Of a stretch of DNA of 64,000 nt, positions 1 to 64,000 are shown piece by piece. Within the stretch, counting starts at the first letter, position 1; every line of letters starts with the position of its first letter. The translations under genes were made by a program, and so were the position numbers. The notes beneath the pieces are model-generated. The model did no database searches. It was not told the origin of the DNA and saw only the letters and a program-made list of their open reading frames with translations. Origin of the DNA: Pseudemcibacter aquimaris (lineage in GTDB: Bacteria; Pseudomonadota; Alphaproteobacteria; Sphingomonadales; Emcibacteraceae); assembly GCF_028869115.1 (NCBI RefSeq), contig NZ_CP079800.1, forward strand, positions 372,001-436,000. The letters run 5' to 3'.

Positions 1-91
1 CAGCAAATTTAAAATCTGTCGCTAATGCAGCGTTGTTTGTAAATGCAATCAGCGCTGAAAATGCAAGAATGACTTTCTTAAAATTAAGCAT
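1..91 (-). CDS. Exported protein, N-terminal fragment (cut by window edge)
   Basis: The reverse strand from an ATG at 89-91 reads through to the left edge without a stop. It encodes about 30 residues beginning MLNFKKVILAFSALIAF. There is a Lys-rich n-region, a hydrophobic core and a typical AxA-type cleavage site (NNAALA, then TDF), so this is a Sec signal peptide. The mature part lies outside the window and its function cannot be told. The Shine-Dalgarno is weak (GAGACTTG, about 8 nt upstream). Confidence 0.6.
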   Translation of the reverse strand, partial: MLNFKKVILAFSALIAFTNNAALATDFKFA

Positions 92-178
92 ACAAAAATC
101 AAGTCTCTATAATTTTTATTCTTTATTATGAATCAGTCAGCCTTTATAGCGTATTTTATAACATAATGGCATATTTTT

Positions 179-823
179 TTATGAAATATCTGCTGCAATC
201 TTAAAATCGGCCTCGGTTCTGGCTTTGGCGTCGTCAATTGTAACACCCGGCGCCAGCTCTGTTAAGGTTAAACCCTGATCATTTATGGTGAAAACACCGA
301 CATCAGAAACAATCATATCAACCACGCCCACACCGGTAAGCGGCAATGTGCATTTTTTCAGTAATTTTGCACTGCCGTCACGCGCATTATGATCCATGAT
401 CACCACAACTTTTTTTACGCCAGCAACCAAATCCATAGCGCCGCCCATGCCTTTAACCATCTTGCCTGGTATCATCCAGTTGGCAAGGTCGCCTTCTTCG
501 GATACCTGCATAGCACCCAGAATACTTAGGTCAATATGGCCGCCACGGATCATGCCGAAACTGTCGGCGGATGAAAAATAGCTGGTGCGGTTTAGTTCTG
601 TGATTGTTTGCTTGCCTGCATTGATCAGGTCGGGATCTTCTTCGCCCTCATATGGGAAGGGTCCCATACCAAGCATACCATTTTCACTTTGTAACGTGAC
701 ATCAACGCCGTCCGGAATAAAGTTGGCAACCAGTGTCGGAATACCAATACCAAGATTTACATAATAACCATCATTAAGTTCCTGAGCTGCGCGGCGCGCC
801 ATGTCTTCTCTTGTCCAAGCCAT
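179..823 (-). CDS. scoB: 3-oxoacid CoA-transferase, subunit B
   Basis: This is the beta subunit of a family I CoA-transferase, which moves CoA from succinyl-CoA to a 3-oxoacid such as acetoacetate or 3-oxoadipate in the cytoplasm. At 214 aa it has the usual size for the family. The signature SENG near residue 46 carries the catalytic glutamate that forms the glutamyl-CoA thioester, followed by a Gly-rich stretch ([11 protein letters not shown]) near residue 25. The ATG follows the stop of subunit A by 2 nt and has a clear AAGGAG, so the two subunits are co-translated. Substrate (SCOT versus 3-oxoadipate transferase) cannot be decided: no beta-ketoadipate or ketone-body genes are adjacent. Confidence 0.9.
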
Positions 824-825
824 GA

Positions 826-1533
826 TTATGCTCCTTCTCTTGGTTGTGTTGTTCTTTGTTCAATGCGTTTTTCAAGATCTTTTGAAACGATGATGCGCTG
901 CACAAAAATACCCGGTGTGTGGATTTGATCCGGATCGAGTTCTCCTGTTTCAACCAGTTCTTCTACTTCGGCTACGGTGATTTTTCCGGCCGTTGCCATC
1001 ATAGGGTTAAAGTTTCTGGCGGTTTTTCTGAAAATCAGATTGCCTTCTTTATCGCCTTTCCATGCTTTAACAAGGGAAACATCGGCCTTTAGACCAGTTT
1101 CCATGATGTATGTTTCACCGTCGAAATCTTTATGTTCTTTTCCTTCTGCAACCAATGTGCCGACACCGGTTTTCGTATAAAAACCCGGTATGCCTGCGCC
1201 ACCCGCACGAATGCGTTCTGCAAGGGTTCCTTGCGGATTAAATTCAAGTTCAAGTTCTTCTGCAAGATACTGTCTTTCAAATTCCTTGTTTTCACCAACG
1301 TAAGAAGAGATCATTTTTTTAATTTGTTTGGTTTGCAGAAGTAATCCCAACCCGAAATCATCAACACCTGCATTATTACTAATGGCCGTAATGCCTGTTG
1401 TGCCGCTATCGCGAAGGGCAATGATTAGATTTTCCGGGATACCGCATAATCCAAATCCACCAGCCATTATTGTCATATTATTGGATAAGATGCCTTCCAA
1501 TGCGGAAGTCGCATTTTCATAGACTTTGCTCAT
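826..1533 (-). CDS. scoA: 3-oxoacid CoA-transferase, subunit A
   Basis: This is the alpha subunit partner of the downstream scoB-like gene. It shows the CoA-transferase alpha glycine motif ([13 protein letters not shown], near residue 25) and the conserved [19 protein letters not shown] segment in the middle. I start at the ATG at 1531-1533 ([10 protein letters not shown]), giving 235 aa. An upstream in-frame ATG at 1572 would add 13 residues, but it lies inside the palindromic operator-like region, and an AGGAC motif precedes the inner start. It forms a two-gene operon with subunit B. Probable regulation is through the TGTAACA palindrome immediately upstream. Confidence 0.9.
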
Positions 1534-1564
1534 GATCTCAAGTCCTTTTGAAATTAGTTTCATT

Positions 1565-1585
1565 TGTAACAATATGTTTGTTACA
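1565..1585. promoter_or_regulatory. TGTAACA/TGTTACA inverted repeat upstream of scoAB
   Basis: TGTAACA (1565-1571) and TGTTACA (1579-1585) form a 21-bp palindrome with a 7-nt spacer, about 32 nt upstream of the scoA start codon. Another GTTACA half-site lies at 1677-1682. Position and symmetry suggest a repressor operator. The cognate regulator is not identifiable here. Confidence 0.45.
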
Positions 1586-1782
1586 TCAAATTTTGATCTA
1601 TTGCTACAATAATCAGATTAGCAGACAAAAAAACAGCAAAAATTAAAGAAAAATCGTGTGAAATTATTGACAATCGTTACAATATAATCAAAATTCTGAC
1701 AAAATTGATTTATAACTATAAAATAGACTTGAACCGTTTGGCAGATAATTGCCAAAAAGATGTGATTTTAAGAGGAAATTTG

Positions 1783-2301
1783 ATGAATAAAAAAATGACT
1801 TGGTTATCTGTTGCCATTTCATCTTCATTGGTATTTACATCCGTTGCGATGGCGGATAGCCGCCAGCTTTTAAGCAGCAATCGTGATTGGGATGCATTTA
1901 AATTGAGCAAGGATTCAGGTGAAACTGAATGTTATATGATTTCTGTGCCAAAAGTGAAAAGACCAAATTCATTAAGGCACGGTAATCCATTCATCACAGT
2001 GACACACAAACCTGCAAAACAAATCACGAATGAGTTTAATTTCATTGCCGGTTATAATTTCCAAACGAGTTCACAGGTTCGTGTCAATATTGACCGTAAA
2101 AAACAGGATGATCTATTCACATCCGAAGATGGTGCATGGGCGTATGACGCAAAACAGGATGCGGCGTTGATTGCATCGATGAAACGTGGAAACAGAATGG
2201 TGCTTAATGCGACCAGTGGTCGTGGTAATGCCACAAGCTATGAATTTTCACTATCAGGCTTTACAGCAGCGCATAATGCGATTACAAGCGCCTGTCGTTA
2301 A
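1783..2301 (+). CDS. IalB-family (invasion-associated locus B-like) exported protein
   Basis: The start is the ATG at 1783, preceded by AGAGGAAATTTG, rather than the more upstream in-frame ATG. The product is 172 aa with a Sec signal peptide (MNKKMTWLSVAISSSL... ending VAMA|DS). The mature domain opens with SNRDWDAFKL and GETECYMISVPK, the pattern of the IalB family found widely in alphaproteobacteria. The conserved pair of cysteines is present (TECYM and the C-terminal SACR) and probably forms a disulfide in the periplasm. The molecular function of the family is unclear. The Bartonella name comes from erythrocyte invasion and should not be read literally here. It stands directly upstream of rlmN in the same direction. 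Confidence 0.75.
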   Translation: MNKKMTWLSVAISSSLVFTSVAMADSRQLLSSNRDWDAFKLSKDSGETECYMISVPKVKRPNSLRHGNPFITVTHKPAKQITNEFNFIAGYNFQTSSQVRVNIDRKKQDDLFTSEDGAWAYDAKQDAALIASMKRGNRMVLNATSGRGNATSYEFSLSGFTAAHNAITSACR

Positions 2302-2351
2302 GGAATTTGGCTGTGTTTGACAGCCTGCCTAAAACTTGAGATGATTTGATT

Positions 2352-3503
2352 ATGAAAACTTTGCCGTTAGGGGTGGAGCCATTAGTTGCACCACGCCATA
2401 CTTTTGATGAAAATAAAAGTCTTATTGGACTGACACGTGATGAGGTCGCCGAAAAATTAAAAGAAATCGGTGTGCCTGAAAAACAATGCAAAATGCGTGC
2501 TCAGCAAATTTGGCATTGGATTTATTTTCGCGGTGCAAAATCATTTGATGAAATGAGCAACATTTCAAAAGATATGCGGGGAAAGTTAAATGAAAATTTT
2601 GATGTCGGTCGCCCGGAAATTGTGGAAAATCTTATTTCCAAAGACGGTACACGCAAGTGGTTGATGAAATTCCCTGATGGGCAGGAAGTAGAAACAGTCT
2701 TTATCCCGGAAGAAGACCGCGGCACGTTATGTATATCATCGCAAGTTGGCTGTACATTAACCTGTAAATTCTGCCACACAGGAACACAAAGGCTGGTTAG
2801 AAATCTAACATCTGCTGAAATTATCATGCAGTTGCTTGTAGCACGTGACCATCTTGGTGAATGGCCAAGCCCATCTGAAGGACGGTTGGTTTCAACAATT
2901 GTGCTGATGGGTATGGGTGAGCCACTTTATAATTTTGATAATGTCAATAAAGCGATGCATATTGTGATGGATGATAACGGTATTAACCTGTCACGTCGCC
3001 GTATTACCTTATCCACATCAGGTGTGGTGCCGGAAATTTATCGTTGTGGTGATGAGATGGGCGTAAATCTCGCTGTATCACTTCATGCGGTGAATGATGA
3101 AACGCGCACAAAAATTATGCCGATCAATAACAAATACCCGCTTCACGAATTGATGACGGCGCTTCAGAATTATTCAGGCATTAAAAACAGCCGGAAAATA
3201 ACACTGGAATATATTCTTTTAAAAAATGTGAATGACAGTGATCAAGATGCGCTCGATCTTGTGAAACTAATCAAGGATTATAAGCTTCATGCAAAAGTAA
3301 ACTTGATCCCGTTTAACCCGTGGCCTGGTTCTGAATATGAAAGACCAAGTAACGCGAGAATTAAAAAATTCTCATCGATAATTTTTGATCGTGGAATATC
3401 GGCGCCGATTAGAACACCGCGCGGCGAAGATATTCTTGCGGCATGCGGACAGCTAAAATCTGAATCTGAAAAAGCACGAAAGAAAAAGCCACAAGCGAGC
3501 TAA
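2352..3503 (+). CDS. rlmN: 23S rRNA (adenine-2503-C2) / tRNA A37 methyltransferase RlmN
   Basis: This radical-SAM enzyme makes 2-methyladenosine at 23S rRNA A2503 and tRNA A37. The iron-sulfur motif CTLTCKFC (CX3CX2C) is present, with MGMGEPL and LSTSG as further SAM and substrate motifs. The C-terminal AACGQL holds the second catalytic cysteine. At 383 aa it is full length. A TTG at 2346 is also in frame, but the ATG at 2352 gives the usual N-terminus. The gene follows the IalB gene by 50 nt and may share its transcript. The C-terminus ends in a Lys-rich tail. Confidence 0.96.
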
Positions 3504-3557
3504 TAAAATTTCATTACACCGCGCTCTTAAGAACTATTATTATATATAGACTTGTCT

Positions 3558-3575
3558 AAACCATATGTTTGGTTT
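3558..3575. promoter_or_regulatory. Palindrome AAACCA-N6-TGGTTT upstream of the Rrf2 regulator
   Basis: An 18-bp inverted repeat (AAACCATATGTTTGGTTT) is centred about 60 nt upstream of the Rrf2-family gene. This is a typical place for an autoregulatory operator. It does not match the enterobacterial NsrR 11-1-11 consensus, so assignment to NsrR itself is only an inference. Confidence 0.4.
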
Positions 3576-3625
3576 AAAACTTTACATGTTTATGACAGTA
3601 TTTAGTAAATTCCGGTGGATAATTA

Positions 3626-4054
3626 ATGAGACTTACTTCTTTTACAGATTACTCGGTTAGGGTTTTGACGTATGTCGCCAAAAAGAATGGCGAGCTTGCA
3701 TCAATCCGCGAGGTATCAGAAGTTTACGGCATTTCCAGTAATCATTTAATGAAAGTTATCCATCACCTTGGTAAGGGCGATTATCTGGAAACCATTCGCG
3801 GAAAAAATGGCGGTTTCCGTCTTGCGAAAGAACCAAAAGACATCAACATTGGTGAGCTTATTAAATACACAGAAGAAGATATGACCCTTGTTGAATGCCT
3901 TGGTAATAAAGAAGGCAGATGTTTACTACAGGAAGAATGTAATTTCAGTAATGTGATGCAAGAAGCACTCGACGCATTCATGGGTACGATTAACAAATAC
4001 ACTCTTGCCGATTTGATAAAAGGCGCTACGCCGATCAATTTCCTTGATAAATAA
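3626..4054 (+). CDS. nsrR: Rrf2-family regulator, NsrR-like nitric oxide sensor
   Basis: The 142-aa protein is a winged-helix Rrf2 regulator: TDYSVRVL at the N-terminus, a recognition region VYGISSNHLMKV and the wing RGKNGGFRLAK. All of these resemble NsrR more closely than IscR. Three cysteines at about residues 91, 99 and 105 give the CX7CX5C triad that binds a nitric-oxide-sensitive Fe-S cluster. NsrR represses NO-detoxification and respiratory genes. No hmp or nor gene is adjacent, so targets lie elsewhere. It is monocistronic as far as can be seen. IscR is the main alternative but usually sits with isc/suf genes, which are absent. Confidence 0.8.
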   Translation: MRLTSFTDYSVRVLTYVAKKNGELASIREVSEVYGISSNHLMKVIHHLGKGDYLETIRGKNGGFRLAKEPKDINIGELIKYTEEDMTLVECLGNKEGRCLLQEECNFSNVMQEALDAFMGTINKYTLADLIKGATPINFLDK

Positions 4055-4154
4055 TATTTTTAAATCTTTTTTCCGAGAGTCTTATAATTTCTTCTTTTCC
4101 TCATTGGAATTGTAGAGTAAAAGAGGGCAAGAAATTATTTTGAAGGTAATCATT

Positions 4155-4442
4155 ATGGTAGCACGTATCTTTAAACCAACGAAAAATGCTATGCAATCAG
4201 GAATGAAGCGTTGTGACAAATGGCGTTTTGAATATGCACCTGAGCAATCAAAAGAAATTGATCCATTAATGGGATGGACCGGTTCATCGGATATGAAGAG
4301 TCAAATAAGATTAACCTTTGACAGCAAGGATGAAGCTGTGGCATATGCTGAGCGCAATAATATTGATTATGTCGTTCATGAGCCACATGTCCGTAAAAAA
4401 CGTCTTAAGAACTATGCGGATGTATTTGCCTATCGTTCATAA
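4155..4442 (+). CDS. NADH dehydrogenase (complex I) NDUFS4-like accessory subunit
   Basis: This small soluble protein (95 aa from the ATG at 4155, preceded by GAAGG) begins MVARIFKPTKNAMQSG. It contains the family's WRFEYAP, MGWTGSSDM and AVAYAERNNIDYVVHEP motifs. These define the ETC complex I subunit family that includes mitochondrial NDUFS4 (18 kDa subunit). The family is found in alphaproteobacterial complex I, where it sits on the peripheral arm near the N-module. As usual in these bacteria it is a lone gene away from the nuo operon. The next gene is tRNA-Arg. Confidence 0.85.
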   Translation: MVARIFKPTKNAMQSGMKRCDKWRFEYAPEQSKEIDPLMGWTGSSDMKSQIRLTFDSKDEAVAYAERNNIDYVVHEPHVRKKRLKNYADVFAYRS

Positions 4443-4462
4443 TCATTGAATACATAAATTAT

Positions 4463-4529
<67 letters not shown>

Positions 4530-4539
<10 letters not shown>

Positions 4540-4579
4540 TTAATAAAGGGGACACCTTCTAGGTGTCCCCTTTATTAAT
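4530..4579 (+). repeat. 50-bp direct repeat, copy 1 (tRNA 3' end plus terminator)
   Basis: These 50 bases start within the acceptor stem of tRNA-Arg (GGGCGCGCCA) and run through the downstream hairpin. They recur at 4728-4777 with two substitutions, both at the hairpin tip. The repeat therefore carries the end of the tRNA together with its terminator. Confidence 0.85.
4539..4579 (+). terminator. Hairpin terminator after tRNA-Arg
   Basis: A 19-bp perfect stem, ATTAATAAAGGGGACACCT paired with its complement at 4561-4579, closed by a 3-nt loop. The 3' arm ends in TTTATTAAT, giving a short T-rich tail. A-rich sequence on the 5' side means it could terminate on both strands. Confidence 0.8.
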
Positions 4580-4727
4580 TCGTGCCCTCGAAGATTCAAG
4601 CCTTGTTCGGTTCCGAAGCGCAGCGTAGGAGACGGAGGGCGCGTAGCGGCCGAGGTCAATCCTTCCTTGTTTCCTTGCGGAAAAAAGAAATGATTTGCGC
4701 CCGAATAGTTTTAAATTCTTGATATTT
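4580..4727. other. Spacer between the two 50-bp repeats; GC-richer, no gene
   Basis: About 150 nt of unrecognised sequence, visibly richer in G+C than the surroundings (GAAGCGCAGCGTAGGAGACG). Near its end GCGCCC at 4697-4702 can pair with GGGCGC at 4728-4733, the start of repeat copy 2. That rebuilds a tRNA-Arg-like acceptor stem around only 25 nt, like a tRNA with its interior deleted. No credible ORF. Together with the repeats this looks like a small tRNA-derived repeat unit. Confidence 0.4.
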
Positions 4728-4777
4728 GGGCGCGCCATTAATAAAGGGGACACCTTCCGGGTGTCCCCTTTATTAAT
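4728..4777 (+). repeat. 50-bp direct repeat, copy 2 (with second terminator hairpin)
   Basis: This copy differs from copy 1 at two positions, both near the loop. The second hairpin (4737-4754 with 4760-4777) is intact. No functional tRNA precedes this copy. After it, to 4921, I see only AT-rich upstream sequence for the AraC-type gene. Confidence 0.85.
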
Positions 4778-4921
4778 GGTTTGTCGGCTTTAAATAGATT
4801 GAATCCAACTCGAAATCGAAGCAGATGAAGGTGAATGGAAGTGTGTGGCTACTAGATTGCTTTTTAGGGTAGAGAATCTTTTCCTTTACTCTATTAATTT
4901 GGTCACTGTATAAATGCATTT

Positions 4922-5710
4922 ATGCGTAATCATTCGATAAGAGTTGGTGAGGTTTCAATAAAAAGAAATCGTTTAAAACCACATGTGCATGACGCACTTT
5001 CCATCGGTATCATTGATGAGGGAGTATGCGACGTTAGCTGTGCTTCGGACAGGCTTATAGCAGGTGTCGGAAGTGTTACTATCATAAATCCTGGGGTAGC
5101 TCATGATGGCGCTGATTTTGATGGCGAGGGGTTGCGTTATAGTTGCATAAATATTCCGAAAGCTTTCATTGAATTTAACCAGAAAGATTGTGTATCGTTT
5201 TTAGGAGAGGGACCAGATAGTGGATTTATCGTAAATGATCCTACAATATTGACGATGCTTAAAAAACTCTACTTCATACTTTCCAATGGTAATTATGATA
5301 AAATGCTTAGTGAAGAATATTTTGAGTTATGTCTTTCTAAATTGATCGACAGATATGGCAGAAGCCTTGAAAATGAACCACTGAGCCGTGATAAACTCAA
5401 AAATTTAAAGTGTTATTTGAAAGAAGAATGTCAAACTGTTGTTGAATTAAAAACTCTTTCTGACTCTGTAGGGATGCATCCAACACATCTTATTCGATCA
5501 TTTAAAAGAGCATTTGGCCTTTCTCCATACCAATATTTGATGAGTTGCCGCATCGAAAAGGCAATGGGATATTTATTGGATGGTATGAGAATAGCCGATA
5601 CAGCAATAGAATGTGGTTTTGTTGATCAAAGCCATTTTCATCGCCACTTCAAAAAAAGCGTTGGATTGACGCCAGGACAATATATCCGATCTTTTACTCG
5701 AATTTGCTAA
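4922..5710 (+). CDS. AraC-family transcriptional regulator
   Basis: The 262-aa protein has an N-terminal cupin-like sensing domain (KPHVHDALSIGIIDEG near residue 20, GSVTIINPGVAHDG near residue 55). Its C-terminal part (about 165-260) is the double helix-turn-helix of AraC regulators: LSDSVGMHPTHLIRSFKRAFG, then ADTAIECGFVDQSHFHRHFKK and the PGQY end. It lies 42 nt upstream of the decarboxylase in the same direction, so it probably controls that gene in response to an amino acid or amine. Codon use (more AGA and ATA than neighbours) and its place between tRNA-Arg and a tRNA remnant suggest acquisition by transfer. The ligand is unknown. Confidence 0.85.
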   Translation: MRNHSIRVGEVSIKRNRLKPHVHDALSIGIIDEGVCDVSCASDRLIAGVGSVTIINPGVAHDGADFDGEGLRYSCINIPKAFIEFNQKDCVSFLGEGPDSGFIVNDPTILTMLKKLYFILSNGNYDKMLSEEYFELCLSKLIDRYGRSLENEPLSRDKLKNLKCYLKEECQTVVELKTLSDSVGMHPTHLIRSFKRAFGLSPYQYLMSCRIEKAMGYLLDGMRIADTAIECGFVDQSHFHRHFKKSVGLTPGQYIRSFTRIC

Positions 5711-5752
5711 TATCGTACAAGAATTAGTTTTTCACATCGTTATTATTTACGT

Positions 5753-7216
5753 ATGACAAAAAAATACGATTTTAATGAACCCGAATCCTTAAATCTGCCA
5801 CCAGGTCAGATGAAGAAATTGGGGTACCAAGTTATTGATATGATTGTTGATCATATTGCCAATATTGAAGAAAAGCCGGTCCATAATTATCAAAATCGAT
5901 CGATTTATAATTCAATGTTAGAAACTAGTTTGCCCGAAAATGGTATGGACCCTTCCCTGATATTGGAACAGGTTGATAAGGATATTCTTACCGGGATCAC
6001 GCACACTGACCATCCTCGTTTTTATGGATACGTCCCTGGGTCAGGTAATTTTATTAGTACGCTTGCTGACGCAATAAGTTCTGGGTTTAATATTTTTGCT
6101 GGGCACTCATTCGTTGGGTCCTCTGCTGCAGCTGTTGAGGCAATGACCTTGGATTGGCTCAGACAATTGATGAATTTTCCTATCGAAACGGCTGGGGTTT
6201 TTGTAAGTGGTGGTTCAATGGCAAACCTTACAGCATTGCATGCAGCCAGAACACATGTTCTAGGAAGCCCCACTGGACATGATCCCGCACTTGTTGTTTA
6301 TGGAACCTGTCAAACTCATTCAACCATAAAGAAGGCTCTTAAGATTTTAGGTTTTTCTCCTAACCAATATAAAGTTATACCTGTTGATGAAGACCTCTCT
6401 ATGAAAATGGATGTTTTAAGAATAACTATTAAGCAGGATATTGAAAATGGCCTCAAACCTTTTGTAGTTATTGCCACAGCAGGAACTACAAGCAGTGGTG
6501 CAATAGACCCATTATATGAGATGAGAGCAATCTGTGATCAGTATAGTTTGTGGATGCATGTTGATGGTGCTTATGGTGCTGCGGCCTATCTTACTAAAAA
6601 AGGTAAGAAACTATTAGCAGGCCTAGAAATGGCAGACAGTCTGGCACTTGACCCACACAAATGGTTGTTCCAACCATATGAAATTGGCTGTTTGTTAGTG
6701 CGAAATGGTCATTTGCTGAAAAATGCATTTTCCATGGAGGCGGAATATCTTCGAGAAGCAAAAGAAGTATTGGATGGTAGTATCGAAGCCGAGTATTATT
6801 TAAGTAAAGAAATAAATTTTTTCGACTATGGGCCACAACTAACACGATCTTTTCGGGCGCTAAAATTGTGGATGTTTTTTAAAACCCATGGTGTAAAACA
6901 ACTGACAAAATGCATTGAACGAGGGATCTTAATAGCAGAAGAAGTAGCACACCATATTAATATTTCAAATGATTGGGAAATCGTCACGAAGCCCTCCATA
7001 GGTGTTTTAAATTTCCGATCAAAAGAAAAAGAAAACCGCTGCGAGAAAAAAATGCGTAGCGCTGTCGAGGGCCTGCTTAACGATGGATTTGCATTGATTA
7101 CAACAACAGAAATTTACGAGGAGAAGGTATTCAGATTATGTCTCATTAATCCGAACGTCAAATATGATGATGTGATACATAGTCTTAATCTATTAGCTTC
7201 ACTTCATATCGAATAA
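5753..7216 (+). CDS. PLP-dependent group II decarboxylase, aromatic-L-amino-acid decarboxylase-like
   Basis: The 487-aa enzyme has the fold and length of the AADC/tryptophan/glutamate decarboxylase family, which turns amino acids into amines plus CO2 in the cytoplasm. The PLP lysine is Lys303 in DPHKW. His189 (TCQTHS) should stack on the cofactor ring, and Asp271 (HVDGAYG) should contact the PLP nitrogen. The N-terminal HPRFYGYVPGSGNF segment forms part of the substrate pocket in this family. Substrate cannot be read: tryptophan, tyrosine/DOPA, phenylalanine or 2,4-diaminobutyrate are possible. A decarboxylation-coupled aldehyde synthase is also possible. It probably forms an operon with the AraC gene. 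No amino-acid/amine antiporter lies beside it, unlike acid-resistance decarboxylases. Confidence 0.85.
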   Translation: MTKKYDFNEPESLNLPPGQMKKLGYQVIDMIVDHIANIEEKPVHNYQNRSIYNSMLETSLPENGMDPSLILEQVDKDILTGITHTDHPRFYGYVPGSGNFISTLADAISSGFNIFAGHSFVGSSAAAVEAMTLDWLRQLMNFPIETAGVFVSGGSMANLTALHAARTHVLGSPTGHDPALVVYGTCQTHSTIKKALKILGFSPNQYKVIPVDEDLSMKMDVLRITIKQDIENGLKPFVVIATAGTTSSGAIDPLYEMRAICDQYSLWMHVDGAYGAAAYLTKKGKKLLAGLEMADSLALDPHKWLFQPYEIGCLLVRNGHLLKNAFSMEAEYLREAKEVLDGSIEAEYYLSKEINFFDYGPQLTRSFRALKLWMFFKTHGVKQLTKCIERGILIAEEVAHHINISNDWEIVTKPSIGVLNFRSKEKENRCEKKMRSAVEGLLNDGFALITTTEIYEEKVFRLCLINPNVKYDDVIHSLNLLASLHIE

Positions 7217-7223
7217 ATAAATT

Positions 7224-7300
7224 ATACGCGTAGCTCAGCTGGATTGAACAAAGGGCTTCTAATCCGTAGGTCGAGGGTTCGAATCCTTCCGGGTACACCA
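7224..7300 (+). pseudogene. tRNA-Arg(TCT) remnant / duplicate
   Basis: These 77 nt align along their whole length with the tRNA-Arg at 4463-4539. From the anticodon loop (about 7256) to the T-arm end the two are identical for 38 nt. The 5' half is damaged. The acceptor stem has mismatches at pairs 1 and 5, the D stem reads GCTC/GAAC, and the anticodon stem reads AAGGG/TCCGT with an A-G mismatch and a G-T pair. The encoded CCA survives. It is probably not a working tRNA. Either it is a decayed tandem duplicate or the far attachment site of an old tRNA-targeting element. Confidence 0.8.
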
Positions 7301-7304
7301 TAAA

Positions 7305-8435
7305 TTAACGCGCTTGCCATGCTTGAACGTTCGTGTCTCTGGCAAGAACCTTTTGCCTGCTGGAAATGACATCGCGGTCAATGTATGCTTGCCTCATATG
7401 ACGTTTTCCCGTTTCTGGTTTAAATGCAGTGCGTCTATGGATAATGCGGTAATTATCAACAATGAACATATCGCCTTCTTTTAATTTAAACCGGACTTCA
7501 AGCTCGTCTGACTGGATCAGTTTTTTAAATTCTCGCCGTGCTTTATAAAATAAATCCAATTTATCTGGGTCTGTGATAGATACACGGTCACTGCGACCAT
7601 GAAAACGAACATGGCTGACTTCTTGATTACGGTTTAATTCGATGAAGGTTGATGAATCTTCAAGAATGGCTTGTTCATCACTGTACTTCCAATTGATGGG
7701 AACGGTACAAAGGACATCGAACAATTCTGGCGATTGTTTTTTTAATTCATAAGCTGCTCTGAAGCCGTCGGTCATACCGCTTTCACCGCCTTCTGTTGTG
7801 TTGGAAAGACAATGTAGCAACACATATCCGGGTTGTGGCCACCTGAATGGATTATCTGTGTGCGGTTCAAGGGCTCTCGCTGTCATGCTAAGATCATAGA
7901 CGTCACCTGGTGGAAGGGCTTTGATGTCTTCGATAATTCCATTGTTTGTTGTTCTAATCGGGCCAAGCAGATCAGTGAATTCTCGCATGCCATCCATTTC
8001 AGAAGGTACATTTCTGATAAGGGCGAAGCCAAGCTTGGAAAGATCGTTTAAAGCAGCAAGCAGTTGTTCAGGGTTATTTTTTATTTCAGTAAGGTCATGC
8101 CACGGTAACGGATCAAGATTTGAATCCCAATATTCTTTACTTCCGATCAGTTCTTTTGATGTTGGCTCTTCGGTGTATTCACGTAAATTATCAATTGAAT
8201 AGGTGGATTGGTGAAGATCGCTAAAGGTTATTTCTATATGGCGATCAATGATTTTTAAATTGTTAATTTCCAGATCAAGCGGAAGTTCATCCGCGTCCGC
8301 GATTTTGTGTCCAGTTTGGGGGTCACGAAATGCTGGGTTATCGCTCATTTCCCTTAACCATAGGGCGCTATATGTGAAATCAAACCCATCAGGTTCCGTA
8401 AGATAAAGTCTATTTTTTTTAAACGTAACGTTCAA
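7305..8435 (-). CDS. Gamma-butyrobetaine hydroxylase/TauD-like Fe(II)/2-oxoglutarate dioxygenase
   Basis: The 376-aa protein has two parts. Residues 1-90 match the N-terminal domain of gamma-butyrobetaine and trimethyllysine hydroxylases (DFTYSALWLRE). The rest is a TauD/TfdA catalytic barrel. Iron ligands are His192 and Asp194 (EPHTDNPFR) and His333 (NYRIIHRR), and Arg348 is placed to bind 2-oxoglutarate. The zinc-binding cysteines usually found after WLRDNC in carnitine-pathway enzymes are absent (WLREMSDNPAFRD), so a zinc-free N-domain and a different substrate are possible. It is transcribed towards the tRNA remnant and follows the MFS gene by 39 nt on the same strand. Confidence 0.8.
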   Translation of the reverse strand: MNVTFKKNRLYLTEPDGFDFTYSALWLREMSDNPAFRDPQTGHKIADADELPLDLEINNLKIIDRHIEITFSDLHQSTYSIDNLREYTEEPTSKELIGSKEYWDSNLDPLPWHDLTEIKNNPEQLLAALNDLSKLGFALIRNVPSEMDGMREFTDLLGPIRTTNNGIIEDIKALPPGDVYDLSMTARALEPHTDNPFRWPQPGYVLLHCLSNTTEGGESGMTDGFRAAYELKKQSPELFDVLCTVPINWKYSDEQAILEDSSTFIELNRNQEVSHVRFHGRSDRVSITDPDKLDLFYKARREFKKLIQSDELEVRFKLKEGDMFIVDNYRIIHRRTAFKPETGKRHMRQAYIDRDVISSRQKVLARDTNVQAWQAR

Positions 8436-8474
8436 TTAATGCCTCAAATATAATATTCCCCCAATTATTTAAAA

Positions 8475-9686
8475 TTATGCTTTGGCTTTGTTCAGCTTTT
8501 TTCTGCCAAAAGTAAAAATCAATAATGTAACGATGCCACATACCATAAAACTGGTGACGAGTGGTTCTACAGTTCCGTTATACATTTGCCCGACGATTGC
8601 GCCAACAATTACTGCGAAAAAAGTTTGAATGGCGCTCATCACGGAAGTAGCAACGCCAGCCATATGACCGAAAGGCTGCATCGCCATACTGTTAAAGTTT
8701 CCGTACAAAGGCGCTATGCTGAAAAATGTTGTCGATAAATATATCATCAGCATCGCAAAGGACATTTCATGATTATTGATTTGCAAATAACCGAAAAATA
8801 AGATGCTGGTTATAGTCAGTGTCGATAATGAGAAAAGACAAATTGTTTCCATAGAATATTTGGAAAGTAATTTTGAATTCAAGAATGAAGATGCGCCATA
8901 TACAAAAGCCTGAATACCAAAATATACGGCAAACATATCACCGACATTATATAGGCCCTGCATAATCTGGGCCGATGTATTTAAATAAGCAATGAATGAT
9001 CCAAAAACTATACCGGAAGCGATGGTGAATGAAATCGAAACAGGATTGGTGACAACTTCAATCGTTCTCGTGGCAATTCTAAATAATGTAAATGGATGTC
9101 TTCCTTCGGGGGCGAGTGTTTCATATTGTCTGAAATGAAACCACATAATCGCGCTAAAACCGAATAAGAACATAAAGCCAAAGATATATTCCCATCCGGC
9201 AAAAAATAATATGAATTGTCCTACGGATGGTGCCAGTGCGGGAACCAAAATGAATATCATCATGATTAGCGACATAAATTTGGCCATTTCGGCCCCTTCG
9301 AAACGGTCGCGAACCATGGCAACGGTGATGACACGACAAGCTGCACCACCGAATCCTTGTAAGAACCTGCCTACTAACATAATGGTGAGGTCGGATGCCA
9401 TTATGGAAATAACATCACCGATTAGAAATAGCGTTACACCAATATAAAGAATTGGTTTTCTTCCATAAGCATCGGAAAGTGGTCCATAAAATAGAAGTCC
9501 CGCTGACATACCAAAGAAAACAAATGAAATAATCCATTGGCTGTCGTTTAAATCCATGATGTTGATGTCGTCTGCAATATTGCTTAATGCAGGAAGCATT
9601 GAATCAATCGCGAGTGCGACCAATGACATAATCACTGCCATTAACGCAATAAATTCACGGTCTGATATTTTTGGCTTAGTGGTCAT
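8475..9686 (-). CDS. MFS transporter, Bcr/CflA-type multidrug efflux family
   Basis: The 403-aa membrane protein has about 12 hydrophobic segments. The cytoplasmic loop motif GPLSDAYGRKP between TM2 and TM3 and MVGRFLQGFGGAACRV in TM4-TM5 are typical of the DHA1 drug:H+ antiporters close to Bcr/CflA. Substrate is unknown. It lies upstream of the dioxygenase gene on the same strand, so the pair may be one transcript. A LexA-type box sits 80-95 nt upstream in the divergent intergenic region and could affect this promoter too. Confidence 0.85.
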   Translation of the reverse strand: MTTKPKISDREFIALMAVIMSLVALAIDSMLPALSNIADDINIMDLNDSQWIISFVFFGMSAGLLFYGPLSDAYGRKPILYIGVTLFLIGDVISIMASDLTIMLVGRFLQGFGGAACRVITVAMVRDRFEGAEMAKFMSLIMMIFILVPALAPSVGQFILFFAGWEYIFGFMFLFGFSAIMWFHFRQYETLAPEGRHPFTLFRIATRTIEVVTNPVSISFTIASGIVFGSFIAYLNTSAQIMQGLYNVGDMFAVYFGIQAFVYGASSFLNSKLLSKYSMETICLFSLSTLTITSILFFGYLQINNHEMSFAMLMIYLSTTFFSIAPLYGNFNSMAMQPFGHMAGVATSVMSAIQTFFAVIVGAIVGQMYNGTVEPLVTSFMVCGIVTLLIFTFGRKKLNKAKA

Positions 9687-9764
9687 TCGTGGCTCTTTTT
9701 TATCGTTTCTTTATTCATATGTGGAATTGATCAAAACAACAAACATATAATGAAAAAAATACAT

Positions 9765-9779
9765 GTTCTCATTTTGTTC
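9765..9779 (+). promoter_or_regulatory. Candidate LexA (SOS) box GTTC-N7-GTTC
   Basis: GTTCTCATTTTGTTC matches the alphaproteobacterial LexA consensus GTTC-N7-GTTC exactly, including the TC and T-rich spacer often seen. It covers the -35 region of a promoter whose -10 TATAAT is at 9801-9806, upstream of the small ORF at 9847. This is where a repressor should sit. The bare motif would be expected about twice by chance in 64 kb, so context is what supports it. Confidence 0.55.
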
Positions 9780-9800
9780 TTGATTTATTCATATTATTAG

Positions 9801-9806
9801 TATAAT
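9801..9806 (+). promoter_or_regulatory. Promoter -10 TATAAT for the small ORF
   Basis: A perfect TATAAT lies 40 nt upstream of the start codon of the 48-aa ORF. A possible -35 is TTCTTG at 9777-9782 with an 18-nt spacer, overlapping the second half of the LexA-type box. Confidence 0.45.
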
Positions 9807-9846
9807 GTTCTTGTCAATAATAATAAAAATAATGAACAGGAGAGAT

Positions 9847-9993
9847 ATGATGCTTATCACCTATAAACAAAAGAAACTGTGCTTCCAAAAAGGATTATAT
9901 AAATGCCCGGTACCACCGGGTGAGATCAGCCGCTTTTGGACAGATGTTGATTGGTGTCGTCATATTGATGCGTATGGTGAATGGTGCCATTAA
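9847..9993 (+). CDS. 48-aa protein of unknown function, possibly SOS-regulated
   Basis: I do not recognise this protein. It opens at tandem ATG codons (9847, 9850) behind a very good Shine-Dalgarno (CAGGAGAG) and encodes a basic, Cys- and Trp-containing peptide starting MMLITYKQKKLCF and ending DAYGEWCH. There is no signal peptide or membrane helix. Its stop overlaps the end of the convergent homocysteine methyltransferase gene by 4 nt. A TATAAT and a LexA-type box precede it. SOS-induced microproteins that stop cell division are known in alphaproteobacteria (SidA of Caulobacter), but no sequence likeness is claimed. Confidence 0.5.
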   Translation: MMLITYKQKKLCFQKGLYKCPVPPGEISRFWTDVDWCRHIDAYGEWCH

Positions 9994-10937
9994 AACTGAA
10001 TGCAAGCTTTTGCGGCTTCGAACACATGACGATGATCGGTGCCGCAACATCCACCAATAATTTTAATTTGCGGGTTAACGGCTAAAATTTCCCTGTATTC
10101 CTGGCCAAATTCAACCGGATTTCCATCATCCAGCTCTTTTGAATTATCCAGTTCCTCGTGACTGCATTTTGAGGCATTTGCACGAATACCAATAAGTCGA
10201 TCTTTCCATGCGCCGTCTTCTTTTAACATATGTGAAAAATGTGTGGGGTGGGCACAATTGATCATATAATAGGCTGGATAGGCATTTGAATTTTCGTCAA
10301 CCTTTTCAATGGCTTCTTTTATGCTCATACCGGTTGGCAAATTGCCATCGGTTTCAACGGTGAAGGAAACGGCAATCGGCATGCCGATCTCTTTGGCAGC
10401 AAGAACGATACCGATTGTTTCTGGTGTATTCGTCATTGTCAACGCAGAAACAATATCTGTTTCGCTGTCAAAGAATGACCTAATCTGTGCGCTGTGATAT
10501 TTTTTGGCTTCTTCTATGCTTATTGGATTTCCCGGGTCATAACCATCACCACGCGGGCCAAGGCTGCCACTGATGACAATCGGCATATTTTCTGTTTCCA
10601 GCTTATCGCGAATTTCAATTAAATAACGGATTACTTTTTTAACGACGCCGTCAACAGCATCAGGGGTATCATATCCGAACTTGGCACCCCAATCGTTATT
10701 AGCACGCCATGTAAGGCCACCTAATATAAAGCCAGCATTATGTTCGGCGGCAATATCGGTATATTTTTTAAAATAATCCTGGATGAATTTTTCCATGCCC
10801 GGCTTTTTTAAAAGCTCGAATGTTGCGAAATGGGGAATATCAATTCCATGATGGAATATAAAATCTGTTTCCATTCCACCATCAGTCAGAAAATATCTGC
10901 CATCGGAGAATGGTAAATTGCTACGATATTTGCTCAT
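9990..10937 (-). CDS. Homocysteine S-methyltransferase family protein
   Basis: The 315-aa protein is a zinc-dependent methyltransferase barrel of the MmuM/betaine-homocysteine type. It begins with TDGGMETDFIFHHG, holds the zinc cysteine in INCAHP near residue 228, and has the paired zinc cysteines GGCCGTDHRH near residue 295. These three cysteines bind Zn and activate the homocysteine thiol. The methyl donor could be S-methylmethionine, SAM or a betaine and cannot be read. It lies 6 nt downstream of the metallohydrolase on the same strand, hinting at a shared sulfur-metabolism transcript. Confidence 0.85.
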   Translation of the reverse strand: MSKYRSNLPFSDGRYFLTDGGMETDFIFHHGIDIPHFATFELLKKPGMEKFIQDYFKKYTDIAAEHNAGFILGGLTWRANNDWGAKFGYDTPDAVDGVVKKVIRYLIEIRDKLETENMPIVISGSLGPRGDGYDPGNPISIEEAKKYHSAQIRSFFDSETDIVSALTMTNTPETIGIVLAAKEIGMPIAVSFTVETDGNLPTGMSIKEAIEKVDENSNAYPAYYMINCAHPTHFSHMLKEDGAWKDRLIGIRANASKCSHEELDNSKELDDGNPVEFGQEYREILAVNPQIKIIGGCCGTDHRHVFEAAKACIQF

Positions 10938-10943
10938 GAAAAA

Positions 10944-11807
10944 TTAAAGCGCATCAACCGGAATTTTAATATATGAAATGCCGTTGTCTTCTGCTGGTGG
11001 CATGTCGCCAGCTCGCATATTGACCTGCACAGACGGAAGGATCAATTTCGGCATACTCAGTTCTGCATCACGGGCCGTTCTTGCGGCAATATACTGTTCG
11101 CGTGATTTACCCGCGATATGAATATTTTTTTCTTTCTGTTCTTTAACGGATGATACCCATTTATAGGCGCGCCCACCCGGCGCATAATCATGACACATGT
11201 AAAGCGTCGTATCATCTGGTAACGATAGAATACGTTGAAGACTATCAAAAAGCTGCGCCGCATCACCGCCTGGAAAATCGCAGCGTGCAGTACCAAAATC
11301 TGGCATAAACATAGTATCACCGACATAACAATCACCATCAATGACATATGAAATACATGCAGGTGTATGGCCCGGTGTATGAAGAACTTCTGCTTTTAAA
11401 TTGCCGATGGTAAAAGTTTCACCATCTTTAAAAAGGTGATCAAACTGGCTTCCGTTTGTTGCGAATTCTTTTTCAGCGTTGAAAACATCACCAAATGTTT
11501 TTTGAACTGTTTGTACGTGTTCGCCAATCGCAGTTTTGCCGCCAAGTTTTTCTTTTAAATATGGGGCACCTGATAAATGATCCGCGTGGACATGTGTTTC
11601 TAAAATCCAGTCACATGAATATCCATTATCATTGATGTGTTGAATGACTTCGTCTGCTGATTTGGTTGATGTTCTGCCTGACGCCTGATCATAATCAAGT
11701 ACACTATCAAGAATAGCGCACTTGTTTGTCTCTTTATCGGCAATCACATAGGTGACGGTGAAGGTGTCTTCGTCAAAAAAGGCTTTTACATCGGCGGAAT
11801 TTGTCAT
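10944..11807 (-). CDS. ETHE1/Blh-type MBL-fold persulfide dioxygenase-like hydrolase
   Basis: The 287-aa metallo-beta-lactamase-fold protein carries THVHADHLSG (HxHxDH metal motif, near residue 96), HTPGHTPA, and VGDTMFMPDFGTARCDFPGG in its second half. The last is close to the persulfide dioxygenase group (ETHE1, Blh). These are mononuclear iron enzymes that oxidise glutathione persulfide to sulfite. No rhodanese domain is fused. I use the ATG at 11807; an in-frame TTG at 11813 is less likely. It probably forms an operon with the homocysteine methyltransferase gene. An FNR-type box about 100 nt upstream suggests oxygen or redox control. A generic glyoxalase II-like role is the alternative. 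Confidence 0.8.
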   Translation of the reverse strand: MTNSADVKAFFDEDTFTVTYVIADKETNKCAILDSVLDYDQASGRTSTKSADEVIQHINDNGYSCDWILETHVHADHLSGAPYLKEKLGGKTAIGEHVQTVQKTFGDVFNAEKEFATNGSQFDHLFKDGETFTIGNLKAEVLHTPGHTPACISYVIDGDCYVGDTMFMPDFGTARCDFPGGDAAQLFDSLQRILSLPDDTTLYMCHDYAPGGRAYKWVSSVKEQKEKNIHIAGKSREQYIAARTARDAELSMPKLILPSVQVNMRAGDMPPAEDNGISYIKIPVDAL

Positions 11808-11906
11808 TTTCAAAACTCTCTAAAAGTTGGAATAGCTATAACTTAACGTGCAATTTATTGCATAAAAAATCAACTTTGTATTTTAACTATTCTGCCCCTT
11901 AATTCT

Positions 11907-11920
11907 TTGACATGCGTCAA
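11907..11920. promoter_or_regulatory. FNR/FixK-type box TTGAC-N4-GTCAA upstream of the ETHE1-like gene
   Basis: TTGACATGCGTCAA is a perfect 5-4-5 palindrome close to the FNR/Anr/FixK consensus TTGAT-N4-ATCAA. It lies 100 nt upstream of the minus-strand gene starting at 11807. The same form, with the same AATTCT flank, precedes ccoN (29847-29860). Confidence 0.6.
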
Positions 11921-11948
11921 TTTCAGGAATGCTTTTAATAAGCAGTAA

Positions 11949-11987
11949 CTCTATGAAGCCGCGTGTAGAGGCACGAGCTTCATAGAG
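11949..11987 (-). terminator. Stem-loop downstream of hslU
   Basis: CTCTATGAAGC (11949-11959) pairs with GCTTCATAGAG (11977-11987), with further CGTG/CACG pairing inside. It starts 13 nt after the hslU stop. No T-run follows on the minus strand, so it may be a 3'-end stabiliser rather than an intrinsic terminator. Confidence 0.55.
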
Positions 11988-11999
11988 ATAGTTTTAAAA

Positions 12000-13310
12000 T
12001 TACAAAATAAATTTGGATAGGTCGGTTGTATCCACAAGATCACCGATATGATCTTTGATGTATTTTGCATTAATGGTAATCTCGGTTTCTGCCATATCTG
12101 TTGCTTCGAAACTAATCTCGTCAAGGATACGTTCAAGCACCGTATGAAGACGGCGTGCGCCGATATTTTCCACATTTTCATTGATGTTCGCCGACATGCG
12201 GGCAATCTCTGCAATACCGTCATCGGTGAAGTTCAGTTTCACATCTTCTGTGCCAAGTAACGCCACATATTGCTTAATCAAGCTGAAGTCCGGTTCAACA
12301 AGAATATGTTTAAAGTCATCTTCGGTAAGCGCATCAAGCTCAACACGAATTGGAAGACGGCCTTGTAATTCAGGTAATAGGTCAGATGGCTTTGCCACTG
12401 AAAAGGCGCCTGATGAAATAAACAGGATATGATCCGTTTTTACGTTGCCGTGTTTTGTGGATACCGTACATCCTTCAATCAACGGTAATAAATCACGCTG
12501 AACGCCTTCGCGGCTAACTTCACCGCTGTTTCGGTTTGCTTTACCGGCGATTTTGTCAATCTCATCAATAAATACGATGCCTGATTGTTCGGTCGTTTCG
12601 ATGGCTTCGCGGATGATGCCGTCTTCATCAATTAGCTTATCCGCTTCATCACCGACAAGCACGTCATGTGCTTCTGCAACGGTCATTTTTTTCTTTTCGG
12701 TTTTTTGACCGAAACCACCACCAAGCAGATCACCAAGGTTTAACATACCCATGCTGGCGCCCGGCATGCCCGGAATGTCAAAGGATGGCATATTTGCAGT
12801 TTGGCTTTCAACAACGTCGACTTCGATTTCTTTGTCGTCTAGCTGACCTTCACGAAGCATTTTTCTGAATTTCTGTCTTGTATCTGCGCTTGCTGTTTCA
12901 CCGACAAGGGCATCAAGAACGCGTTCTTCTGCGGAAAGTTCCGCTTTACTGGTGACTGTTTTCTTTTTCTTTTCACGGATCAGTGCGATTGAAATTTCCA
13001 TCAAATCACGGATGATTTGTTCAACATCGCGGCCAACATAACCCACTTCGGTGAATTTGGTTGCTTCGACTTTAACAAACGGGGCATTAGCAAGTTTTGC
13101 AAGTCTTCTTGAGATTTCCGTCTTACCAACACCAGTTGGCCCGATCATAAGAATGTTTTTTGGAAGTACTTCTTCCTTCATTTGATCATCAAGTTGCTGT
13201 CTGCGCCAACGGTTTCTTAGGGCGATTGCAACGGCGCGTTTGGCTTTATTCTGACCAATAATATAACGGTCGAGTTCGGATACGATTTCACGTGGTGAAA
13301 AAGATGTCAT
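12000..13310 (-). CDS. hslU: ATP-dependent protease ATPase subunit HslU
   Basis: AAA+ unfoldase that feeds substrates to the HslV peptidase chamber in the cytoplasm. At 436 aa it matches the family. Walker A is [11 protein letters not shown] near residue 57 and Walker B is VFIDEIDK near residue 248. The pore-loop region GYVGRDVE lies just after residue 90, and the I-domain is the variable stretch between about 110 and 240. The C-terminus ends LSKFIL, the hydrophobic tail that docks into HslV. It follows hslV by 17 nt in one operon. Confidence 0.98.
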
Positions 13311-13327
13311 TATATTTTAATCCAATA

Positions 13328-13879
13328 TTATTTAGTGTCTAATGTTTCAACGGTAAGATTGTCATTGGTATATACGCAGATGTCAGCGGCGATACCAAGT
13401 GAACGTCTGCCAATTTCTTCTGCGTCCAAATCCTGATCCATTAATGCTTTCGCTGCGGCGAGGGCGAAATTACCACCAGAGCCAATGGCAATAATGCCGT
13501 CAGCTGGTTCAAGTACATCACCATTACCGGTAAGAATAAGCGATACATCTTTATCAACCACGGCCATCATGGCTTCCAGTTTTCTTAGGTATCTATCGGT
13601 ACGCCAATCTTTTGCCATTTCAACACAAGCACGTGTTAATTGGCCGTTATATCTTTCAAGTTTTTCTTCAAGTCTTTCAAATAATGCAAAGGCATCGGCC
13701 GTTGACCCGGCAAAGCCGGCGATAACGTTTCCATCACCGATTTTACGCACTTTTCTTGCGTTTGCTTTAATTACAGTATTTCCAAGTGACACTTGGCCAT
13801 CGCCAACGATGACAACTTTGTCACCTTTTCGCACGCTGAGTATCGTCGTGCCGCGCCATCCTTTTGGTTGTTCGCTCAT
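13328..13879 (-). CDS. hslV: ATP-dependent protease peptidase subunit HslV
   Basis: N-terminal-nucleophile threonine protease, a proteasome beta-subunit relative forming double hexamers with HslU. After a short propeptide ([10 protein letters not shown]) comes [11 protein letters not shown], whose first Thr becomes the catalytic N-terminal nucleophile. GDGQVSLG and the Lys that activates the Thr (RKVRKIGDG) are present. At 183 aa it is normal size. It is first gene of hslVU and divergent from hisB across 181 nt, a familiar alphaproteobacterial arrangement. Confidence 0.98.
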
Positions 13880-14060
13880 AAATAAAAACCTATTTTTTTC
13901 AATGTTGATCTATCATGTGGGAAATTTTTGGGGTTCGGTCAAGGGTAAGATGCCAAAATAATAAAAAAAACGCTTAAATTCGCGCCAAAAGCTGGCACTT
14001 TGGCCAAACTGCTGCTATATGTCGTGGCGAATTATGAAAAAGAGGTACAAGGAGGCCCCT

Positions 14061-14663
14061 ATGCGCACAGCAACAGTAGAGCGCACCACAAAAGAAACAT
14101 CTGTTTCTGTTAGTGTTAACCTTGATGGTGAAGGCAAGTATGACATTGAAACCGGTGTTGGTTTTCTCGATCATATGATGGAACAGCTTTCCCGTCATAG
14201 CCTGGTTGATATTACCATTCGTGCGAAAGGGGATACCCATATCGATTTTCATCATATCACAGAAGATGTCGGCATCGTGGTTGGACAAGCAATTGCCAAG
14301 GCGCTTGGTGATCTGCGCGGAATTACTCGTTACGGTAACGCAATCATTCCTATGGATGAAACATGTACGCGTTGTTCCATCGATATTTCCGGTCGTCCTT
14401 ATACTGTGTTTATGGTTGAATTTACCCGTGATAAATTGGGTGATATGGATACGGAATTATTCCTTGAATGGTTCCGCGCATTTGCACATGGCGCGGGTAT
14501 GACGCTTCATGTTGAAAATATGTATGGCGTCAATAACCACCATATTATTGAAAGTTCATATAAGGCACTTGCACGCGCCATGCGTCAGGCCATTGAAATT
14601 GATCCGCGTAAGTCGGATGCAATTCCATCCACCAAAGGTATGATTGGCGATAAAACGGATTAA
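14061..14663 (+). CDS. hisB: Imidazoleglycerol-phosphate dehydratase HisB
   Basis: Catalyses the sixth step of histidine synthesis, dehydrating imidazole glycerol phosphate in a Mn-dependent 24-mer. The start at 14061 has a near-perfect AAGGAGG 5 nt upstream, so the longer reading frame is rejected. This gives 200 aa of monofunctional HisB. Metal-binding repeats are visible: [13 protein letters not shown] near residue 35, [14 protein letters not shown] near 60, and [16 protein letters not shown] near 160. It is first of the his block hisB-hisH-GNAT-hisA-hisF-hisE. Confidence 0.98.
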
Positions 14664-14665
14664 TC

Positions 14666-15307
14666 ATGAAAACCGTTATTATTGATTATGGATCAGGGAA
14701 CTTGCGGTCTGCTGAAAAATCAGTCGTCCGCGCGGCCCTTGATAATGGGATAAAGGCCGACATTTCGGTGACCTCATCCCCTGATGATGTAAAATCCGCT
14801 GACAGAATTATTCTGCCGGGTGTTGGTGCTTATGCTGATTGTATGGCGGGTCTTTCCGCGCTTGATGGCATGCGTGATGCACTGGAAGAAAGCGTTCATG
14901 CAGAGGGTAAACCATTTCTTGGTATATGTGTGGGAATGCAGCTTTTAAGCACGGCCGGTCTTGAATACGGCAGAACCGAAGGGCTCGGCTGGATTGATGG
15001 TGATGTAAAAGAAATCAAGGTCAATGATCCCGCACTTAAAGTGCCGCACATGGGTTGGAATAACCTTGAACTTGATAGTGATCATCCGGTGCTGGACGGT
15101 ATTAAATCCGGTGAACATGCTTATTTCGTTCACAGTTATCATTTTGAAGCGGCTGATCCGAACAGCGTTCTTGCACATGTGGATTATGATGGTAAAATCG
15201 CAGCCATTGTGGGACGTGACAACATTTTAGGAACACAGTTCCACCCGGAAAAAAGCCAAAGTGTTGGACTTAAGTTACTAGAAAACTTTTTGAAATGGAC
15301 ACCATAA
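14666..15307 (+). CDS. hisH: Imidazole glycerol phosphate synthase, glutaminase subunit HisH
   Basis: A class I glutamine amidotransferase that supplies ammonia to HisF. The nucleophile Cys sits in GICVGMQLLS near residue 87, and the His-Glu pair is in QFHPEKSQS near residue 193. The 213-aa length is standard. Two nucleotides separate it from hisB, and its stop overlaps the next start (TAATG). Confidence 0.98.
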   Translation: MKTVIIDYGSGNLRSAEKSVVRAALDNGIKADISVTSSPDDVKSADRIILPGVGAYADCMAGLSALDGMRDALEESVHAEGKPFLGICVGMQLLSTAGLEYGRTEGLGWIDGDVKEIKVNDPALKVPHMGWNNLELDSDHPVLDGIKSGEHAYFVHSYHFEAADPNSVLAHVDYDGKIAAIVGRDNILGTQFHPEKSQSVGLKLLENFLKWTP

Positions 15308-15852
15308 TGTCCGAACTGGAACAGGAAAATAAAGGTCCGCGCCTTAGCGTTGATGAAGTCACCGAGCTCGATAACGTTGATATCTTAGAGCTTTGTGAAG
15401 CAACGCGTATTGCCATCCTTGCCCACGAAGGGTTTAATTGGTTAACGCCGCCACCGGAAAAGACATTAGAGAGTTTCTGGAAAGGGGTGTTTATCATCCC
15501 TGAACGTACGCTGATCATTGCGCGTATGGATGGTCAGATCGCAGGGGGATGTCAACTTGTGCAGCCGCCAAAAAATAACGAGGCGGGCGCATTTCGCGGC
15601 AACCTTGAAACATTTTTCCTGGCGCCGTGGGCCCGCGGCCATAACCTTGCAAAAGCCATGCTGCAAAAAGCAGAAGATGTCGCGCGTGAGAAAAACTGCC
15701 GCACACTTGAATGTCATATGGCTGCCGATCAACATGCGGCGATTGCCATTTGTGAATGGATCGGCATGACCCGTTGGGGGATCAAGGAACGTTATGCCAT
15801 GATCAACGATAAATTTGTCCCCGGTTATTATTACTCAAAAGATTTGGATTAA
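15307..15852 (+). CDS. GNAT-family N-acetyltransferase within the his operon
   Basis: The start at 15307 overlaps the hisH stop by one base, so translation is coupled; the product is 181 aa. The C-terminal half shows GNAT features. ETFFLAPWARGHNLAKAM corresponds to motif A, the acetyl-CoA pyrophosphate loop, followed by AEDVAREKNCRTLECHM and a GMTRWGIKERYAM end. The acyl acceptor is unknown. Its place between hisH and hisA suggests simple co-transcription rather than a proven role in histidine synthesis. Confidence 0.8.
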   Translation: MSELEQENKGPRLSVDEVTELDNVDILELCEATRIAILAHEGFNWLTPPPEKTLESFWKGVFIIPERTLIIARMDGQIAGGCQLVQPPKNNEAGAFRGNLETFFLAPWARGHNLAKAMLQKAEDVAREKNCRTLECHMAADQHAAIAICEWIGMTRWGIKERYAMINDKFVPGYYYSKDLD

Positions 15853-15859
15853 TTAAATT

Positions 15860-16600
15860 ATGATTTTATTCCCAGCCATCGACCTTAAAGACGGTAATTG
15901 TGTACGCCTTTATAAAGGTGAAATGGATCAGGCCACTGTGTTTAATACGGACCCGGGTGACCAAGGCCGCCAATTCGCGGATGCGGGTTGTGAATGGCTT
16001 CATATTGTGGATCTAAATGGCGCGTTCGCGGGTAAACCGGTAAATGGTGATGCGGTGGATAGTATTCTTGCAAACGTTAATATCCCGGTTCAGCTTGGTG
16101 GTGGTATTCGTGATTTAAATACCATTGAACAGTGGGTAACGAAAGGCATCAGCCGTGTGATCCTAGGCACGATTGCTTTACGTGATCCATCAATTGTCAT
16201 TGAAGCCGCCAAAGAATTCCCGGGCAAGGTTGCTGTTGGTATTGATGCGCGTAATGGCATGGTAGCGGTTGAAGGTTGGGCGGAAACATCGGATATGTCC
16301 GCCATTGATCTTGGGAAAAAGTTTGAAGATGCGGGTGTTTGCAGCATCATTTATACGGATATCGACCGTGACGGAACCATGGAAGGTCTTAACGTGGATA
16401 GTACCATTGAACTGGCAAACGCATTAAGCATCCCTGTGATTGCATCGGGTGGTGTTGCATCCATTGATGACCTTAAGGTGTTAAAAGCGGCGGCAGCCAA
16501 GGCAACAGGAACGATTGAGGGTGCGATTTCCGGTAAAGCACTTTATGACGGACGTCTTGATATTGCCGAGGGCATCGCATTCCTGAAAGGTGAAAATTAA
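15860..16600 (+). CDS. hisA: Phosphoribosylformimino-5-aminoimidazole carboxamide ribotide isomerase HisA
   Basis: Amadori isomerase converting ProFAR to PRFAR. A (beta/alpha)8 barrel of 246 aa. The N-terminal [16 protein letters not shown] has the general base Asp in AIDLKDG, and the mid-barrel [12 protein letters not shown] contributes the second catalytic Asp. Phosphate-binding LGGGIRD and ASGGVAS are present. The stop overlaps the hisF start by one base. Confidence 0.98.
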
Positions 16601-17358
16601 TGCTTAAATCCCGAATTATTCCTTGTCTGGATGTTAAAGATGGCCGTGTTGTAAAGGGCGTAAACTTTGTTGGCCTTCGTGATGCGGGCGATCCGGTCGA
16701 ACAAGCCAAAATTTATGATGAAGCTGGTGCAGACGAACTTTGTTTCCTTGATATCACCGCTTCAAGCGATAATCGTGGTATCATTTTGGATGTGGTTCGT
16801 CAGACGGCGGAACAATGTTTTATGCCGTTAACCGTAGGCGGTGGCGTCAGAACAGAAGAAGACGTTAGAAACTTATTGCTGGCTGGTGCGGATAAAGTAT
16901 CCGTTATGACAGCGGCGGTGAAACGCCCTGAACTGGTTCGTGAGCTTGCGGAAAAATTTGGGTCACAATGTATTGTGGTTGCCATCGATGCAAAATCGGT
17001 TGGCCCTGATAAATACGAAGTTTTCACCCATGGTGGTAGAACACCAACAGGCATTGATGCAGTGGAATATGCGAAACAAGTTGCCGAATATGGCGCAGGT
17101 GAAATTTTGCTTACCTCCATGGACCGTGACGGCACCAAAAGCGGTTTTAACATTGAACTGACCCGTGCCATCGCCGACAGTGTTTCAATTCCAGTGATTG
17201 CATCGGGGGGTGTCGGAAATCTGGAACATATGGTAGAAGGGATCAGGGATGGGCACGCGACGGCGGTGCTTGCTGCATCCATTTTTCATTTCGGTGAATA
17301 TACTATTTCCGAATGTAAAGAATATATGGCAAATGCCGGCCTTAATGTAAGGATCTGA
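16600..17358 (+). CDS. hisF: Imidazole glycerol phosphate synthase, cyclase subunit HisF
   Basis: Partner of HisH. It uses ammonia from HisH and PRFAR to make IGP and AICAR. The 252-aa barrel begins [19 protein letters not shown] with the catalytic Asp near residue 11, and has the second Asp in [11 protein letters not shown] near residue 130. The phosphate sites are [11 protein letters not shown] and ASGGVGN. Tightly coupled to hisA upstream and 1 nt before hisE. Confidence 0.98.
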
Positions 17359-17359
17359 T

Positions 17360-17689
17360 ATGTCGAACAATAGTGAAATACTTGAAGCCTTAGCGAACGT
17401 GATCGAAAGCCGCATAGGCGGTGACGCGGAAAAGAGCTATGTTGCAAAACTCTTTACAAAGGGCCGCAAAAAAATCGCACAAAAAGTGGGTGAAGAGGCA
17501 GTAGAGCTTTGTATCGCGGCGGCGGATAATGATAAGGATGAGGCCGTATCAGAATCGGCTGATCTTATTTTTCACATGATGGTTCTTTGGGCGGATATGG
17601 GGATTAAGCCAGAAGATATTTATAATGAATTGGCATCGCGTGAGGGCCTTTCCGGTATTGAAGAGAAAAAATCAAGAGGGGATAATTAA
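17360..17689 (+). CDS. hisE: Phosphoribosyl-ATP pyrophosphatase HisE
   Basis: Second enzyme of histidine synthesis, hydrolysing PR-ATP to PR-AMP. A 109-aa all-alpha MazG-like protein with the motif [13 protein letters not shown] and the metal-binding [13 protein letters not shown]. It is a separate HisE, not fused to HisI. hisI is not in the window. Confidence 0.96.
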
Positions 17690-17690
17690 T

Positions 17691-18050
17691 ATGGCATATG
17701 ATCAAGAAAATATTTTTGCAAAAATTCTGCGCGGTGAAATTCCAAATGCAACCGTTTACGAAGATGAATATGCCCTTGCGTTTAAAGATATTAATCCGCA
17801 AGCGCCGGTTCATGTGCTTGTCATCCCTAAGGGTGAATATGTCAGCATGGCAGATTTTAGTGCCAATGCCCCTGCGGAACTGGTTACGGGTTTCATTCGC
17901 GCAGTTGGTGAAACCGCAAGACAATTGGGTCTAGAAGAAGGCGGTTACCGCCTAATCGCAAATACAGGTGCGAACGCCCATCAGGAAGTACCGCACCTGC
18001 ATTATCATATTTTAAGTGGAAGACCGCTTGGCCCGATGCTTAGCCGTTAA
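17691..18050 (+). CDS. HIT-domain purine nucleoside phosphoramidase (HinT-like)
   Basis: The start is the ATG at 17691, 1 nt after hisE, giving 119 aa. The histidine triad is intact: VPHLHYHILSGRPLG near residue 100 (HxHxHxx). The upstream nucleotide-binding segment DINPQAPVHVLVIPK is also present. HinT-type enzymes hydrolyse AMP-N bonds, such as lysyl- or aminoacyl-AMP leaks. Attachment to the his genes is common in alphaproteobacteria. It converges on the PfkB kinase gene with a 4-nt overlap. Confidence 0.95.
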   Translation: MAYDQENIFAKILRGEIPNATVYEDEYALAFKDINPQAPVHVLVIPKGEYVSMADFSANAPAELVTGFIRAVGETARQLGLEEGGYRLIANTGANAHQEVPHLHYHILSGRPLGPMLSR

Positions 18051-19027
18051 GCATTTTCAGCAATAAATCTTTTTAGATCAATATCCGGTCGTGCACCCAT
18101 ATGGGTGATCACTTCGCTTGCGACAAGATTACCGAGCGCACCACATTCACCAAGAGATTTCCCCTTCGTCAATCCGTATAGGAAACCGGCAGCAAAGTTA
18201 TCGCCAGCGCCCGTTGTGTCCACAAGGCGGGCCGCGTTTCGTCCTTGGATATGACCAACACCGTTGCTGTCTGTTACGATGCAACCTTTGGCGCTGCATG
18301 TAATCACACCAATTTCGACATCTTCTTGTAATTTTGCGGCGGCCTCAGCCAGATCATCTGTGCCATAAAGGATTTTAATTTCTTCTTCGTTGCCGAAAAG
18401 AATATCAACATCATTTTTCACAAGCTCTACAAACTCTGCATGATGACGATCAACGCAGAAACTGTCAGAAAGGCTAAGTGCCACTTTGTTGCCGGCGTCA
18501 TGTGCGATTTTAATGGCTTTTCTGAAAGCTTTTTTCGCTTCTTCCGGATCCCAAAGATATCCTTCCAGATAGATGATTTTTGATTGTTTCACCATGTCTT
18601 CGTCAATGTCATCTTCGGTTAGGTTCACACAAGCACCAAGGTAAGTGCACATGGTACGTTCCGCATCTGGTGTCACCAAAACAAGACTGTGTGCAGTTGA
18701 TGGCCCGTCCATTGATGGGGCACTATTAAATGTTGTGCCAATCGCTTTAAGGTCATGTTTGAAAACGGCACCAAGCTGATCACGTTTCACCTTACCGATA
18801 AAGGCTGTATCGCATCCAAGGGACGCTAAGCTGGCAATGGTATTTGCCGCAGAACCACCTGAACATTCAATACATTGACCAAGCTTTTTATAAATCGAAT
18901 TTGACCTAACCTCGTCAACCAGTTGCATGCTTCCTTTTGGAACATCAATTTCGGATAATTTATCATCATCAACATGTGTCAGGATATCTACGATGGCATT
19001 CCCAATGCCAAGAACATCATACTTCAT
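18047..19027 (-). CDS. PfkB-family sugar/nucleoside kinase (adenosine kinase-like)
   Basis: A 326-aa ribokinase-fold enzyme. N-terminal LGIGNAIVDILTHVD and the substrate-lid motif CSGGSAANTIASLASLG (near residue 58) match adenosine kinase-like members. The C-terminal signature DTTGAGDNFAAGFLYGL contains the catalytic Asp (near 272) and the anion hole. Substrate is probably a nucleoside, such as adenosine, or a sugar, but this is not provable from sequence. It is monocistronic, with convergent overlap with the HIT gene. Confidence 0.88.
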   Translation of the reverse strand: MKYDVLGIGNAIVDILTHVDDDKLSEIDVPKGSMQLVDEVRSNSIYKKLGQCIECSGGSAANTIASLASLGCDTAFIGKVKRDQLGAVFKHDLKAIGTTFNSAPSMDGPSTAHSLVLVTPDAERTMCTYLGACVNLTEDDIDEDMVKQSKIIYLEGYLWDPEEAKKAFRKAIKIAHDAGNKVALSLSDSFCVDRHHAEFVELVKNDVDILFGNEEEIKILYGTDDLAEAAAKLQEDVEIGVITCSAKGCIVTDSNGVGHIQGRNAARLVDTTGAGDNFAAGFLYGLTKGKSLGECGALGNLVASEVITHMGARPDIDLKRFIAENA

Positions 19028-19178
19028 TGCCTTATTTTTTCCTTCATTAGAATATAGATAGGCATATTAATAAAAGTTTATCAACGAAAGGTAAACTTTT
19101 GATATGTACTTGCTTTTTTATTTGAAAATACCATATTCTTTTTTAAGGGATTTTGGGAAATAGTCAGGATTGATATTC

Positions 19179-19883
19179 GTGAAGCCATTACTCACGGCAC
19201 TTGAACGTACAGGACAACAAATTTTTGACCGTCCTTTTATGAAAGTTTTCCTATTGGGGTTACTCACCACAATTGGTGCCATCATTATTTCCTATCTGGG
19301 CGCCAATGAAATCATGAAAAATGTGCCGGGCTATCAATCAGACTGGCAATGGTGGGAAGATTTCATTAACTGGATCATGGGATATGTGGTTGATGTTGCG
19401 TTTTTCGTCATTCTGTTCTTTTTCTTTGCGCCCATATCCACCGTTTTTATTTCCATCTATCTGGATGATATTATTGATTGCGTCGAAGATCGTTTTTATC
19501 CAGATCATAAGGCTGGTAAAAGACTTGGGGTAGGGCATTTGGCTTTCCTCGCGACAAGGCTTTTATTTTACATTGTGATCCTTAATATTCTGGTGATCCC
19601 GCTTTATATTTTCTTTTTCTGGGTGCCGTTTTTCCCGTTAATTGTTTTCTATTTCTTAAATAGTTATTTACTGGGATGGGGTTATTATGAAATGGTCGCG
19701 GTCAGGCATTTAGGCATTAAAGAAGCCGGCGTTCATAGAAAATCAATACGTGGTGTGATATTAACGGCTGGACTAGTGATGACCATTTTGTTTATGGTGC
19801 CGATCGTGCAACTTGTAGTGCCGATACTTGGTGCCGCAATGATGTGTCATTTGTTTCATTTAAGCAGGTATAATTATATATGA
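19179..19883 (+). CDS. EI24 domain (CysZ-like) integral membrane protein
   Basis: I start at the GTG at 19179 because AGGA lies 9 nt upstream; an in-frame TTG at 19170 is too close to it. The 234-aa protein has about five or six hydrophobic segments and the family pattern KVFLLGLLTTIG, then FINWIMGYVVDVAFFVILFF and FYFLNSYLLGWGYYEMVAVRH. EI24/CysZ proteins include sulfate permeases, but most alphaproteobacterial members have no proven substrate. It overlaps the following lipoprotein gene by 4 nt. Confidence 0.75.
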   Translation: MKPLLTALERTGQQIFDRPFMKVFLLGLLTTIGAIIISYLGANEIMKNVPGYQSDWQWWEDFINWIMGYVVDVAFFVILFFFFAPISTVFISIYLDDIIDCVEDRFYPDHKAGKRLGVGHLAFLATRLLFYIVILNILVIPLYIFFFWVPFFPLIVFYFLNSYLLGWGYYEMVAVRHLGIKEAGVHRKSIRGVILTAGLVMTILFMVPIVQLVVPILGAAMMCHLFHLSRYNYI

Positions 19884-20281
19884 GACTGATATTCATTTCC
19901 TTAAGTTTGTTGCTTTTAGCAGCATGTACACCAAAGACGGAAGTTGTGGAAACGGCGCCGCCCGCGCCGGAAGCCGCACCAGAACCAGTGGTTGCCGCCG
20001 CACCAAAACCGGCAGAGCCTCGTTTTAGAATGGATACGATATTGGGACTTGAAACGGGAACTGTTGAACAAATCCTTGGTGTGCCGTCGTTAAGACGTGT
20101 GGAAAAGGATGCGGAAGTCTGGCTTTATGATAATCAGTTCTGCAATGCCCATGTTTATTTCTATGAAAATGACAATAGTGATCTTCATGTAGAATTTATT
20201 GAAACCAGCGAAGAAAAGAACTTAGCCGAGCTAGAAGGGCAGCACGCTGATTTCTGTATTTCAACTTTTCTACAGGATTAA
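19880..20281 (+). CDS. Putative lipoprotein, BamE/SmpA-like fold possible
   Basis: 133 aa with a lipoprotein signal peptide ending in the lipobox LLAAC at about residues 12-16. A Pro/Ala-rich linker (about 20-50) precedes a small domain: GLETGTVEQILGVPSLRRVEKDAEVWLYD. A conserved Gly-Thr-x-x-x-x-x-x-Gly-x-P turn followed by a tryptophan strand resembles BamE/SmpA-type domains, but I would not name it. Translationally coupled to the EI24 gene (ATGA overlap). Overlaps the convergent nth gene end by 4 nt. Confidence 0.7.
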   Translation: MRLIFISLSLLLLAACTPKTEVVETAPPAPEAAPEPVVAAAPKPAEPRFRMDTILGLETGTVEQILGVPSLRRVEKDAEVWLYDNQFCNAHVYFYENDNSDLHVEFIETSEEKNLAELEGQHADFCISTFLQD

Positions 20282-20919
20282 TCTTTTAAGACTGTTTTAT
20301 CCTTGAATGTACATAAATCCTCAACCGGGCAGGTTGGGCAACTTGGTGTGCGCGCTTTACAGATATAGCGACCATGCAAAATCAGCCAATGATGGGCATG
20401 TCTTGCGAATTCTTTGGGTATTTTTTTCTCTAACTTTAATTCAACAGCAAGTGGGGTTTTACCGGGTGCCATTTTGGTGCGGTTTGAAACGCGGAACAGA
20501 TGGGTATCAACGGCAATCGTGGGATGGCCAAAGGCGATATTAAGCACGACATTTGCCGTTTTTCTTCCAACACCCGGAAGACGTTCAAGTTCTTTACGGT
20601 CTTCTGGAACAACACCATCATATTCATCCACAAGCATTTGAGCAGCTTTGATTACATTCTTGGCTTTGGTGTTAAAAAGGCCGATTGTTTTAATATATTC
20701 TTTTAATTTTTCCTCACCAAGATCCAGCATTTCTTGTGGTGTGGAAATAACCTTGAATAAATCCTTGGTTGCTTTGTTAACGCCGACGTCGGTTGCTTGC
20801 GCAGAAAGTGCCACGGCCACCAGTAACGTATAAGGGTTCGTGTAATCCAATTCACCCTGTGGTTCCGGGTCGCGTTCTTCTAATCTACGGAAAAATTCGT
20901 GGATGTCGGCTTTTTTCAT
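20278..20919 (-). CDS. nth: Endonuclease III (DNA glycosylase/AP lyase)
   Basis: Base-excision repair enzyme removing oxidised pyrimidines. 213 aa. The helix-hairpin-helix ERLPGVGRKTANVVLN holds the catalytic Lys, and VDTHLFRVSNR the catalytic Asp. Four cysteines with spacing CX6CX2CX5C at the C-terminus ligate the [4Fe-4S] cluster. It is divergent from the DUF2244 gene, a neighbour pair common in alphaproteobacteria. Confidence 0.97.
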   Translation of the reverse strand: MKKADIHEFFRRLEERDPEPQGELDYTNPYTLLVAVALSAQATDVGVNKATKDLFKVISTPQEMLDLGEEKLKEYIKTIGLFNTKAKNVIKAAQMLVDEYDGVVPEDRKELERLPGVGRKTANVVLNIAFGHPTIAVDTHLFRVSNRTKMAPGKTPLAVELKLEKKIPKEFARHAHHWLILHGRYICKARTPSCPTCPVEDLCTFKDKTVLKD

Positions 20920-21020
20920 GATGGTTCCTTTTTTGGAAACTTTACTGAAGCCGCAATAAAAAAGAAAGTGGCAATAAATATCATCTTCAAATTAATTCAC
21001 TGTGGGTGTAGTGTGTCCTT

Positions 21021-21518
21021 ATGGCTGATAATGAAAAAATATGGTTTGAAGAAATTCTGTTCCCGCAAAGATCGCTTGGGAAAACTGGCTTTCGTATTCT
21101 AATGACCATAATTTTTGTTTTAAGTGCGGCCATTGGCATCATGTTTTACACCCTTGGTGCATGGCCAGTAACGGGTTTCTTCGGGCTTGATGCGCTACTC
21201 ATATATTGGGCGTTTCAAATTCATTATGAACACGGAAAAGCATCGGAAATTATCAAGCTAACGGGCGAAAAACTGACGATAACCCGCATTGACCACAAAG
21301 GCAAAAGACAGGAATTTGAATATAATTCATATTGGGTGAATGTTTCGATGGTCCGTCCGCCGAATGTGCCGAAAAATATTGGTGAAACCTATATTCAGGC
21401 ACGTTCACATGGCAAGGGTACATTCTTTGGCACTTATTTGACACAAGAAAAAAGAATTGAGCTGATGATGTCCTTGAAACAAGCACTGACCGAATGTAAA
21501 CAGTATCGGCCCGCGTGA
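21021..21518 (+). CDS. DUF2244 family membrane protein
   Basis: 165 aa with two close transmembrane helices (about 25-50 and 52-72) followed by a soluble beta-rich domain. Phrases such as WPVTGFFGLDALLIYWAF and the cytoplasmic GTFFGTYLTQEKR fit the DUF2244 family, often encoded near nth and respiratory oxidase genes. Function unknown. It is followed 16 nt later by another small membrane protein in the same direction. Confidence 0.8.
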   Translation: MADNEKIWFEEILFPQRSLGKTGFRILMTIIFVLSAAIGIMFYTLGAWPVTGFFGLDALLIYWAFQIHYEHGKASEIIKLTGEKLTITRIDHKGKRQEFEYNSYWVNVSMVRPPNVPKNIGETYIQARSHGKGTFFGTYLTQEKRIELMMSLKQALTECKQYRPA

Positions 21519-21534
21519 ATCATAGGATTATTTG

Positions 21535-21834
21535 ATGTTACTTGTTTTTATCGCCATATTTATTTCCCTTTCAGTTATCATTAAGACCTATAAGCGCATC
21601 GATAACGATGTGATTACACAGCGGGACGTATTAATTGCGTGTGGATTTGCGGCGATTTCGATCTTTTGCTTAACCTTGCGGGTGACGTATTTTGCACTAC
21701 CGGATGAAGGAATGGTGTCAATAGAATATCTGAATTACCGAAGATATCTGATCTGGGGATTTTTGCTTTTTATGGGCTATATATTGCGCGCCATCGTTTT
21801 TGGCACAGTATATCTATACAGGCGTAAAAATTAA
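21535..21834 (+). CDS. Small membrane protein, unknown function
   Basis: 99 aa from the ATG at 21535 (ATAGGAT just upstream), with three hydrophobic segments (about 1-15, 30-46, 70-92) and a Lys/Arg-rich end YLYRRKN. No family recognised. Probably co-transcribed with the DUF2244 gene. Its end overlaps the convergent ccoS by 4 nt. Confidence 0.6.
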   Translation: MLLVFIAIFISLSVIIKTYKRIDNDVITQRDVLIACGFAAISIFCLTLRVTYFALPDEGMVSIEYLNYRRYLIWGFLLFMGYILRAIVFGTVYLYRRKN

Positions 21835-22013
21835 TTTTGCTCTTCCGCTTTTTTACGCTGTTCTTCCGCCATATCATCTTCTTCGAATAACGCGCGGTAA
21901 GTCGCACCATCAAGATCTTCGTATTGATTACTTTTTAAGGACCATAAAAACCCTGCAAGCCCAGCGAGGCCCAATAATAACGCAGCAGGTATCAGGTAAA
22001 TTAATCCTTCCAT
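21831..22013 (-). CDS. ccoS: cbb3-type oxidase assembly protein CcoS
   Basis: 60 aa: a single transmembrane helix (LIYLIPAALLLGLAGLAGFLW) followed by the typical SLKSNQYEDLDGATYRALFEEDD cytoplasmic tail. CcoS is needed to insert heme and copper into the cbb3 core subunit. Last gene of ccoGHIS, 3 nt after ccoI. Confidence 0.92.
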   Translation of the reverse strand: MEGLIYLIPAALLLGLAGLAGFLWSLKSNQYEDLDGATYRALFEEDDMAEEQRKKAEEQN

Positions 22014-22016
22014 GGA

Positions 22017-24203
22017 TTATGCTTCCTTACTTTCAAATAATTTCTCAAAATTTAGCCTTAATGCATTGGCTGTTACCACAACCGATGAACCGGACATGGC
22101 AAGTGCCGCAATAAGTGGCGTTAACATGCCCGCGGCCGCAAATGGCACAGCAATAATGTTATAAATAGCGGCGAGCGCAAAATTGATAAACACCAGACGG
22201 CGGCTTCTGACGGAAACCTGATAGGCACGAACGACACTGTCTAATTTTTGTGACTGGAATATGAAATCGGCCGCGTTCTGACTTACTTCGGCGGCATTGG
22301 ACGGTGATATGGACACATCTGCGGCACTTAGGGCAGGGGCATCGTTAATACCGTCACCAACCATTAGTACTTTTTCGCCGTTTGATTTCATCCGTTCAAT
22401 GATTTCAATTTTTTCTTGAGGTTTGCAGGCGAATTTATAACGTGAAATACCGAGTTCTTCTGCGGCTTCAACCACCACATCTTCGCGGTCACCGGATAGA
22501 AGAACGACTTTCATATTTTCGTTTTGGAACCACTTCACCACATCACCGGCATCACGGCGCATACGGTCTCTAAAGCAGAAAAGTACCGCTTTGGCGCCTT
22601 CCGCTTTTAACCACAGTTCGCTATAGCGGTTATTCGGGAAATAGCTTTGTGGGATGCCGCACCAGTCACGGTTTCCAAGTCTGACTTCAACGCCATTAAT
22701 TTCGGCTTTAATACCCATGCCTGGTTCCTCATGAATTTCACTGTCTGTGGCGATGGTCGGAATATCGCGGTCATGACAGGCAACAATCAGCGCACGGCAT
22801 AATGGGTGGCTTGATGTTTTGGCAAGCTTAGCCGCAAGCTCAAGATTAAACGCGCTGACATTTTCATCATCCGCATTGGCAAGTTCCGGTTGGCCTAATG
22901 TTAAGGTTCCTGTTTTATCAAAAACGACGGTGCTAATTTCAGCCATTCTTTCCATGCCGTCTGCGGCTTTCACCAGCACGCCGGACCTGAATAGCTTACT
23001 GGATGCAACGACCTGTACCACCGGCACAGCAAGGCCAAGCGCACATGGGCATGTGATAATCAGAACGGCGATAGCTGTGATTAATGATTGTTCCCAGCCA
23101 ACAGTGGAAAAGAAAAACCAACCAATGAATGTTAAGGCCGCCAGCGCATGAACCAGTGGTGCATAAATGCTTGCGGCACGGTCCGCGAGCCTTACGTATT
23201 TGGCGCGCCCCTGTTCGGCCGTTTCCATTAATTCGATAATCTCATCAAGAAGGGTATTGCCTGTTGTTGACGTGATTTTGATATTCAGATTGCCGTTGAT
23301 GTTAATGGTGCCTGCAAATACTTCCGTATCTTTTTCAGCTTTCACGGGAACGGTTTCACCAGTCACAAGACTGGTATCAATGTCCGATGTACCGGATACA
23401 ACAATACCATCGGCTGGTATGCGGCCGCCGGGAATAACCTGGATCACTTGATTTGGCACAAGCATTTCTGTTGCTACATCTTCTGTACTGCCATCTTCAT
23501 GCAGTAGTGTCGCCTTGGATACTTTATAGCTCATCAAATTATGGGCAACGCTTCTTGCATGATTTCGCATTTTCTGATCCAGAAAACGACCGATCAGCAA
23601 GAAAAATAAAAGCATCACTGCGGCGTCATAATATGTTTCTTCTGAGTGCAGGTATGTTTGAAATAACGACATGCCACAGGCAAGAATAACCGCGAGCGAA
23701 ATTGGAACATCCATATTAAGACGGCGCCCTTTAATGGCATTCCATGCGGAACTAAAAAACGGCATTCCGGCATATGTCGCCGCTGGTAGAACGATCATCG
23801 CAGACACCCAATGCATCAGGCTTCTGGTGCTTTCGTTCATTTCGCTGCCATCCCAAACGGCAACGGATAAAAGCATGACATTGGCCATGGCAAATCCGGC
23901 GACTGCCATTGCTTTCAAAAGACGGCTACTGGCCTTGTCACCTTCGGATTGGGAACTTGTGATTTTAAACGGAAAGGCTTTAAAGCCGATATCATCAAGC
24001 GCAGAGATCACCTCTTCAGAATGTTCAATATCATTGGCGACATTATCCTGCCATTCAACAGCAAGACGCTGCGTGCTCAAATTAACACGTGCGTTTTTGA
24101 TTTTCTTGTTTTCGCTAAGCGTGCCTTCGATCTCGCGGATGCATTTCGGGCAATGCAGTCCTTCGACAACAAAATGTTCAATTTTAAACATATCCTGCTG
24201 CAT
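22017..24203 (-). CDS. ccoI: cbb3-associated copper-exporting P1B-ATPase CcoI (FixI)
   Basis: 728 aa, inner-membrane copper pump that supplies Cu to the binuclear centre of cbb3 oxidase. N-terminal heavy-metal domain with LHCPKCI (CxxC near residue 18). There are eight predicted helices with the ion-channel motif TCPCALGLAVP. The phosphorylation site is DKTGTLTLG and the hinge GDGINDAPAL. Located between ccoH and ccoS, which separates it from housekeeping CopA exporters. Confidence 0.96.
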   Translation of the reverse strand: MQQDMFKIEHFVVEGLHCPKCIREIEGTLSENKKIKNARVNLSTQRLAVEWQDNVANDIEHSEEVISALDDIGFKAFPFKITSSQSEGDKASSRLLKAMAVAGFAMANVMLLSVAVWDGSEMNESTRSLMHWVSAMIVLPAATYAGMPFFSSAWNAIKGRRLNMDVPISLAVILACGMSLFQTYLHSEETYYDAAVMLLFFLLIGRFLDQKMRNHARSVAHNLMSYKVSKATLLHEDGSTEDVATEMLVPNQVIQVIPGGRIPADGIVVSGTSDIDTSLVTGETVPVKAEKDTEVFAGTININGNLNIKITSTTGNTLLDEIIELMETAEQGRAKYVRLADRAASIYAPLVHALAALTFIGWFFFSTVGWEQSLITAIAVLIITCPCALGLAVPVVQVVASSKLFRSGVLVKAADGMERMAEISTVVFDKTGTLTLGQPELANADDENVSAFNLELAAKLAKTSSHPLCRALIVACHDRDIPTIATDSEIHEEPGMGIKAEINGVEVRLGNRDWCGIPQSYFPNNRYSELWLKAEGAKAVLFCFRDRMRRDAGDVVKWFQNENMKVVLLSGDREDVVVEAAEELGISRYKFACKPQEKIEIIERMKSNGEKVLMVGDGINDAPALSAADVSISPSNAAEVSQNAADFIFQSQKLDSVVRAYQVSVRSRRLVFINFALAAIYNIIAVPFAAAGMLTPLIAALAMSGSSVVVTANALRLNFEKLFESKEA

Positions 24204-24212
24204 GTGATGTCC

Positions 24213-24698
24213 TTATTTAACCAGAATCCAATCTTTCATCTTATAAATAAGGGTATTCTGGGAATTCACAACCACTAAAACATTCCATTGGCCAGGAAGC
24301 GGCAAATCAACGGGTGCGCCGTAAAGGCCATTACCCATTGGGGCAAGGGTTACTTCCTGATCGTGGCCCTCAACAACGGCACGAATAAAAGTTGCTTTTA
24401 CCTCTGATGGTGCAATGGCACTTTCCGGATAATCAATCTTTACTTCAAAACGCCCTGTTTGTGATTCGGGCTTGGTAACGATATCCATCGTCCAGCCCGA
24501 CGCATTTTGCGTGCGGGCATTTTCCAGTTCATCATTATAATTAAGCCCTTTTACATATGAATCTTCGGTTTCAAGACCGGTCCATGTGTTCAGGGCAAAA
24601 TAGGTCATAATGCCGTTCGCAGTGAAGACAACTAAGAAAAAGCCTACAAACCAGGCCAGAATGCGTTTCCCTGTATATGGTTTTGCTTGAGTGCTCAT
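24213..24698 (-). CDS. ccoH: FixH/CcoH family protein
   Basis: 161 aa with one N-terminal membrane helix (ILAWFVGFFLVVFTANGIMTYFA) and a periplasmic domain with the GWTMDI, GRFEVKI and LPLPGQWNVLV motifs of the FixH family. It helps assemble or stabilise cbb3 oxidase. Start overlaps the ccoG stop by 1 nt; 9 nt before ccoI. Confidence 0.92.
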   Translation of the reverse strand: MSTQAKPYTGKRILAWFVGFFLVVFTANGIMTYFALNTWTGLETEDSYVKGLNYNDELENARTQNASGWTMDIVTKPESQTGRFEVKIDYPESAIAPSEVKATFIRAVVEGHDQEVTLAPMGNGLYGAPVDLPLPGQWNVLVVVNSQNTLIYKMKDWILVK

Positions 24699-26197
24699 TA
24701 TCTTGGTCCTTTAAAGGTGGTGGATTGAATGTCTTCTGCACCACTTTCAAGTTCTTTAATCTTGAAGGTCACATCCATACTGCTATCAACAACATTAGTA
24801 ACAGGGGCAGAAACAAAAAACTTAAGCGATCTTAATTTATCACGTTCAACAGTGACGATCGGGTTTCCATTATCATCATACTCGTTAATGCCATCTGCGC
24901 GCAAATTGTAATTTTCAATGCCGCTAAAGGTGACGGAATATTTCTGGGTCGATGTTGATTTGTTCATAATCTTGATGGTGTAACCATTTCGTATATCACC
25001 AGACGAAAGCTGAACATATAATGGATTTCGGTCTCTTAAGATATTCACATCAAGCAGTGATCTGTTGAGTAACGCAAACAGCATGATGAAACCGACAACT
25101 GCCAAAATGATGCTGTAAATAATTGTGCGCGGTCTGATGATCCGAAATACATTTTCTTTACCTTCTTTGCGGCGTTCGAAATTTTTCAAACTATCATACG
25201 CGATCAGGCCTTCCGGGCGGCCGATTTTATTCATAATGCCGTTACAGGCATCAATACAAAGCGAACACTGGATACATTCAAGCTGCATTCCGTCACGAAT
25301 ATCAATACCCATTGGGCAGACAACAATACATTGGCGACATTGAACGCAGTCACCGCGCCCATCCCATGTTTCGTTTTTCTTATGTGGGCCGCGTGGTTCA
25401 CCACGGTCATGTCTATACATTACCGCAAGGGTTTCTTCATCCATCATCACGGCTTGGATACGCGGCCATGGGCACATATAAGTACAAACTTGTTCACGGG
25501 CTAGTCCACCAAACACATATGTAAATGTGGCCAGTAATCCCATCCATAAGTATGCATCAAAAGATGCAGTATTGGTCATCAATTGCATGAACAATGTCGG
25601 CGCATCCGCAAAATAGAAAATCCATGCGCCACCAGTCATAAGCGCAATGATAACCCACACTGTATGCTTCATGACACGTTTTCTAATTTTGTCGAATGTC
25701 CAAGGGGCTTTGTCTAATCTAAGGCGAGCATTTCTTTCGCCTTCGAAAAAGCGTTCAACAACAAGGAATAAATCTGTCCAGATTGTTTGCGGGCAGGAAT
25801 AACCACACCACATCCGTCCTGCGGTGGAAGTCACCAGGAAGAGGGCAATACCCCCCATAATCATTAGCCCCGTGACGTAATAAACTTCTTGTGGCCATAT
25901 TTCGATAAAGAAGAAATAAAATCGGCGGCCTACAATATCGATCAAGATAGCTTGATCCGGCATTCCTTCACCGCGGTCCCATCTGATCCATGGGGCAATA
26001 TAGTAAATACCAAGTGTGAATAGCATCATGAACCATTTGATGGTTCTAAACTTGCCTTTGGCGCGTTGTGGATGGATTTTCTTACGCGGTGCATAAAGAG
26101 AGCGTTCTTCCGCCTTGTTAACGGCTTCTACTTTTGCTCTTTTAATCTCACTTGCGTCAGCATTGGGAGTTTTGGCATTCATATCTTCATCTGCCAT
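24698..26197 (-). CDS. ccoG: cbb3 oxidase accessory Fe-S protein CcoG (FixG/RdxA)
   Basis: About 499 aa. I choose the ATG at 26197 because AGGG lies 9 nt upstream; the ATG at 26203 is only 3 nt from it. Several membrane helices and two ferredoxin-type clusters: CVQCRQCIVVCPMGIDIRDG and LECIQCSLCIDACN. GYSCPQTIW marks the NapH-like region. The C-terminal part is a FixG Ig-like domain. CcoG reduces Cu(II) to Cu(I) for oxidase maturation. It follows ccoP with a hairpin between. Confidence 0.96.
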   Translation of the reverse strand: MADEDMNAKTPNADASEIKRAKVEAVNKAEERSLYAPRKKIHPQRAKGKFRTIKWFMMLFTLGIYYIAPWIRWDRGEGMPDQAILIDIVGRRFYFFFIEIWPQEVYYVTGLMIMGGIALFLVTSTAGRMWCGYSCPQTIWTDLFLVVERFFEGERNARLRLDKAPWTFDKIRKRVMKHTVWVIIALMTGGAWIFYFADAPTLFMQLMTNTASFDAYLWMGLLATFTYVFGGLAREQVCTYMCPWPRIQAVMMDEETLAVMYRHDRGEPRGPHKKNETWDGRGDCVQCRQCIVVCPMGIDIRDGMQLECIQCSLCIDACNGIMNKIGRPEGLIAYDSLKNFERRKEGKENVFRIIRPRTIIYSIILAVVGFIMLFALLNRSLLDVNILRDRNPLYVQLSSGDIRNGYTIKIMNKSTSTQKYSVTFSGIENYNLRADGINEYDDNGNPIVTVERDKLRSLKFFVSAPVTNVVDSSMDVTFKIKELESGAEDIQSTTFKGPR

Positions 26198-26217
26198 GAT
26201 CATATACCCTGTTCTTT

Positions 26218-26262
26218 GTTTATCAGGGCCAGTATCCTCCCGTATACGGGCCCTGAATAAAC
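26218..26262 (-). terminator. Stem-loop between ccoP and ccoG
   Basis: GTTTATCAGGGCC (26218-26230) pairs with GGCCCTGAATAAAC (26249-26262), with one bulged A. No T-run follows on the minus strand, so partial termination or mRNA processing that lowers ccoGHIS relative to ccoNOQP is the likely role. Confidence 0.6.
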
Positions 26263-26279
26263 AACATTAATAAACTATG

Positions 26280-27146
26280 TTATTCACCGCCCCCGAGTGA
26301 ATGAACATAAATTGCAAGACTTTTGATGGTCGCATCATCAAGTCTTCCGTTCCAGGTCGGCATTACGCCGCCACGGCTATAGGAAACAATATCAACGATA
26401 CTGTCGCGGTCTGTGACGTAAAGAGTAATGGCATCGGTTAGGTTTGGTGCACCTAATTCTCTCATGCCTTTACCGTCTTCGCCGTGACACATGGCGCAGT
26501 TATCCACAAAGATTTGTTGTCCTTCTGCGCTGGACGCGATTGATCCGTTTGATAGGCTTTCCACATAAGTGGCCACTTCGTTAATTTCTGCTTTTGTAAG
26601 CAGTTCATCACGAAGATATGCTGGCATATCATTGAAACGGGTGTCATCATGAATACCGCGGATACCGTAATTGATGGTATATTCGATATCATCGAGTGTA
26701 CCACCCCAGATCCATTCATCGTCGTTAAGGTTAGGGTATCCAACAAAGCCTTGCGCCCCTGTACCGTGACATGGTGCACAGTTATCACCGAACGCAGCGC
26801 GTCCAGCTTCCATGGCAAATGTATTCAGGCTGCCATCATTTTTAATGTCTTCAATGGCCATTGTTGCCATTCTGTCTGAATACTGGCTTCTTTCCTGTTT
26901 AACTTGGGCCAATTCTTCATGAACACCATCGCGCAGTGTTTTACCGAAATAGCCCTTGTAATAATCGTTAATAAGCGGGATCGAAGGGTATAGGAACATA
27001 TAGATAACACCCCATATGACTGTTACATAAAATGTATATACCCACCATCTTGGCATTGGGTTATTCAGTTCCTTAATGCCGTCCCATTCATGTCCAGTGG
27101 TGTCAACGCCACTAATTTCATCAATTTCTTTTTTATCTTCTGACAT
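26280..27146 (-). CDS. ccoP: cbb3-type cytochrome c oxidase subunit III, diheme CcoP
   Basis: 288 aa. An N-terminal membrane helix (WWVYTFYVTVIWGVIYMFLYPS) is followed by two cytochrome c domains with CAPCHG (near residue 125) and CAMCHG (near 217). Downstream methionines (DMPAYL, MPTWNG) serve as axial ligands. It passes electrons from soluble cytochrome c towards CcoO/CcoN. Part of ccoNOQP, 2 nt after ccoQ. Confidence 0.97.
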   Translation of the reverse strand: MSEDKKEIDEISGVDTTGHEWDGIKELNNPMPRWWVYTFYVTVIWGVIYMFLYPSIPLINDYYKGYFGKTLRDGVHEELAQVKQERSQYSDRMATMAIEDIKNDGSLNTFAMEAGRAAFGDNCAPCHGTGAQGFVGYPNLNDDEWIWGGTLDDIEYTINYGIRGIHDDTRFNDMPAYLRDELLTKAEINEVATYVESLSNGSIASSAEGQQIFVDNCAMCHGEDGKGMRELGAPNLTDAITLYVTDRDSIVDIVSYSRGGVMPTWNGRLDDATIKSLAIYVHSLGGGE

Positions 27147-27148
27147 GA

Positions 27149-27298
27149 TTATTCCTCATCCAGCGGACTTTGCGCCGCCTTATTGAATTTATCTTTGTTG
27201 GATGGCCATAGGGCATAACCAACCGCGATCACAAACATGCTCATCAGGAACACCAGTCCCCAGCTTTGAGCAAAACTTGATACGTCTTGATATGACAT
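27149..27298 (-). CDS. ccoQ: cbb3-type oxidase small subunit CcoQ
   Basis: A 49-aa protein translated from the reverse strand, starting MSYQDVSSFAQSW, with one membrane helix (GLVFLMSMFVIAVGYALW) and a charged end KFNKAAQSPLDEE. Size, order and topology are those of CcoQ/FixQ, which stabilises the CcoP-containing complex. The Shine-Dalgarno AGGAGG is perfect. Between ccoO and ccoP. Confidence 0.93.
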   Translation of the reverse strand: MSYQDVSSFAQSWGLVFLMSMFVIAVGYALWPSNKDKFNKAAQSPLDEE

Positions 27299-27307
27299 CT
27301 GGTCCTC

Positions 27308-28042
27308 CTATCGGTTGTTTTCGTTATCGTTATAGATTGAGAAATCTACGAGTGTGCCAAGCATTTGCAGATATGCAATCAAGGCATCCATTTCAGTGAT
27401 CTGTGAAGGATCACCGTCGAAATCTCGCACCTGTGCGTTTGGATAACGTTCGATAAAGGCGTCATAACCATCAGAAAACTCATCAAGCTGCGCTTTAAGA
27501 TCTGCTTCTGCATTTTCAACCATTTCATCAGTGTATGGAACACCGATCATTTGGTTTACCTTAAGATCATTCGCAATCAGCTTATACTTAAGTGGTGCAG
27601 TCGCAAGGAATGGATATCCTGGCATAATGGTTTCCGGAACAACTGAACTTGGTTTGATCAGATGTTCTTTATGCCATTCGTCAGAATATTTATTACCAAC
27701 CCGTGCAAGATCAGGACCGTTACGCTTAGAACCCCAAAGTTGCGGATGATCATACATGCTTTCTGCGGCCAGTGAATAATGACCATAACGTTCCACTTCA
27801 TCACGTGTTGAACGGATCATTTGCGAGTGACATGTATAACATCCCTCGCGAATGTAAACGTTACGCCCCGCAAGCTCAAGCGGTGTATAAGGACGCATGC
27901 CTTCCACTTTTTCAATTGTGTTTTCAAGATAGAATAATGGAACAATTTCCACCAATCCACCGACTGATATCATTACAAGAATACCGACTAGCAAGATGAT
28001 AGGGTTTTTCTCGAAAATGGCGTGTTTGTTTAATAATTTCAT
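27308..28042 (-). CDS. ccoO: cbb3-type cytochrome c oxidase subunit II, CcoO
   Basis: 244-aa membrane-anchored monoheme cytochrome c. N-terminal helix ([20 protein letters not shown]), heme motif [11 protein letters not shown] near residue 68, and [12 protein letters not shown] with the axial Met. The C-terminus [11 protein letters not shown] is typical. Ten nucleotides after ccoN. Confidence 0.97.
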
Positions 28043-28052
28043 TTTCTTGCTC

Positions 28053-29723
28053 CTACTCGCCTAACGCCTGTGCGGCAATTGCATTGTCAATATTTTCAGG
28101 TGATTTTTCGCCGGCAGTATGGCCAAGAATAGTGCGCCATAGGTTATAGCACATAATCAAGCTACCAACGATGAAGAGCAAGCCGCCAACAGCACGGATA
28201 ATGAAGTATGGTTGCATCGCTGCCACAGTTTCCACAAATGAATATTCAAGGAAACCAAGGTCAGTGTAAGCACGCCACATTAATCCTTGCATGATACCGG
28301 AAACCCACATCGCACAGATGTAAAGTAGGATACCAACAGTGGAAATCCAGAAATGCCAGTTCACAAGTTTAAGTGAATATAGGCCTTTACGATTCCATAA
28401 CCATGGAGTTAGACAGTACATAGCACCGAAGCTAACATACGCAACCCAGCCAAGTGCGCCTGAATGCACGTGACCAATGGTCCAGTCTGTATAATGGCTA
28501 AGGCCGTTCACTGCTTTAATAGACATAAGCGGACCTTCAAATGTACTCATACCGTAGAAGGCAACAGATACCACAAGCATTTTAAGAACCGGATCTGTTC
28601 TAAGTTTATCCCACGCACCGGAAAGGGTCATCAAACCGTTGATCATACCACCCCAAGATGGCATCCACAGCATGATTGAGAATGTCATGCCAAGTGTCTG
28701 TGCCCAATCAGGGAGTGCAGTGTAATGAAGATGGTGAGGACCAGCCCAAATATATAGGAAAATCAGTGACCAAAAGTGGATAATTGAAAGTCTATATGAA
28801 AAGACAGGGCGCTCAGCACGCTTTGGTACGAAATAATACATGATCGCAAGGAAACCAGCCGTTAAGAAGAAACCCACAGCGTTATGCGCATACCACCATT
28901 GTGTCAGTGCATCCTGAACACCGGCAAAGACAGTATAGCTTTTTGGTTCGAACCATGAAATCGGAATTGTTGCATTGTTCACAAGGTGAAGCATCGCAAC
29001 AGTTACGATAAACGCAAGATAGAACCAGTTTGCAACATAGATATGCGGCTCTTTACGTTTATAGATAGTGCAAAGGAACACAAGAAGGTAAGCCACCCAG
29101 ACAATAGTCAGCCAAAGGTCCACATACCATTCTGGTTCTGCATACTCTTTAGATTGGGTAATACCAAGAAGATATCCGGTTGCCGCCAACACAATAAAGA
29201 GCTGATAACCCCAGAACACAAACCATGGTGCAATTTCACCTGCAAGGCGTGCTTTACATGTTCTTTGTACGACATAGAATGATGTCGCCAAAAGCACGTT
29301 ACCGCCAAAGGCAAAGATCACGGCGGACGTATGTAGCGGACGTAGGCGTCCGAAGTTTGTCCATGGCATATCAAAGTTTAATGCAGGAAAGGCTAGTTGC
29401 CAGGCTAGTACGTCGCCGACAACAAAACCAGCAATGCCCCAAAATGCAGAGGCAATAACACCATATTTCACAATAGTATTATTATAATATACGCCAGATG
29501 GTGACGGTTTATGCGTACCGTCATTAATGCGGCTGCCTAAATTGAAAATTGCAATAATACCAGCGAGAAATGCTGCCACTATTAATAAAGCGTGAAACTG
29601 AAAGGCGTCCGATGTTGTTTTACCAGCAGCAAGCACGGCAAATACAGCACCAAGCCCAAGCGCACCCGCAGTCAGTGACTGCGCGAGGCTGTTCACGGTA
29701 GGTGGATTGTGTTCATTGGTCAT
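28053..29723 (-). CDS. ccoN: cbb3-type cytochrome c oxidase subunit I, CcoN
   Basis: Catalytic heme-copper oxidase subunit of the high-affinity cbb3 enzyme, with at least 12 helices. Visible landmarks are [15 protein letters not shown] (low-spin heme His), [16 protein letters not shown] (CuB region with cross-linking Tyr in subtype C), [13 protein letters not shown] (CuB His pair) and [10 protein letters not shown] (heme ligands). The ATG at 29723 has GGGT upstream and is preferred; the ATG at 29735 would add four residues. First gene of ccoNOQP-GHIS, under the FNR box at 29847. Confidence 0.97.
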
Positions 29724-29846
29724 TTTTATACCCATTGGTTTTTAAGAGTAAAAAGTACTTTGTCTTAATACGGTAACTAAAACCGTAAATTTTTTCCACA
29801 AAAAGCGGAACAGTACACTGAGTAGGGTTTTTGCAATTTTAATTCT

Positions 29847-29860
29847 TTGACCTAGGTCAA
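29847..29860. promoter_or_regulatory. FNR/FixK-type box TTGAC-N4-GTCAA upstream of ccoN
   Basis: TTGACCTAGGTCAA, a perfect palindrome with the same AATTCT left flank as the box at 11907. Activation from -41.5 would put the ccoN transcript start near 29812, about 90 nt upstream of the start codon. Low-oxygen induction of cbb3 by FNR or FixK is established in alphaproteobacteria. The box also faces the small ORF at 30067. Confidence 0.75.
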
Positions 29861-30066
29861 TTAACTCTAAATGTCGAAAATAATGCGATTGAATTCTTTA
29901 AATTATGAGAGTTTTTAAGGGTTTTTATATTGTATAAAATTGTATCTAATTTTTTACGTGGGATTCATACTTTATGTGTAAAGTAAAGATTATTGGGCAA
30001 TTAGTAATGAGACTCGGGGGGGATTAGTATTTAGAGTAAAGGCGTATTAAAGTGGAGAATGAGAGA
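29861..30066. other. AT-rich divergent region with palindrome TACTTTA-N4-TAAAGTA
   Basis: Between ccoN and the 52-aa ORF. It contains a perfect inverted repeat TACTTTATGTGTAAAGTA at 29968-29985, about 80 nt upstream of the small ORF, and a G-run (CTCGGGGGGG) near 30014. Otherwise no recognised signal. The palindrome is operator-like; its factor is unknown. Confidence 0.4.
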
Positions 30067-30225
30067 ATGAGTAAGTATAAAGTAAAAAATGACTTTGCGT
30101 ATAAACGTGAATTAGCACATCAATTAATCAGACGATTTGGAATCACAGCAGCCAGACAAACTTGTGTTCAAAATAAATGGGAAGAAGTTTTACAAGCCGT
30201 AAACATGGTTCGTTCCCATTCATAA
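30067..30225 (+). CDS. Small basic protein (52 aa), unknown function
   Basis: Too short for ordinary gene callers. ATG at 30067 with GGAGAATGAGAG upstream, stop at 30223-30225. The peptide (MSKYKVKNDFAYKREL... ending VNMVRSHS) is basic, soluble and probably helical (LAHQLIRRFG, AARQTCVQNKWEEVLQAV). I do not recognise a family. Good codon structure and a ribosome site support expression. It could be a small regulatory protein. Divergent from the cbb3 genes. Confidence 0.55.
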   Translation: MSKYKVKNDFAYKRELAHQLIRRFGITAARQTCVQNKWEEVLQAVNMVRSHS

Positions 30226-30259
30226 AGAATACGATGTCGTTTTATAGTGCCACCTGATT

Positions 30260-30295
30260 GTAAGCTGGTGGTATTATGTAAGCTGGTGGTATTAT
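30260..30295 (+). repeat. 18-bp perfect tandem duplication
   Basis: GTAAGCTGGTGGTATTAT occurs twice head to tail at 30260-30277 and 30278-30295, just after the 52-aa ORF. With CCACC at 30251-30255 it can also form alternative small hairpins. Probably a slippage product. Confidence 0.85.
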
Positions 30296-30309
30296 AAAGT
30301 GATAATGTA

Positions 30310-30330
30310 CCCAAGCCGGAAGTGCTTGGG
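30310..30330 (+). terminator. CCCAAGC/GCTTGGG hairpin
   Basis: CCCAAGC (30310-30316) pairs with GCTTGGG (30324-30330) around a 7-nt loop, followed by ACTTCCTATTGTTT. It may end the transcript of the small ORF at 30067. The T-tract is poor, so it is a weak call. Confidence 0.4.
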
Positions 30331-30415
30331 ACTTCCTATTGTTTCGCAATCCGCGAATCTCTTGTTTTAGAATCCTTCAAAAAAATAGAATTTATCTTAA
30401 AAACCGCAATATATG

Positions 30416-30442
30416 ATCACAATTTGGTCAATTTATTGTGAT
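30416..30442. promoter_or_regulatory. Inverted repeat ATCACAAT-N11-ATTGTGAT
   Basis: A perfect 8-bp dyad (30416-30423 and 30435-30442). The half-site order (TCACA first, TGTGA second) is the reverse of a CRP site, so it is better seen as a hairpin or as the operator of an unknown regulator. Confidence 0.4.
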
Positions 30443-30510
30443 AATTGCAGTATGAGAGCGATTTTACTATATGGTGAATTTTATATATAAAATAAAAGGT
30501 AAGTTGTTGA

Positions 30511-30528
30511 TAGCAAATTACTTTGCTA
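30511..30528. promoter_or_regulatory. Palindrome TAGCAAA-N4-TTTGCTA
   Basis: A perfect 7-4-7 palindrome, the same geometry as the TACTTTA-N4-TAAAGTA element at 29968, about 460 nt upstream of the DUF3450 gene. Operator-like; factor unknown. Confidence 0.4.
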
Positions 30529-30824
30529 GTTTCATAGGATCATGAACTTGGCTATTTCCTTTCGATAAATTGATATAAAATACGTTTTTTTTGATTTTGA
30601 CCAAAAGCAGCTCTTGAAATTTGAATAGGTATTGAGGTAGTGTTTGCGCAGTCTGAGATAAAAGCTCTGGGAGGAGCTGTGACTGCCATGTTTATCTTGT
30701 CGAAAAAAATATACAAATTTAAGCGATAAGATAAGTATGGATATTGGTTTGGGAAAGCTAGTCAATATTATGATTAGAAAACCGAAATGAATTAACGTAT
30801 AATTACTAAAGGGAATACGCAATT

Positions 30825-30962
30825 ATGGGGCTTAAGGGAAATACATCGGGCGCATTGGGCGTTCAATCTAATTTATCTCTTGAACGAAATGTTGCCATTT
30901 CATTTTGTATTATTAATGCCACGGAATGTGGATTAACCATAACAACTCAAAAAAAGCTGTAG
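30825..30962 (+). CDS. Possible 45-aa leader ORF overlapping the ribosome site of the TonB operon
   Basis: ATG at 30825 with AAAGGG 13 nt upstream. The frame stays open for 45 codons (MGLKGNTSGALGVQSNL...) and stops at TAG 30960-30962. That stop is part of TAGGAAG, the Shine-Dalgarno of the DUF3450 gene starting at 30971. Translation of this ORF would bring ribosomes onto the operon's start. There is no similarity to anything I know and coding quality is weak, so treat it as a candidate leader peptide. Confidence 0.3.
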   Translation: MGLKGNTSGALGVQSNLSLERNVAISFCIINATECGLTITTQKKL

Positions 30963-30970
30963 GAAGACGC

Positions 30971-31759
30971 ATGATTAAGCATCGAGTAAGAACAGTTGTT
31001 CTTTCAGCCGTTGTTGCAGCAGGGGCCCTTTCAATGGGTACTGCGGCAATGGGGCAAACTACATTAAACGAAGTCCTTGAAGAAGGAATTTCAGCAAATG
31101 TACTTGCACAAGAATCACAAGCACGTGTTAACGAAATTGTGAGCGACACAGACAAGATTATCACTCAATACAAATCAGTACTTAAAACTGTAGACGGTCT
31201 AAAAGTGTATAACGCACAAATGGAACGTTCCATTGAACGCCAAATGCAGGCGATGGAAGAATTAAGTGAAAACATCAAAAACGTAACAGACGTTAAGCGT
31301 CAGGTAGAGCCTCTACTAGACCGTATGATTGACGGCCTTGAGCAATTTATCCGCAATGACCTTCCTTTCCAAATGGAAACACGCCTTGAAGGCCTTAACC
31401 GTGTTAAAGACCTAATGACAAACCCTGATGTTGATTCATCAGAGCGTTTCCGTTCTGTTTTCGAACTATATCAGATCGAAAGTGACTATGGTCGTGTATT
31501 CCAAAGCTATCAGCAAACAATGGAAGTAAACGGTCAAGAGCGTATCGTAGATATGCTAATGGTTGGTCGTGTTGCGCTTCTGTATCAAACAACTGATGGT
31601 ACAGTTTCAGGTGCTTACAACAAAGAAACTAAACAGTTTGAAGTTGTTGACGAAGCAACTTACCGTAAATCGATTACATCAGCAATCCGCGTAGCTAACG
31701 CACAAGAAGCTGCTGACAAAATCCTGATTCTACCAATTTCTGCGCCGGAGAGAATGTAA
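30971..31759 (+). CDS. DUF3450 family periplasmic protein of a TonB system
   Basis: 262 aa from the ATG at 30971 (TAGGAAG upstream), rejecting a longer frame. A Sec signal peptide (VLSAVVAAGALSMGTAAMGQ) is followed by a long coiled coil (about 30-125) rich in Glu/Gln/Lys. A C-terminal domain has the FRSVFELYQIESDYGRVFQSYQ and GRVALLYQTTDG motifs of DUF3450. DUF3450 genes nearly always stand first in TonB2-like operons with a long ExbB (TtpC). The proposed role is to link the proton channel to the periplasm or outer membrane. It shares one nucleotide with the next gene. Confidence 0.85.
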   Translation: MIKHRVRTVVLSAVVAAGALSMGTAAMGQTTLNEVLEEGISANVLAQESQARVNEIVSDTDKIITQYKSVLKTVDGLKVYNAQMERSIERQMQAMEELSENIKNVTDVKRQVEPLLDRMIDGLEQFIRNDLPFQMETRLEGLNRVKDLMTNPDVDSSERFRSVFELYQIESDYGRVFQSYQQTMEVNGQERIVDMLMVGRVALLYQTTDGTVSGAYNKETKQFEVVDEATYRKSITSAIRVANAQEAADKILILPISAPERM

Positions 31760-33117
31760 TGAGAAAATTTCTTAATGTTGTAATCGCTATTGCACTTAGC
31801 GGTTTTGCTTTCTCTGCAAACGCACAGGAAGCTGCTAATCTGGACGAGCTACTTGAAATTGTTCGTCAAGGTAAAGTGAATGAATCAGCTGAATTCCGTC
31901 AACGTGAACAGGAATTCCGTAACAACCAAGCTCAGCAACAGCAACTTCTTGCTGATGCAAACGCATCACAACGCGCTGAAGAGCGTCGCTCAGATCAACT
32001 AGAAGCACAATTTGCTGCTAACGATGATCAGCTAGCTGCTCTTGAGACAGAATTTACAAATGAACTTGGTGCTCTTAAAGAAGTGCTTGGTGTACTAACA
32101 ATGGTTGCTGGTGATGCCCGTTCACAAATGGAACAATCACTAACAACAACTCAATTCGAAGGTCGTGACGAGTTCATTACTTCTCTTATTGAAAAAACAT
32201 CATCAGGTACACAGCTTCCAAGCATCGAGGAAATCGAGCGTCTTTGGTTTGAAGTACAACGTGAAATGACTGAACAAGGTCGTGTTGTTACTTTTGATCG
32301 CTCAGTTAAAATGACTGACGGTTCTGAAGAAACTCTTCCTGTTACTCGTATTGGTGTGTTTAACATTGCTACAGCTGGTAAATACCTTAAATTCGAACAA
32401 GGTCTTGTTGCTGAACTAGATCGTCAACCTGAAGCACGTTTCGTTGAATCAACAGCGGCTCTTCAAGGTGCGTCATCAGGCGTTGCGCCATTTGGTGTTG
32501 ACCCATCACGTGGTTCAATTCTTGCGCTACTTATTCAGGCTCCTAGCCTTCGTGAGCGTGTAGATTTTGGTGGTACAATTGGTTACTTGATTCTTGGCGT
32601 TGGTGCTATTGGTATCCTTCTTTGGATCGAGCGTGTAATTTACCTAACTGCTATTTCTGGTAAAGTTAAAGCACAAATCAAATCTGACGTTGTTAATGAA
32701 AACAACCCACTTGGACGTATTCTTGCTGTACATGAAGCAAACAAAGGTGCGGACGTTGAAACACTTGAACTTAAGATTGACGAAGCAATCTTGAAGGAAA
32801 TGCCTCCTCTAGAGCGCTTCCTAACTATGATCAAGCTTATCTCAGCGATTGCTCCTCTGATGGGTCTACTTGGTACGGTGACTGGTATGATCAACACCTT
32901 CCAATCAATGACACTATTCGGTACAGGTGATCCAAAACTAATGGCTGGTGGTATTTCGCAGGCTCTTGTGACTACTGTTCTAGGTATTGTTGTTGCGCTT
33001 CCAACTCTATTCCTTCACTCAATCGTGAATGGTATGAGCCAACGCGTAGTGCATACTCTTGAAGAACAGAGTGCTGGCATTATTGCTGTTCACGCTGAAC
33101 AGAATAAGGGAGCATAA
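31759..33117 (+). CDS. TtpC-like long MotA/TolQ/ExbB proton channel protein
   Basis: 452 aa. A signal peptide (cleavage near SANAQ) is followed by a periplasmic coiled-coil domain up to about residue 270. A membrane helix (IGYLILGVGAIGILLWIERVIYL) and the TolQ/ExbB channel domain follow, with SAIAPLMGLLGTVTGMINTFQ and ALVTTVLGIVVALPTLFLHS. This layout is that of TtpC, the extra ExbB-like component required by the TonB2 system in Vibrio. With the following ExbB/ExbD/TonB it should convert proton motive force into TonB movement. Strong use of CTA/CTT and CGT codons suggests good expression. Confidence 0.88.
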   Translation: MRKFLNVVIAIALSGFAFSANAQEAANLDELLEIVRQGKVNESAEFRQREQEFRNNQAQQQQLLADANASQRAEERRSDQLEAQFAANDDQLAALETEFTNELGALKEVLGVLTMVAGDARSQMEQSLTTTQFEGRDEFITSLIEKTSSGTQLPSIEEIERLWFEVQREMTEQGRVVTFDRSVKMTDGSEETLPVTRIGVFNIATAGKYLKFEQGLVAELDRQPEARFVESTAALQGASSGVAPFGVDPSRGSILALLIQAPSLRERVDFGGTIGYLILGVGAIGILLWIERVIYLTAISGKVKAQIKSDVVNENNPLGRILAVHEANKGADVETLELKIDEAILKEMPPLERFLTMIKLISAIAPLMGLLGTVTGMINTFQSMTLFGTGDPKLMAGGISQALVTTVLGIVVALPTLFLHSIVNGMSQRVVHTLEEQSAGIIAVHAEQNKGA

Positions 33118-33119
33118 TC

Positions 33120-33647
33120 ATGTACGCCCTAATAGATATCTTTGAACAAGTTCGCGACTTTATGGAAAAAGGGGGGCCTGTACTCGTCGTGATCTTCGTG
33201 GCTATCTTGGTATTATGGGCTATGGTTCTGGAACGTTTGATTTATTTTAAAACGGGTCATAACCGTCAAGTGAATGAAGTTATGGGTACATGGGAAGGGC
33301 GCGATGAGCGCACTTCCTGGTACGCACACAAAATTCGTGAGGCCATGATTAGTCAAATTACAATGGATCTACGCGGCTCTCTTGGACATATTAAAACACT
33401 CGTTGCTGTTATTCCTCTTATGGGACTACTTGGAACAGTGTGGGGTATGATCGAAGTGTTTGACGTACTTGCAGTACTTGGATCCGCTGACGTTAAAGCG
33501 ATGTCAGCCGGTATTTCAAAAGCTACAATTCCTACAATGGCCGGAATGGTCGGCGCGCTTTCTGGCGTGTTCGCATCATCCTACATTGAAGGACGCGTTA
33601 ATAAAGAAGCCGAGCTGGTCGAAGACCATTTAACAATGGATCATTAA
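33120..33647 (+). CDS. exbB: ExbB, MotA/TolQ/ExbB proton channel
   Basis: 175 aa, the short ExbB of TonB2-type systems. Three membrane helices: VLVVIFVAILVLWAMVLERLIYF near 20-42, IKTLVAVIPLMGLLGTVWGMIEVF near 95-118, and ISKATIPTMAGMVGALSGVFASS near 140-162. The TolQ/ExbB signature PLMGLLGTVWGM is exact. It pairs with ExbD, whose membrane Asp carries the proton. Two nucleotides after the TtpC-like gene. Confidence 0.93.
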   Translation: MYALIDIFEQVRDFMEKGGPVLVVIFVAILVLWAMVLERLIYFKTGHNRQVNEVMGTWEGRDERTSWYAHKIREAMISQITMDLRGSLGHIKTLVAVIPLMGLLGTVWGMIEVFDVLAVLGSADVKAMSAGISKATIPTMAGMVGALSGVFASSYIEGRVNKEAELVEDHLTMDH

Positions 33648-33659
33648 GAAAGAAGAGAT

Positions 33660-34061
33660 ATGCGAAAACATTCCGCAAAAACTCAAGATGAAGCAGCGAT
33701 TGATATGACGCCGATGCTCGACATCGTGTTTATCATGCTGATCTTCTTCATCGTTACCGCATCCTTCCTTAAGGAAGCCGGTATCGAGGTGAATCGCCCT
33801 GAAGGTAATTCAGGACGAGCACAGGAAAAAGCTAATATCATGATCGCGATTACTGCTGATGATGAAGTATGGATGGAAAAACGTCGTGTAGACGTACGTG
33901 CCGTTCGTGCGAACGTTGAACGCTTGAAAGCTGAGAACCCAGAGGGTACTATAGTGGTGCAGGCGGACCAAGATTCATCAACAGGTATCGTTGCAGATAT
34001 TATGGATTCGCTTAACCAAGCAGGATTTACGGATCACGTTCTTGCAACTGACGTTAACTAA
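33660..34061 (+). CDS. exbD: ExbD biopolymer transport protein
   Basis: 133 aa with a single N-terminal helix containing IDMTPMLDIVFIMLIFFIV. The Asp in the MLDIVF segment is the conserved proton-carrying residue. A periplasmic domain (NIMIAITADDEVWMEKRRVDV) follows. About three quarters identical by eye to the second ExbD at 36378. In operon with exbB and tonB. Confidence 0.94.
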   Translation: MRKHSAKTQDEAAIDMTPMLDIVFIMLIFFIVTASFLKEAGIEVNRPEGNSGRAQEKANIMIAITADDEVWMEKRRVDVRAVRANVERLKAENPEGTIVVQADQDSSTGIVADIMDSLNQAGFTDHVLATDVN

Positions 34062-34076
34062 CCTAAGGAGGCTATA

Positions 34077-34679
34077 ATGATCGCACGTTATGCTATTTCT
34101 TTTACTTTTGCCGCGCTAATCACGTTCGGGCTATTCTTCGGAATGCAATGGCTTATCGCTATGAATAAGGTAGAGATTGGTGAAGAGGAAGAAAGAATTC
34201 GCGTCGAAATGGCTCAGGTTCGTGAAGTTCAGGAAGTTCGTGAAGTTGAACGTAAACCGGAAGCGCCGACTGAAGTTGAAGCAGCACCGGAAATTTCAAT
34301 TGATATGTCATCATCAGTAGACAATGTTTCTGGTGTTGGTGTTGAAATTTCGGCAAACGCAATGGAAGCAGCACCAATTTCTACTGGAACTGGTGGTTTC
34401 TCAGCGTCTGACGGTGAATTTCTTCCGATCGTTCGTGTTAACCCGGCTTACCCAAGCCGCGCCGCTGAAAACGGTGTAGAAGGATATGTGCTTGTGGAAT
34501 TCACAGTGCAACCTGATGGGTCAACTGCTGACGTAATCGTGATTGAATCAAGTCATAAAATGTTTGAAAGAAACGCTGTTCGCGCAGCGCAGAAATACAA
34601 ATACAAACCTCGTGTGGTAGATGGTGAGCCAGTACCAGTTACAGGTATCCGTGTTCGTATTGAATTCAAACTTGAATAG
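34077..34679 (+). CDS. tonB: TonB energy transducer
   Basis: 200 aa with an N-terminal membrane helix (YAISFTFAALITFGLFFGMQWLI), a short charged Glu/Val/Pro linker and the C-terminal TonB domain. The latter has RVNPAYPSRAAENGVEGYVLVEF, then RNAVRAAQKYKYKPRVVDG. The linker is much shorter and less proline-rich than E. coli TonB, as in TonB2 proteins. I see no His in the membrane helix, the residue E. coli TonB uses in its SxxxH motif. Good AAGGAGG start. Confidence 0.93.
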   Translation: MIARYAISFTFAALITFGLFFGMQWLIAMNKVEIGEEEERIRVEMAQVREVQEVREVERKPEAPTEVEAAPEISIDMSSSVDNVSGVGVEISANAMEAAPISTGTGGFSASDGEFLPIVRVNPAYPSRAAENGVEGYVLVEFTVQPDGSTADVIVIESSHKMFERNAVRAAQKYKYKPRVVDGEPVPVTGIRVRIEFKLE

Positions 34680-34697
34680 TCAGGAAAGGATTAAATT

Positions 34698-36146
34698 ATG
34701 AAAAAGATGAATAAAGTTTCAAAAGTCCTTTTAATGGCAACTGCTTTATCAACAGCGACAGTAATGTCATCAGCTGTTGTTCCAGCGGTAGCTGATCTGG
34801 CTGGAATTGAAGCTTCTGCTCAATCTAACCCACCTCTTGCTTCTCAGGCACGCGCTGATGCAGCAACTGCTGCAAGAGCAAACCGCCCGAAAATTAGGTC
34901 TACGACTGGTATCGGTGAACGCGCTGGTAAGTTTCTGAAGAAAGTTCAGGAAATTGCTTCAGGCGAGAATCCGGATTATCAGGAAATTCTTAATATCCTT
35001 GAAGGCGAGAGAATGGATAGGTTGAACCCTGCGGAACAACTTTCTGTTCACCAGTTTATGGCGATGGCGAAATCCAATATGGGTAACCTATCATCAGCAC
35101 TTGTGAACTTTAAAGCAATTCTCGAGATGGATACAATTTCCAACACAATGAGAGATCAGGTGACCTTTAACGTTGGTCAGATTGAATTCTCAGAAGGAAA
35201 TTATGATGTTGCACTTCAATATCTTTATGAGTGGCTGCAATATCAACCAACGCCATCAATCACACAGATTGTAACATTTGCGAACCTTCACTATACAATT
35301 GGTATTAGTGATGGCATTGCTAAGGCCGATGCTGAAAGTAATTTCAGAACGGCAGCTGAATTCCTTCATTGGGCGATTGATAAATCAAAAGCCGAAGGTA
35401 AGGAAGACAAAGAAGAATGGTATGGTATTCTTCGCGCAATTTATAACAGTCTGGAAGATATCGACAAAGCCGTTGAGTACACAGAACTTCTTGCTGTACG
35501 CTGGCCGAAAAAAGATTACTGGACACAGTTGTCTGGTCTTTATGCACAGAAAGCTTCTGCTGAAGGTTTAACCGAAGAGCAAGCTTTTGAGTATGAAAAA
35601 AGACAGATGGTTGCGTTTGAGCTTCTTTATCGTCAGGGGCTATTAGAATCAGGTCGTGAACTTGAATCAATGGCACAGCTTTATCTTTATCACGAAGCTG
35701 CTTACCAATCGACTAAGGTTATGAAGAACTCTTTAGATGCTGGAACGTCAGAAGAAAACTTTAAAAACCTTAATCTTCTTTCGATCGGTCTGTTGAACAG
35801 TAAAGATTATGAAGATTCAGTTGAACCTCTAAGAAAAACTGCTGAGCTTGCTGATGATGGTAATATGTACATCCAGCTTGCTAATATTCTTCTAAATCTT
35901 GATAGATATGAAGAAGCAACAGCAGCAATTGATATGGGCATTGAAAAAGGTGGCGTACGTCGTGAAGACCAAAGCCGTCTGCTTCAAGGTCAAGCATATC
36001 TAAGCCTTGAAATGTTTGATAAAGCACGTGAATCATTCCGTGAAGCGGCTAAGGACGACAGATCAAGACGTAATGCAAATCAGCTTCTTAGATATACTGA
36101 TGCAGAAGAAAAGCGTATCAATGATATTAAAGAATATCTTTCTTAA
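34698..36146 (+). CDS. Tetratricopeptide-repeat periplasmic protein of the TonB2-type operon
   Basis: 482 aa with a signal peptide (about 1-42, ending ASAQS) and then helical repeats of TPR type. Examples are AMAKSNMGNLSSALVNFKAIL near 125, EFSEGNYDVALQYLYEWLQYQP near 160, and YEEATAAIDMGIEKGG and KARESFREAAKDD near the end. A TPR protein closes TonB2-type operons with TtpC and DUF3450 and probably scaffolds the complex in the periplasm. A strong hairpin terminator follows, so the operon DUF3450-ttpC-exbB-exbD-tonB-TPR ends here. Confidence 0.85.
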   Translation: MKKMNKVSKVLLMATALSTATVMSSAVVPAVADLAGIEASAQSNPPLASQARADAATAARANRPKIRSTTGIGERAGKFLKKVQEIASGENPDYQEILNILEGERMDRLNPAEQLSVHQFMAMAKSNMGNLSSALVNFKAILEMDTISNTMRDQVTFNVGQIEFSEGNYDVALQYLYEWLQYQPTPSITQIVTFANLHYTIGISDGIAKADAESNFRTAAEFLHWAIDKSKAEGKEDKEEWYGILRAIYNSLEDIDKAVEYTELLAVRWPKKDYWTQLSGLYAQKASAEGLTEEQAFEYEKRQMVAFELLYRQGLLESGRELESMAQLYLYHEAAYQSTKVMKNSLDAGTSEENFKNLNLLSIGLLNSKDYEDSVEPLRKTAELADDGNMYIQLANILLNLDRYEEATAAIDMGIEKGGVRREDQSRLLQGQAYLSLEMFDKARESFREAAKDDRSRRNANQLLRYTDAEEKRINDIKEYLS

Positions 36147-36168
36147 TATCTGAAGAAAAATACTTTTG

Positions 36169-36194
36169 AAAGCAGGGTTAAATGCCCTGCTTTT
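36169..36194 (+). terminator. Terminator after the TPR gene (AAAGCAGGG hairpin)
   Basis: AAAGCAGGG (36169-36177) pairs with CCCTGCTTT (36185-36193), loop 7 nt, T-run TTTT at the end. An almost identical hairpin lies at 36823-36853 after the second exbD. Confidence 0.85.
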
Positions 36195-36200
36195 AAGAAC

Positions 36201-36241
36201 AGTAACCTATCTTGACTATTAAATAGATATGTTACTTTATA
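36201..36241 (+). promoter_or_regulatory. Imperfect palindrome with embedded promoter-like -35, upstream of second exbD
   Basis: AGTAAC (36201-36206) and GTTACT (36231-36236), with inner TATCT/AGATA, form an imperfect 36-nt dyad. TTGACT at 36212-36217 with an 18-nt spacer to TTTATA (36236-36241) could be the promoter of the second exbD. The dyad would overlap it, as an operator does. Confidence 0.4.
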
Positions 36242-36377
36242 AAAAATATCTATGTGATTAAATGAACAAACGCCAATTTAGGCGATATCAGTTTTTCATG
36301 AATATTCTGTTCTGGGAAAATTGATAAGAGTTAAATGTTCAATATTAGTGAACATAAAAGGAAGGAAAGAACAGAAT

Positions 36378-36782
36378 ATGCGTAAAAAACATTCAAAAGG
36401 CCAAGAAGATGCCGACATTGATATGACACCGATGCTTGACATTGTGTTTATTATGTTGATCTTTTTCATTGTGACGGCATCTTTCCTGAAAGAAGCAGGA
36501 ATTGACGTGAACCGTCCAGAAGGTGGTGCGCCACCTGATAGCCCAGAAGATTCACAAAATATTATGATCCTGGTTACAGCAGAAGACGAAGTATGGATGG
36601 AAGCTCGCCAAATCGATGTTCGTGCAGTTCGCGCGAACGTGGAACGCCTTAAAGCAGAAAATCCAGATGGTGCAATCGTTGTTCAAGCTGAAAGAGATTC
36701 GTCAACAGGTGTTATTGCCCGTATTTTGGACTCTTTGAATATGGCTGGATTTAGAGATCACGTGCTTGCAACGTCAGATTAA
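36378..36782 (+). CDS. Second ExbD biopolymer transport protein (paralogue)
   Basis: 134 aa from the ATG at 36378 (AAGGAAAG upstream). The N-terminal half is nearly identical to the ExbD at 33660 (IDMTPMLDIVFIMLIFFIVTASF), and the periplasmic half has the same VDVRAVRANVERLKAEN-like run with small changes. An insertion (GAPPDSPEDSQ) lies after NRPEG. It stands alone between two near-identical terminators without its own ExbB, so it must use an ExbB from the main operon or elsewhere. Looks like a segmental duplication. Confidence 0.93.
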   Translation: MRKKHSKGQEDADIDMTPMLDIVFIMLIFFIVTASFLKEAGIDVNRPEGGAPPDSPEDSQNIMILVTAEDEVWMEARQIDVRAVRANVERLKAENPDGAIVVQAERDSSTGVIARILDSLNMAGFRDHVLATSD

Positions 36783-36822
36783 ATACATATAAATTCATTT
36801 TCATATGAGTAGATGGATAATT

Positions 36823-36853
36823 AAAAAGCAGGGTTTTTGACCCTGCTTTTTTT
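36823..36853. terminator. Terminator after second exbD (same hairpin as 36169)
   Basis: AAAAAGCAGGG (36823-36833) pairs with CCCTGCTTTTTTT (36841-36853), 7-nt loop, long T-run on the plus strand and A-run on the other side. Confidence 0.9.
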
Positions 36854-36870
36854 ATGGGGGTTTTGCACCC

Positions 36871-36899
36871 TTGACTCAAAATTAGTAATGTTATACTAT
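36871..36899 (+). promoter_or_regulatory. Promoter TTGACT-N17-TACTAT for second tonB
   Basis: TTGACT at 36871-36876 and TACTAT at 36894-36899 with an ideal 17-nt spacer. GTAAT/ATTAC half-sites flank and overlap the -10, an operator-like arrangement. The resulting leader is about 140 nt and holds a CCAAG/CTTGG dyad around GGGACGTCCC (about 36929-36953). No known riboswitch recognised. Confidence 0.55.
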
Positions 36900-37044
36900 T
36901 ACATTAATGCTTTAATATAAAGCAGATGCCCAAGTGGGACGTCCCTTTGCTTGGTTGTAACTTGAAAACGGGGATACCGGTTATCATGTCACGACTAAGG
37001 TCAGGCTATAGCAAATAGAAACTGATTGAAAAAGGAGACTAACC

Positions 37045-37644
37045 ATGATTTCAAGATATTTTATATCCTTCAACTTAGCTGCATTGATCACAATCTCGCT
37101 ATTTTTTGCGATGAATTTGTTGATTAGTAACGGTGAGACGGTGTTGGTTGAAAAGGAAAACACAGTACCAATAATATTTATTAAACCTAGAGAAGTAGAA
37201 GAAACCAAAACGAGGGAGCGTATGCCTGAAGAACCTATCGTTGAACTAATACCAGAAGTTAACATTCCTTTAGTTCCTGGTGATACAACTAATGTAATTC
37301 CCACAGGAGGGGAAATCGTAATAGTTGACCCAGTAGTAACACATAAGAAAAATCCAACTGGTTTTGACATTGAAGGTGGACACACACCAATCGTAAGAGT
37401 AGCGCCGCAATATCCCACGAATATGGCCTCGAAAGGGATCGAAGGTTATGTAAAAGTAAGCTTTACAATCACTGTTAACGGCAGTGTTAAAGATGCAACT
37501 GTTATTGAAAGTAGCCACCGGGGCTTTGAAAGAAACGCATTGCGAGCCGTTGAAAAATTCAAATATAAACCCAAAGTGGTTGATGGTGTCGCTGTACCAG
37601 TTACGGGAATGACAACGACATTAGAATTTAAATTGGAAAAATAA
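37045..37644 (+). CDS. Second TonB energy transducer (paralogue)
   Basis: 199 aa, AAAAAGGAG upstream. Same layout as the first TonB: helix RYFISFNLAALITISLFFAMN, short linker with Glu/Pro, and C-terminal TonB domain (RVAPQYPTNMASKGIEGYVKVSF, RNALRAVEKFKYKPKVVDG). The C-terminal domain is clearly paralogous to the first TonB; the linker differs fully. It uses more AGA/ATA codons than the first. It has its own promoter and terminator, so it could be switched on separately to serve other receptors. Confidence 0.92.
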   Translation: MISRYFISFNLAALITISLFFAMNLLISNGETVLVEKENTVPIIFIKPREVEETKTRERMPEEPIVELIPEVNIPLVPGDTTNVIPTGGEIVIVDPVVTHKKNPTGFDIEGGHTPIVRVAPQYPTNMASKGIEGYVKVSFTITVNGSVKDATVIESSHRGFERNALRAVEKFKYKPKVVDGVAVPVTGMTTTLEFKLEK

Positions 37645-37650
37645 TCCTTC

Positions 37651-37674
37651 GGGGCGCAATTTAAACTGCGCCCC
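37651..37674 (+). terminator. Terminator after second tonB
   Basis: GGGGCGCA (37651-37658) pairs with TGCGCCCC (37667-37674), 8-nt loop, followed by AAATTT. Confidence 0.7.
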
Positions 37675-37790
37675 AAATTTCAAGCCCCCAAATTGAACTG
37701 TTCCTTGATTGATAAAGTGAATTGCTTTATCGTGAGTTCATTGATTTTAAATCTTTTTTTGTCTGAATAACGCGACAAACGGGGCTGTTG

Positions 37791-38972
37791 ATGAATTTCG
37801 CAACACATGTCATTTTATTAATCGGTAATTTAATCATATCGACTTTTGCATCGATGATGACATTAAGTAGTTATCCTGAACTTGGAAACTTTGCTTCCTT
37901 AATTGTTGGCGGCTGTGTCTTTTTACTGGGCGGGCAAATTCATCTAATCTATGTTCTGCGTCAAACCAAAGAAGACCTGCAGGCGCGTTTACTGGCGCTG
38001 CATCAGGACAATCAGGTTTATCTTGATCGTATCGAAGAACTGTCTCATGAAGCGGATAGTTTGAAAGAGCATGTTAATACACTTGATAAGGGCGATAACA
38101 AAGAAATTGTTAATGAAATGCGCCTGTTGCAAACGCTGTTAAATCAGGTTGTTGAAAAGTCTGGAAAATCATTTTCTAAGGCACTTAAAACACCGAAAAC
38201 AGATGACTATGCACAGGGAATAGAGCGTGAGGCAGATGAAATCCTGAATGTGATGCATTATGCGCTCGAAGATAACCGTATTGATTTATATCTTCAGCCA
38301 ATTGTATCACTTCCATCCCGTAAAACTGTTCACTATGAAGCATACTCAAGGGTAAGAGATGATAAGGGGGAGGTAATCTTCCCTTCACAATATATCAAAC
38401 TAGCGGAAGACTCCGGACTGGTGAGCACACTTGATAATTTACTGCTGTTCCGCTGTATTCAAGTGATCCGCCGTCTTGGCGCGCGTCGTCCGAATATGCG
38501 CTTCTTCTGTAACATTTCATCGGTGTCACTGAATGATAAGGACTTCTTCCCGCAATTCGTTGATTTCATGTTGGATAATCAGGAACTGGCAGACCGCCTT
38601 GTGTTTGAATTTACACAGCAAGATGTCATGAGACAGTCCAATGACGTTTGGCAATCACTCGGAAGTTTGGGGCGTAAAGGCTTTAGTTTCTCAATGGATA
38701 ATGTGGATGTTCTTAATCATGATATCGCTAATCTGGCAGGACGTTATTTCCGTTATGTGAAAATTAAACCGGATTTATTCCTTGATGATAAGCTTGATAT
38801 AGATCGACGTGACTTGAAAGAAGCATACGCCCGTTATGAGATTGAGCTTATTATTGAAAAAATCGAACAGGATGACATGCTTGTTGAAATACTTGAATGT
38901 GGTATTGAGCGTGGACAAGGATACCTGTTTGGCGAGCCAGTTCTAAGCAGTGATATCACCAGCAAGTTATAA
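37791..38972 (+). CDS. Membrane-anchored, degenerate EAL-domain protein
   Basis: 393 aa. Two N-terminal helices (about 5-27 and 35-58), a coiled coil (about 60-125) and a C-terminal EAL fold (about 150-390). The landmarks are altered. The EAL motif reads YEAYSR, FEFTQQDV replaces the usual E(F/L)TE, and the DDFGTG loop is SMDNVDVLNHD. Most metal-binding acidic residues for c-di-GMP hydrolysis are missing, so it is probably a c-di-GMP receptor or a non-enzymatic scaffold. It ends at a strong bidirectional terminator. Confidence 0.82.
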   Translation: MNFATHVILLIGNLIISTFASMMTLSSYPELGNFASLIVGGCVFLLGGQIHLIYVLRQTKEDLQARLLALHQDNQVYLDRIEELSHEADSLKEHVNTLDKGDNKEIVNEMRLLQTLLNQVVEKSGKSFSKALKTPKTDDYAQGIEREADEILNVMHYALEDNRIDLYLQPIVSLPSRKTVHYEAYSRVRDDKGEVIFPSQYIKLAEDSGLVSTLDNLLLFRCIQVIRRLGARRPNMRFFCNISSVSLNDKDFFPQFVDFMLDNQELADRLVFEFTQQDVMRQSNDVWQSLGSLGRKGFSFSMDNVDVLNHDIANLAGRYFRYVKIKPDLFLDDKLDIDRRDLKEAYARYEIELIIEKIEQDDMLVEILECGIERGQGYLFGEPVLSSDITSKL

Positions 38973-39006
38973 AAAAAGGCGCGCTTTAAATTAAAGCACG
39001 CCTTTT
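38971..39006. terminator. Bidirectional terminator between the EAL gene and cheZ
   Basis: AAAAAGGCGCGCTTTAA pairs with TTAAAGCACGCCTTTT with a single C/A mismatch; A-run and T-run flank it on the two sides. It serves both converging genes. Confidence 0.85.
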
Positions 39007-39026
39007 GTGAATTCTTCTATTAGATA

Positions 39027-39806
39027 TTAGCCAAATAAACTATCAATATCGTTTTGAGAGGTTTCTTCTTTCTTCTCAATATCATCTTCTGAAGTTTCTT
39101 CAGCATCATCAGCAGATGCTTCTGGTGCTTCATCAAAATCGCCGCCAATAAGGGCGTCAACATCACCTTGGTCGATACCTTCGCCGGCTAAAGCTGGGCC
39201 ATTTAATAGATCTTCATCTGATGCTTCTTCGCTAAGTTCACCTGTTTCTGGATCAATGATTGGCTTGGTGCCTTGACCACCTGCCGCGCCTTCTGCGATA
39301 CCAAGAATAGTAATTAGCTTACCAACACGATCTTCAACATGGTTTAGTGTTTTAACCACCTTGCTGATGCGTTGTCCGGTAATATCCTGGAACGAGCATG
39401 CTTCGAATATTTTCATCACTTCGTCATTGATGTGAGCTTTATATTCATCAAAATCATCAGAATCGAAGCTCATTAAATCTTCGGCTGCCTGCATGATTGT
39501 ATCTGTTGCTGATTCTGTTGCCTCAACAATCGCATCCAGTTCTTGTCCCGCACGCGGGATTCCTGCACTATCCGCATGATCTGGGGATAATGATGAAATT
39601 TCTGCGCGCGCATCTTCGATATAATCTGCGAGGTCCTGACACTCTTTATAAAGCGTCAGGTCAATAGACTTGAAATAACTTTCAAGCGAACGCATAAGAA
39701 TTTCTGTAACCGCCGCTACATCCGGTAATGCAATAGGAAGATGATCGCCGGCCCGTAATCGATCGACAAGTGGTCCAATATGGTCTGGCAATAATCCTGA
39801 TGACAT
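39027..39806 (-). CDS. cheZ: CheZ-like chemotaxis phosphatase
   Basis: 259 aa, long helical protein. The motif SFQDITGQRISKVVKTLNHVEDRVGKL (about 137-165) contains the catalytic Gln that positions water on phosphorylated CheY. An acidic, low-complexity linker (about 190-250) ends in the CheY-docking tail NDIDSLFG. CheZ shuts off CheY-P signalling. It overlaps the upstream cheY by 1 nt. Confidence 0.9.
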   Translation of the reverse strand: MSSGLLPDHIGPLVDRLRAGDHLPIALPDVAAVTEILMRSLESYFKSIDLTLYKECQDLADYIEDARAEISSLSPDHADSAGIPRAGQELDAIVEATESATDTIMQAAEDLMSFDSDDFDEYKAHINDEVMKIFEACSFQDITGQRISKVVKTLNHVEDRVGKLITILGIAEGAAGGQGTKPIIDPETGELSEEASDEDLLNGPALAGEGIDQGDVDALIGGDFDEAPEASADDAEETSEDDIEKKEETSQNDIDSLFG

Positions 39807-40192
39807 TAAAATTCTCCAAGCACGCTACTAAGCTTTGCTTTCAATGTGGCTGCGTTAAATGGCTTAACGATGTAATTGTTAACGCCTGCTTTTTTCGCAG
39901 CAATAACGTTATCCGTTTTTGATTCGGCAGTGACCATGATAAACGGCAGTGATTTAAGCATGTCATCTGCACGCACTTCTTTAAGAAGTTCATAACCAGT
40001 CATTGGTTCCATATTCCAGTCGGAAATGATCAAATCATAATTTTTTGTACGTAACTTGTTTAGCGCTTCCGCGCCATCTGTGGCTTCGTCAACATTGTGA
40101 AAGCCAAGTTGCTTTAGCAAATTACGAATAATTCTTAGCATTGTTTTATAGTCATCTACGATCAAGATGGATAATGACATATCTACGGCCAT
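39806..40192 (-). CDS. cheY: CheY-like response regulator
   Basis: 128-aa single receiver domain. The acid pair is in ILIVDDYKTM, the phosphorylated Asp in LIISDWNMEPM (near residue 58), the switch Thr in IMVTAES (near 91) and the Lys in IVKPFN (near 113). This is the flagellar-motor or adaptor CheY that the adjacent CheZ should dephosphorylate. No cheA, cheW or receptor gene is nearby. Confidence 0.93.
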   Translation of the reverse strand: MAVDMSLSILIVDDYKTMLRIIRNLLKQLGFHNVDEATDGAEALNKLRTKNYDLIISDWNMEPMTGYELLKEVRADDMLKSLPFIMVTAESKTDNVIAAKKAGVNNYIVKPFNAATLKAKLSSVLGEF

Positions 40193-40454
40193 TTTTTTCC
40201 CTGTCCTTATTTATGGTTAAAAAAATTATCTTTGCTGAATAAAATTTGCCAGCGAATGATTTCAACTTATCGCTAGAGCCTAAAAAAAGGGTTAATAGAA
40301 TGGTTAATCAGGCAATTTTTGTAAAAAAAACATAAAATTTGTTCAAAAAACCCTATAAAAATGACTGTAATAATTGATTTATTTGCACTAGGGTGAGTAA
40401 ATAATATCGTTTTTTCGCTTAAACTACAACTTATTTGGCCTAAAGTAATGCTCC
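40193..40454. other. Divergent intergenic region cheY/ribF
   Basis: 262 nt of AT-rich sequence. I looked for an FMN riboswitch ahead of ribF and did not recognise one. No strong hairpin. Confidence 0.4.
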
Positions 40455-41441
40455 ATGAAAATATTCAGACACATTGATTCTTTCCCTGAAGAATGCAGAG
40501 GATCCGTCATTGTACTTGGAAATTTTGATGGTTTTCATAAAGGTCATCAAAAAGTAATCGGCCAAGCGGGAAAGATCGCCCATGAAATGGGGACCACTCT
40601 TTCTGTCTTAAGTATGGAACCGCATCCAAGGATGTTTTTTAATCCAGAACAGCGTGAATTCAGACTAACATCATTTAGAACAAAGGCGCACTTGTTGCAG
40701 GAATTCGGGGTTGACCATTTTATTGTACTGCCGTTTGATAAAGAGCTCGCAACCATGAAAGCACAGGATTTTGTGCTTGATGTGCTTGTGAAAAATATCG
40801 GGGCGATACATGTTGTTGTTGGTTATGATTATTGTTTCGGCGCCGGTAGAAGCGGCGGTGTAAATGTGCTTGGCTGGTTATCCAAAGAAGAACAATTCGG
40901 ATTAACCGTTGTCGAAAAAGTCATGGAAGATGATCATACTTATTCTTCAAGCAATATTCGCGCAACACTTGAATTGGGCGATGTGCGTAAAGTGGCCGAT
41001 AGGCTTGGTCATTGGTGGCATGTGGAAGGGCACGTTAGAAAAGGGGACCAGCGTGGCCGTACCATCGATTTCCCAACGGCAAATTTATTGATGGATGGCT
41101 ATATTGAACCAAAGTATGGCGTTTATGCTGTAAGGGTTATTATTGAGGCCGGAGACCATAAAGGAACATGGAAGGCAATCGCAAATGTTGGCAGGCGTCC
41201 AACGTTTAATAAAGAAGACATACTTCTTGAAAGCCATATTTTCGATTTTCAAGGCGATATTTATGAACAACCAGTGAAGGTTGAATTTGTTGATTTCATC
41301 AGGCCGGAAATGAAATTTGACGGTCTTGAAAAATTACGTGAACAAATTGAAAAAGATTGCCTGATCGCAAGAGAAATCCTAGATAGACAAGAAAATCAGC
41401 AATCATTTATCCCAGCACCAGCATTAAGCGATCATATATAG
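40455..41441 (+). CDS. ribF: Bifunctional riboflavin kinase / FAD synthetase
   Basis: Phosphorylates riboflavin to FMN and adenylates it to FAD. 328 aa in two domains. The N-terminal nucleotidyltransferase (about 15-185) has GNFDGFHKGHQKVI and the SSSNIRATLELG end. The C-terminal kinase (about 190-310) has GRTIDFPTANLLM. Standard length and order. Upstream of ileS, as in many proteobacteria. Confidence 0.97.
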   Translation: MKIFRHIDSFPEECRGSVIVLGNFDGFHKGHQKVIGQAGKIAHEMGTTLSVLSMEPHPRMFFNPEQREFRLTSFRTKAHLLQEFGVDHFIVLPFDKELATMKAQDFVLDVLVKNIGAIHVVVGYDYCFGAGRSGGVNVLGWLSKEEQFGLTVVEKVMEDDHTYSSSNIRATLELGDVRKVADRLGHWWHVEGHVRKGDQRGRTIDFPTANLLMDGYIEPKYGVYAVRVIIEAGDHKGTWKAIANVGRRPTFNKEDILLESHIFDFQGDIYEQPVKVEFVDFIRPEMKFDGLEKLREQIEKDCLIAREILDRQENQQSFIPAPALSDHI

Positions 41442-41525
41442 TTAAATATCGCAAAATAAGCTCGACATGGGGGTAGTATGCTTGCTACATAGTGTAAATT
41501 TTAATTCATTAGACAAGCAAAAGTT

Positions 41526-44348
41526 ATGACCAAAGATTATCGCGAAACTATTTTTCTGCCGAAGACAGATTTCCCTATGAAGGGCAACCTGCCGAACCGT
41601 GAACCACAGTGGCTGGAACGTTGGAACGAAATTGGTATTTATGACCGTATTCGTGAGAACGCACAGGGTCGTGAAAAATATATTTTGCATGATGGACCGC
41701 CATATGCGAACGGTAACATCCACATGGGCCATGCCATGAACAAAATCTTGAAAGACATCATTGTGCGTACGCAACAAATGTCCGGTAAGGATGCACCATA
41801 TGTTCCGGGTTGGGATTGTCACGGTCTGCCGATCGAATGGATGATCGAAAAGAAATACAAAAACGCTGGTAAAAATAAAGACGAAGTTGATCCGGTTGAA
41901 TTTCGTAAAGAATGCCGTGCGTTTGCCGATAAATGGGTTGGCACACAGAAAGAACAGTTCCAGCGCCTTGGAATTTTTGGTGATTGGGAAAAACCATATC
42001 TCACCATGAATTATGACAGTGAAGCACAAATCGTTCGTGAGCTTTTGAAGTTCTTAATGAATGGTGGTCTTTATCGTGGATCAAAATCCATCATGTGGTC
42101 GGTTGTTGAAAAAACAGCCCTCGCGGAAGCTGAAGTGGAATATATGGACCACACATCACATATGATTGATGTGGGTTTTAATGTCGTGAAATCAGGCATT
42201 GACGCAATCATTGGTTCCAAGATCGTGATCTGGACAACAACACCTTGGACGATGCCGGGTAACCGCGGTATCGCATATGGCGTTGATTATGATTATCTTG
42301 CATTCGAAGTCACAGAGGTTTCCGAAGAATCCCGTGTTAAGGTTGGTGAAAAACTTGTCATCGCACGTGATCTGATGGAAGAATTCTGTGGCCGTACAGG
42401 CATCACGGGCCACAATGAATTTGCATCATTCAAGGGTGCGGAATTAGAAGGTACAATCTGTCACCACCCATGGAATGGCAAAGGATATGATTATGATGTG
42501 CTTGTGGTGGAAGGATTCCATGTAACAACTGATTCTGGTACTGGTTTTGTGCATATCGCCCCAAGCCATGGTCAGGAAGACTTTGAAGTCGGTCAACAGT
42601 TCGGCCTTGAAACACCATTTACGGTGGATGAGGGTGGACTTTATTATGACAATATCCCAATGTTTGCCGGTGAACATGTTTATAAGGTCCATGACCATGT
42701 TTGTGAGGAACTAACAAACGCTGGTGCGCTTCTTGCCAGATCAAAAATTGTTCACAGCTATCCACATAGTTGGCGTTCAAAAGCACCGCTGATTTTCCGT
42801 AATACACCGCAATGGTTTATTTCCATGGATACAAATGACCTTCGTGATAATGCGATGAAGGCCGTTGATAGCGTGCGTTGGGTGCCGGAAAACAGTAAAA
42901 ACCGTATCAGCGCGATGGTTGCGGATCGTCCGGATTGGCTCATTTCCCGTCAGCGTGCTTGGGGTGTTCCAATCACTGTGTTCGTACATAAAGGTACCAA
43001 TGAATTATTACGTGATGAAGATGTGAATGAGCGTATTGCCGCTGCCGTTGAAAAAGAAGGCGCCGATGCATGGTATACATCTGATCCGCAGGCGCTGCTT
43101 GGTGACAAATATGATGCGGCTGATTATGAACAGGTAACAGATATTCTAGACGTATGGTTCGATAGTGGTTCAACACATGCATTTGTTGTTGAAAAACGTG
43201 ATGAACTTGACCGTGGCGAAGGAAAACGAAGCGCGGACCTATACCTTGAAGGGACAGACCAACACCGTGGCTGGTTCCAGTCATCCTTGCTTGAATCATG
43301 TGGTACGCGTGGTGATGCACCATATGATCAGGTTCTGACCCATGGTTTCACCGTTGATAAAGACGGCAAGAAAATGTCCAAATCACTTGGTAATGGTGTT
43401 GATCCGCTTAAGGTTATCAAACAATATGGTGCGGATATTCTGCGTCTTTGGGTGACATCGACCGATTATTTCAGTGAGCATCGCATTGGTGATGAAATCA
43501 TTAAAAATCAGGCGGAAGCATACCGTAAAATCAGAAACACAATGCGTTTCATGATCGGTAACCTTGCTGAATTTGACGAAGCAGAAATTCTACCGATTAA
43601 TGAAATGCCGGAACTTGAAAGATGGGTTCTTCACCGCCTGACGGAAGTAGAAGAAAAAGTACGCAGCGGATTTGATGATTATAATTATCATCGTGTCTAT
43701 AATGCGCTTTATAATTTCTGCGCGGTTGATTTATCTGCTTTCTATTTTGATATCAGAAAAGATGCTCTTTATTGCGATGGTAAAATGACGACACGCCGCC
43801 GTGCAGCCAGAACCGTCATGGATGAAGTCTTTAAAGCGGTTACAAAATGGTTCGCACCGATCCTTGCCTTTACAGCAGAGGAAATTTGGCAGTCACGTTT
43901 CCCAAGTGAAAGTGATAGTGTGCATTTACAGCAGTTCCACAATATCCCTGCTGAATGGCGTGACGAAGCGCTTGGCGAAAAGTGGGAAAAAATCAGAACA
44001 CTTCGTAAAGTGGTTACTGGCGCGCTTGAGGTAGAGCGCCGTGAAAAACGTATCGGTTCAAGCCTTCAGGGTGCCGTTGATGTTTACGTTAAGGATGCAT
44101 CATACATTGACGTGATGGATGGCATTGATCTTGCGGAGATTAGTATTACATCATCAGCAAAACTATCCGAGGGCGACGCACCGGACGGCGCGTTTACGAT
44201 GGATGATGTCGATGGCATTGCCGTGATCAGCACCCTTGCCGAGGGCGGGAAATGTGAACGTTGTTGGCAAGTATTACCGGAAGTTGGCACCATTGATGGT
44301 CACGAAGATATCTGTGGTCGCTGTGCGGAAGCGGTAGAAGCACTTTAA
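41526..44348 (+). CDS. ileS: Isoleucyl-tRNA synthetase
   Basis: 940-aa class I synthetase. HIGH-type motif PPYANGNIHMGHAMNK near residue 58; KMSKSLGNGVDP near residue 618. The CP1 editing domain (TTPWTMPGNRG) lies between. The C-terminal zinc finger CERCWQVLP...CGRC marks the bacterial type. First of ileS-lspA-bamF-mutL; 2 nt before lspA. Confidence 0.98.
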   Translation: MTKDYRETIFLPKTDFPMKGNLPNREPQWLERWNEIGIYDRIRENAQGREKYILHDGPPYANGNIHMGHAMNKILKDIIVRTQQMSGKDAPYVPGWDCHGLPIEWMIEKKYKNAGKNKDEVDPVEFRKECRAFADKWVGTQKEQFQRLGIFGDWEKPYLTMNYDSEAQIVRELLKFLMNGGLYRGSKSIMWSVVEKTALAEAEVEYMDHTSHMIDVGFNVVKSGIDAIIGSKIVIWTTTPWTMPGNRGIAYGVDYDYLAFEVTEVSEESRVKVGEKLVIARDLMEEFCGRTGITGHNEFASFKGAELEGTICHHPWNGKGYDYDVLVVEGFHVTTDSGTGFVHIAPSHGQEDFEVGQQFGLETPFTVDEGGLYYDNIPMFAGEHVYKVHDHVCEELTNAGALLARSKIVHSYPHSWRSKAPLIFRNTPQWFISMDTNDLRDNAMKAVDSVRWVPENSKNRISAMVADRPDWLISRQRAWGVPITVFVHKGTNELLRDEDVNERIAAAVEKEGADAWYTSDPQALLGDKYDAADYEQVTDILDVWFDSGSTHAFVVEKRDELDRGEGKRSADLYLEGTDQHRGWFQSSLLESCGTRGDAPYDQVLTHGFTVDKDGKKMSKSLGNGVDPLKVIKQYGADILRLWVTSTDYFSEHRIGDEIIKNQAEAYRKIRNTMRFMIGNLAEFDEAEILPINEMPELERWVLHRLTEVEEKVRSGFDDYNYHRVYNALYNFCAVDLSAFYFDIRKDALYCDGKMTTRRRAARTVMDEVFKAVTKWFAPILAFTAEEIWQSRFPSESDSVHLQQFHNIPAEWRDEALGEKWEKIRTLRKVVTGALEVERREKRIGSSLQGAVDVYVKDASYIDVMDGIDLAEISITSSAKLSEGDAPDGAFTMDDVDGIAVISTLAEGGKCERCWQVLPEVGTIDGHEDICGRCAEAVEAL

Positions 44349-44350
44349 TT

Positions 44351-44836
44351 ATGATGAAGCATGGCGCCATATTTGCTGTGATTGCGTTCATTCTTGATCG
44401 CATCAGCAAATGGTGGTTCCTTGATATTTTCGATTTACCGAATAAAGGTGTAGTCGAAATTCTGCCAATATTCAATGTTGTTATGGTGTGGAATCGTGGC
44501 GTTAGTTTCGGCATGTTTTCGGCAAGTGATGAAGTTGGAAGATGGGCCCTTGTTGTTTTAACCCTTGTTATTGTTGGTGTACTTGTACACTGGTTAAGGG
44601 CCGCACAAAATATTTGGCAATCCGGTGCAATAGGGCTTGTGATTGGCGGCGCATTTGGTAACATCTATGACCGTGTAAAATTCGGCGCGGTTATTGATTA
44701 TTTCCAGTTCCACTGGAACGATTGGTATTTTGCTGTATTTAATGTCGCAGACAGTTTCATCTTTATCGGTGCTGTGTTATTAATTATAAATTCTACTTTC
44801 GGCGATGATCCGGAAGAACAAAAAGATCAAAATTGA
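44351..44836 (+). CDS. lspA: Lipoprotein signal peptidase II
   Basis: 161-aa inner-membrane aspartyl protease that removes prolipoprotein signal peptides. Four helices; the catalytic Asp pair is in NIYDRVKFGAVIDYF and FNVADSFIF. Also VWNRGVSFGMF. Coupled to ileS and followed by a lipoprotein, one of its own substrates. Confidence 0.97.
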   Translation: MMKHGAIFAVIAFILDRISKWWFLDIFDLPNKGVVEILPIFNVVMVWNRGVSFGMFSASDEVGRWALVVLTLVIVGVLVHWLRAAQNIWQSGAIGLVIGGAFGNIYDRVKFGAVIDYFQFHWNDWYFAVFNVADSFIFIGAVLLIINSTFGDDPEEQKDQN

Positions 44837-44847
44837 GGTTCAACCCT

Positions 44848-45072
44848 ATGAAAAATAAATTAGTCTTAGTGACATTTATGACTGCGTTAGTCGCAATGAT
44901 TTCCGGCTGTAGCGGTAAACAGGCTCCGGATGAGTTTCTAGTTCTTAAGAATGCGCCTCTAACTTTGCCGCCTGAATATCATTTATCACCGGGTGATGCG
45001 AATGAAGATCTTATTGATGTGAATGACCCACAGGCAATCGCAAAACGCGCCTTATTCGGTGAAGGACAGTAA
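44848..45072 (+). CDS. bamF: DUF3035/BamF-like lipoprotein
   Basis: 74 aa from the ATG at 44848 (TTGAGG upstream). Lipoprotein signal ending ISGC, then PDEFLVLKNAPLTLPPEYHL, the hallmark of the DUF3035 family. A Caulobacter BAM-complex lipoprotein of this type has been called BamF; the link here is by motif and position only. The family is usually longer, so this may be a trimmed form. Sits between lspA and mutL. Confidence 0.7.
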   Translation: MKNKLVLVTFMTALVAMISGCSGKQAPDEFLVLKNAPLTLPPEYHLSPGDANEDLIDVNDPQAIAKRALFGEGQ

Positions 45073-45075
45073 AAA

Positions 45076-46926
45076 GTGACCATTCGGTTACTCTCTGAAA
45101 ATACCATAAACCAGATCGCCGCCGGCGAAGTAATCGAACGCCCGGCCAGTGCCGTAAAGGAACTGGTCGAGAATGCTATTGATGCGGGCGCGAAAAATAT
45201 TGATGTGGTGATGGTCGAAGGTGGCCGTAAATTAATCAGCATCACTGATGATGGTCATGGTATGACAGCGGATGAATTAAAACTTGCTGTTCAGCGTCAT
45301 GCCACATCCAAATTAAAAGAAGACGACCTTTCCAATATCAACACAATGGGGTTTCGCGGCGAAGCATTGCCGTCAATTGCGTCTGTCAGTAAATTTACCT
45401 TCAAAAGCCGTGCCGACGGCAGCGACGAAGCATGGCAGATCGTTATTAATGGTGGCAAAACCAATGGGGTTGAACCAACGGCCCTTAACAAGGGATCTCA
45501 TGTAGAGGTCCGCGATCTTTTTTATTCAACACCCGCGCGTTTAAAATTTTTAAAAACAGACAGGACCGAATTTTCACAAACACTTGATGTGATTAAGCGG
45601 TTGGCGATGGCCAATCCGGATGTTGCCTTTTCATTATATAATGATGAAAAAAGGGCGTTTCAGGTTTCTTCCGCGCAAGGTGAACTGTTGGATAAACGGT
45701 TGCGCAGACTTGGTGCGATACTTGGTGCGGAATTTACCGATAACGCATTACCAATTGATGCGGAACGTGAAAATATGAAATTAACCGGATACGCCGGTCT
45801 TCCCACATATAACCGCGGTAATGCACAGCACCAGTATTTATTCGTCAATGGCCGTCCTGTGAAAGATAAGCTGTTAACGGGTGCGGTACGTGGCGCCTAT
45901 ATGGATTTCCTGGCCCGTAATCGTCATCCGGTTCTGGCGCTGTTTTTAGAAGTGCCGACATATATGGTTGATGTTAACGTCCATCCTGCAAAGGCAGAGG
46001 TTCGTTTCCGTGAAAGTGGTGTCGTCAGGGGATTAATCGTTGGTGCGTTACGCCATGCATTACAGGAAGCAGGACACCGGGCCTCAACAACCGTGTCAAA
46101 TGCCGCCCTTGGTTCCTTTAACGCTGAACCTATGCCGACAATGCCGTTTCATAGCGGCAGACAGTCAACGTTTCAGATGCCACCAACGACGCCAAGGGTA
46201 ACGCCTGGCCTTTCTGATACATCACGTGATTATTATGCGCCAATTCGGGAAAATACAGAATCATTTGCCCCACCGATGGGTCGGAATGAGGACCTTGAAC
46301 AAGATACAACCGTGTCATTCGCTGCACCTGCCGAAGATTTAACGGAATTCCCGCTTGGTGCGGCGCGTGGGCAGCTTCATGAAACTTATATCATTTCGCA
46401 AACCGAAAATGGCATTATCATCGTTGATCAGCATGCGGCACATGAACGTCTTGTCTATGAACGTATGAAAAAACACATGTCCGAAGGGGATGTGCCAAAA
46501 CAAGTGTTGCTGCTGCCGGAAGTGGTGGAGATAGAACAAGATGCCGTTGACCGATTAATGACAAGACAGGAAGAGCTTTCTAAGCTTGGACTAGTATTTG
46601 ATGCCTTTGGTGATGGTGCGATTGTGGTGCGTGAAGTTCCAGCACTTCTTGGTGATACGGATATCATTGGCTTGATCAGGGACCTTGCGGATGAACTTGC
46701 GGAACTTAATCAGGCACTTGCCTTAAAAGAACGCCTTGAAGAAGTGTGCGGTACAATGGCGTGTCACGGTAGTGTCCGTTCCGGTAGGCGTCTTACGACC
46801 GCCGAAATGAACGCGCTTTTACGTGAGATGGAAGAAACACCGCATTCAGGGCAGTGTAATCATGGCCGTCCGACCTATGTGGAATTAAAACTGGCTGATG
46901 TAGAACGATTGTTCGGTCGTCGTTAA
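45076..46926 (+). CDS. mutL: DNA mismatch repair protein MutL (endonuclease-type)
   Basis: 616 aa starting at a GTG 3 nt after the lipoprotein gene. GHKL ATPase domain: [21 protein letters not shown] and [11 protein letters not shown]. The C-terminal dimer domain has [15 protein letters not shown], matching DQHA-X2-E-X4-E, which marks MutL proteins with their own nicking endonuclease, plus CHGSVRSG and [11 protein letters not shown]. So this repair system probably works without MutH, as in most bacteria outside the gammaproteobacteria. Confidence 0.97.
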
Positions 46927-47474
46927 GTGGAAAGCATCAAAATTGAAAAGGTGGCGTCACCCATTTTCTTTGATTTCAGAATTTCAAACTTTTCCGGAAA
47001 AACGATCTCTTCATCCGATGCATATTCCGCAACGATAATACCGTCTTCTGTTAGTAATTCTTGTTTCAGAATGTTTTCCAAGGTTGGCTCAACCAAATCT
47101 TTACGGTAGGGCGGGTCCATAAAAATGACATCAAAAGTTCCGGATCGTTTACTGATTTTGGAAGCATCCATTGACAAATATGATGCATTATCAGGATTAC
47201 CCAAAAGCTTCGCGTTTTCCTTGATAAGCTTCATTGATCTATGATTGTTTTCTACGAAGGTAACATGATCTGCGGACCTTGATAGCGCCTCAAGGCCCAA
47301 TGCGCCGGTACCGGCGAATAAATCAAGAATTTTTGATCCGCGAATGCCGGGTCCCGCACCATGTTCCAGCATATTAAACAGTGTTTCCCGCATACGGTCG
47401 GTTGTCGGACGGATGTTTTTATCCTGTGGCGGGATTAATTTCTTACCCCGGTATGTACCGCCGATTATTCTCAT
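46923..47474 (-). CDS. rsmD: 16S rRNA (guanine-966-N2) methyltransferase RsmD
   Basis: 183 aa. Rossmann-fold SAM methyltransferase: [13 protein letters not shown] start, SAM motif [17 protein letters not shown], catalytic MDPPYRKDL. Its start overlaps the upstream rluB-like stop by 4 nt (ATGA). Converges on mutL with a 4-nt overlap. Confidence 0.96.
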
Positions 47475-48358
47475 TTCTCTTTTGATTTACGCTTAAATTT
47501 ATTGCGTTTTGGTTTGGCGTTTTTCTTTGGCTTACTTTTCGCCCAACCTGCTTTTTTGGCTTTTGGTTTGTCACTGATTTTAACGTCAGGAATTTCAACA
47601 CTTTTGTCTTTGAAATATTCCTTACAGTTAATAAGCAAATCACTTCGTGATACTTCCTCGACGCTTCCGCGCTGAATTTTTCCAAGTTCAAACGGGCCAT
47701 ATGAAGTGCGCAACAATCTTGTGACCGTCATGCCGGCATATTCAAGCAGCTTACGAACTTCACGGTTTTTACCTTCGCGGATTTTGACGGTCATCCATTG
47801 ATTGACGCCTTCTTTGCGGTCATCAAGTTCAATGTCGACTTTGCGGTAATTGACCCCGTCAATGGTAACGCCCTTACTAATTTCTTCTAGCTTTTTGTGG
47901 TGGAAACGCCCATTAACACGTACGCGGTAAGTGCGAACCCACCCCGTTGATGGTAATTCAAGCCATCTGGCAAGCCCACCATCATTGGTCAGCAGCAATA
48001 ACCCTTCGGTGTTTAAATCAAGTCTGCCAACGGAAATGACACGCGGCATATTGGCCGGTAGTGCTTCGAAAATTGTCGGGCGTCCTTCTGGGTCGTGGTA
48101 TGTGGTCAGGCGGCCTGTTGGTTTGTGATAAACCCAAAGGCGTTCTTGTTCCGGTTCCTGTACCTTTTGCCCGTCTACAGTAATACCATCAACTGACGTG
48201 ATGAGCATTGCGGGGGTATCAATGATTTTCCCGTCAATTTTCACCATACCAGCGGCAATCATACGTTCCACAGCGCGGCGTGAGCCGATACCAGCACGTG
48301 CCAATACTTTTGCAATTCTTTCACCTTTTAGGGTGTTATCTTGTGTTTTTTCTTCCAT
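47471..48358 (-). CDS. rluB: 23S rRNA pseudouridine synthase, RluB/RsuA family
   Basis: 295 aa. N-terminal S4 RNA-binding domain (RIAKVLARAGIGSRRAVERMI), catalytic Asp in VGRLDLNTEGLLLLTNDG near residue 107, and GKNREVRKLLEYAG in the RluB/RluE-type end. A strongly basic Lys/Pro tail (about 255-295) probably binds RNA. RluB acts at 23S U2605; RsuA or RluE specificity cannot be excluded. Two-gene operon with rsmD. Confidence 0.92.
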   Translation of the reverse strand: MEEKTQDNTLKGERIAKVLARAGIGSRRAVERMIAAGMVKIDGKIIDTPAMLITSVDGITVDGQKVQEPEQERLWVYHKPTGRLTTYHDPEGRPTIFEALPANMPRVISVGRLDLNTEGLLLLTNDGGLARWLELPSTGWVRTYRVRVNGRFHHKKLEEISKGVTIDGVNYRKVDIELDDRKEGVNQWMTVKIREGKNREVRKLLEYAGMTVTRLLRTSYGPFELGKIQRGSVEEVSRSDLLINCKEYFKDKSVEIPDVKISDKPKAKKAGWAKSKPKKNAKPKRNKFKRKSKEK

Positions 48359-48437
48359 AATTCTGACACCATAGGGAAACTACGGAAAAAAGCAATCTTT
48401 GCTTGACCTTTTTCATAGGCTTACGCAATCTGTTCAT

Positions 48438-48896
48438 ATGTCTTTATTTGAAAATATGCATATGAACAGGGCACTTGACGCTGCCAAAGAAGCCGCAATG
48501 AGGGAAGAGGTCCCCGTTGGTGCTGTGATCGTACATGGCCCAACCGACAAGGTAATCGCCGTGGCGTCAAATCGCGTGATGGAATTAAAAGATCCAACCG
48601 CCCATGCGGAACTGCTTGCCATACGTGAAGCATGCAATCAACTGGACAGTGAAAGACTGATTGATTGCGATTTATATGTGACGTTAGAACCGTGCCCCAT
48701 GTGCGCGCAAGCCATATCATTTGCCCGTATAAGACGGCTTTATTTTGCGGCTGCTGATGAAAAGGGTGGTGGCGTTGAAAATGGTGCATTTGTATTTAAT
48801 GCAAAAAGCTGTCATCATAAACCGGAAGTATATGGTGATATCATGGCCAAACAGGCCAGTAAGATTTTAAAGGACTTTTTTAAGGAACGACGATAA
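48438..48896 (+). CDS. tadA: tRNA-specific adenosine deaminase TadA
   Basis: Makes inosine-34 in tRNA-Arg(ACG). 152 aa from the ATG at 48438; an ATG at 48456 is a possible alternative. Zinc site and catalytic Glu in HAELLAIREA near 55 and LEPCPMCAQAI near 85. The C-terminal DFFKERR helix binds tRNA. Divergent from rluB; stop and next start are adjacent (TAAATG). Confidence 0.95.
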   Translation: MSLFENMHMNRALDAAKEAAMREEVPVGAVIVHGPTDKVIAVASNRVMELKDPTAHAELLAIREACNQLDSERLIDCDLYVTLEPCPMCAQAISFARIRRLYFAAADEKGGGVENGAFVFNAKSCHHKPEVYGDIMAKQASKILKDFFKERR

Positions 48897-50216
48897 ATGG
48901 ATCAAAGCGAACTGCTTTCAAAAGATGAAATTCTTGCAAGAGTTTCCGAACTTTTTGCGTCCCTGTTAAATTGGGCGGAAGTCAATCTGTTTACTTATGA
49001 TAGCTTAATACAAATTGGTGTTATTGCCACGTTATACTTGACCAGCGTTTTGATTTGCAGCCGTCTAAAACCTTTTATGCATAAGCTTTTTGAAGAAAAA
49101 CGCATTTATCAGAAAACGGAAGTGTTTCTTAAGGCGCTTTATTTGCCTGTAATATGGTGGCTCTTTACCTTTACGGCGTGGCAAGTGACTGAAACTTTGG
49201 GCTATCCAATCATTCTACTAAGGATGGCCAGTTCGTTGATTGCCGTTTGGGTGGTGATCACCCTTGTCACGGAAATGATCGAAAGTGAAGCAATATCAAA
49301 GATCATAAGGGTAACAGCCTGGACAATGGCGATCCTCAATATATTTGGTTTGTTGGTGCCGTTCATTGATTTTCTTGGAGGAACAACCTTTACTGTCGGC
49401 GGAAATACTTTAAATTTACTTGGTATCATTACCGGGGCAATTAGCCTTGTCGTGTTGCTGTGGTCAGCGGTCTTTTTATCCAATTTCATTGAAGGAAAAT
49501 TGAAGGAAGCACCGAATGTGACCCCTTCTGCACGTGTATTGCTTAGTAAAGTTTCACGTATTGTATTGGTGGTGCTTGCGTTTCTTTTTGCCATGTCGAG
49601 CATGGGTATTGATCTGACAGCTCTTGCGGTATTTGGTGGTGCGATCGGTGTTGGTCTTGGTTTTGGTCTTCAAAAGGTTGTGTCGAACTTTATCAGTGGC
49701 GTGATCTTGCTCGTTGATAAATCGATTAAACCGGGCGATGTGATCGAAATTTCCGGCACATATGGCCGTATTAATAAACTGGCGGCACGTTATACATCGG
49801 TTATTTCACGTGATGGGCGTGAACATCTGGTGCCGAATGAAGACATCATTACCCAGCCTGTTATCAACTGGACGTTTTCAAATAAACGTGTAAGACGACA
49901 TTTGCCGGTTAATGTTTCATATGACAGCGATATTGAACATGCGATGCAGTTAATGATGGATGCGGCCACTGAAACAACGCGTGTGATTAAGAACCCGGCA
50001 CCGCGTGTGCTGATTAAAAGCTTTGGCGATAATGGTATTGATCTTGAGCTTCGTATGTGGATCAGGGACAGTGAAAACGGCGTTTCCAATATCGCCAGTG
50101 ATGTTTATTTGTTGATCTGGAAAAAGTTCAACGAAGAAGGCATCGAATTTCCGTTCCCACAACGGGATATCCGGATTGTTTCGATGCCTGATGGAAAGAC
50201 TGACTTTAAAGAATAA
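48897..50216 (+). CDS. MscS-family mechanosensitive channel
   Basis: 439 aa with several N-terminal helices (to about 240). The pore helix and MscS core follow: ALAVFGGAIGVGLGFGLQKVVSNFISG, then SIKPGDVIEISGTYGRINKL and a C-terminal beta/alpha domain. Larger than E. coli MscS (286 aa), like other alphaproteobacterial members with extra N-terminal helices. Opens under hypo-osmotic shock. Starts 1 nt after tadA, so co-transcription is likely though functions are unrelated. Confidence 0.92.
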   Translation: MDQSELLSKDEILARVSELFASLLNWAEVNLFTYDSLIQIGVIATLYLTSVLICSRLKPFMHKLFEEKRIYQKTEVFLKALYLPVIWWLFTFTAWQVTETLGYPIILLRMASSLIAVWVVITLVTEMIESEAISKIIRVTAWTMAILNIFGLLVPFIDFLGGTTFTVGGNTLNLLGIITGAISLVVLLWSAVFLSNFIEGKLKEAPNVTPSARVLLSKVSRIVLVVLAFLFAMSSMGIDLTALAVFGGAIGVGLGFGLQKVVSNFISGVILLVDKSIKPGDVIEISGTYGRINKLAARYTSVISRDGREHLVPNEDIITQPVINWTFSNKRVRRHLPVNVSYDSDIEHAMQLMMDAATETTRVIKNPAPRVLIKSFGDNGIDLELRMWIRDSENGVSNIASDVYLLIWKKFNEEGIEFPFPQRDIRIVSMPDGKTDFKE

Positions 50217-50435
50217 TTATTTCTTTTCTTTCATAACCGTTTTTAAGAAATTCATGAAATTTGCAAAACCGTGCTCCACTTCTTCCATGTGTTCCTCAAG
50301 GTGGTCAATTTCATTGTGTCTTTTTTCAAGTTTCCTACTTTCAAGCTCTTCCTGAAGTTCGTTCAGGGTTTCTTTGGTTTGCTTGATCAGTTTCTTAAGC
50401 TTTTTGTTCGATAAGGATTCATATTGATCGTACAT
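50217..50435 (-). CDS. Small coiled-coil protein, unknown function
   Basis: 72 aa from the ATG at 50435, which has GGGGATAG upstream; an ATG at 50447 is less likely. Very rich in Lys and Glu with heptads (LKKLIKQTKETLNELQEELESRKLEK), then HNEIDHLEEHMEEVEHGFANFM. Soluble, helical, no family recognised. Lies 15 nt downstream of the Na/Pi cotransporter gene on the same strand and ends back-to-back with mscS. Confidence 0.65.
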   Translation of the reverse strand: MYDQYESLSNKKLKKLIKQTKETLNELQEELESRKLEKRHNEIDHLEEHMEEVEHGFANFMNFLKTVMKEKK

Positions 50436-50450
50436 AACTATCCCCACTTC

Positions 50451-51599
50451 TTAATTTGTTATAAAAATAAGCGCTGCAGGTAAGGCGAAAAACACACCTA
50501 ATATATAACCGAGAGCGATCATTTTATTTTCTGTTGCAACGCGCGCAAGCCATAGGGCGCCACGAATTGGAATTTTACGAAGGTTCTTAATGCCGTAAAT
50601 AAGAAGCACTGCACTTGAATTATAGAATAAATGTACCAGCGCAATTTGTAACGCAAACACGGCTGTTTCACCGGAAATGGCCGTTGCTGCAAGTAAGGCC
50701 GTAATGGTCGTACCGATGTTAGCACCAAGCGTGAATGGATAAATTTGTTTTAACCTGAATACCCCTGAACCCGCGAGCGGGACCATAAGGCTGGTTGTTG
50801 TTGATGATGACTGTACAAGTACAGTGATAATTGCACCAGAGAAAATACCGGTTACTGGCCCCTTACCAATGGCGTTATGCATAATAATTTTTGCGCGACC
50901 AACCATCAATTTTTTCAGAAGTTTACCGATCACGGTAATCGCCAAAAAGATGATCATGATGCCAAACGCGATCAGCAGATAAAAAGCAATATTTTCTGAG
51001 ATTGCGTTGGAAATATTGGTAAATAGCTCAATGACAGGTTTCGTTGCAGGTTTAATGAAATTTAAGCCCTTAACGCTCATGTTTTCGCCACCAACAAGCA
51101 TTTCTGCAAAATATCCGCCAACAGTGGATAATGGCTTAAACATAATTTCAATCGGCAGGAATATAACAACAGCCATCACATTAAAGAAATCATGGACGGT
51201 TGCGGATGCAAAGGCACGTCTGAATTCTTTTTTCCGTCTGACGTGACCGAGGCTAACGATTGTATTGGTAATTGTTGTACCAATATTGGCCCCCATAATC
51301 ATGGGAACGGCCGTTTCAACCGGTAAACCGCCGGCTACAAGCCCAACGATGATTGATGTAACCGTTGATGATGACTGGATCATTGCGGTCGCAAGAATAC
51401 CAATAATAAGACCGGTAAACGGGTTTGTCGCAAACTGGAACAGTTCGCTTGCCTGCCCTTTGGTGGCGCCTTTAAAGCCGGCACCAATCATACCTACTGA
51501 ACTGATCAGTAAATATACCAATAATGCAATTGTTATCCATTGGAGGGTCGTGGTTAAAGTACTTTTGGGAGTATCGATCCCCTGTGACGTTTCAGCCAT
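50451..51599 (-). CDS. Na/Pi cotransporter family protein (NptA-like)
   Basis: 382-aa membrane protein with the inverted repeat of the SLC34/NptA family: TAMIQSSSTVTSIIVGLVAGG near residue 65 and ITVLVQSSSTTTSLMVPLAGS near residue 262. The QSSS motifs bind Na+ and phosphate. It also has MGANIGTTITNTIVSLGH and LGANIGTTITALLAA. It has no C-terminal PhoU-like domain, so it is the short form. The region upstream has repeated TGTAAC elements spaced by 22 nt, compatible with PhoB-type control. Confidence 0.9.
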   Translation of the reverse strand: MAETSQGIDTPKSTLTTTLQWITIALLVYLLISSVGMIGAGFKGATKGQASELFQFATNPFTGLIIGILATAMIQSSSTVTSIIVGLVAGGLPVETAVPMIMGANIGTTITNTIVSLGHVRRKKEFRRAFASATVHDFFNVMAVVIFLPIEIMFKPLSTVGGYFAEMLVGGENMSVKGLNFIKPATKPVIELFTNISNAISENIAFYLLIAFGIMIIFLAITVIGKLLKKLMVGRAKIIMHNAIGKGPVTGIFSGAIITVLVQSSSTTTSLMVPLAGSGVFRLKQIYPFTLGANIGTTITALLAATAISGETAVFALQIALVHLFYNSSAVLLIYGIKNLRKIPIRGALWLARVATENKMIALGYILGVFFALPAALIFITN

Positions 51600-51644
51600 A
51601 TCAAAAGTCCATAATCAATAATTAATATAAAACACAAATTCATT

Positions 51645-51736
51645 CTGTAACAAAATTGAAACAAATCTGTAACAACTGGCGTTGTAACAAAAATGAAATA
51701 ATTTTGTAACAATTGAATTATGAAACTTTTGTTACA
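51645..51736. promoter_or_regulatory. Cluster of TGTAAC motifs upstream of the Na/Pi cotransporter
   Basis: TGTAAC occurs at 51646, 51668, 51683 and 51715, with the inverse GTTACA at 51731-51736. The first two are exactly two helical turns apart (22 nt), as in Pho boxes. The sequence differs from the canonical CTGTCAT, so PhoB binding is a guess. The scoAB operator at 1565 uses the same hexamer. Confidence 0.45.
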
Positions 51737-51749
51737 GTTTGTGAAGCGC

Positions 51750-53027
51750 TTAGTTTTTTTCGCGTTCAATGGCGCGCCAGCCAATATCTCTGCGGCAAAA
51801 ACCACCCGGCCATTCGATCTTATCTAAGGCGGCATAGGCATCTTTTGCGGCATTTGTGACAGAATCGGAAAGGGAAGTGATATTAAGAACGCGACCGCCT
51901 GTTGCTAATATTTGTTCGCCATCCTTTTTTGTGCCGGCATGGAAAATGGTTACATTGTCTGCGGCGCCTGCATCATCCAGATTATTAATTTCTGTATTTT
52001 TTTCGTATGAACCGGGATACCCTTTCGCGGCCATTACAACATTCATGGCGGTTTTTTCTGACCAATCCACTGAAATCTGATCCAGTGTACCGTCCGCACA
52101 TGCCATAAGCGCAGGTACAATGTCACTGTTTAAACGCATCATCAATGTTTGACATTCAGGATCACCAAAGCGAACGTTATATTCAATAAGTTCCGGACCT
52201 TTATCCGTAATCATAAGACCTGCGAAGAATACGCCTTTAAACGGTTTTCCTTCTGCGGCCATGCCTTTTACAGTTGGCATGATAATTTCATTAATGGTGC
52301 GGTCAATCATTTCATTGGTCATCACTGGTGCTGGTGAATAAGCACCCATGCCACCTGTGTTTAGACCCGTATCCCCTTCGCCGACGCGTTTATGATCTTG
52401 AGCCGTACCGAACGGCAGAATGTTTTCACCATCACAAAGAACGAAAAAGCTTGCTTCTTCACCGCTAAGGAATTCTTCGACGACTAATTCCGCGCCCGCG
52501 TCACCAAATTGTCCGCCAAGTATGTCATCAATGGCGGCGAAGGCATCATCCATACTTTCTGCAATAATCACACCTTTACCGGCGGCAAGGCCGTCCGCTT
52601 TAATGACCACAGGGATATTTTGTTTGGCAGTAAATTCTTTTGCGGCTTCTGCATTTGTAAATCTGCCGTATGCGGCTGTTGGAATATCATATTTTGCGCA
52701 TAGATCTTTCGTGAAACCTTTTGATCCTTCAAGAATTGATGCGGCGGCACTTGGGCCAAATGTTTTTATGCCGGCTTCAGTTAGGGCATCACTTAAGCCA
52801 CCAACAAGAGGGGCTTCCGGCCCAATAACCACAAATTCAATATTCTTATCACGGCAGAAATTAATAACCTCTGCATGATTGCTGTCATCTAAGGATACGC
52901 AAGTGGCAATATCACCCATGCCACCATTTCCCGGGGCAACGTAAAGCTCATCACATAGATCACTCTGTGCAATTTTCCAAGAAAGTGAATGTTCGCGACC
53001 ACCAGAGCCAATGACAAGAATATTCAT
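51750..53027 (-). CDS. purD: Phosphoribosylamine-glycine ligase
   Basis: GAR synthetase, second step of purine synthesis. 425 aa from the ATG at 53027 (AAGGAAATTGCGC upstream), not the TTG two codons earlier. N-terminal MNILVIGSGGREHSLSWK. ATP-grasp domain with IKADGLAAGKGVI near 143 and LIEYNVRFGDPECQ near 280. C-terminal RVLNITSLSDS. Complete. Confidence 0.97.
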   Translation of the reverse strand: MNILVIGSGGREHSLSWKIAQSDLCDELYVAPGNGGMGDIATCVSLDDSNHAEVINFCRDKNIEFVVIGPEAPLVGGLSDALTEAGIKTFGPSAAASILEGSKGFTKDLCAKYDIPTAAYGRFTNAEAAKEFTAKQNIPVVIKADGLAAGKGVIIAESMDDAFAAIDDILGGQFGDAGAELVVEEFLSGEEASFFVLCDGENILPFGTAQDHKRVGEGDTGLNTGGMGAYSPAPVMTNEMIDRTINEIIMPTVKGMAAEGKPFKGVFFAGLMITDKGPELIEYNVRFGDPECQTLMMRLNSDIVPALMACADGTLDQISVDWSEKTAMNVVMAAKGYPGSYEKNTEINNLDDAGAADNVTIFHAGTKKDGEQILATGGRVLNITSLSDSVTNAAKDAYAALDKIEWPGGFCRRDIGWRAIEREKN

Positions 53028-53111
53028 GCGCAATTTCCTTTTTAAATTCTTTTCCCTCTTGTATCATAGTAAAAACAATTAGCAATATGACAAAAAACAA
53101 ATTCCGACTTT

Positions 53112-54536
53112 ATGAGCGATTATCCTTATTCATCAAATAATTCACCAACAAATGCGCAGGAATATTCCGTTACGGAAGTAAGTCTTGCTTTAAAAAGAAC
53201 CGTTGAAGACCAGTTCGGCTACGTTAGAATCAGGGGGGAAATTTCCGGCAGTAAACGCGCAGCGTCTGGTCATGTTTATCTTGCGCTTAAGGATGATAAA
53301 TCCGTGCTGGATGGCGTTATGTGGAAAGGGGTTGCTGGAAAACTGACATTCCGCCCTGAAGACGGCCTTGAAGTGGTGGTCACAGGAAAGCTTACGACAT
53401 ATCCCGGTAGATCGAAATACCAGATCGTCATTGATAAAATGGAAGTCGCCGGTGAAGGGGCGCTTATGGCGCTTTTGGAAAAAAGGAAAAAAGAACTGGC
53501 CGCAGAAGGGCTATTTGATCCGGCCCGTAAACTTCTCATTCCATATTTGCCAAAAGTCATTGGCGTTGTAACGTCGCCAACGGGTTCCGTAATACGTGAT
53601 ATTTTACATCGTCTATCGGACCGTTTCCCAAGACATGTGCTTGTTTGGCCGGTTCTTGTTCAAGGTGAGGGGGCACAAACCCAAATTGCAGAAGCCATTG
53701 ACGGTTTTAATGCCCTTGAAGAGGGTGGCGAAATTCCAAAACCCGATGTGCTTATTGTCGCCCGTGGTGGTGGTAGTCTTGAGGATTTATGGTGCTTTAA
53801 CGAAGAAGAGGTCGTGCGTGCGGTCTCGAGGTCGGATATTCCGCTAATTTCAGCGGTGGGTCATGAAACAGATACAACACTAATTGATTATGTAGCGGAC
53901 CTTCGTGCACCAACGCCAACGGCTGCAGCCGAAAAAGCCGTGCCCGTACGTGCGGATTTGATTTATACAGTCCGTGATTTGGATACCCGCCATGAAAAAG
54001 CCATAAGACGGCGTATTAATGAACTTAATGAACGCGTTGAAGGGCTTGGAAGAGGCCTGCCGAAACCATCAGAACTGTTGGGTCTTGCAAGTCAACGTTT
54101 TGATGAAATGAGTGACCGTTTACCACGTGCACTTAAAGTTGGTGTTGAAAGGCAATCTATGCGCCTTGATGGTATTGGTCGTATGTTACGCCCGGAATCA
54201 ATTATTTCGGATATGAAACGAAAAGATGATCAATTAAACGTCTTAGAAGAAAGAATGAACAGGGCAATTGAAAATAGAATAGGCGCCAAAAGAAGCGAAT
54301 ATGAAAGCCCGGCAAGACTTCTTGAAAGTTTAAGTTATCATCGTGTGCTTGAACGTGGTTTTGCGGTTATCCGTGATGAAAAAGGAAAAGCCATCAGCGA
54401 AGGTAAGGGAATTGCAAAAGGCGCAGCACTAGGTGTCGAATTCCGTGATGGCGTCGTTGATGTGGTAAGGGCAGGAAAGCCCGCGCCGAAGAAAAAGAAA
54501 CAGGCAGAAAAACCTGAACAAGGTACATTATTATGA
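53112..54536 (+). CDS. xseA: Exodeoxyribonuclease VII large subunit
   Basis: 474 aa. N-terminal OB fold (YSVTEVSLALKRTVEDQFG, GRSKYQIVIDKME), catalytic core with GVVTSPTGSVIRDILHRLSDR, and the RGGGSLEDLWCFNEEEV / SAVGHETDTTLIDYVADLRAPTPTAAAE motifs. Long coiled coil (about 280-400) for XseB binding. xseB is not in the window. Divergent from purD. Overlaps the peptidase gene by 4 nt. Confidence 0.97.
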   Translation: MSDYPYSSNNSPTNAQEYSVTEVSLALKRTVEDQFGYVRIRGEISGSKRAASGHVYLALKDDKSVLDGVMWKGVAGKLTFRPEDGLEVVVTGKLTTYPGRSKYQIVIDKMEVAGEGALMALLEKRKKELAAEGLFDPARKLLIPYLPKVIGVVTSPTGSVIRDILHRLSDRFPRHVLVWPVLVQGEGAQTQIAEAIDGFNALEEGGEIPKPDVLIVARGGGSLEDLWCFNEEEVVRAVSRSDIPLISAVGHETDTTLIDYVADLRAPTPTAAAEKAVPVRADLIYTVRDLDTRHEKAIRRRINELNERVEGLGRGLPKPSELLGLASQRFDEMSDRLPRALKVGVERQSMRLDGIGRMLRPESIISDMKRKDDQLNVLEERMNRAIENRIGAKRSEYESPARLLESLSYHRVLERGFAVIRDEKGKAISEGKGIAKGAALGVEFRDGVVDVVRAGKPAPKKKKQAEKPEQGTLL

Positions 54537-55339
54537 AATTAATTTTTGGGGTCATTGCATTTCTAATTACCAGCATCCACGCTTATGCCGATAATGATCT
54601 GGGTATGCCGGATACATTAAAACAGGGCGGATATTACGTTGGGAAAATCAACCCAAAAGATAAGGTTACCTTTCATGGTAAACGGGTAAAAGTTTCTGAA
54701 GATGGATATTTCGTCATTGGTCTTGGTTGGAAATATAAATCGCAAGCCAACATCCGTGTGGATCATATGGCCGGTGGGCACACCATGTATCATATTCCGG
54801 TTAAGGAACATGATTACGATGTAGAAGAAATTTCGGGATTGCCATCTAAATATGTTGCCCCGCCAAAAGCGGTTCAGGAACGCATTGCCAAGGACGCAGC
54901 AGACGTGAGACGCGTGAGAACCATCGATAGTGATTTACAAAATTTCCGTGATGATATGATTTGGCCGGTCAAGGGGCGCATAAGCGGCAGGTTTGGCAAT
55001 CACCGAATTTTAAACGGTGAACCAAGAAGCCCGCATACAGGGCTTGATATTGCACCGGGCCAGGGTGCCTTAATTGTGGCACCTTTGGGCGGTAAAGTGA
55101 CGCTCGTTAGTGATCAGTATCTTACTGGCAATACCATGGTAATTGATCACGGTCATGGTATCAGTAGTGTATATGCCCATATGGAAAAGGCCATTGCCAA
55201 GGAAGGTCAAATGGTTGCAAAAGGTGATCCAATTGGTACAGTGGGGATGTCGGGCCGTGCAACTGGGCCACATCTTCATTGGGGAATGAACTGGTATGGT
55301 GAACGATTAAATGCCGGTATCGCTCTTGGAATTGAATAA
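54533..55339 (+). CDS. M23-family (LytM) periplasmic peptidase
   Basis: 268 aa with a signal peptide (LIFGVIAFLITSIHAYA|D). The C-terminal LytM domain has PHTGLDIAPGQGA (first zinc His and Asp) near residue 168 and GPHLHWGMNWYG (HLH) near 245, plus IDHGHGISSVYAHME. All zinc ligands are present, so it is probably an active cell-wall endopeptidase. The N-terminal part (30-100) is a beta-rich domain seen in related peptidases. Coupled to xseA. Confidence 0.9.
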   Translation: MKLIFGVIAFLITSIHAYADNDLGMPDTLKQGGYYVGKINPKDKVTFHGKRVKVSEDGYFVIGLGWKYKSQANIRVDHMAGGHTMYHIPVKEHDYDVEEISGLPSKYVAPPKAVQERIAKDAADVRRVRTIDSDLQNFRDDMIWPVKGRISGRFGNHRILNGEPRSPHTGLDIAPGQGALIVAPLGGKVTLVSDQYLTGNTMVIDHGHGISSVYAHMEKAIAKEGQMVAKGDPIGTVGMSGRATGPHLHWGMNWYGERLNAGIALGIE

Positions 55340-55353
55340 GAGGAAATAAAAAA

Positions 55354-56043
55354 ATGAAAATCAAATTCTTAATCGTATTTTTGTCAGGGGTTTTTCTTAG
55401 TACTCAATTTGCAAATGCCCAATCAGGGTTATTCAGTGGTGATGTGCAGATAAATGCACAAGCGGTTAGTGATTATCGTTTCCGCGGTATGTCCAGAACC
55501 AATAATGACTTCGCTATTCAGGGCGGTATTGATTTCTATTCCGATAGCGGCCTTTATGTTGGGGCATGGGCATCCAATGTTGATGGTTTTAATGGCGCGG
55601 ATGCAGAAACCAATCTTTATGTGGGATATAGCGGTGAAAACGAAGGCATGATTTATGATTTCGGTGTAACCGGATATTTATTCCCCGGCGGCAGCAACAT
55701 TAATCATATCGAAACCTACGGTTCTGTTGGTCTTGATTTTGGTCTTTTTACCAGTTCTGTTGGTGTTGCCTATATGCCGGAACAGAGCAACTTGATGGAT
55801 ATGGATAACATTTACGTTTATAACGACACGAAGATTTATGTGCCGGATACCCCGTTCAGTATCGATCTTCATCTTGGGTTTGAAGACGGTTATTTCGGCA
55901 ATGAAAAAATTGACTGGAAAATCGGTACGAGCGTTACATTTGAACAATTTGAACTTGGTATTTCATATGTTGATACCAATGTGACTGGCCTAGGTAAACG
56001 TGCAGATAGCGGTGTAATTTTCAGTATTGCTGCGTTCTTCTAA
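55354..56043 (+). CDS. TorF-family putative outer-membrane porin
   Basis: 229 aa. Signal peptide ending FANAQ, then a beta-barrel with the Gcw_chp/TorF opening AVSDYRFRGMSRTNNDFAIQGGIDFYSDSGLYVGAWASN. Strands of alternating polarity continue to a terminal aromatic (SIAAFF), a BAM recognition signal. Substrate unknown. AGAGGAAAT ribosome site; follows the peptidase by 14 nt. Confidence 0.88.
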   Translation: MKIKFLIVFLSGVFLSTQFANAQSGLFSGDVQINAQAVSDYRFRGMSRTNNDFAIQGGIDFYSDSGLYVGAWASNVDGFNGADAETNLYVGYSGENEGMIYDFGVTGYLFPGGSNINHIETYGSVGLDFGLFTSSVGVAYMPEQSNLMDMDNIYVYNDTKIYVPDTPFSIDLHLGFEDGYFGNEKIDWKIGTSVTFEQFELGISYVDTNVTGLGKRADSGVIFSIAAFF

Positions 56044-56045
56044 GA

Positions 56046-57158
56046 CTATTTTAGCATCGTTTCTTGTTTCAAGCGTCTTTGTGCGTAATAAAGACAGATT
56101 GATACAAATACTATTGAAATTAATAAGGCAATATTCGGTAAATTGGCAGCATTTACTGATGGTGTCGCGATATTCCTAATGGTGTTTGCTTCCCAAAGAA
56201 GAGGCAGGAAAGTAAAATTTTCCACGATTTCTGGATCCATAAATGCTGCGGTCATTGGTCCGATACCAGAAAGACTTAAGTAATAAATTCCCTCTTTATA
56301 ACTTTTGGCAAAAAGTGCGACGGATACCTGAAGTGCTGCAAACATCGCGCACAGCGGAATTAGGGAAATATATATTTTTAGCGCATCGAAGCCATTAAGA
56401 TAAACATCAAATCTGTCGGCTACTTCGGGTTTATACATAAAAATTAAAGTCAGTAATGTTGCAGTGATAGCGCTACCAAACATGGCAACAGAAAATGACG
56501 TGAGCCACTTACCGCTAATGATTGTTAGCGTACTGACTGGTTGCGCAAGCAATGGTTCCAGAGTCATTCTTTCACGTTCACCGGCCGTCATGTCGATGGA
56601 TAGCGACATGCCCGTAAAGGCAATAGCCATAAAGAAACTAAGGGAAATCATACTGATCAATGTTTTTCCAAGCGCACTTCTTACCTGAACCACTGTATCT
56701 GTTTGTAACCTTATCGGTTCAATATATTCGATCGTCAGGTCGTATGCTTTTAATCGCTCGCGTAAAATTTCATTGTTATACTCTTCAAGTGTTGCACGTA
56801 AATCCGTGACAATGGCACGGGTTTTTGTAAGATCAGCGTCGATAACAATACGGCGTTGCTCACCGTTTGCAAGTGCACTATCAATATCATTGGGAACGAT
56901 GACTTTAATGGGGGAATTCTCATCTAATATAAAATTATTTTCTTCAAGAAATCTTGCAATTTCAGTGGATTTATCATCAATAACCAAATCAATTGATTTT
57001 TTAAGATTACCGGTTCCATTGGGAGGCATAAATGCAAATACGGTCATTAGCAGTGCAGGGCCGATGACTGTATATAGAATGGCAGCAATCATGGCGCCAG
57101 GGTCACGAAGGGCGTCTTTAATTTCTTTTTGTGCGATGATGAAAATACCGTTTAACAA
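56046..57158 (-). CDS. ABC-2 type transporter permease (NatB-like)
   Basis: 370 aa with an N-terminal helix, a large extracytoplasmic domain (about 45-170) and five more helices. SLSIDMTAGERERMTLEPLLAQPVSTLTIISGKWL near residue 190 is characteristic of NatB/ABC-2 permeases. Forms an exporter with the ATPase gene 14 nt upstream. Na+ efflux (NatAB) or peptide/lipid export are possible; substrate not readable. Confidence 0.85.
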   Translation of the reverse strand: MLNGIFIIAQKEIKDALRDPGAMIAAILYTVIGPALLMTVFAFMPPNGTGNLKKSIDLVIDDKSTEIARFLEENNFILDENSPIKVIVPNDIDSALANGEQRRIVIDADLTKTRAIVTDLRATLEEYNNEILRERLKAYDLTIEYIEPIRLQTDTVVQVRSALGKTLISMISLSFFMAIAFTGMSLSIDMTAGERERMTLEPLLAQPVSTLTIISGKWLTSFSVAMFGSAITATLLTLIFMYKPEVADRFDVYLNGFDALKIYISLIPLCAMFAALQVSVALFAKSYKEGIYYLSLSGIGPMTAAFMDPEIVENFTFLPLLWEANTIRNIATPSVNAANLPNIALLISIVFVSICLYYAQRRLKQETMLK

Positions 57159-57172
57159 ATTATCCTTCTTTC

Positions 57173-57886
57173 CTAGCTGACATATTGCACGAAGGCATCT
57201 TCTAGATTGTCTGTGCCTGCTCTTTCAATTAGTTCTGCCGGACTGCCGGTTGCTTTTTTCTTACCATCAGCCATGCATACAACTTTATCTGATAAATCTT
57301 CAACTTCTGCCATTACATGGCAAGACATTAAAATGCATACCCCTTCTTTGGTAAGTTTTCGCAGGTGGTCTCTTAAAAGACGGACATTAAAAATATCTAA
57401 GCCCCGTGTCGGTTCATCGAGGACCAGCACTTTTGGTGAATGAATGAAAGACCGGCCAAGGGCCACTTTCATTCTTTGACCCTGACTAAAACCTTCTGTG
57501 CGTCGATCGGCAATATCAGACATATTCAAAATTTCAACTGTATTCTTTACGGCTTTATCAAGAATATGACCTTTTAATCCGTGGAGCTTACCAAAATATT
57601 CAAGATGCTCGATGGTGGTTAATCTGGGGTATAGGCCGAAAATGTCAGGGAAAATGCCAAGATGCTGTCTGGCTTCAATAGTGTGCTCATGAACATTAAT
57701 ACCGTTTAGGATAATAGACCCCTGATCCAGAGGGATTAAGCCAGCAATTGCCCGTAAAGTCGTTGTTTTGCCACAACCGTTGGCACCTAGTAACGTTGTT
57801 ATTTGCCCCTCATGTGCGGTGAATGACAGGCTTTGAACGGCTTTTACCTCGCCATATGATTTACTGATTTTTTTTATTTCAAGCAT
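57173..57886 (-). CDS. ABC transporter ATP-binding protein (NatA-like)
   Basis: 237-aa ATPase. Walker A GANGCGKTTT near 34, Q-loop region, signature FSQGQRMKVALGRSF near 132, Walker B VLVLDEPTRGLD, and switch His in MSCHVMAEVE. Partner of the downstream permease; together a two-gene exporter. Divergent from the enoyl-CoA hydratase gene. Confidence 0.92.
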   Translation of the reverse strand: MLEIKKISKSYGEVKAVQSLSFTAHEGQITTLLGANGCGKTTTLRAIAGLIPLDQGSIILNGINVHEHTIEARQHLGIFPDIFGLYPRLTTIEHLEYFGKLHGLKGHILDKAVKNTVEILNMSDIADRRTEGFSQGQRMKVALGRSFIHSPKVLVLDEPTRGLDIFNVRLLRDHLRKLTKEGVCILMSCHVMAEVEDLSDKVVCMADGKKKATGSPAELIERAGTDNLEDAFVQYVS

Positions 57887-57966
57887 ATTTTGCCTTTTTC
57901 ATATCTTGCAAGACGATAAATGGATAAAATTAAAATATCACTAACGTTATGGAAGCATGGTATTTT

Positions 57967-58734
57967 ATGACTATTACATCTCTTTCCTCTCAGATCAATG
58001 TTGTGGCTTCTGGGCCAGTATTATCGGTTAAGTTCAAGAGGCCGGATAAAATGAATGCCTTTACATTTGAAATGTATAGGTCGCTTACCGAAATTTTAAA
58101 CAAAGCGGAAAAATCAGATGGCGTTCGTGTTGTTGTTTTATCCGGCATGGGGGAGCATTTTTCAGCAGGTAATGATATTGCAGATTTTGTGAGTGTCCTT
58201 GAAGAAGGGGGGATGGCACGTGATAGTGATGCTGCAATTTTTGTCGATACGATCCGGGAATTTTCAAAACCGATCATTGCGGCCGTAGATGGCTATGCTG
58301 TGGGTATTGGTACAACGTTATTATTATATTGTGATTTGGTATATGCATCGTCAATGGCAAAATTCAGAACGCCCTTCACGCACCTTGGGTTATGCCCAGA
58401 AGCGGCGGCAAGTCATATTATGCCTAAAATGATGGGACGCGCCCGCGCGGGGGAATGGCTGCTGCTTGGTGATGTCATCTCATCTGAACAGGCAATGAGG
58501 GATGGCATCATTACTCGCATTGTTGATGATCCAATAGGAATGGCAATGGATAAAGCAAAATTTTTAGCAGGACTTTCTCCAAAGGCTTTACAGGATACAA
58601 AAAAACTGATGTCATCAAATAATGAAGTTTTACGAAATGCATTTGACCAAGAAATGATCAAATTCGCTGAATGCCTTGAAAGTGACGAAGCTAAGCAAGC
58701 CTTCAAGCAGTTTTTGGAAAAACAAGAATCCTAA
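57967..58734 (+). CDS. Enoyl-CoA hydratase/isomerase family protein
   Basis: 255 aa from the ATG at 57967, chosen over an ATG at 57949 that lacks a ribosome site. Crotonase fold with oxyanion-hole motifs GEHFSAGNDIADF near 65 and AVDGYAVGIGTTLLLYCDLVYAS near 110. At the catalytic position LGLCPEAAASHIMPKMMG only one Glu is apparent, so hydratase versus isomerase (PaaG-like) activity is open. Probably beta-oxidation-like metabolism. Convergent overlap with pmbA. Confidence 0.88.
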   Translation: MTITSLSSQINVVASGPVLSVKFKRPDKMNAFTFEMYRSLTEILNKAEKSDGVRVVVLSGMGEHFSAGNDIADFVSVLEEGGMARDSDAAIFVDTIREFSKPIIAAVDGYAVGIGTTLLLYCDLVYASSMAKFRTPFTHLGLCPEAAASHIMPKMMGRARAGEWLLLGDVISSEQAMRDGIITRIVDDPIGMAMDKAKFLAGLSPKALQDTKKLMSSNNEVLRNAFDQEMIKFAECLESDEAKQAFKQFLEKQES

Positions 58735-60080
58735 TTCCCAGCAAGCATCATTTTATCAATACGCAATGTCGGGGCGTCGGTACCATATTTTAATTCGAGA
58801 TCATCGGCAGCGGTCATTTGCATATACATATCTTTTAGATTGCCGGCGATAGTGATTTCGTTCACTGGGTAATCCAGTTTGCCGTCTTTAATCCAGAAAC
58901 CGCTGGCGCCACGACTATAATCACCGGTAATGCCGTTAACCGCACTGCCGATTAGTTCTGTGACATAAAAACCGTCTTTAATATCGGAAATCAGGTCTTT
59001 CGGGCTGATCGATCCCGCCTCAAGGAACAGATTAGTGCTGGCTGGTGCCGGTGGGCTTGATGTACCGCGGCTGGCGCGACCATTGGTCACTAGATCAAGC
59101 TGTCTCGCACTGACGCTATCAAGAATCCAGTTTTTTAGAACACCATTTTGCACAATCGCAAGCGGCGCGTTTTTGACGCCTTCTCCATCAAATGGTCTTG
59201 ATGATGGCCCGCGTGCAATGTGGGGGTTATCGGTAATATTGATATTTTCCGGAAAAATTTGTTTTTCCATCATTTCAAGTAAGAAACTTGTACCGCGCGC
59301 AATGGATGAGCCATTGATCGCGCTGGCCAGATGGCTGACCAGTGATCTTGAAACACGGGGGTCATAGACAACCGGAATTTCACAAGTATTTGCCTTGTGC
59401 GGGTTTAATTTTTTTAAAGTGCGTTCTGCGGCTTCGCGGGCGATTTTATAAGGGCTATCCAAGTCTTCGAAATGGCGGCGTGATGTCCATGCGTAATCAC
59501 GTTCCATTGCTGTGCCTTCACCGGCGATCACAGAAACACTGCATCCGAAATTACTGGAACCATAATGGCCCAAGAAACCATCTGTGTTAGCGAGCGTGAT
59601 ATGAGCTTTACTGAAACTGGCATTTGCGCCTTCCGAATTGGTGATACCGCCTACTTCTAATGCGGTGGTTTCCGCCTCCGCGGCCATATCCTTTAATTCT
59701 TGTTCGGTCAGTTCTTTATCATCAAAAAGATCAAGTTCAGGCAGATCACATTTGGCAAGGAGTTCACTACTTGCAAGACCCGCGTATGGATCCTCTGGTG
59801 TATTTTTTGCCATATCTAGAGCGCGGCTAACCAGTTCATCAAGGGTTGCATCTGACATATCGCTGGAAGAAACAATTGCCTGATTTTTGCCAATGATCAC
59901 TCGTAAACCAAGATCAGAATTTTCTGAACGTTCAATGTCCTCTAACTTGCCAAGGCGCCAAGAAACCGCATTTGAAATGCCTGTGAAATAAACGGCATCT
60001 GCCTGATCCGCGCCTGCTTTTTTGGCCTTGTTTACAAGGTCAGCTAATCTATCCGGGGTCATTGAATTTTTATTGCTCAT
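58731..60080 (-). CDS. pmbA: TldD/PmbA family metalloprotease subunit (TldE)
   Basis: 449 aa of the PmbA/TldE branch: DLGLRVIIGKNQAIVSSSDM near 55, FLLEMMEKQIFP, GRASRGTSSPPAPASTNLFLEAG and GDYSRGASGFWIKDGKL. TldD-TldE is a heterodimeric zinc protease that trims peptides and matures modified peptides such as microcin B17. The zinc ligands are in TldD; tldD is not in the window. Seven nucleotides downstream of ubiD. Confidence 0.93.
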   Translation of the reverse strand: MSNKNSMTPDRLADLVNKAKKAGADQADAVYFTGISNAVSWRLGKLEDIERSENSDLGLRVIIGKNQAIVSSSDMSDATLDELVSRALDMAKNTPEDPYAGLASSELLAKCDLPELDLFDDKELTEQELKDMAAEAETTALEVGGITNSEGANASFSKAHITLANTDGFLGHYGSSNFGCSVSVIAGEGTAMERDYAWTSRRHFEDLDSPYKIAREAAERTLKKLNPHKANTCEIPVVYDPRVSRSLVSHLASAINGSSIARGTSFLLEMMEKQIFPENINITDNPHIARGPSSRPFDGEGVKNAPLAIVQNGVLKNWILDSVSARQLDLVTNGRASRGTSSPPAPASTNLFLEAGSISPKDLISDIKDGFYVTELIGSAVNGITGDYSRGASGFWIKDGKLDYPVNEITIAGNLKDMYMQMTAADDLELKYGTDAPTLRIDKMMLAGN

Positions 60081-60087
60081 GATTTCT

Positions 60088-61572
60088 TCACTTTATGTTT
60101 AATTTGTCCCACTTGGCATCAACCGTTTTGATGATGTCGTCATCCATTTCGATCAGCTCACCCCATTCACGGTCGGTTTCACCGTCCATCTTATTGGTGG
60201 CATCAATACCGATCTTACCACCAAGTCCGGAAACAGGCGATGCAAAATCAAGATAATCAATAGGTGTATTTTCAGTAAGCGTTACATCACGCACAGGGTC
60301 CATACGAGTTGACATTGCCCAGATCACTTCTTTCCAATCGCGTGCATCAATATCTTCATCGACGACAATCACAAATTTTGTATATAAGAATTGCCTTAAA
60401 TAGGACCAGACGCCCATCATGACCCGTTTGGCGTGGCCCGCATATGCCTTTTTCATGGATACCACAGCAACGCGGTAAGAGCATCCTTCCGGCGGTAACC
60501 AGAAATCAACAATTTCCGGGAATTGTTGCTGAAGCAGTGGTATAAACACCTCGTTTAATGCTTCACCAAGAATGGCGGGCTCATCAGGTGGTTTTCCGGT
60601 ATAGGTTGAAAGATAAATCGGGTCTTTCCTCATGGTCACGGCAGTGGCGGTGAATACAGGGAATTTTTCCACGTTATTATAATAACCGGTGTGATCGCCA
60701 AATGGCCCTTCGTCACGGTAATCGTCTAATGAAACATGGCCTTCGATAACGATCTCGGCAGTTGCGGGTACCTTGATTGGAATTGTTTTACAATCAACAA
60801 GTTCCGTTTTCTTTCCACGAAGAAGTCCTGCGAATTGATATTCACTTAGTGTATCCGGCACAGGCGTTACTGCACCAAGGATTGTTGCCGGATCCGCACC
60901 AAGAACGATCGCAGCGGGTAGCGGTTCTGATTTTTCATTTTTCCATCTGCGGTGATGCTGTGCTCCACCACGATGTTTTAACCAGCGCATGATGGTCTGG
61001 TTTTTATTTAAAACCTGCATACGGTAAATACCAAGATTAAAATCATCCTCACGTAATTTACCGGGGCCTTTGGTGACCACAAGCGGCCATGTGATTAATG
61101 GGCTTGCGTCATTCGGCCAGCATTTCTGAATTGGGAATTCGTTGATATCAATATCATCGCCAGTTAGCACCACTTCATGAACGGGTGCTTTCTTCACCGT
61201 TTTCGGGCGCATGGTCATTGCTTTTTTCAGCATTGGTAATTTGTCGATGGCGTCCTTGAAACCGCTTGGTGGTTCCGGTTGACGTAGTTCCGCGAGCGTA
61301 TGACCAATACCGCGTAGGTCTTCCGGTTTTGCTTCGATGCCCATGGCGACCCGTTCGACGGTGCCAAACAGATTGGTTAGCACAGGCATGGTAGCCTTGC
61401 TGCCATCGCATTTTATTGCATTTTCAAAAAGTAGAGCAGGGCCACCGTCGTTAAGCACGCGGCAGCCGATCTCTGTCATTTCAAGATCAGCGGAAACCGT
61501 TTCGGTAATCCGAACCAGTTTTCCGGTCTTTTCAAGATGTTCGATAAAATCTCTTAATGATGAATAAGCCAT
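60088..61572 (-). CDS. ubiD: UbiD-family decarboxylase (3-polyprenyl-4-hydroxybenzoate decarboxylase)
   Basis: 494 aa, matching E. coli UbiD in length. Uses prenylated FMN to decarboxylate 3-polyprenyl-4-hydroxybenzoate in ubiquinone synthesis. Motifs: [19 protein letters not shown] near 188, [13 protein letters not shown] with the active-site Glu, and [17 protein letters not shown]. The end DASRMDP-like segment is represented by [17 protein letters not shown]. ubiX is not nearby. Co-directional with pmbA. Confidence 0.94.
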
Positions 61573-61619
61573 GACTTCTTATAAGAGATAACATCATAAA
61601 TGATAAGCAAAAATTACGT

Positions 61620-62159
61620 TTATGCGTTCTCTGCTTTGTCGCGTTCGATCGCTGCTTCGATCATTTCTTTGGCTTTTTCCGGGCCTTCCCATCCAATGAT
61701 CTTAACCCATTTGTCGCCTTCAAGATCTTTATAATGCTCGAAGAAATGCTGGATTTGTTGGATTAGAAGCTCTGGAAGATCTTCGTATGTGTTTACTTTT
61801 TTATATGTCGGGTCCGTTTTTACATCAGGAACCGCAAGGATTTTTTCATCACCACCAGCTTCGTCTTCCATCAGAAGAACGCCAATCGGGCGCGCACGGA
61901 TCATACAACCCGGTACAAGACTTTCACCAACAACCACAAGCACGTCACATGGATCACCATCATCAGAAAGTGTATGTGGAATATAACCATAGTTTGCCGG
62001 ATAACGCATTGGTGTATGAAGAATACGGTCCACAAGGATAGTACCGCTTCGCTTATGCATTTCATATTTTACCGGTGCACCGCCTGCTGGTACTTCGATG
62101 ATTACGTTGATTTCTTCCGGCGGGTTAAGGCCAGCGTTGATGTAGTCTAAATTTGGCAT
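61620..62159 (-). CDS. ppa: Inorganic pyrophosphatase, soluble family I
   Basis: 179 aa from the ATG at 62159 (AGG upstream), starting [14 protein letters not shown]. Family I signature [13 protein letters not shown] with the Mg-binding Asps. Also [20 protein letters not shown] and [15 protein letters not shown]. Hydrolyses cytoplasmic PPi from biosynthesis. Divergent from the membrane pyrophosphatase gene across 171 nt. Confidence 0.97.
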
Positions 62160-62330
62160 TTTTAAAACCTGTATTTCATAAGTTGAATCATTTGGGCGCA
62201 ATATAGCTAAAAATAGAATTTTGTCAGCAGTAAACTTGCTATTTCTAAATTCTTCGATTACCGTTTCATCACTAAGTTGAAGTAAGAAGAGGTTTTTAAA
62301 AAATATACGAGAAAATAAGGGAGAAATAAA

Positions 62331-64000
62331 TTGGATTTAGCACTCATTCCACCACTGCTGGGGGCAGTTGGTCTGGTCGTCGCGTTTATATTGTACGGAT
62401 TAGTAATGAAATACGACGAAGGAAATGAAAAAGTTGCAAAAATAGGGGATGCTATTCACCGCGGAGCCATGGTATTTATGAATAGAGAATATAAGATGCT
62501 TCTTATGTTTAATATCGTACTTATCATTCCGCTTTATCTGGCGTTAGGTATGGAAACAGCGATATCATTTGCTGTTGGTACACTTTGTAGCGGTATTGCC
62601 GGATATCTGGGGATGTTTTCAGCAACAAAAGCGAACGTAAGAACAACCACTGCCGCACATGAAGATGGCGCAGGTGCCGCGTTAACGGTGGCTTTCTTTG
62701 GTGGTTCTATTATGGGGATGTGTGTTGCTGCACTCGGTCTATTAGGATTAGGTCTATTATATTATTTCTTCGGTGCTGAACATGCAGAAGCCGTTCATGG
62801 TTTTGGTATGGGGGCTTCTACGGTGGCTCTATTCTCTCGTGTTGGCGGCGGTATTTATACCAAATCCGCTGATGTTGGTGCCGACCTGGTGGGTAAAGTG
62901 GAAGCCGGTATTCCTGAAGATGACCCACGTAACCCGGGCGTGATTGCCGATAATGTTGGTGACAACGTTGGTGATGTTGCCGGAATGGGTTCTGATATTT
63001 TCGAAAGTTATTGCGGTGCGACGATTGCGACTGTTGCATTGGCTGCGACAATGGGCGTTGCCAATCAGGCGGACTTAATGTCATTACCACTGCTTCTTTC
63101 ATCAGTGGGTCTGATTTGTTCGATCCTTGGTATTATCCTTGTGAAAATGATGTCAAACAGTGCTGCTGAAAAGGCACTTCGTACTGGTACGATTGGTGCT
63201 GCGGTTCTTTTTGTTGCTGCGGCATATATGGTACTTCAACATTTTGGCATTGATATTGGTAAGTTCTACGCCATCGTGTGCGGTGCTGTTGGTGGCGTGA
63301 TCATTGGTCTTGTGACCGAATATTATACGGCTGCGGCGCCTGTTCGCCGAATTGCTGAATCCGGTGAAACCGGTTCTGCGACTGTCATGATTACGGGTCT
63401 TGCTGTGGGAATGCAGTCAGTGGTTTTACCGATCCTGACCATTTGTGGGATTATCTTTATCTCAACTCAAAGCGCTGGCCTTTATGGTGTTGGCTTGGCC
63501 GCGATTGCGATGCTTGCGACCGTTGGTATCACCATGGCGATTGATGCATATGGTCCGGTTGCGGATAACGCAGGCGGCATCGCTGAAATGGCGGGACTTG
63601 GTAAAGAAACCCGTGATATTACAGATAGCCTTGATGAGCTTGGAAATACAACGGCGGCGATTGGTAAAGGTTTTGCGATTGGTGCGGCGGCGCTTGCGGC
63701 GCTTTCGATTATTGCGGCATTCACCGCGACCGTTTCACAAAATATTCCGGATTTTAGTTTATCACTTGATAAACCAGCCGTTCTTATTGGTCTATTCATT
63801 GGCGGCACAATCCCGTTTTTGATTGCATCGATTACAATGACAGCGGTTGGTGATGCGGCCATGGAAATGATTGTGGAAATCCGTCGTCAGTTTAAGGAAA
63901 TCCCGGGCCTTCTAGAAGGTAATGCAGATCCGGACACAGAAAAATGTGTGGATATCGCAACAACAGCGGCCCTCAAGAAAATGATTATTCCTGGCGTGAT
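62331..64000 (+). CDS. hppA: Membrane ion-pumping pyrophosphatase, K+-dependent type (partial, runs off right edge)
   Basis: Opens at a TTG (62331-62333) behind AAGGGAG and stays open for about 556 codons to the window end; the full protein should be near 700 aa. Many helices. PPi-binding motifs [23 protein letters not shown] and [22 protein letters not shown] are present. [10 protein letters not shown] has Ala at the position that is Lys in K+-independent enzymes, so it belongs to the K+-stimulated group. Whether it pumps H+, Na+ or both cannot be read safely. It couples PPi hydrolysis to an ion gradient. Confidence 0.95.

Follow-up and report, generated by a model that had tools for sequence, protein, structure and literature searches.

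Upstream of a short open reading frame (ORF) in the genome of Pseudemcibacter aquimaris lies a LexA-type motif, GTTC-N7-GTTC. This raises the questions whether the ORF is a gene under SOS control and what the encoded protein might do. An earlier note, made from the sequence alone, suggested an SOS-regulated microprotein of 48 amino acids without recognised relatives, possibly acting on cell division. We followed this up in the window, i.e. the whole stretch of 64,000 nucleotides that was analysed, and by comparison with bacterial genomes and phage records. The features concerned are, with positions in the window:

8475-9686, minus strand: divergent MFS transporter, which could share the operator (named from its translation)
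9765-9779, plus strand: LexA-type operator GTTCTCATTTTGTTC (GTTC-N7-GTTC), with an exact N7 pair in eight of nine promoters of the genus
9780-9785, plus strand: -35 element TTGATT abutting the operator, as TTGACA does at lexA
9787-9790, plus strand: ATTC continuing the 11-bp register of the operator, possibly a third half-site, with a presumed role only
9801-9808, plus strand: -10 region, either TATAAT at 9801-9806 (spacer 15) or TAATGT at 9803-9808 (spacer 17)
9838-9842, plus strand: ribosome-binding site AGGAG; in all eight orthologues for which upstream DNA is available it lies 6-7 nt 5' of the start
9850-9993, plus strand: 47-aa protein of the T4 gp55.4 family (start read earlier as 9847, giving 48 aa)
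10944-11813, minus strand: MBL-fold hydrolase, a syntenic neighbour (named from its translation)
12000-13310 and 13328-13879: hslU and hslV, beyond the MBL gene (named from their translations)

The box, the perfect TATAAT and the strong ribosome site described in the earlier note are all present, and the coordinates given there are right. The proposed overlap between box and -35 does not hold, as the best-read -35, TTGATT, begins directly behind the box. The 17-bp partner of this hexamer in the window is TAATGT, and TATAAT lies at a spacing of only 15. A generic promoter scan did not call a promoter at 9780-9808, and an Rfam search over 9600-10100 returned nothing at gathering scores. Of the eight orthologous promoters, all except that of L009, i.e. 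seven (L002-L008), have the pattern TTG(A/C)T(T/A)-N17-TATAT(G/A) directly 3' of the box.

Across nine promoters, pairwise identity of the 19-bp box region amounts to 87%, whereas four stretches of the same length immediately 5' of it reach 28-37%. As the best box match of each promoter served as anchor, the comparison somewhat favours the box; L010, situated at a contig end, was left out. The third half-site reads ATTC in seven of the nine promoters and GTTC in L009, and is absent in L007. Two promoters show further peculiarities: the first half-site of L003 is GTAC, and the exact pair of L009 corresponds to the second and third half-sites of the other promoters, with an unrecognisable promoter pattern behind it.

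The bare motif by itself carries no weight. As the earlier note had cautioned, chance matches are not rare: three were found in the window where 1.38 are expected, a number reached by 18 of 100 shuffles. Genome-wide, the motif is not enriched (62 sites compared to 78 for the reversed control), and we therefore rejected it as evidence for an SOS box. In the literature, GTTCN7GTTC is given as the alphaproteobacterial LexA motif, and GTTCttgttatGTTC as common to two Caulobacter SOS genes (PMC3091678, PMC12700426).

More specific information was obtained from the boxes at repair genes of the same genome, GTTCTTATTTTGTTC between uvrA and ssb, GTTCTTGTTTTGTTC 5' of dinB and GTTCTTTGTTTGTTC 5' of comM. 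These four genes are named from their translations. Using a matrix built from the three boxes, the site at 9765 ranks fourth of the 62 genome sites, directly after the three source boxes, and first among all positions of the window. The extended motif GTTCTNNTTTTGTTC occurs 24 times in 12 congeneric genomes, compared to five times for the reversed control. Of these sites, five precede dinB, five the orthologue of the ORF and two a pair resembling umuDC (a match to S24 peptidases followed by a Y-family polymerase); nine lie between uvrA and ssb, and three elsewhere. The last three, away from known SOS genes, are L173 (G002), L190 (G011) and L191 (G009); the L173 site overlaps the start of a gene which, judged from its translation, encodes an SPFH/HflC-like protein.

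The lexA gene of the same genome carries GTTCTCATTTTTGTTC followed directly by TTGACA, i.e. the same junction with the -35, with 8 bases between the repeats; a second GTTC pair at this gene has 6 bases between the repeats. At recA, GTTC half-sites with a spacing of 4 were found; the 701 bases examined there contain no exact N7 pair. Spacings other than 7 at recA (L097) and lexA (L093) are odd for the expected heads of the regulon. Either the N7 rule is not strict or both genes are controlled slightly differently; these deviations speak against a simple SOS picture. Two other loci were noticed in this genome. The sequence GTTCTAATTATGTTC at C1:1368742 (L083, G000:C1:1367000-1371000), accompanied by further GTTC/GAAC half-sites, lies 150 bp 5' of a gene for a secreted phosphatase-like protein, possibly a further SOS gene. 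A second LexA-like repressor is encoded at G000:C1:914692-914880 (L094); the stretch examined at this gene contains no N7 box.

We regard LexA control of the gene for the 47-aa protein, and with it SOS regulation, as very likely. This judgement is based on the extended motif, its other targets at uvrA/ssb, dinB and the umuDC-like pairs, and the conservation of box and promoter, and not on the bare motif. The regulatory part of the earlier suggestion is thus strongly supported by sequence comparison.

The reading frame 9847-9993 is present as described in the earlier note, but its length of 48 codons has probably to be corrected: the orthologues start at the second methionine, which is located 7 nt behind AGGAG, so that translation probably begins at 9850 and yields 47 amino acids. 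In protein searches, the ORF was detected in the genome of P. aquimaris and in nine of the 12 other genomes of the genus (E 1.5e-16 or better). The three of the 13 genomes without it are G002 (99% complete), G008 (96%) and G012 (53%). G008 gave a match at chance level only, leaving G002 and G008 as two near-complete genomes without the gene; in both, a close copy of the MBL-fold neighbour is missing as well. Among 86 other relatives, the best match of the protein search (E 0.0027) was judged to be chance.

Nine named contigs carrying the ORF are labelled Kordiimonadaceae, Emcibacteraceae or only Alphaproteobacteria. All nine have hslU/hslV downstream, eight have the MBL gene, and seven have the MFS transporter upstream; of the two without the transporter, one contig starts inside the ORF and the other 465 bases before it. 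In the window, the box and the start of the transporter gene, which is read from the opposite strand, are 79 bp apart, and a gene at 9990-10937 is convergent with the ORF, tail to tail, with an overlap of 4 bp.

For nine complete sequences, compared over the last 45 codons with L010 dropped, the mean pN/pS is 0.17 over 36 pairs (maximum 0.28). Synonymous sites are strongly diverged, with pS values of 0.65-0.91 in the eight pairs that include the window gene. By these sequence measures, the ORF is a kept gene under purifying selection. Box and peptide are thus conserved in relatives, a check listed in the earlier note, and the refuting outcome it had named, conserved flanks around an ORF that is not, was looked for within the genus and not encountered.

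Some other features of the window are worth recording. Two tRNA-Arg(tct) genes at 4463-4539 and 7224-7300, 2.76 kb apart, are identical at 66 of 77 positions, and the ORF 5753-7216 between them reads like a PLP-dependent decarboxylase. A stretch of 50 nt at 4530-4579, comprising the 3' end of the tRNA and a hairpin resembling a terminator, occurs again 198 bp further on at 4728-4777 with 96% identity, which looks like a scar left by an insertion at the end of the tRNA.

The protein has relatives after all, contrary to the earlier note: it belongs to the T4 gp55.4 family, PHROG 1871, matching phrog_1871 over profile positions 1-44 of 45 with an E value of 7.6e-14. The match to the Pfam family DUF5484 (PF17583; E 5.6e-5, 23.2 bits) stays below the gathering cut-off of 27, which is reached by three orthologues; in a control search a match below the cut-off was also obtained in Thermotoga maritima. 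No match was found in NCBIfam. By tblastn, 978 phage records were matched at E values up to 1, the best direct match being weak (E 5e-3). Where the examined phage records name the gene, e.g. in T2, it is called 55.4. Since the single tblastn matches are weak, a profile built from phage sequences only was used in the reverse direction. It recovered 10 of the 13 genomes of the genus, P. aquimaris included, with E values of at most 6e-9; the remaining 47 of the 60 genomes gave a single weak match (E 0.0066), which contains a stop.

Eight residues (G16, Y18, P23, W31, W36, D41, G44 and W46) are invariant in 15 host and phage sequences. The AlphaFold2 model (mean pLDDT 87.6, pTM 0.66) comprises helices at 6-15, 25-28 and 33-43 and two short strand segments. 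Foldseek found four viral proteins with a probability of 1.00 and E values of 8e-4 to 0.02; searches of the PDB by sequence and fold gave no useful match, one of the fold comparisons having re-aligned only 7 chains. The hydropathy values (mean -0.41, highest 19-residue mean -0.12) indicate no transmembrane segment.

All clear relatives found outside the genus come from phages, and no genome searched beyond this one genus carries the host gene. Searched with phrog_1871, samples of 385 and 398 Alphaproteobacteria/Pseudomonadota genomes, which are sparse and evidently contain no other carriers of the genus, yielded only P. aquimaris itself. In a separate search, weak matches outside the genus, one in G144 (4.9e-4 over 24 residues) and 11 others at 0.04-0.1, were judged to be chance and discarded. 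No plasmid relatives were found with three queries. As the outside relatives are all from phages and the host gene occurs in one genus, capture of the gene from a phage would be the simpler reading of the sequence distribution, drawn from a set in which prophages of other bacteria are thinly sampled.

A hint at function comes from phages of the genus Cbunavirus (Schitoviridae), in whose DNA polymerases a gp55.4-type domain forms the last residues. The whole polymerase of 903 aa matches phrog_1871 at residues 871-901 with an E value of 3.2e-10, and the tail alone with 9.3e-12. We observed this tail in L152, L158, L159, L194 and L195; at 60% identity or more it is present in 17 phage records, and two IMG/VR contigs carry it as well, one of them at 69% identity, with the signature residues kept. 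Among the 40 polymerase relatives listed out of 1,992 records, the alignment stops at residue 851-867 in eight of the nine with more than 40% identity, and at 685 in the ninth, which is a split record. The polymerases of N4, Pa2 and Vibrio phage 2.130.O end 5, 16 and 2 codons past the aligned part, respectively, and the annotated polymerase gene of VBP47 ends before the end of the aligned part. Because these four lack it, we take the Cbunavirus tail to be an added module. On the other hand, the alignment of the general polymerase profile phrog_17 extends to residue 901, so that some other members may have extensions. The fusion was seen in one phage lineage only.

In other phages the domain is encoded by a gene of its own. 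In T2, this gene is flanked by those for sigma factor 55 and nrdH; in an Alteromonas phage, a primase is encoded two genes ahead of it and a helicase two genes after it; in two N4-like phages it comes immediately after an RNA polymerase gene; and in two other phage records it lies near one end, among small unknown genes. One annotation suggested a fusion to the RNA polymerase in N4-like phages; we rejected this, since the domain is encoded by a separate ORF directly after the RNA polymerase gene. Most neighbours of the free domain in phages have no assigned function, and ten proteins encoded next to it in uncultured phages gave almost no named function, with one match to a family called ATPase.

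RecA-driven cleavage of LexA after DNA damage is the established way of SOS switching. In the mechanism we propose, LexA at rest would occupy the GTTC-N7-GTTC box abutting the -35 and block RNA polymerase. After DNA damage, RecA-driven cleavage of LexA would free the promoter, and the soluble 47-aa protein would be made from its strong ribosome site. The free protein may then act as a docking adaptor for a replication protein, a DNA polymerase or a partner of it, and its binding may alter replication during DNA repair. What leads us to a replication adaptor is the occurrence of this domain as an extra C-terminal tail of the Cbunavirus polymerases. Points against the proposal are the deviating spacings at recA and lexA, the bare motif not being enriched, the three extended-motif sites away from known SOS genes, the two near-complete genomes without the gene, the restriction of the fusion to one phage lineage, the weak direct tblastn matches and the missing PDB match. 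The chances that a phage-type, replication-linked adaptor is released by LexA after DNA damage fall, in our estimate, slightly short of even. A replication-linked target of the protein, suggested by analogy to the fusion, we consider nearly as probable as its opposite. The phage origin of the host gene, the replisome target and the direction of the effect we only infer.

Other explanations have to be weighed against this one, two of them concerning the operator. It might serve mainly the divergent MFS transporter, with the small ORF a by-product or separately controlled, which is suggested by the short distance between box and transporter and by the transporter adjoining the ORF in seven of the nine named contigs. 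The conserved -35/-10 pair behind the box faces the ORF, however, and the ORF itself is conserved and selected, making a transporter operator very unlikely. Alternatively, the box could have arisen by chance in front of a constitutive small protein free of SOS control. The missing enrichment of the bare motif and of an exact N7 pair in the recA stretch read would fit, but with box and promoter conserved and the extended motif found at other SOS targets this is most improbable.

With regard to function, a damage-induced peptide stopping the divisome has precedents in Caulobacter: according to PMC4211646, SidA and DidA are very small and induced by DNA damage, SidA through LexA, which matches the small size and likely SOS control of our protein. 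The same source describes both as transmembrane proteins, whereas the 47-aa protein has no such segment and is a member of a phage family in which a fusion to DNA polymerase occurs. The only functional lead points to a DNA polymerase, and the action on cell division suggested in the earlier note found no support; we still grant it a small chance, since a soluble protein could act on division, too. Action on invading or resident phages or on host takeover functions (exclusion or counter-defence), switched on along with prophage induction and not directed at host replication, is a stronger rival than division inhibition. The relatives found outside the genus are all in phages, with gene positions in the T4 early region and in a T7-like early region. 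Yet no prophage genes adjoin the ORF, its place by hslUV is stable across the genus and the gene is under purifying selection, so that we rate this reading as unlikely, though well worth keeping in mind.

Compared to known systems, our preferred candidate, the LexA-controlled replication adaptor, shares length, the signature residues G-Y-P-W-W-D-G-W and the predicted fold with the T4 gp55.4 family. It differs in that its gene belongs to the chromosomal core and carries a LexA-type operator, instead of being a phage gene, and the proteins of the genus contain extra conserved Cys residues. The domain is the same as that of the Cbunavirus polymerase tail, which is fused to a family-A polymerase, whereas the host protein is free. 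With uvrA, ssb, dinB and lexA the gene shares the type of operator, and with lexA the abutment of box and -35; these genes encode known repair proteins, in contrast to the 47-aa protein, which has no known function.

In the openly accessible literature we found no paper on DUF5484 or gp55.4, and no prior link between a gp55.4-type phage family, the tail of a DNA polymerase and an SOS gene of bacteria. New are a gp55.4-family protein encoded by a probably LexA-controlled core gene and a polymerase fusion pointing to replication. More tentatively, a phage replisome module, free in T4-like phages and attached to the DNA polymerase as a tail in one phage genus, may have been domesticated by the host and placed under LexA control, so as to reshape replication in the course of the SOS response, with the gp55.4 family being widespread modulators of polymerase or replisome; we take this to be possible rather than probable. 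SOS microproteins, whose alphaproteobacterial examples SidA and DidA are membrane proteins, would be joined by a soluble protein of phage type. With a predicted inducing condition and a likely partner indicated by the fusion, the function of gp55.4 would become directly testable.
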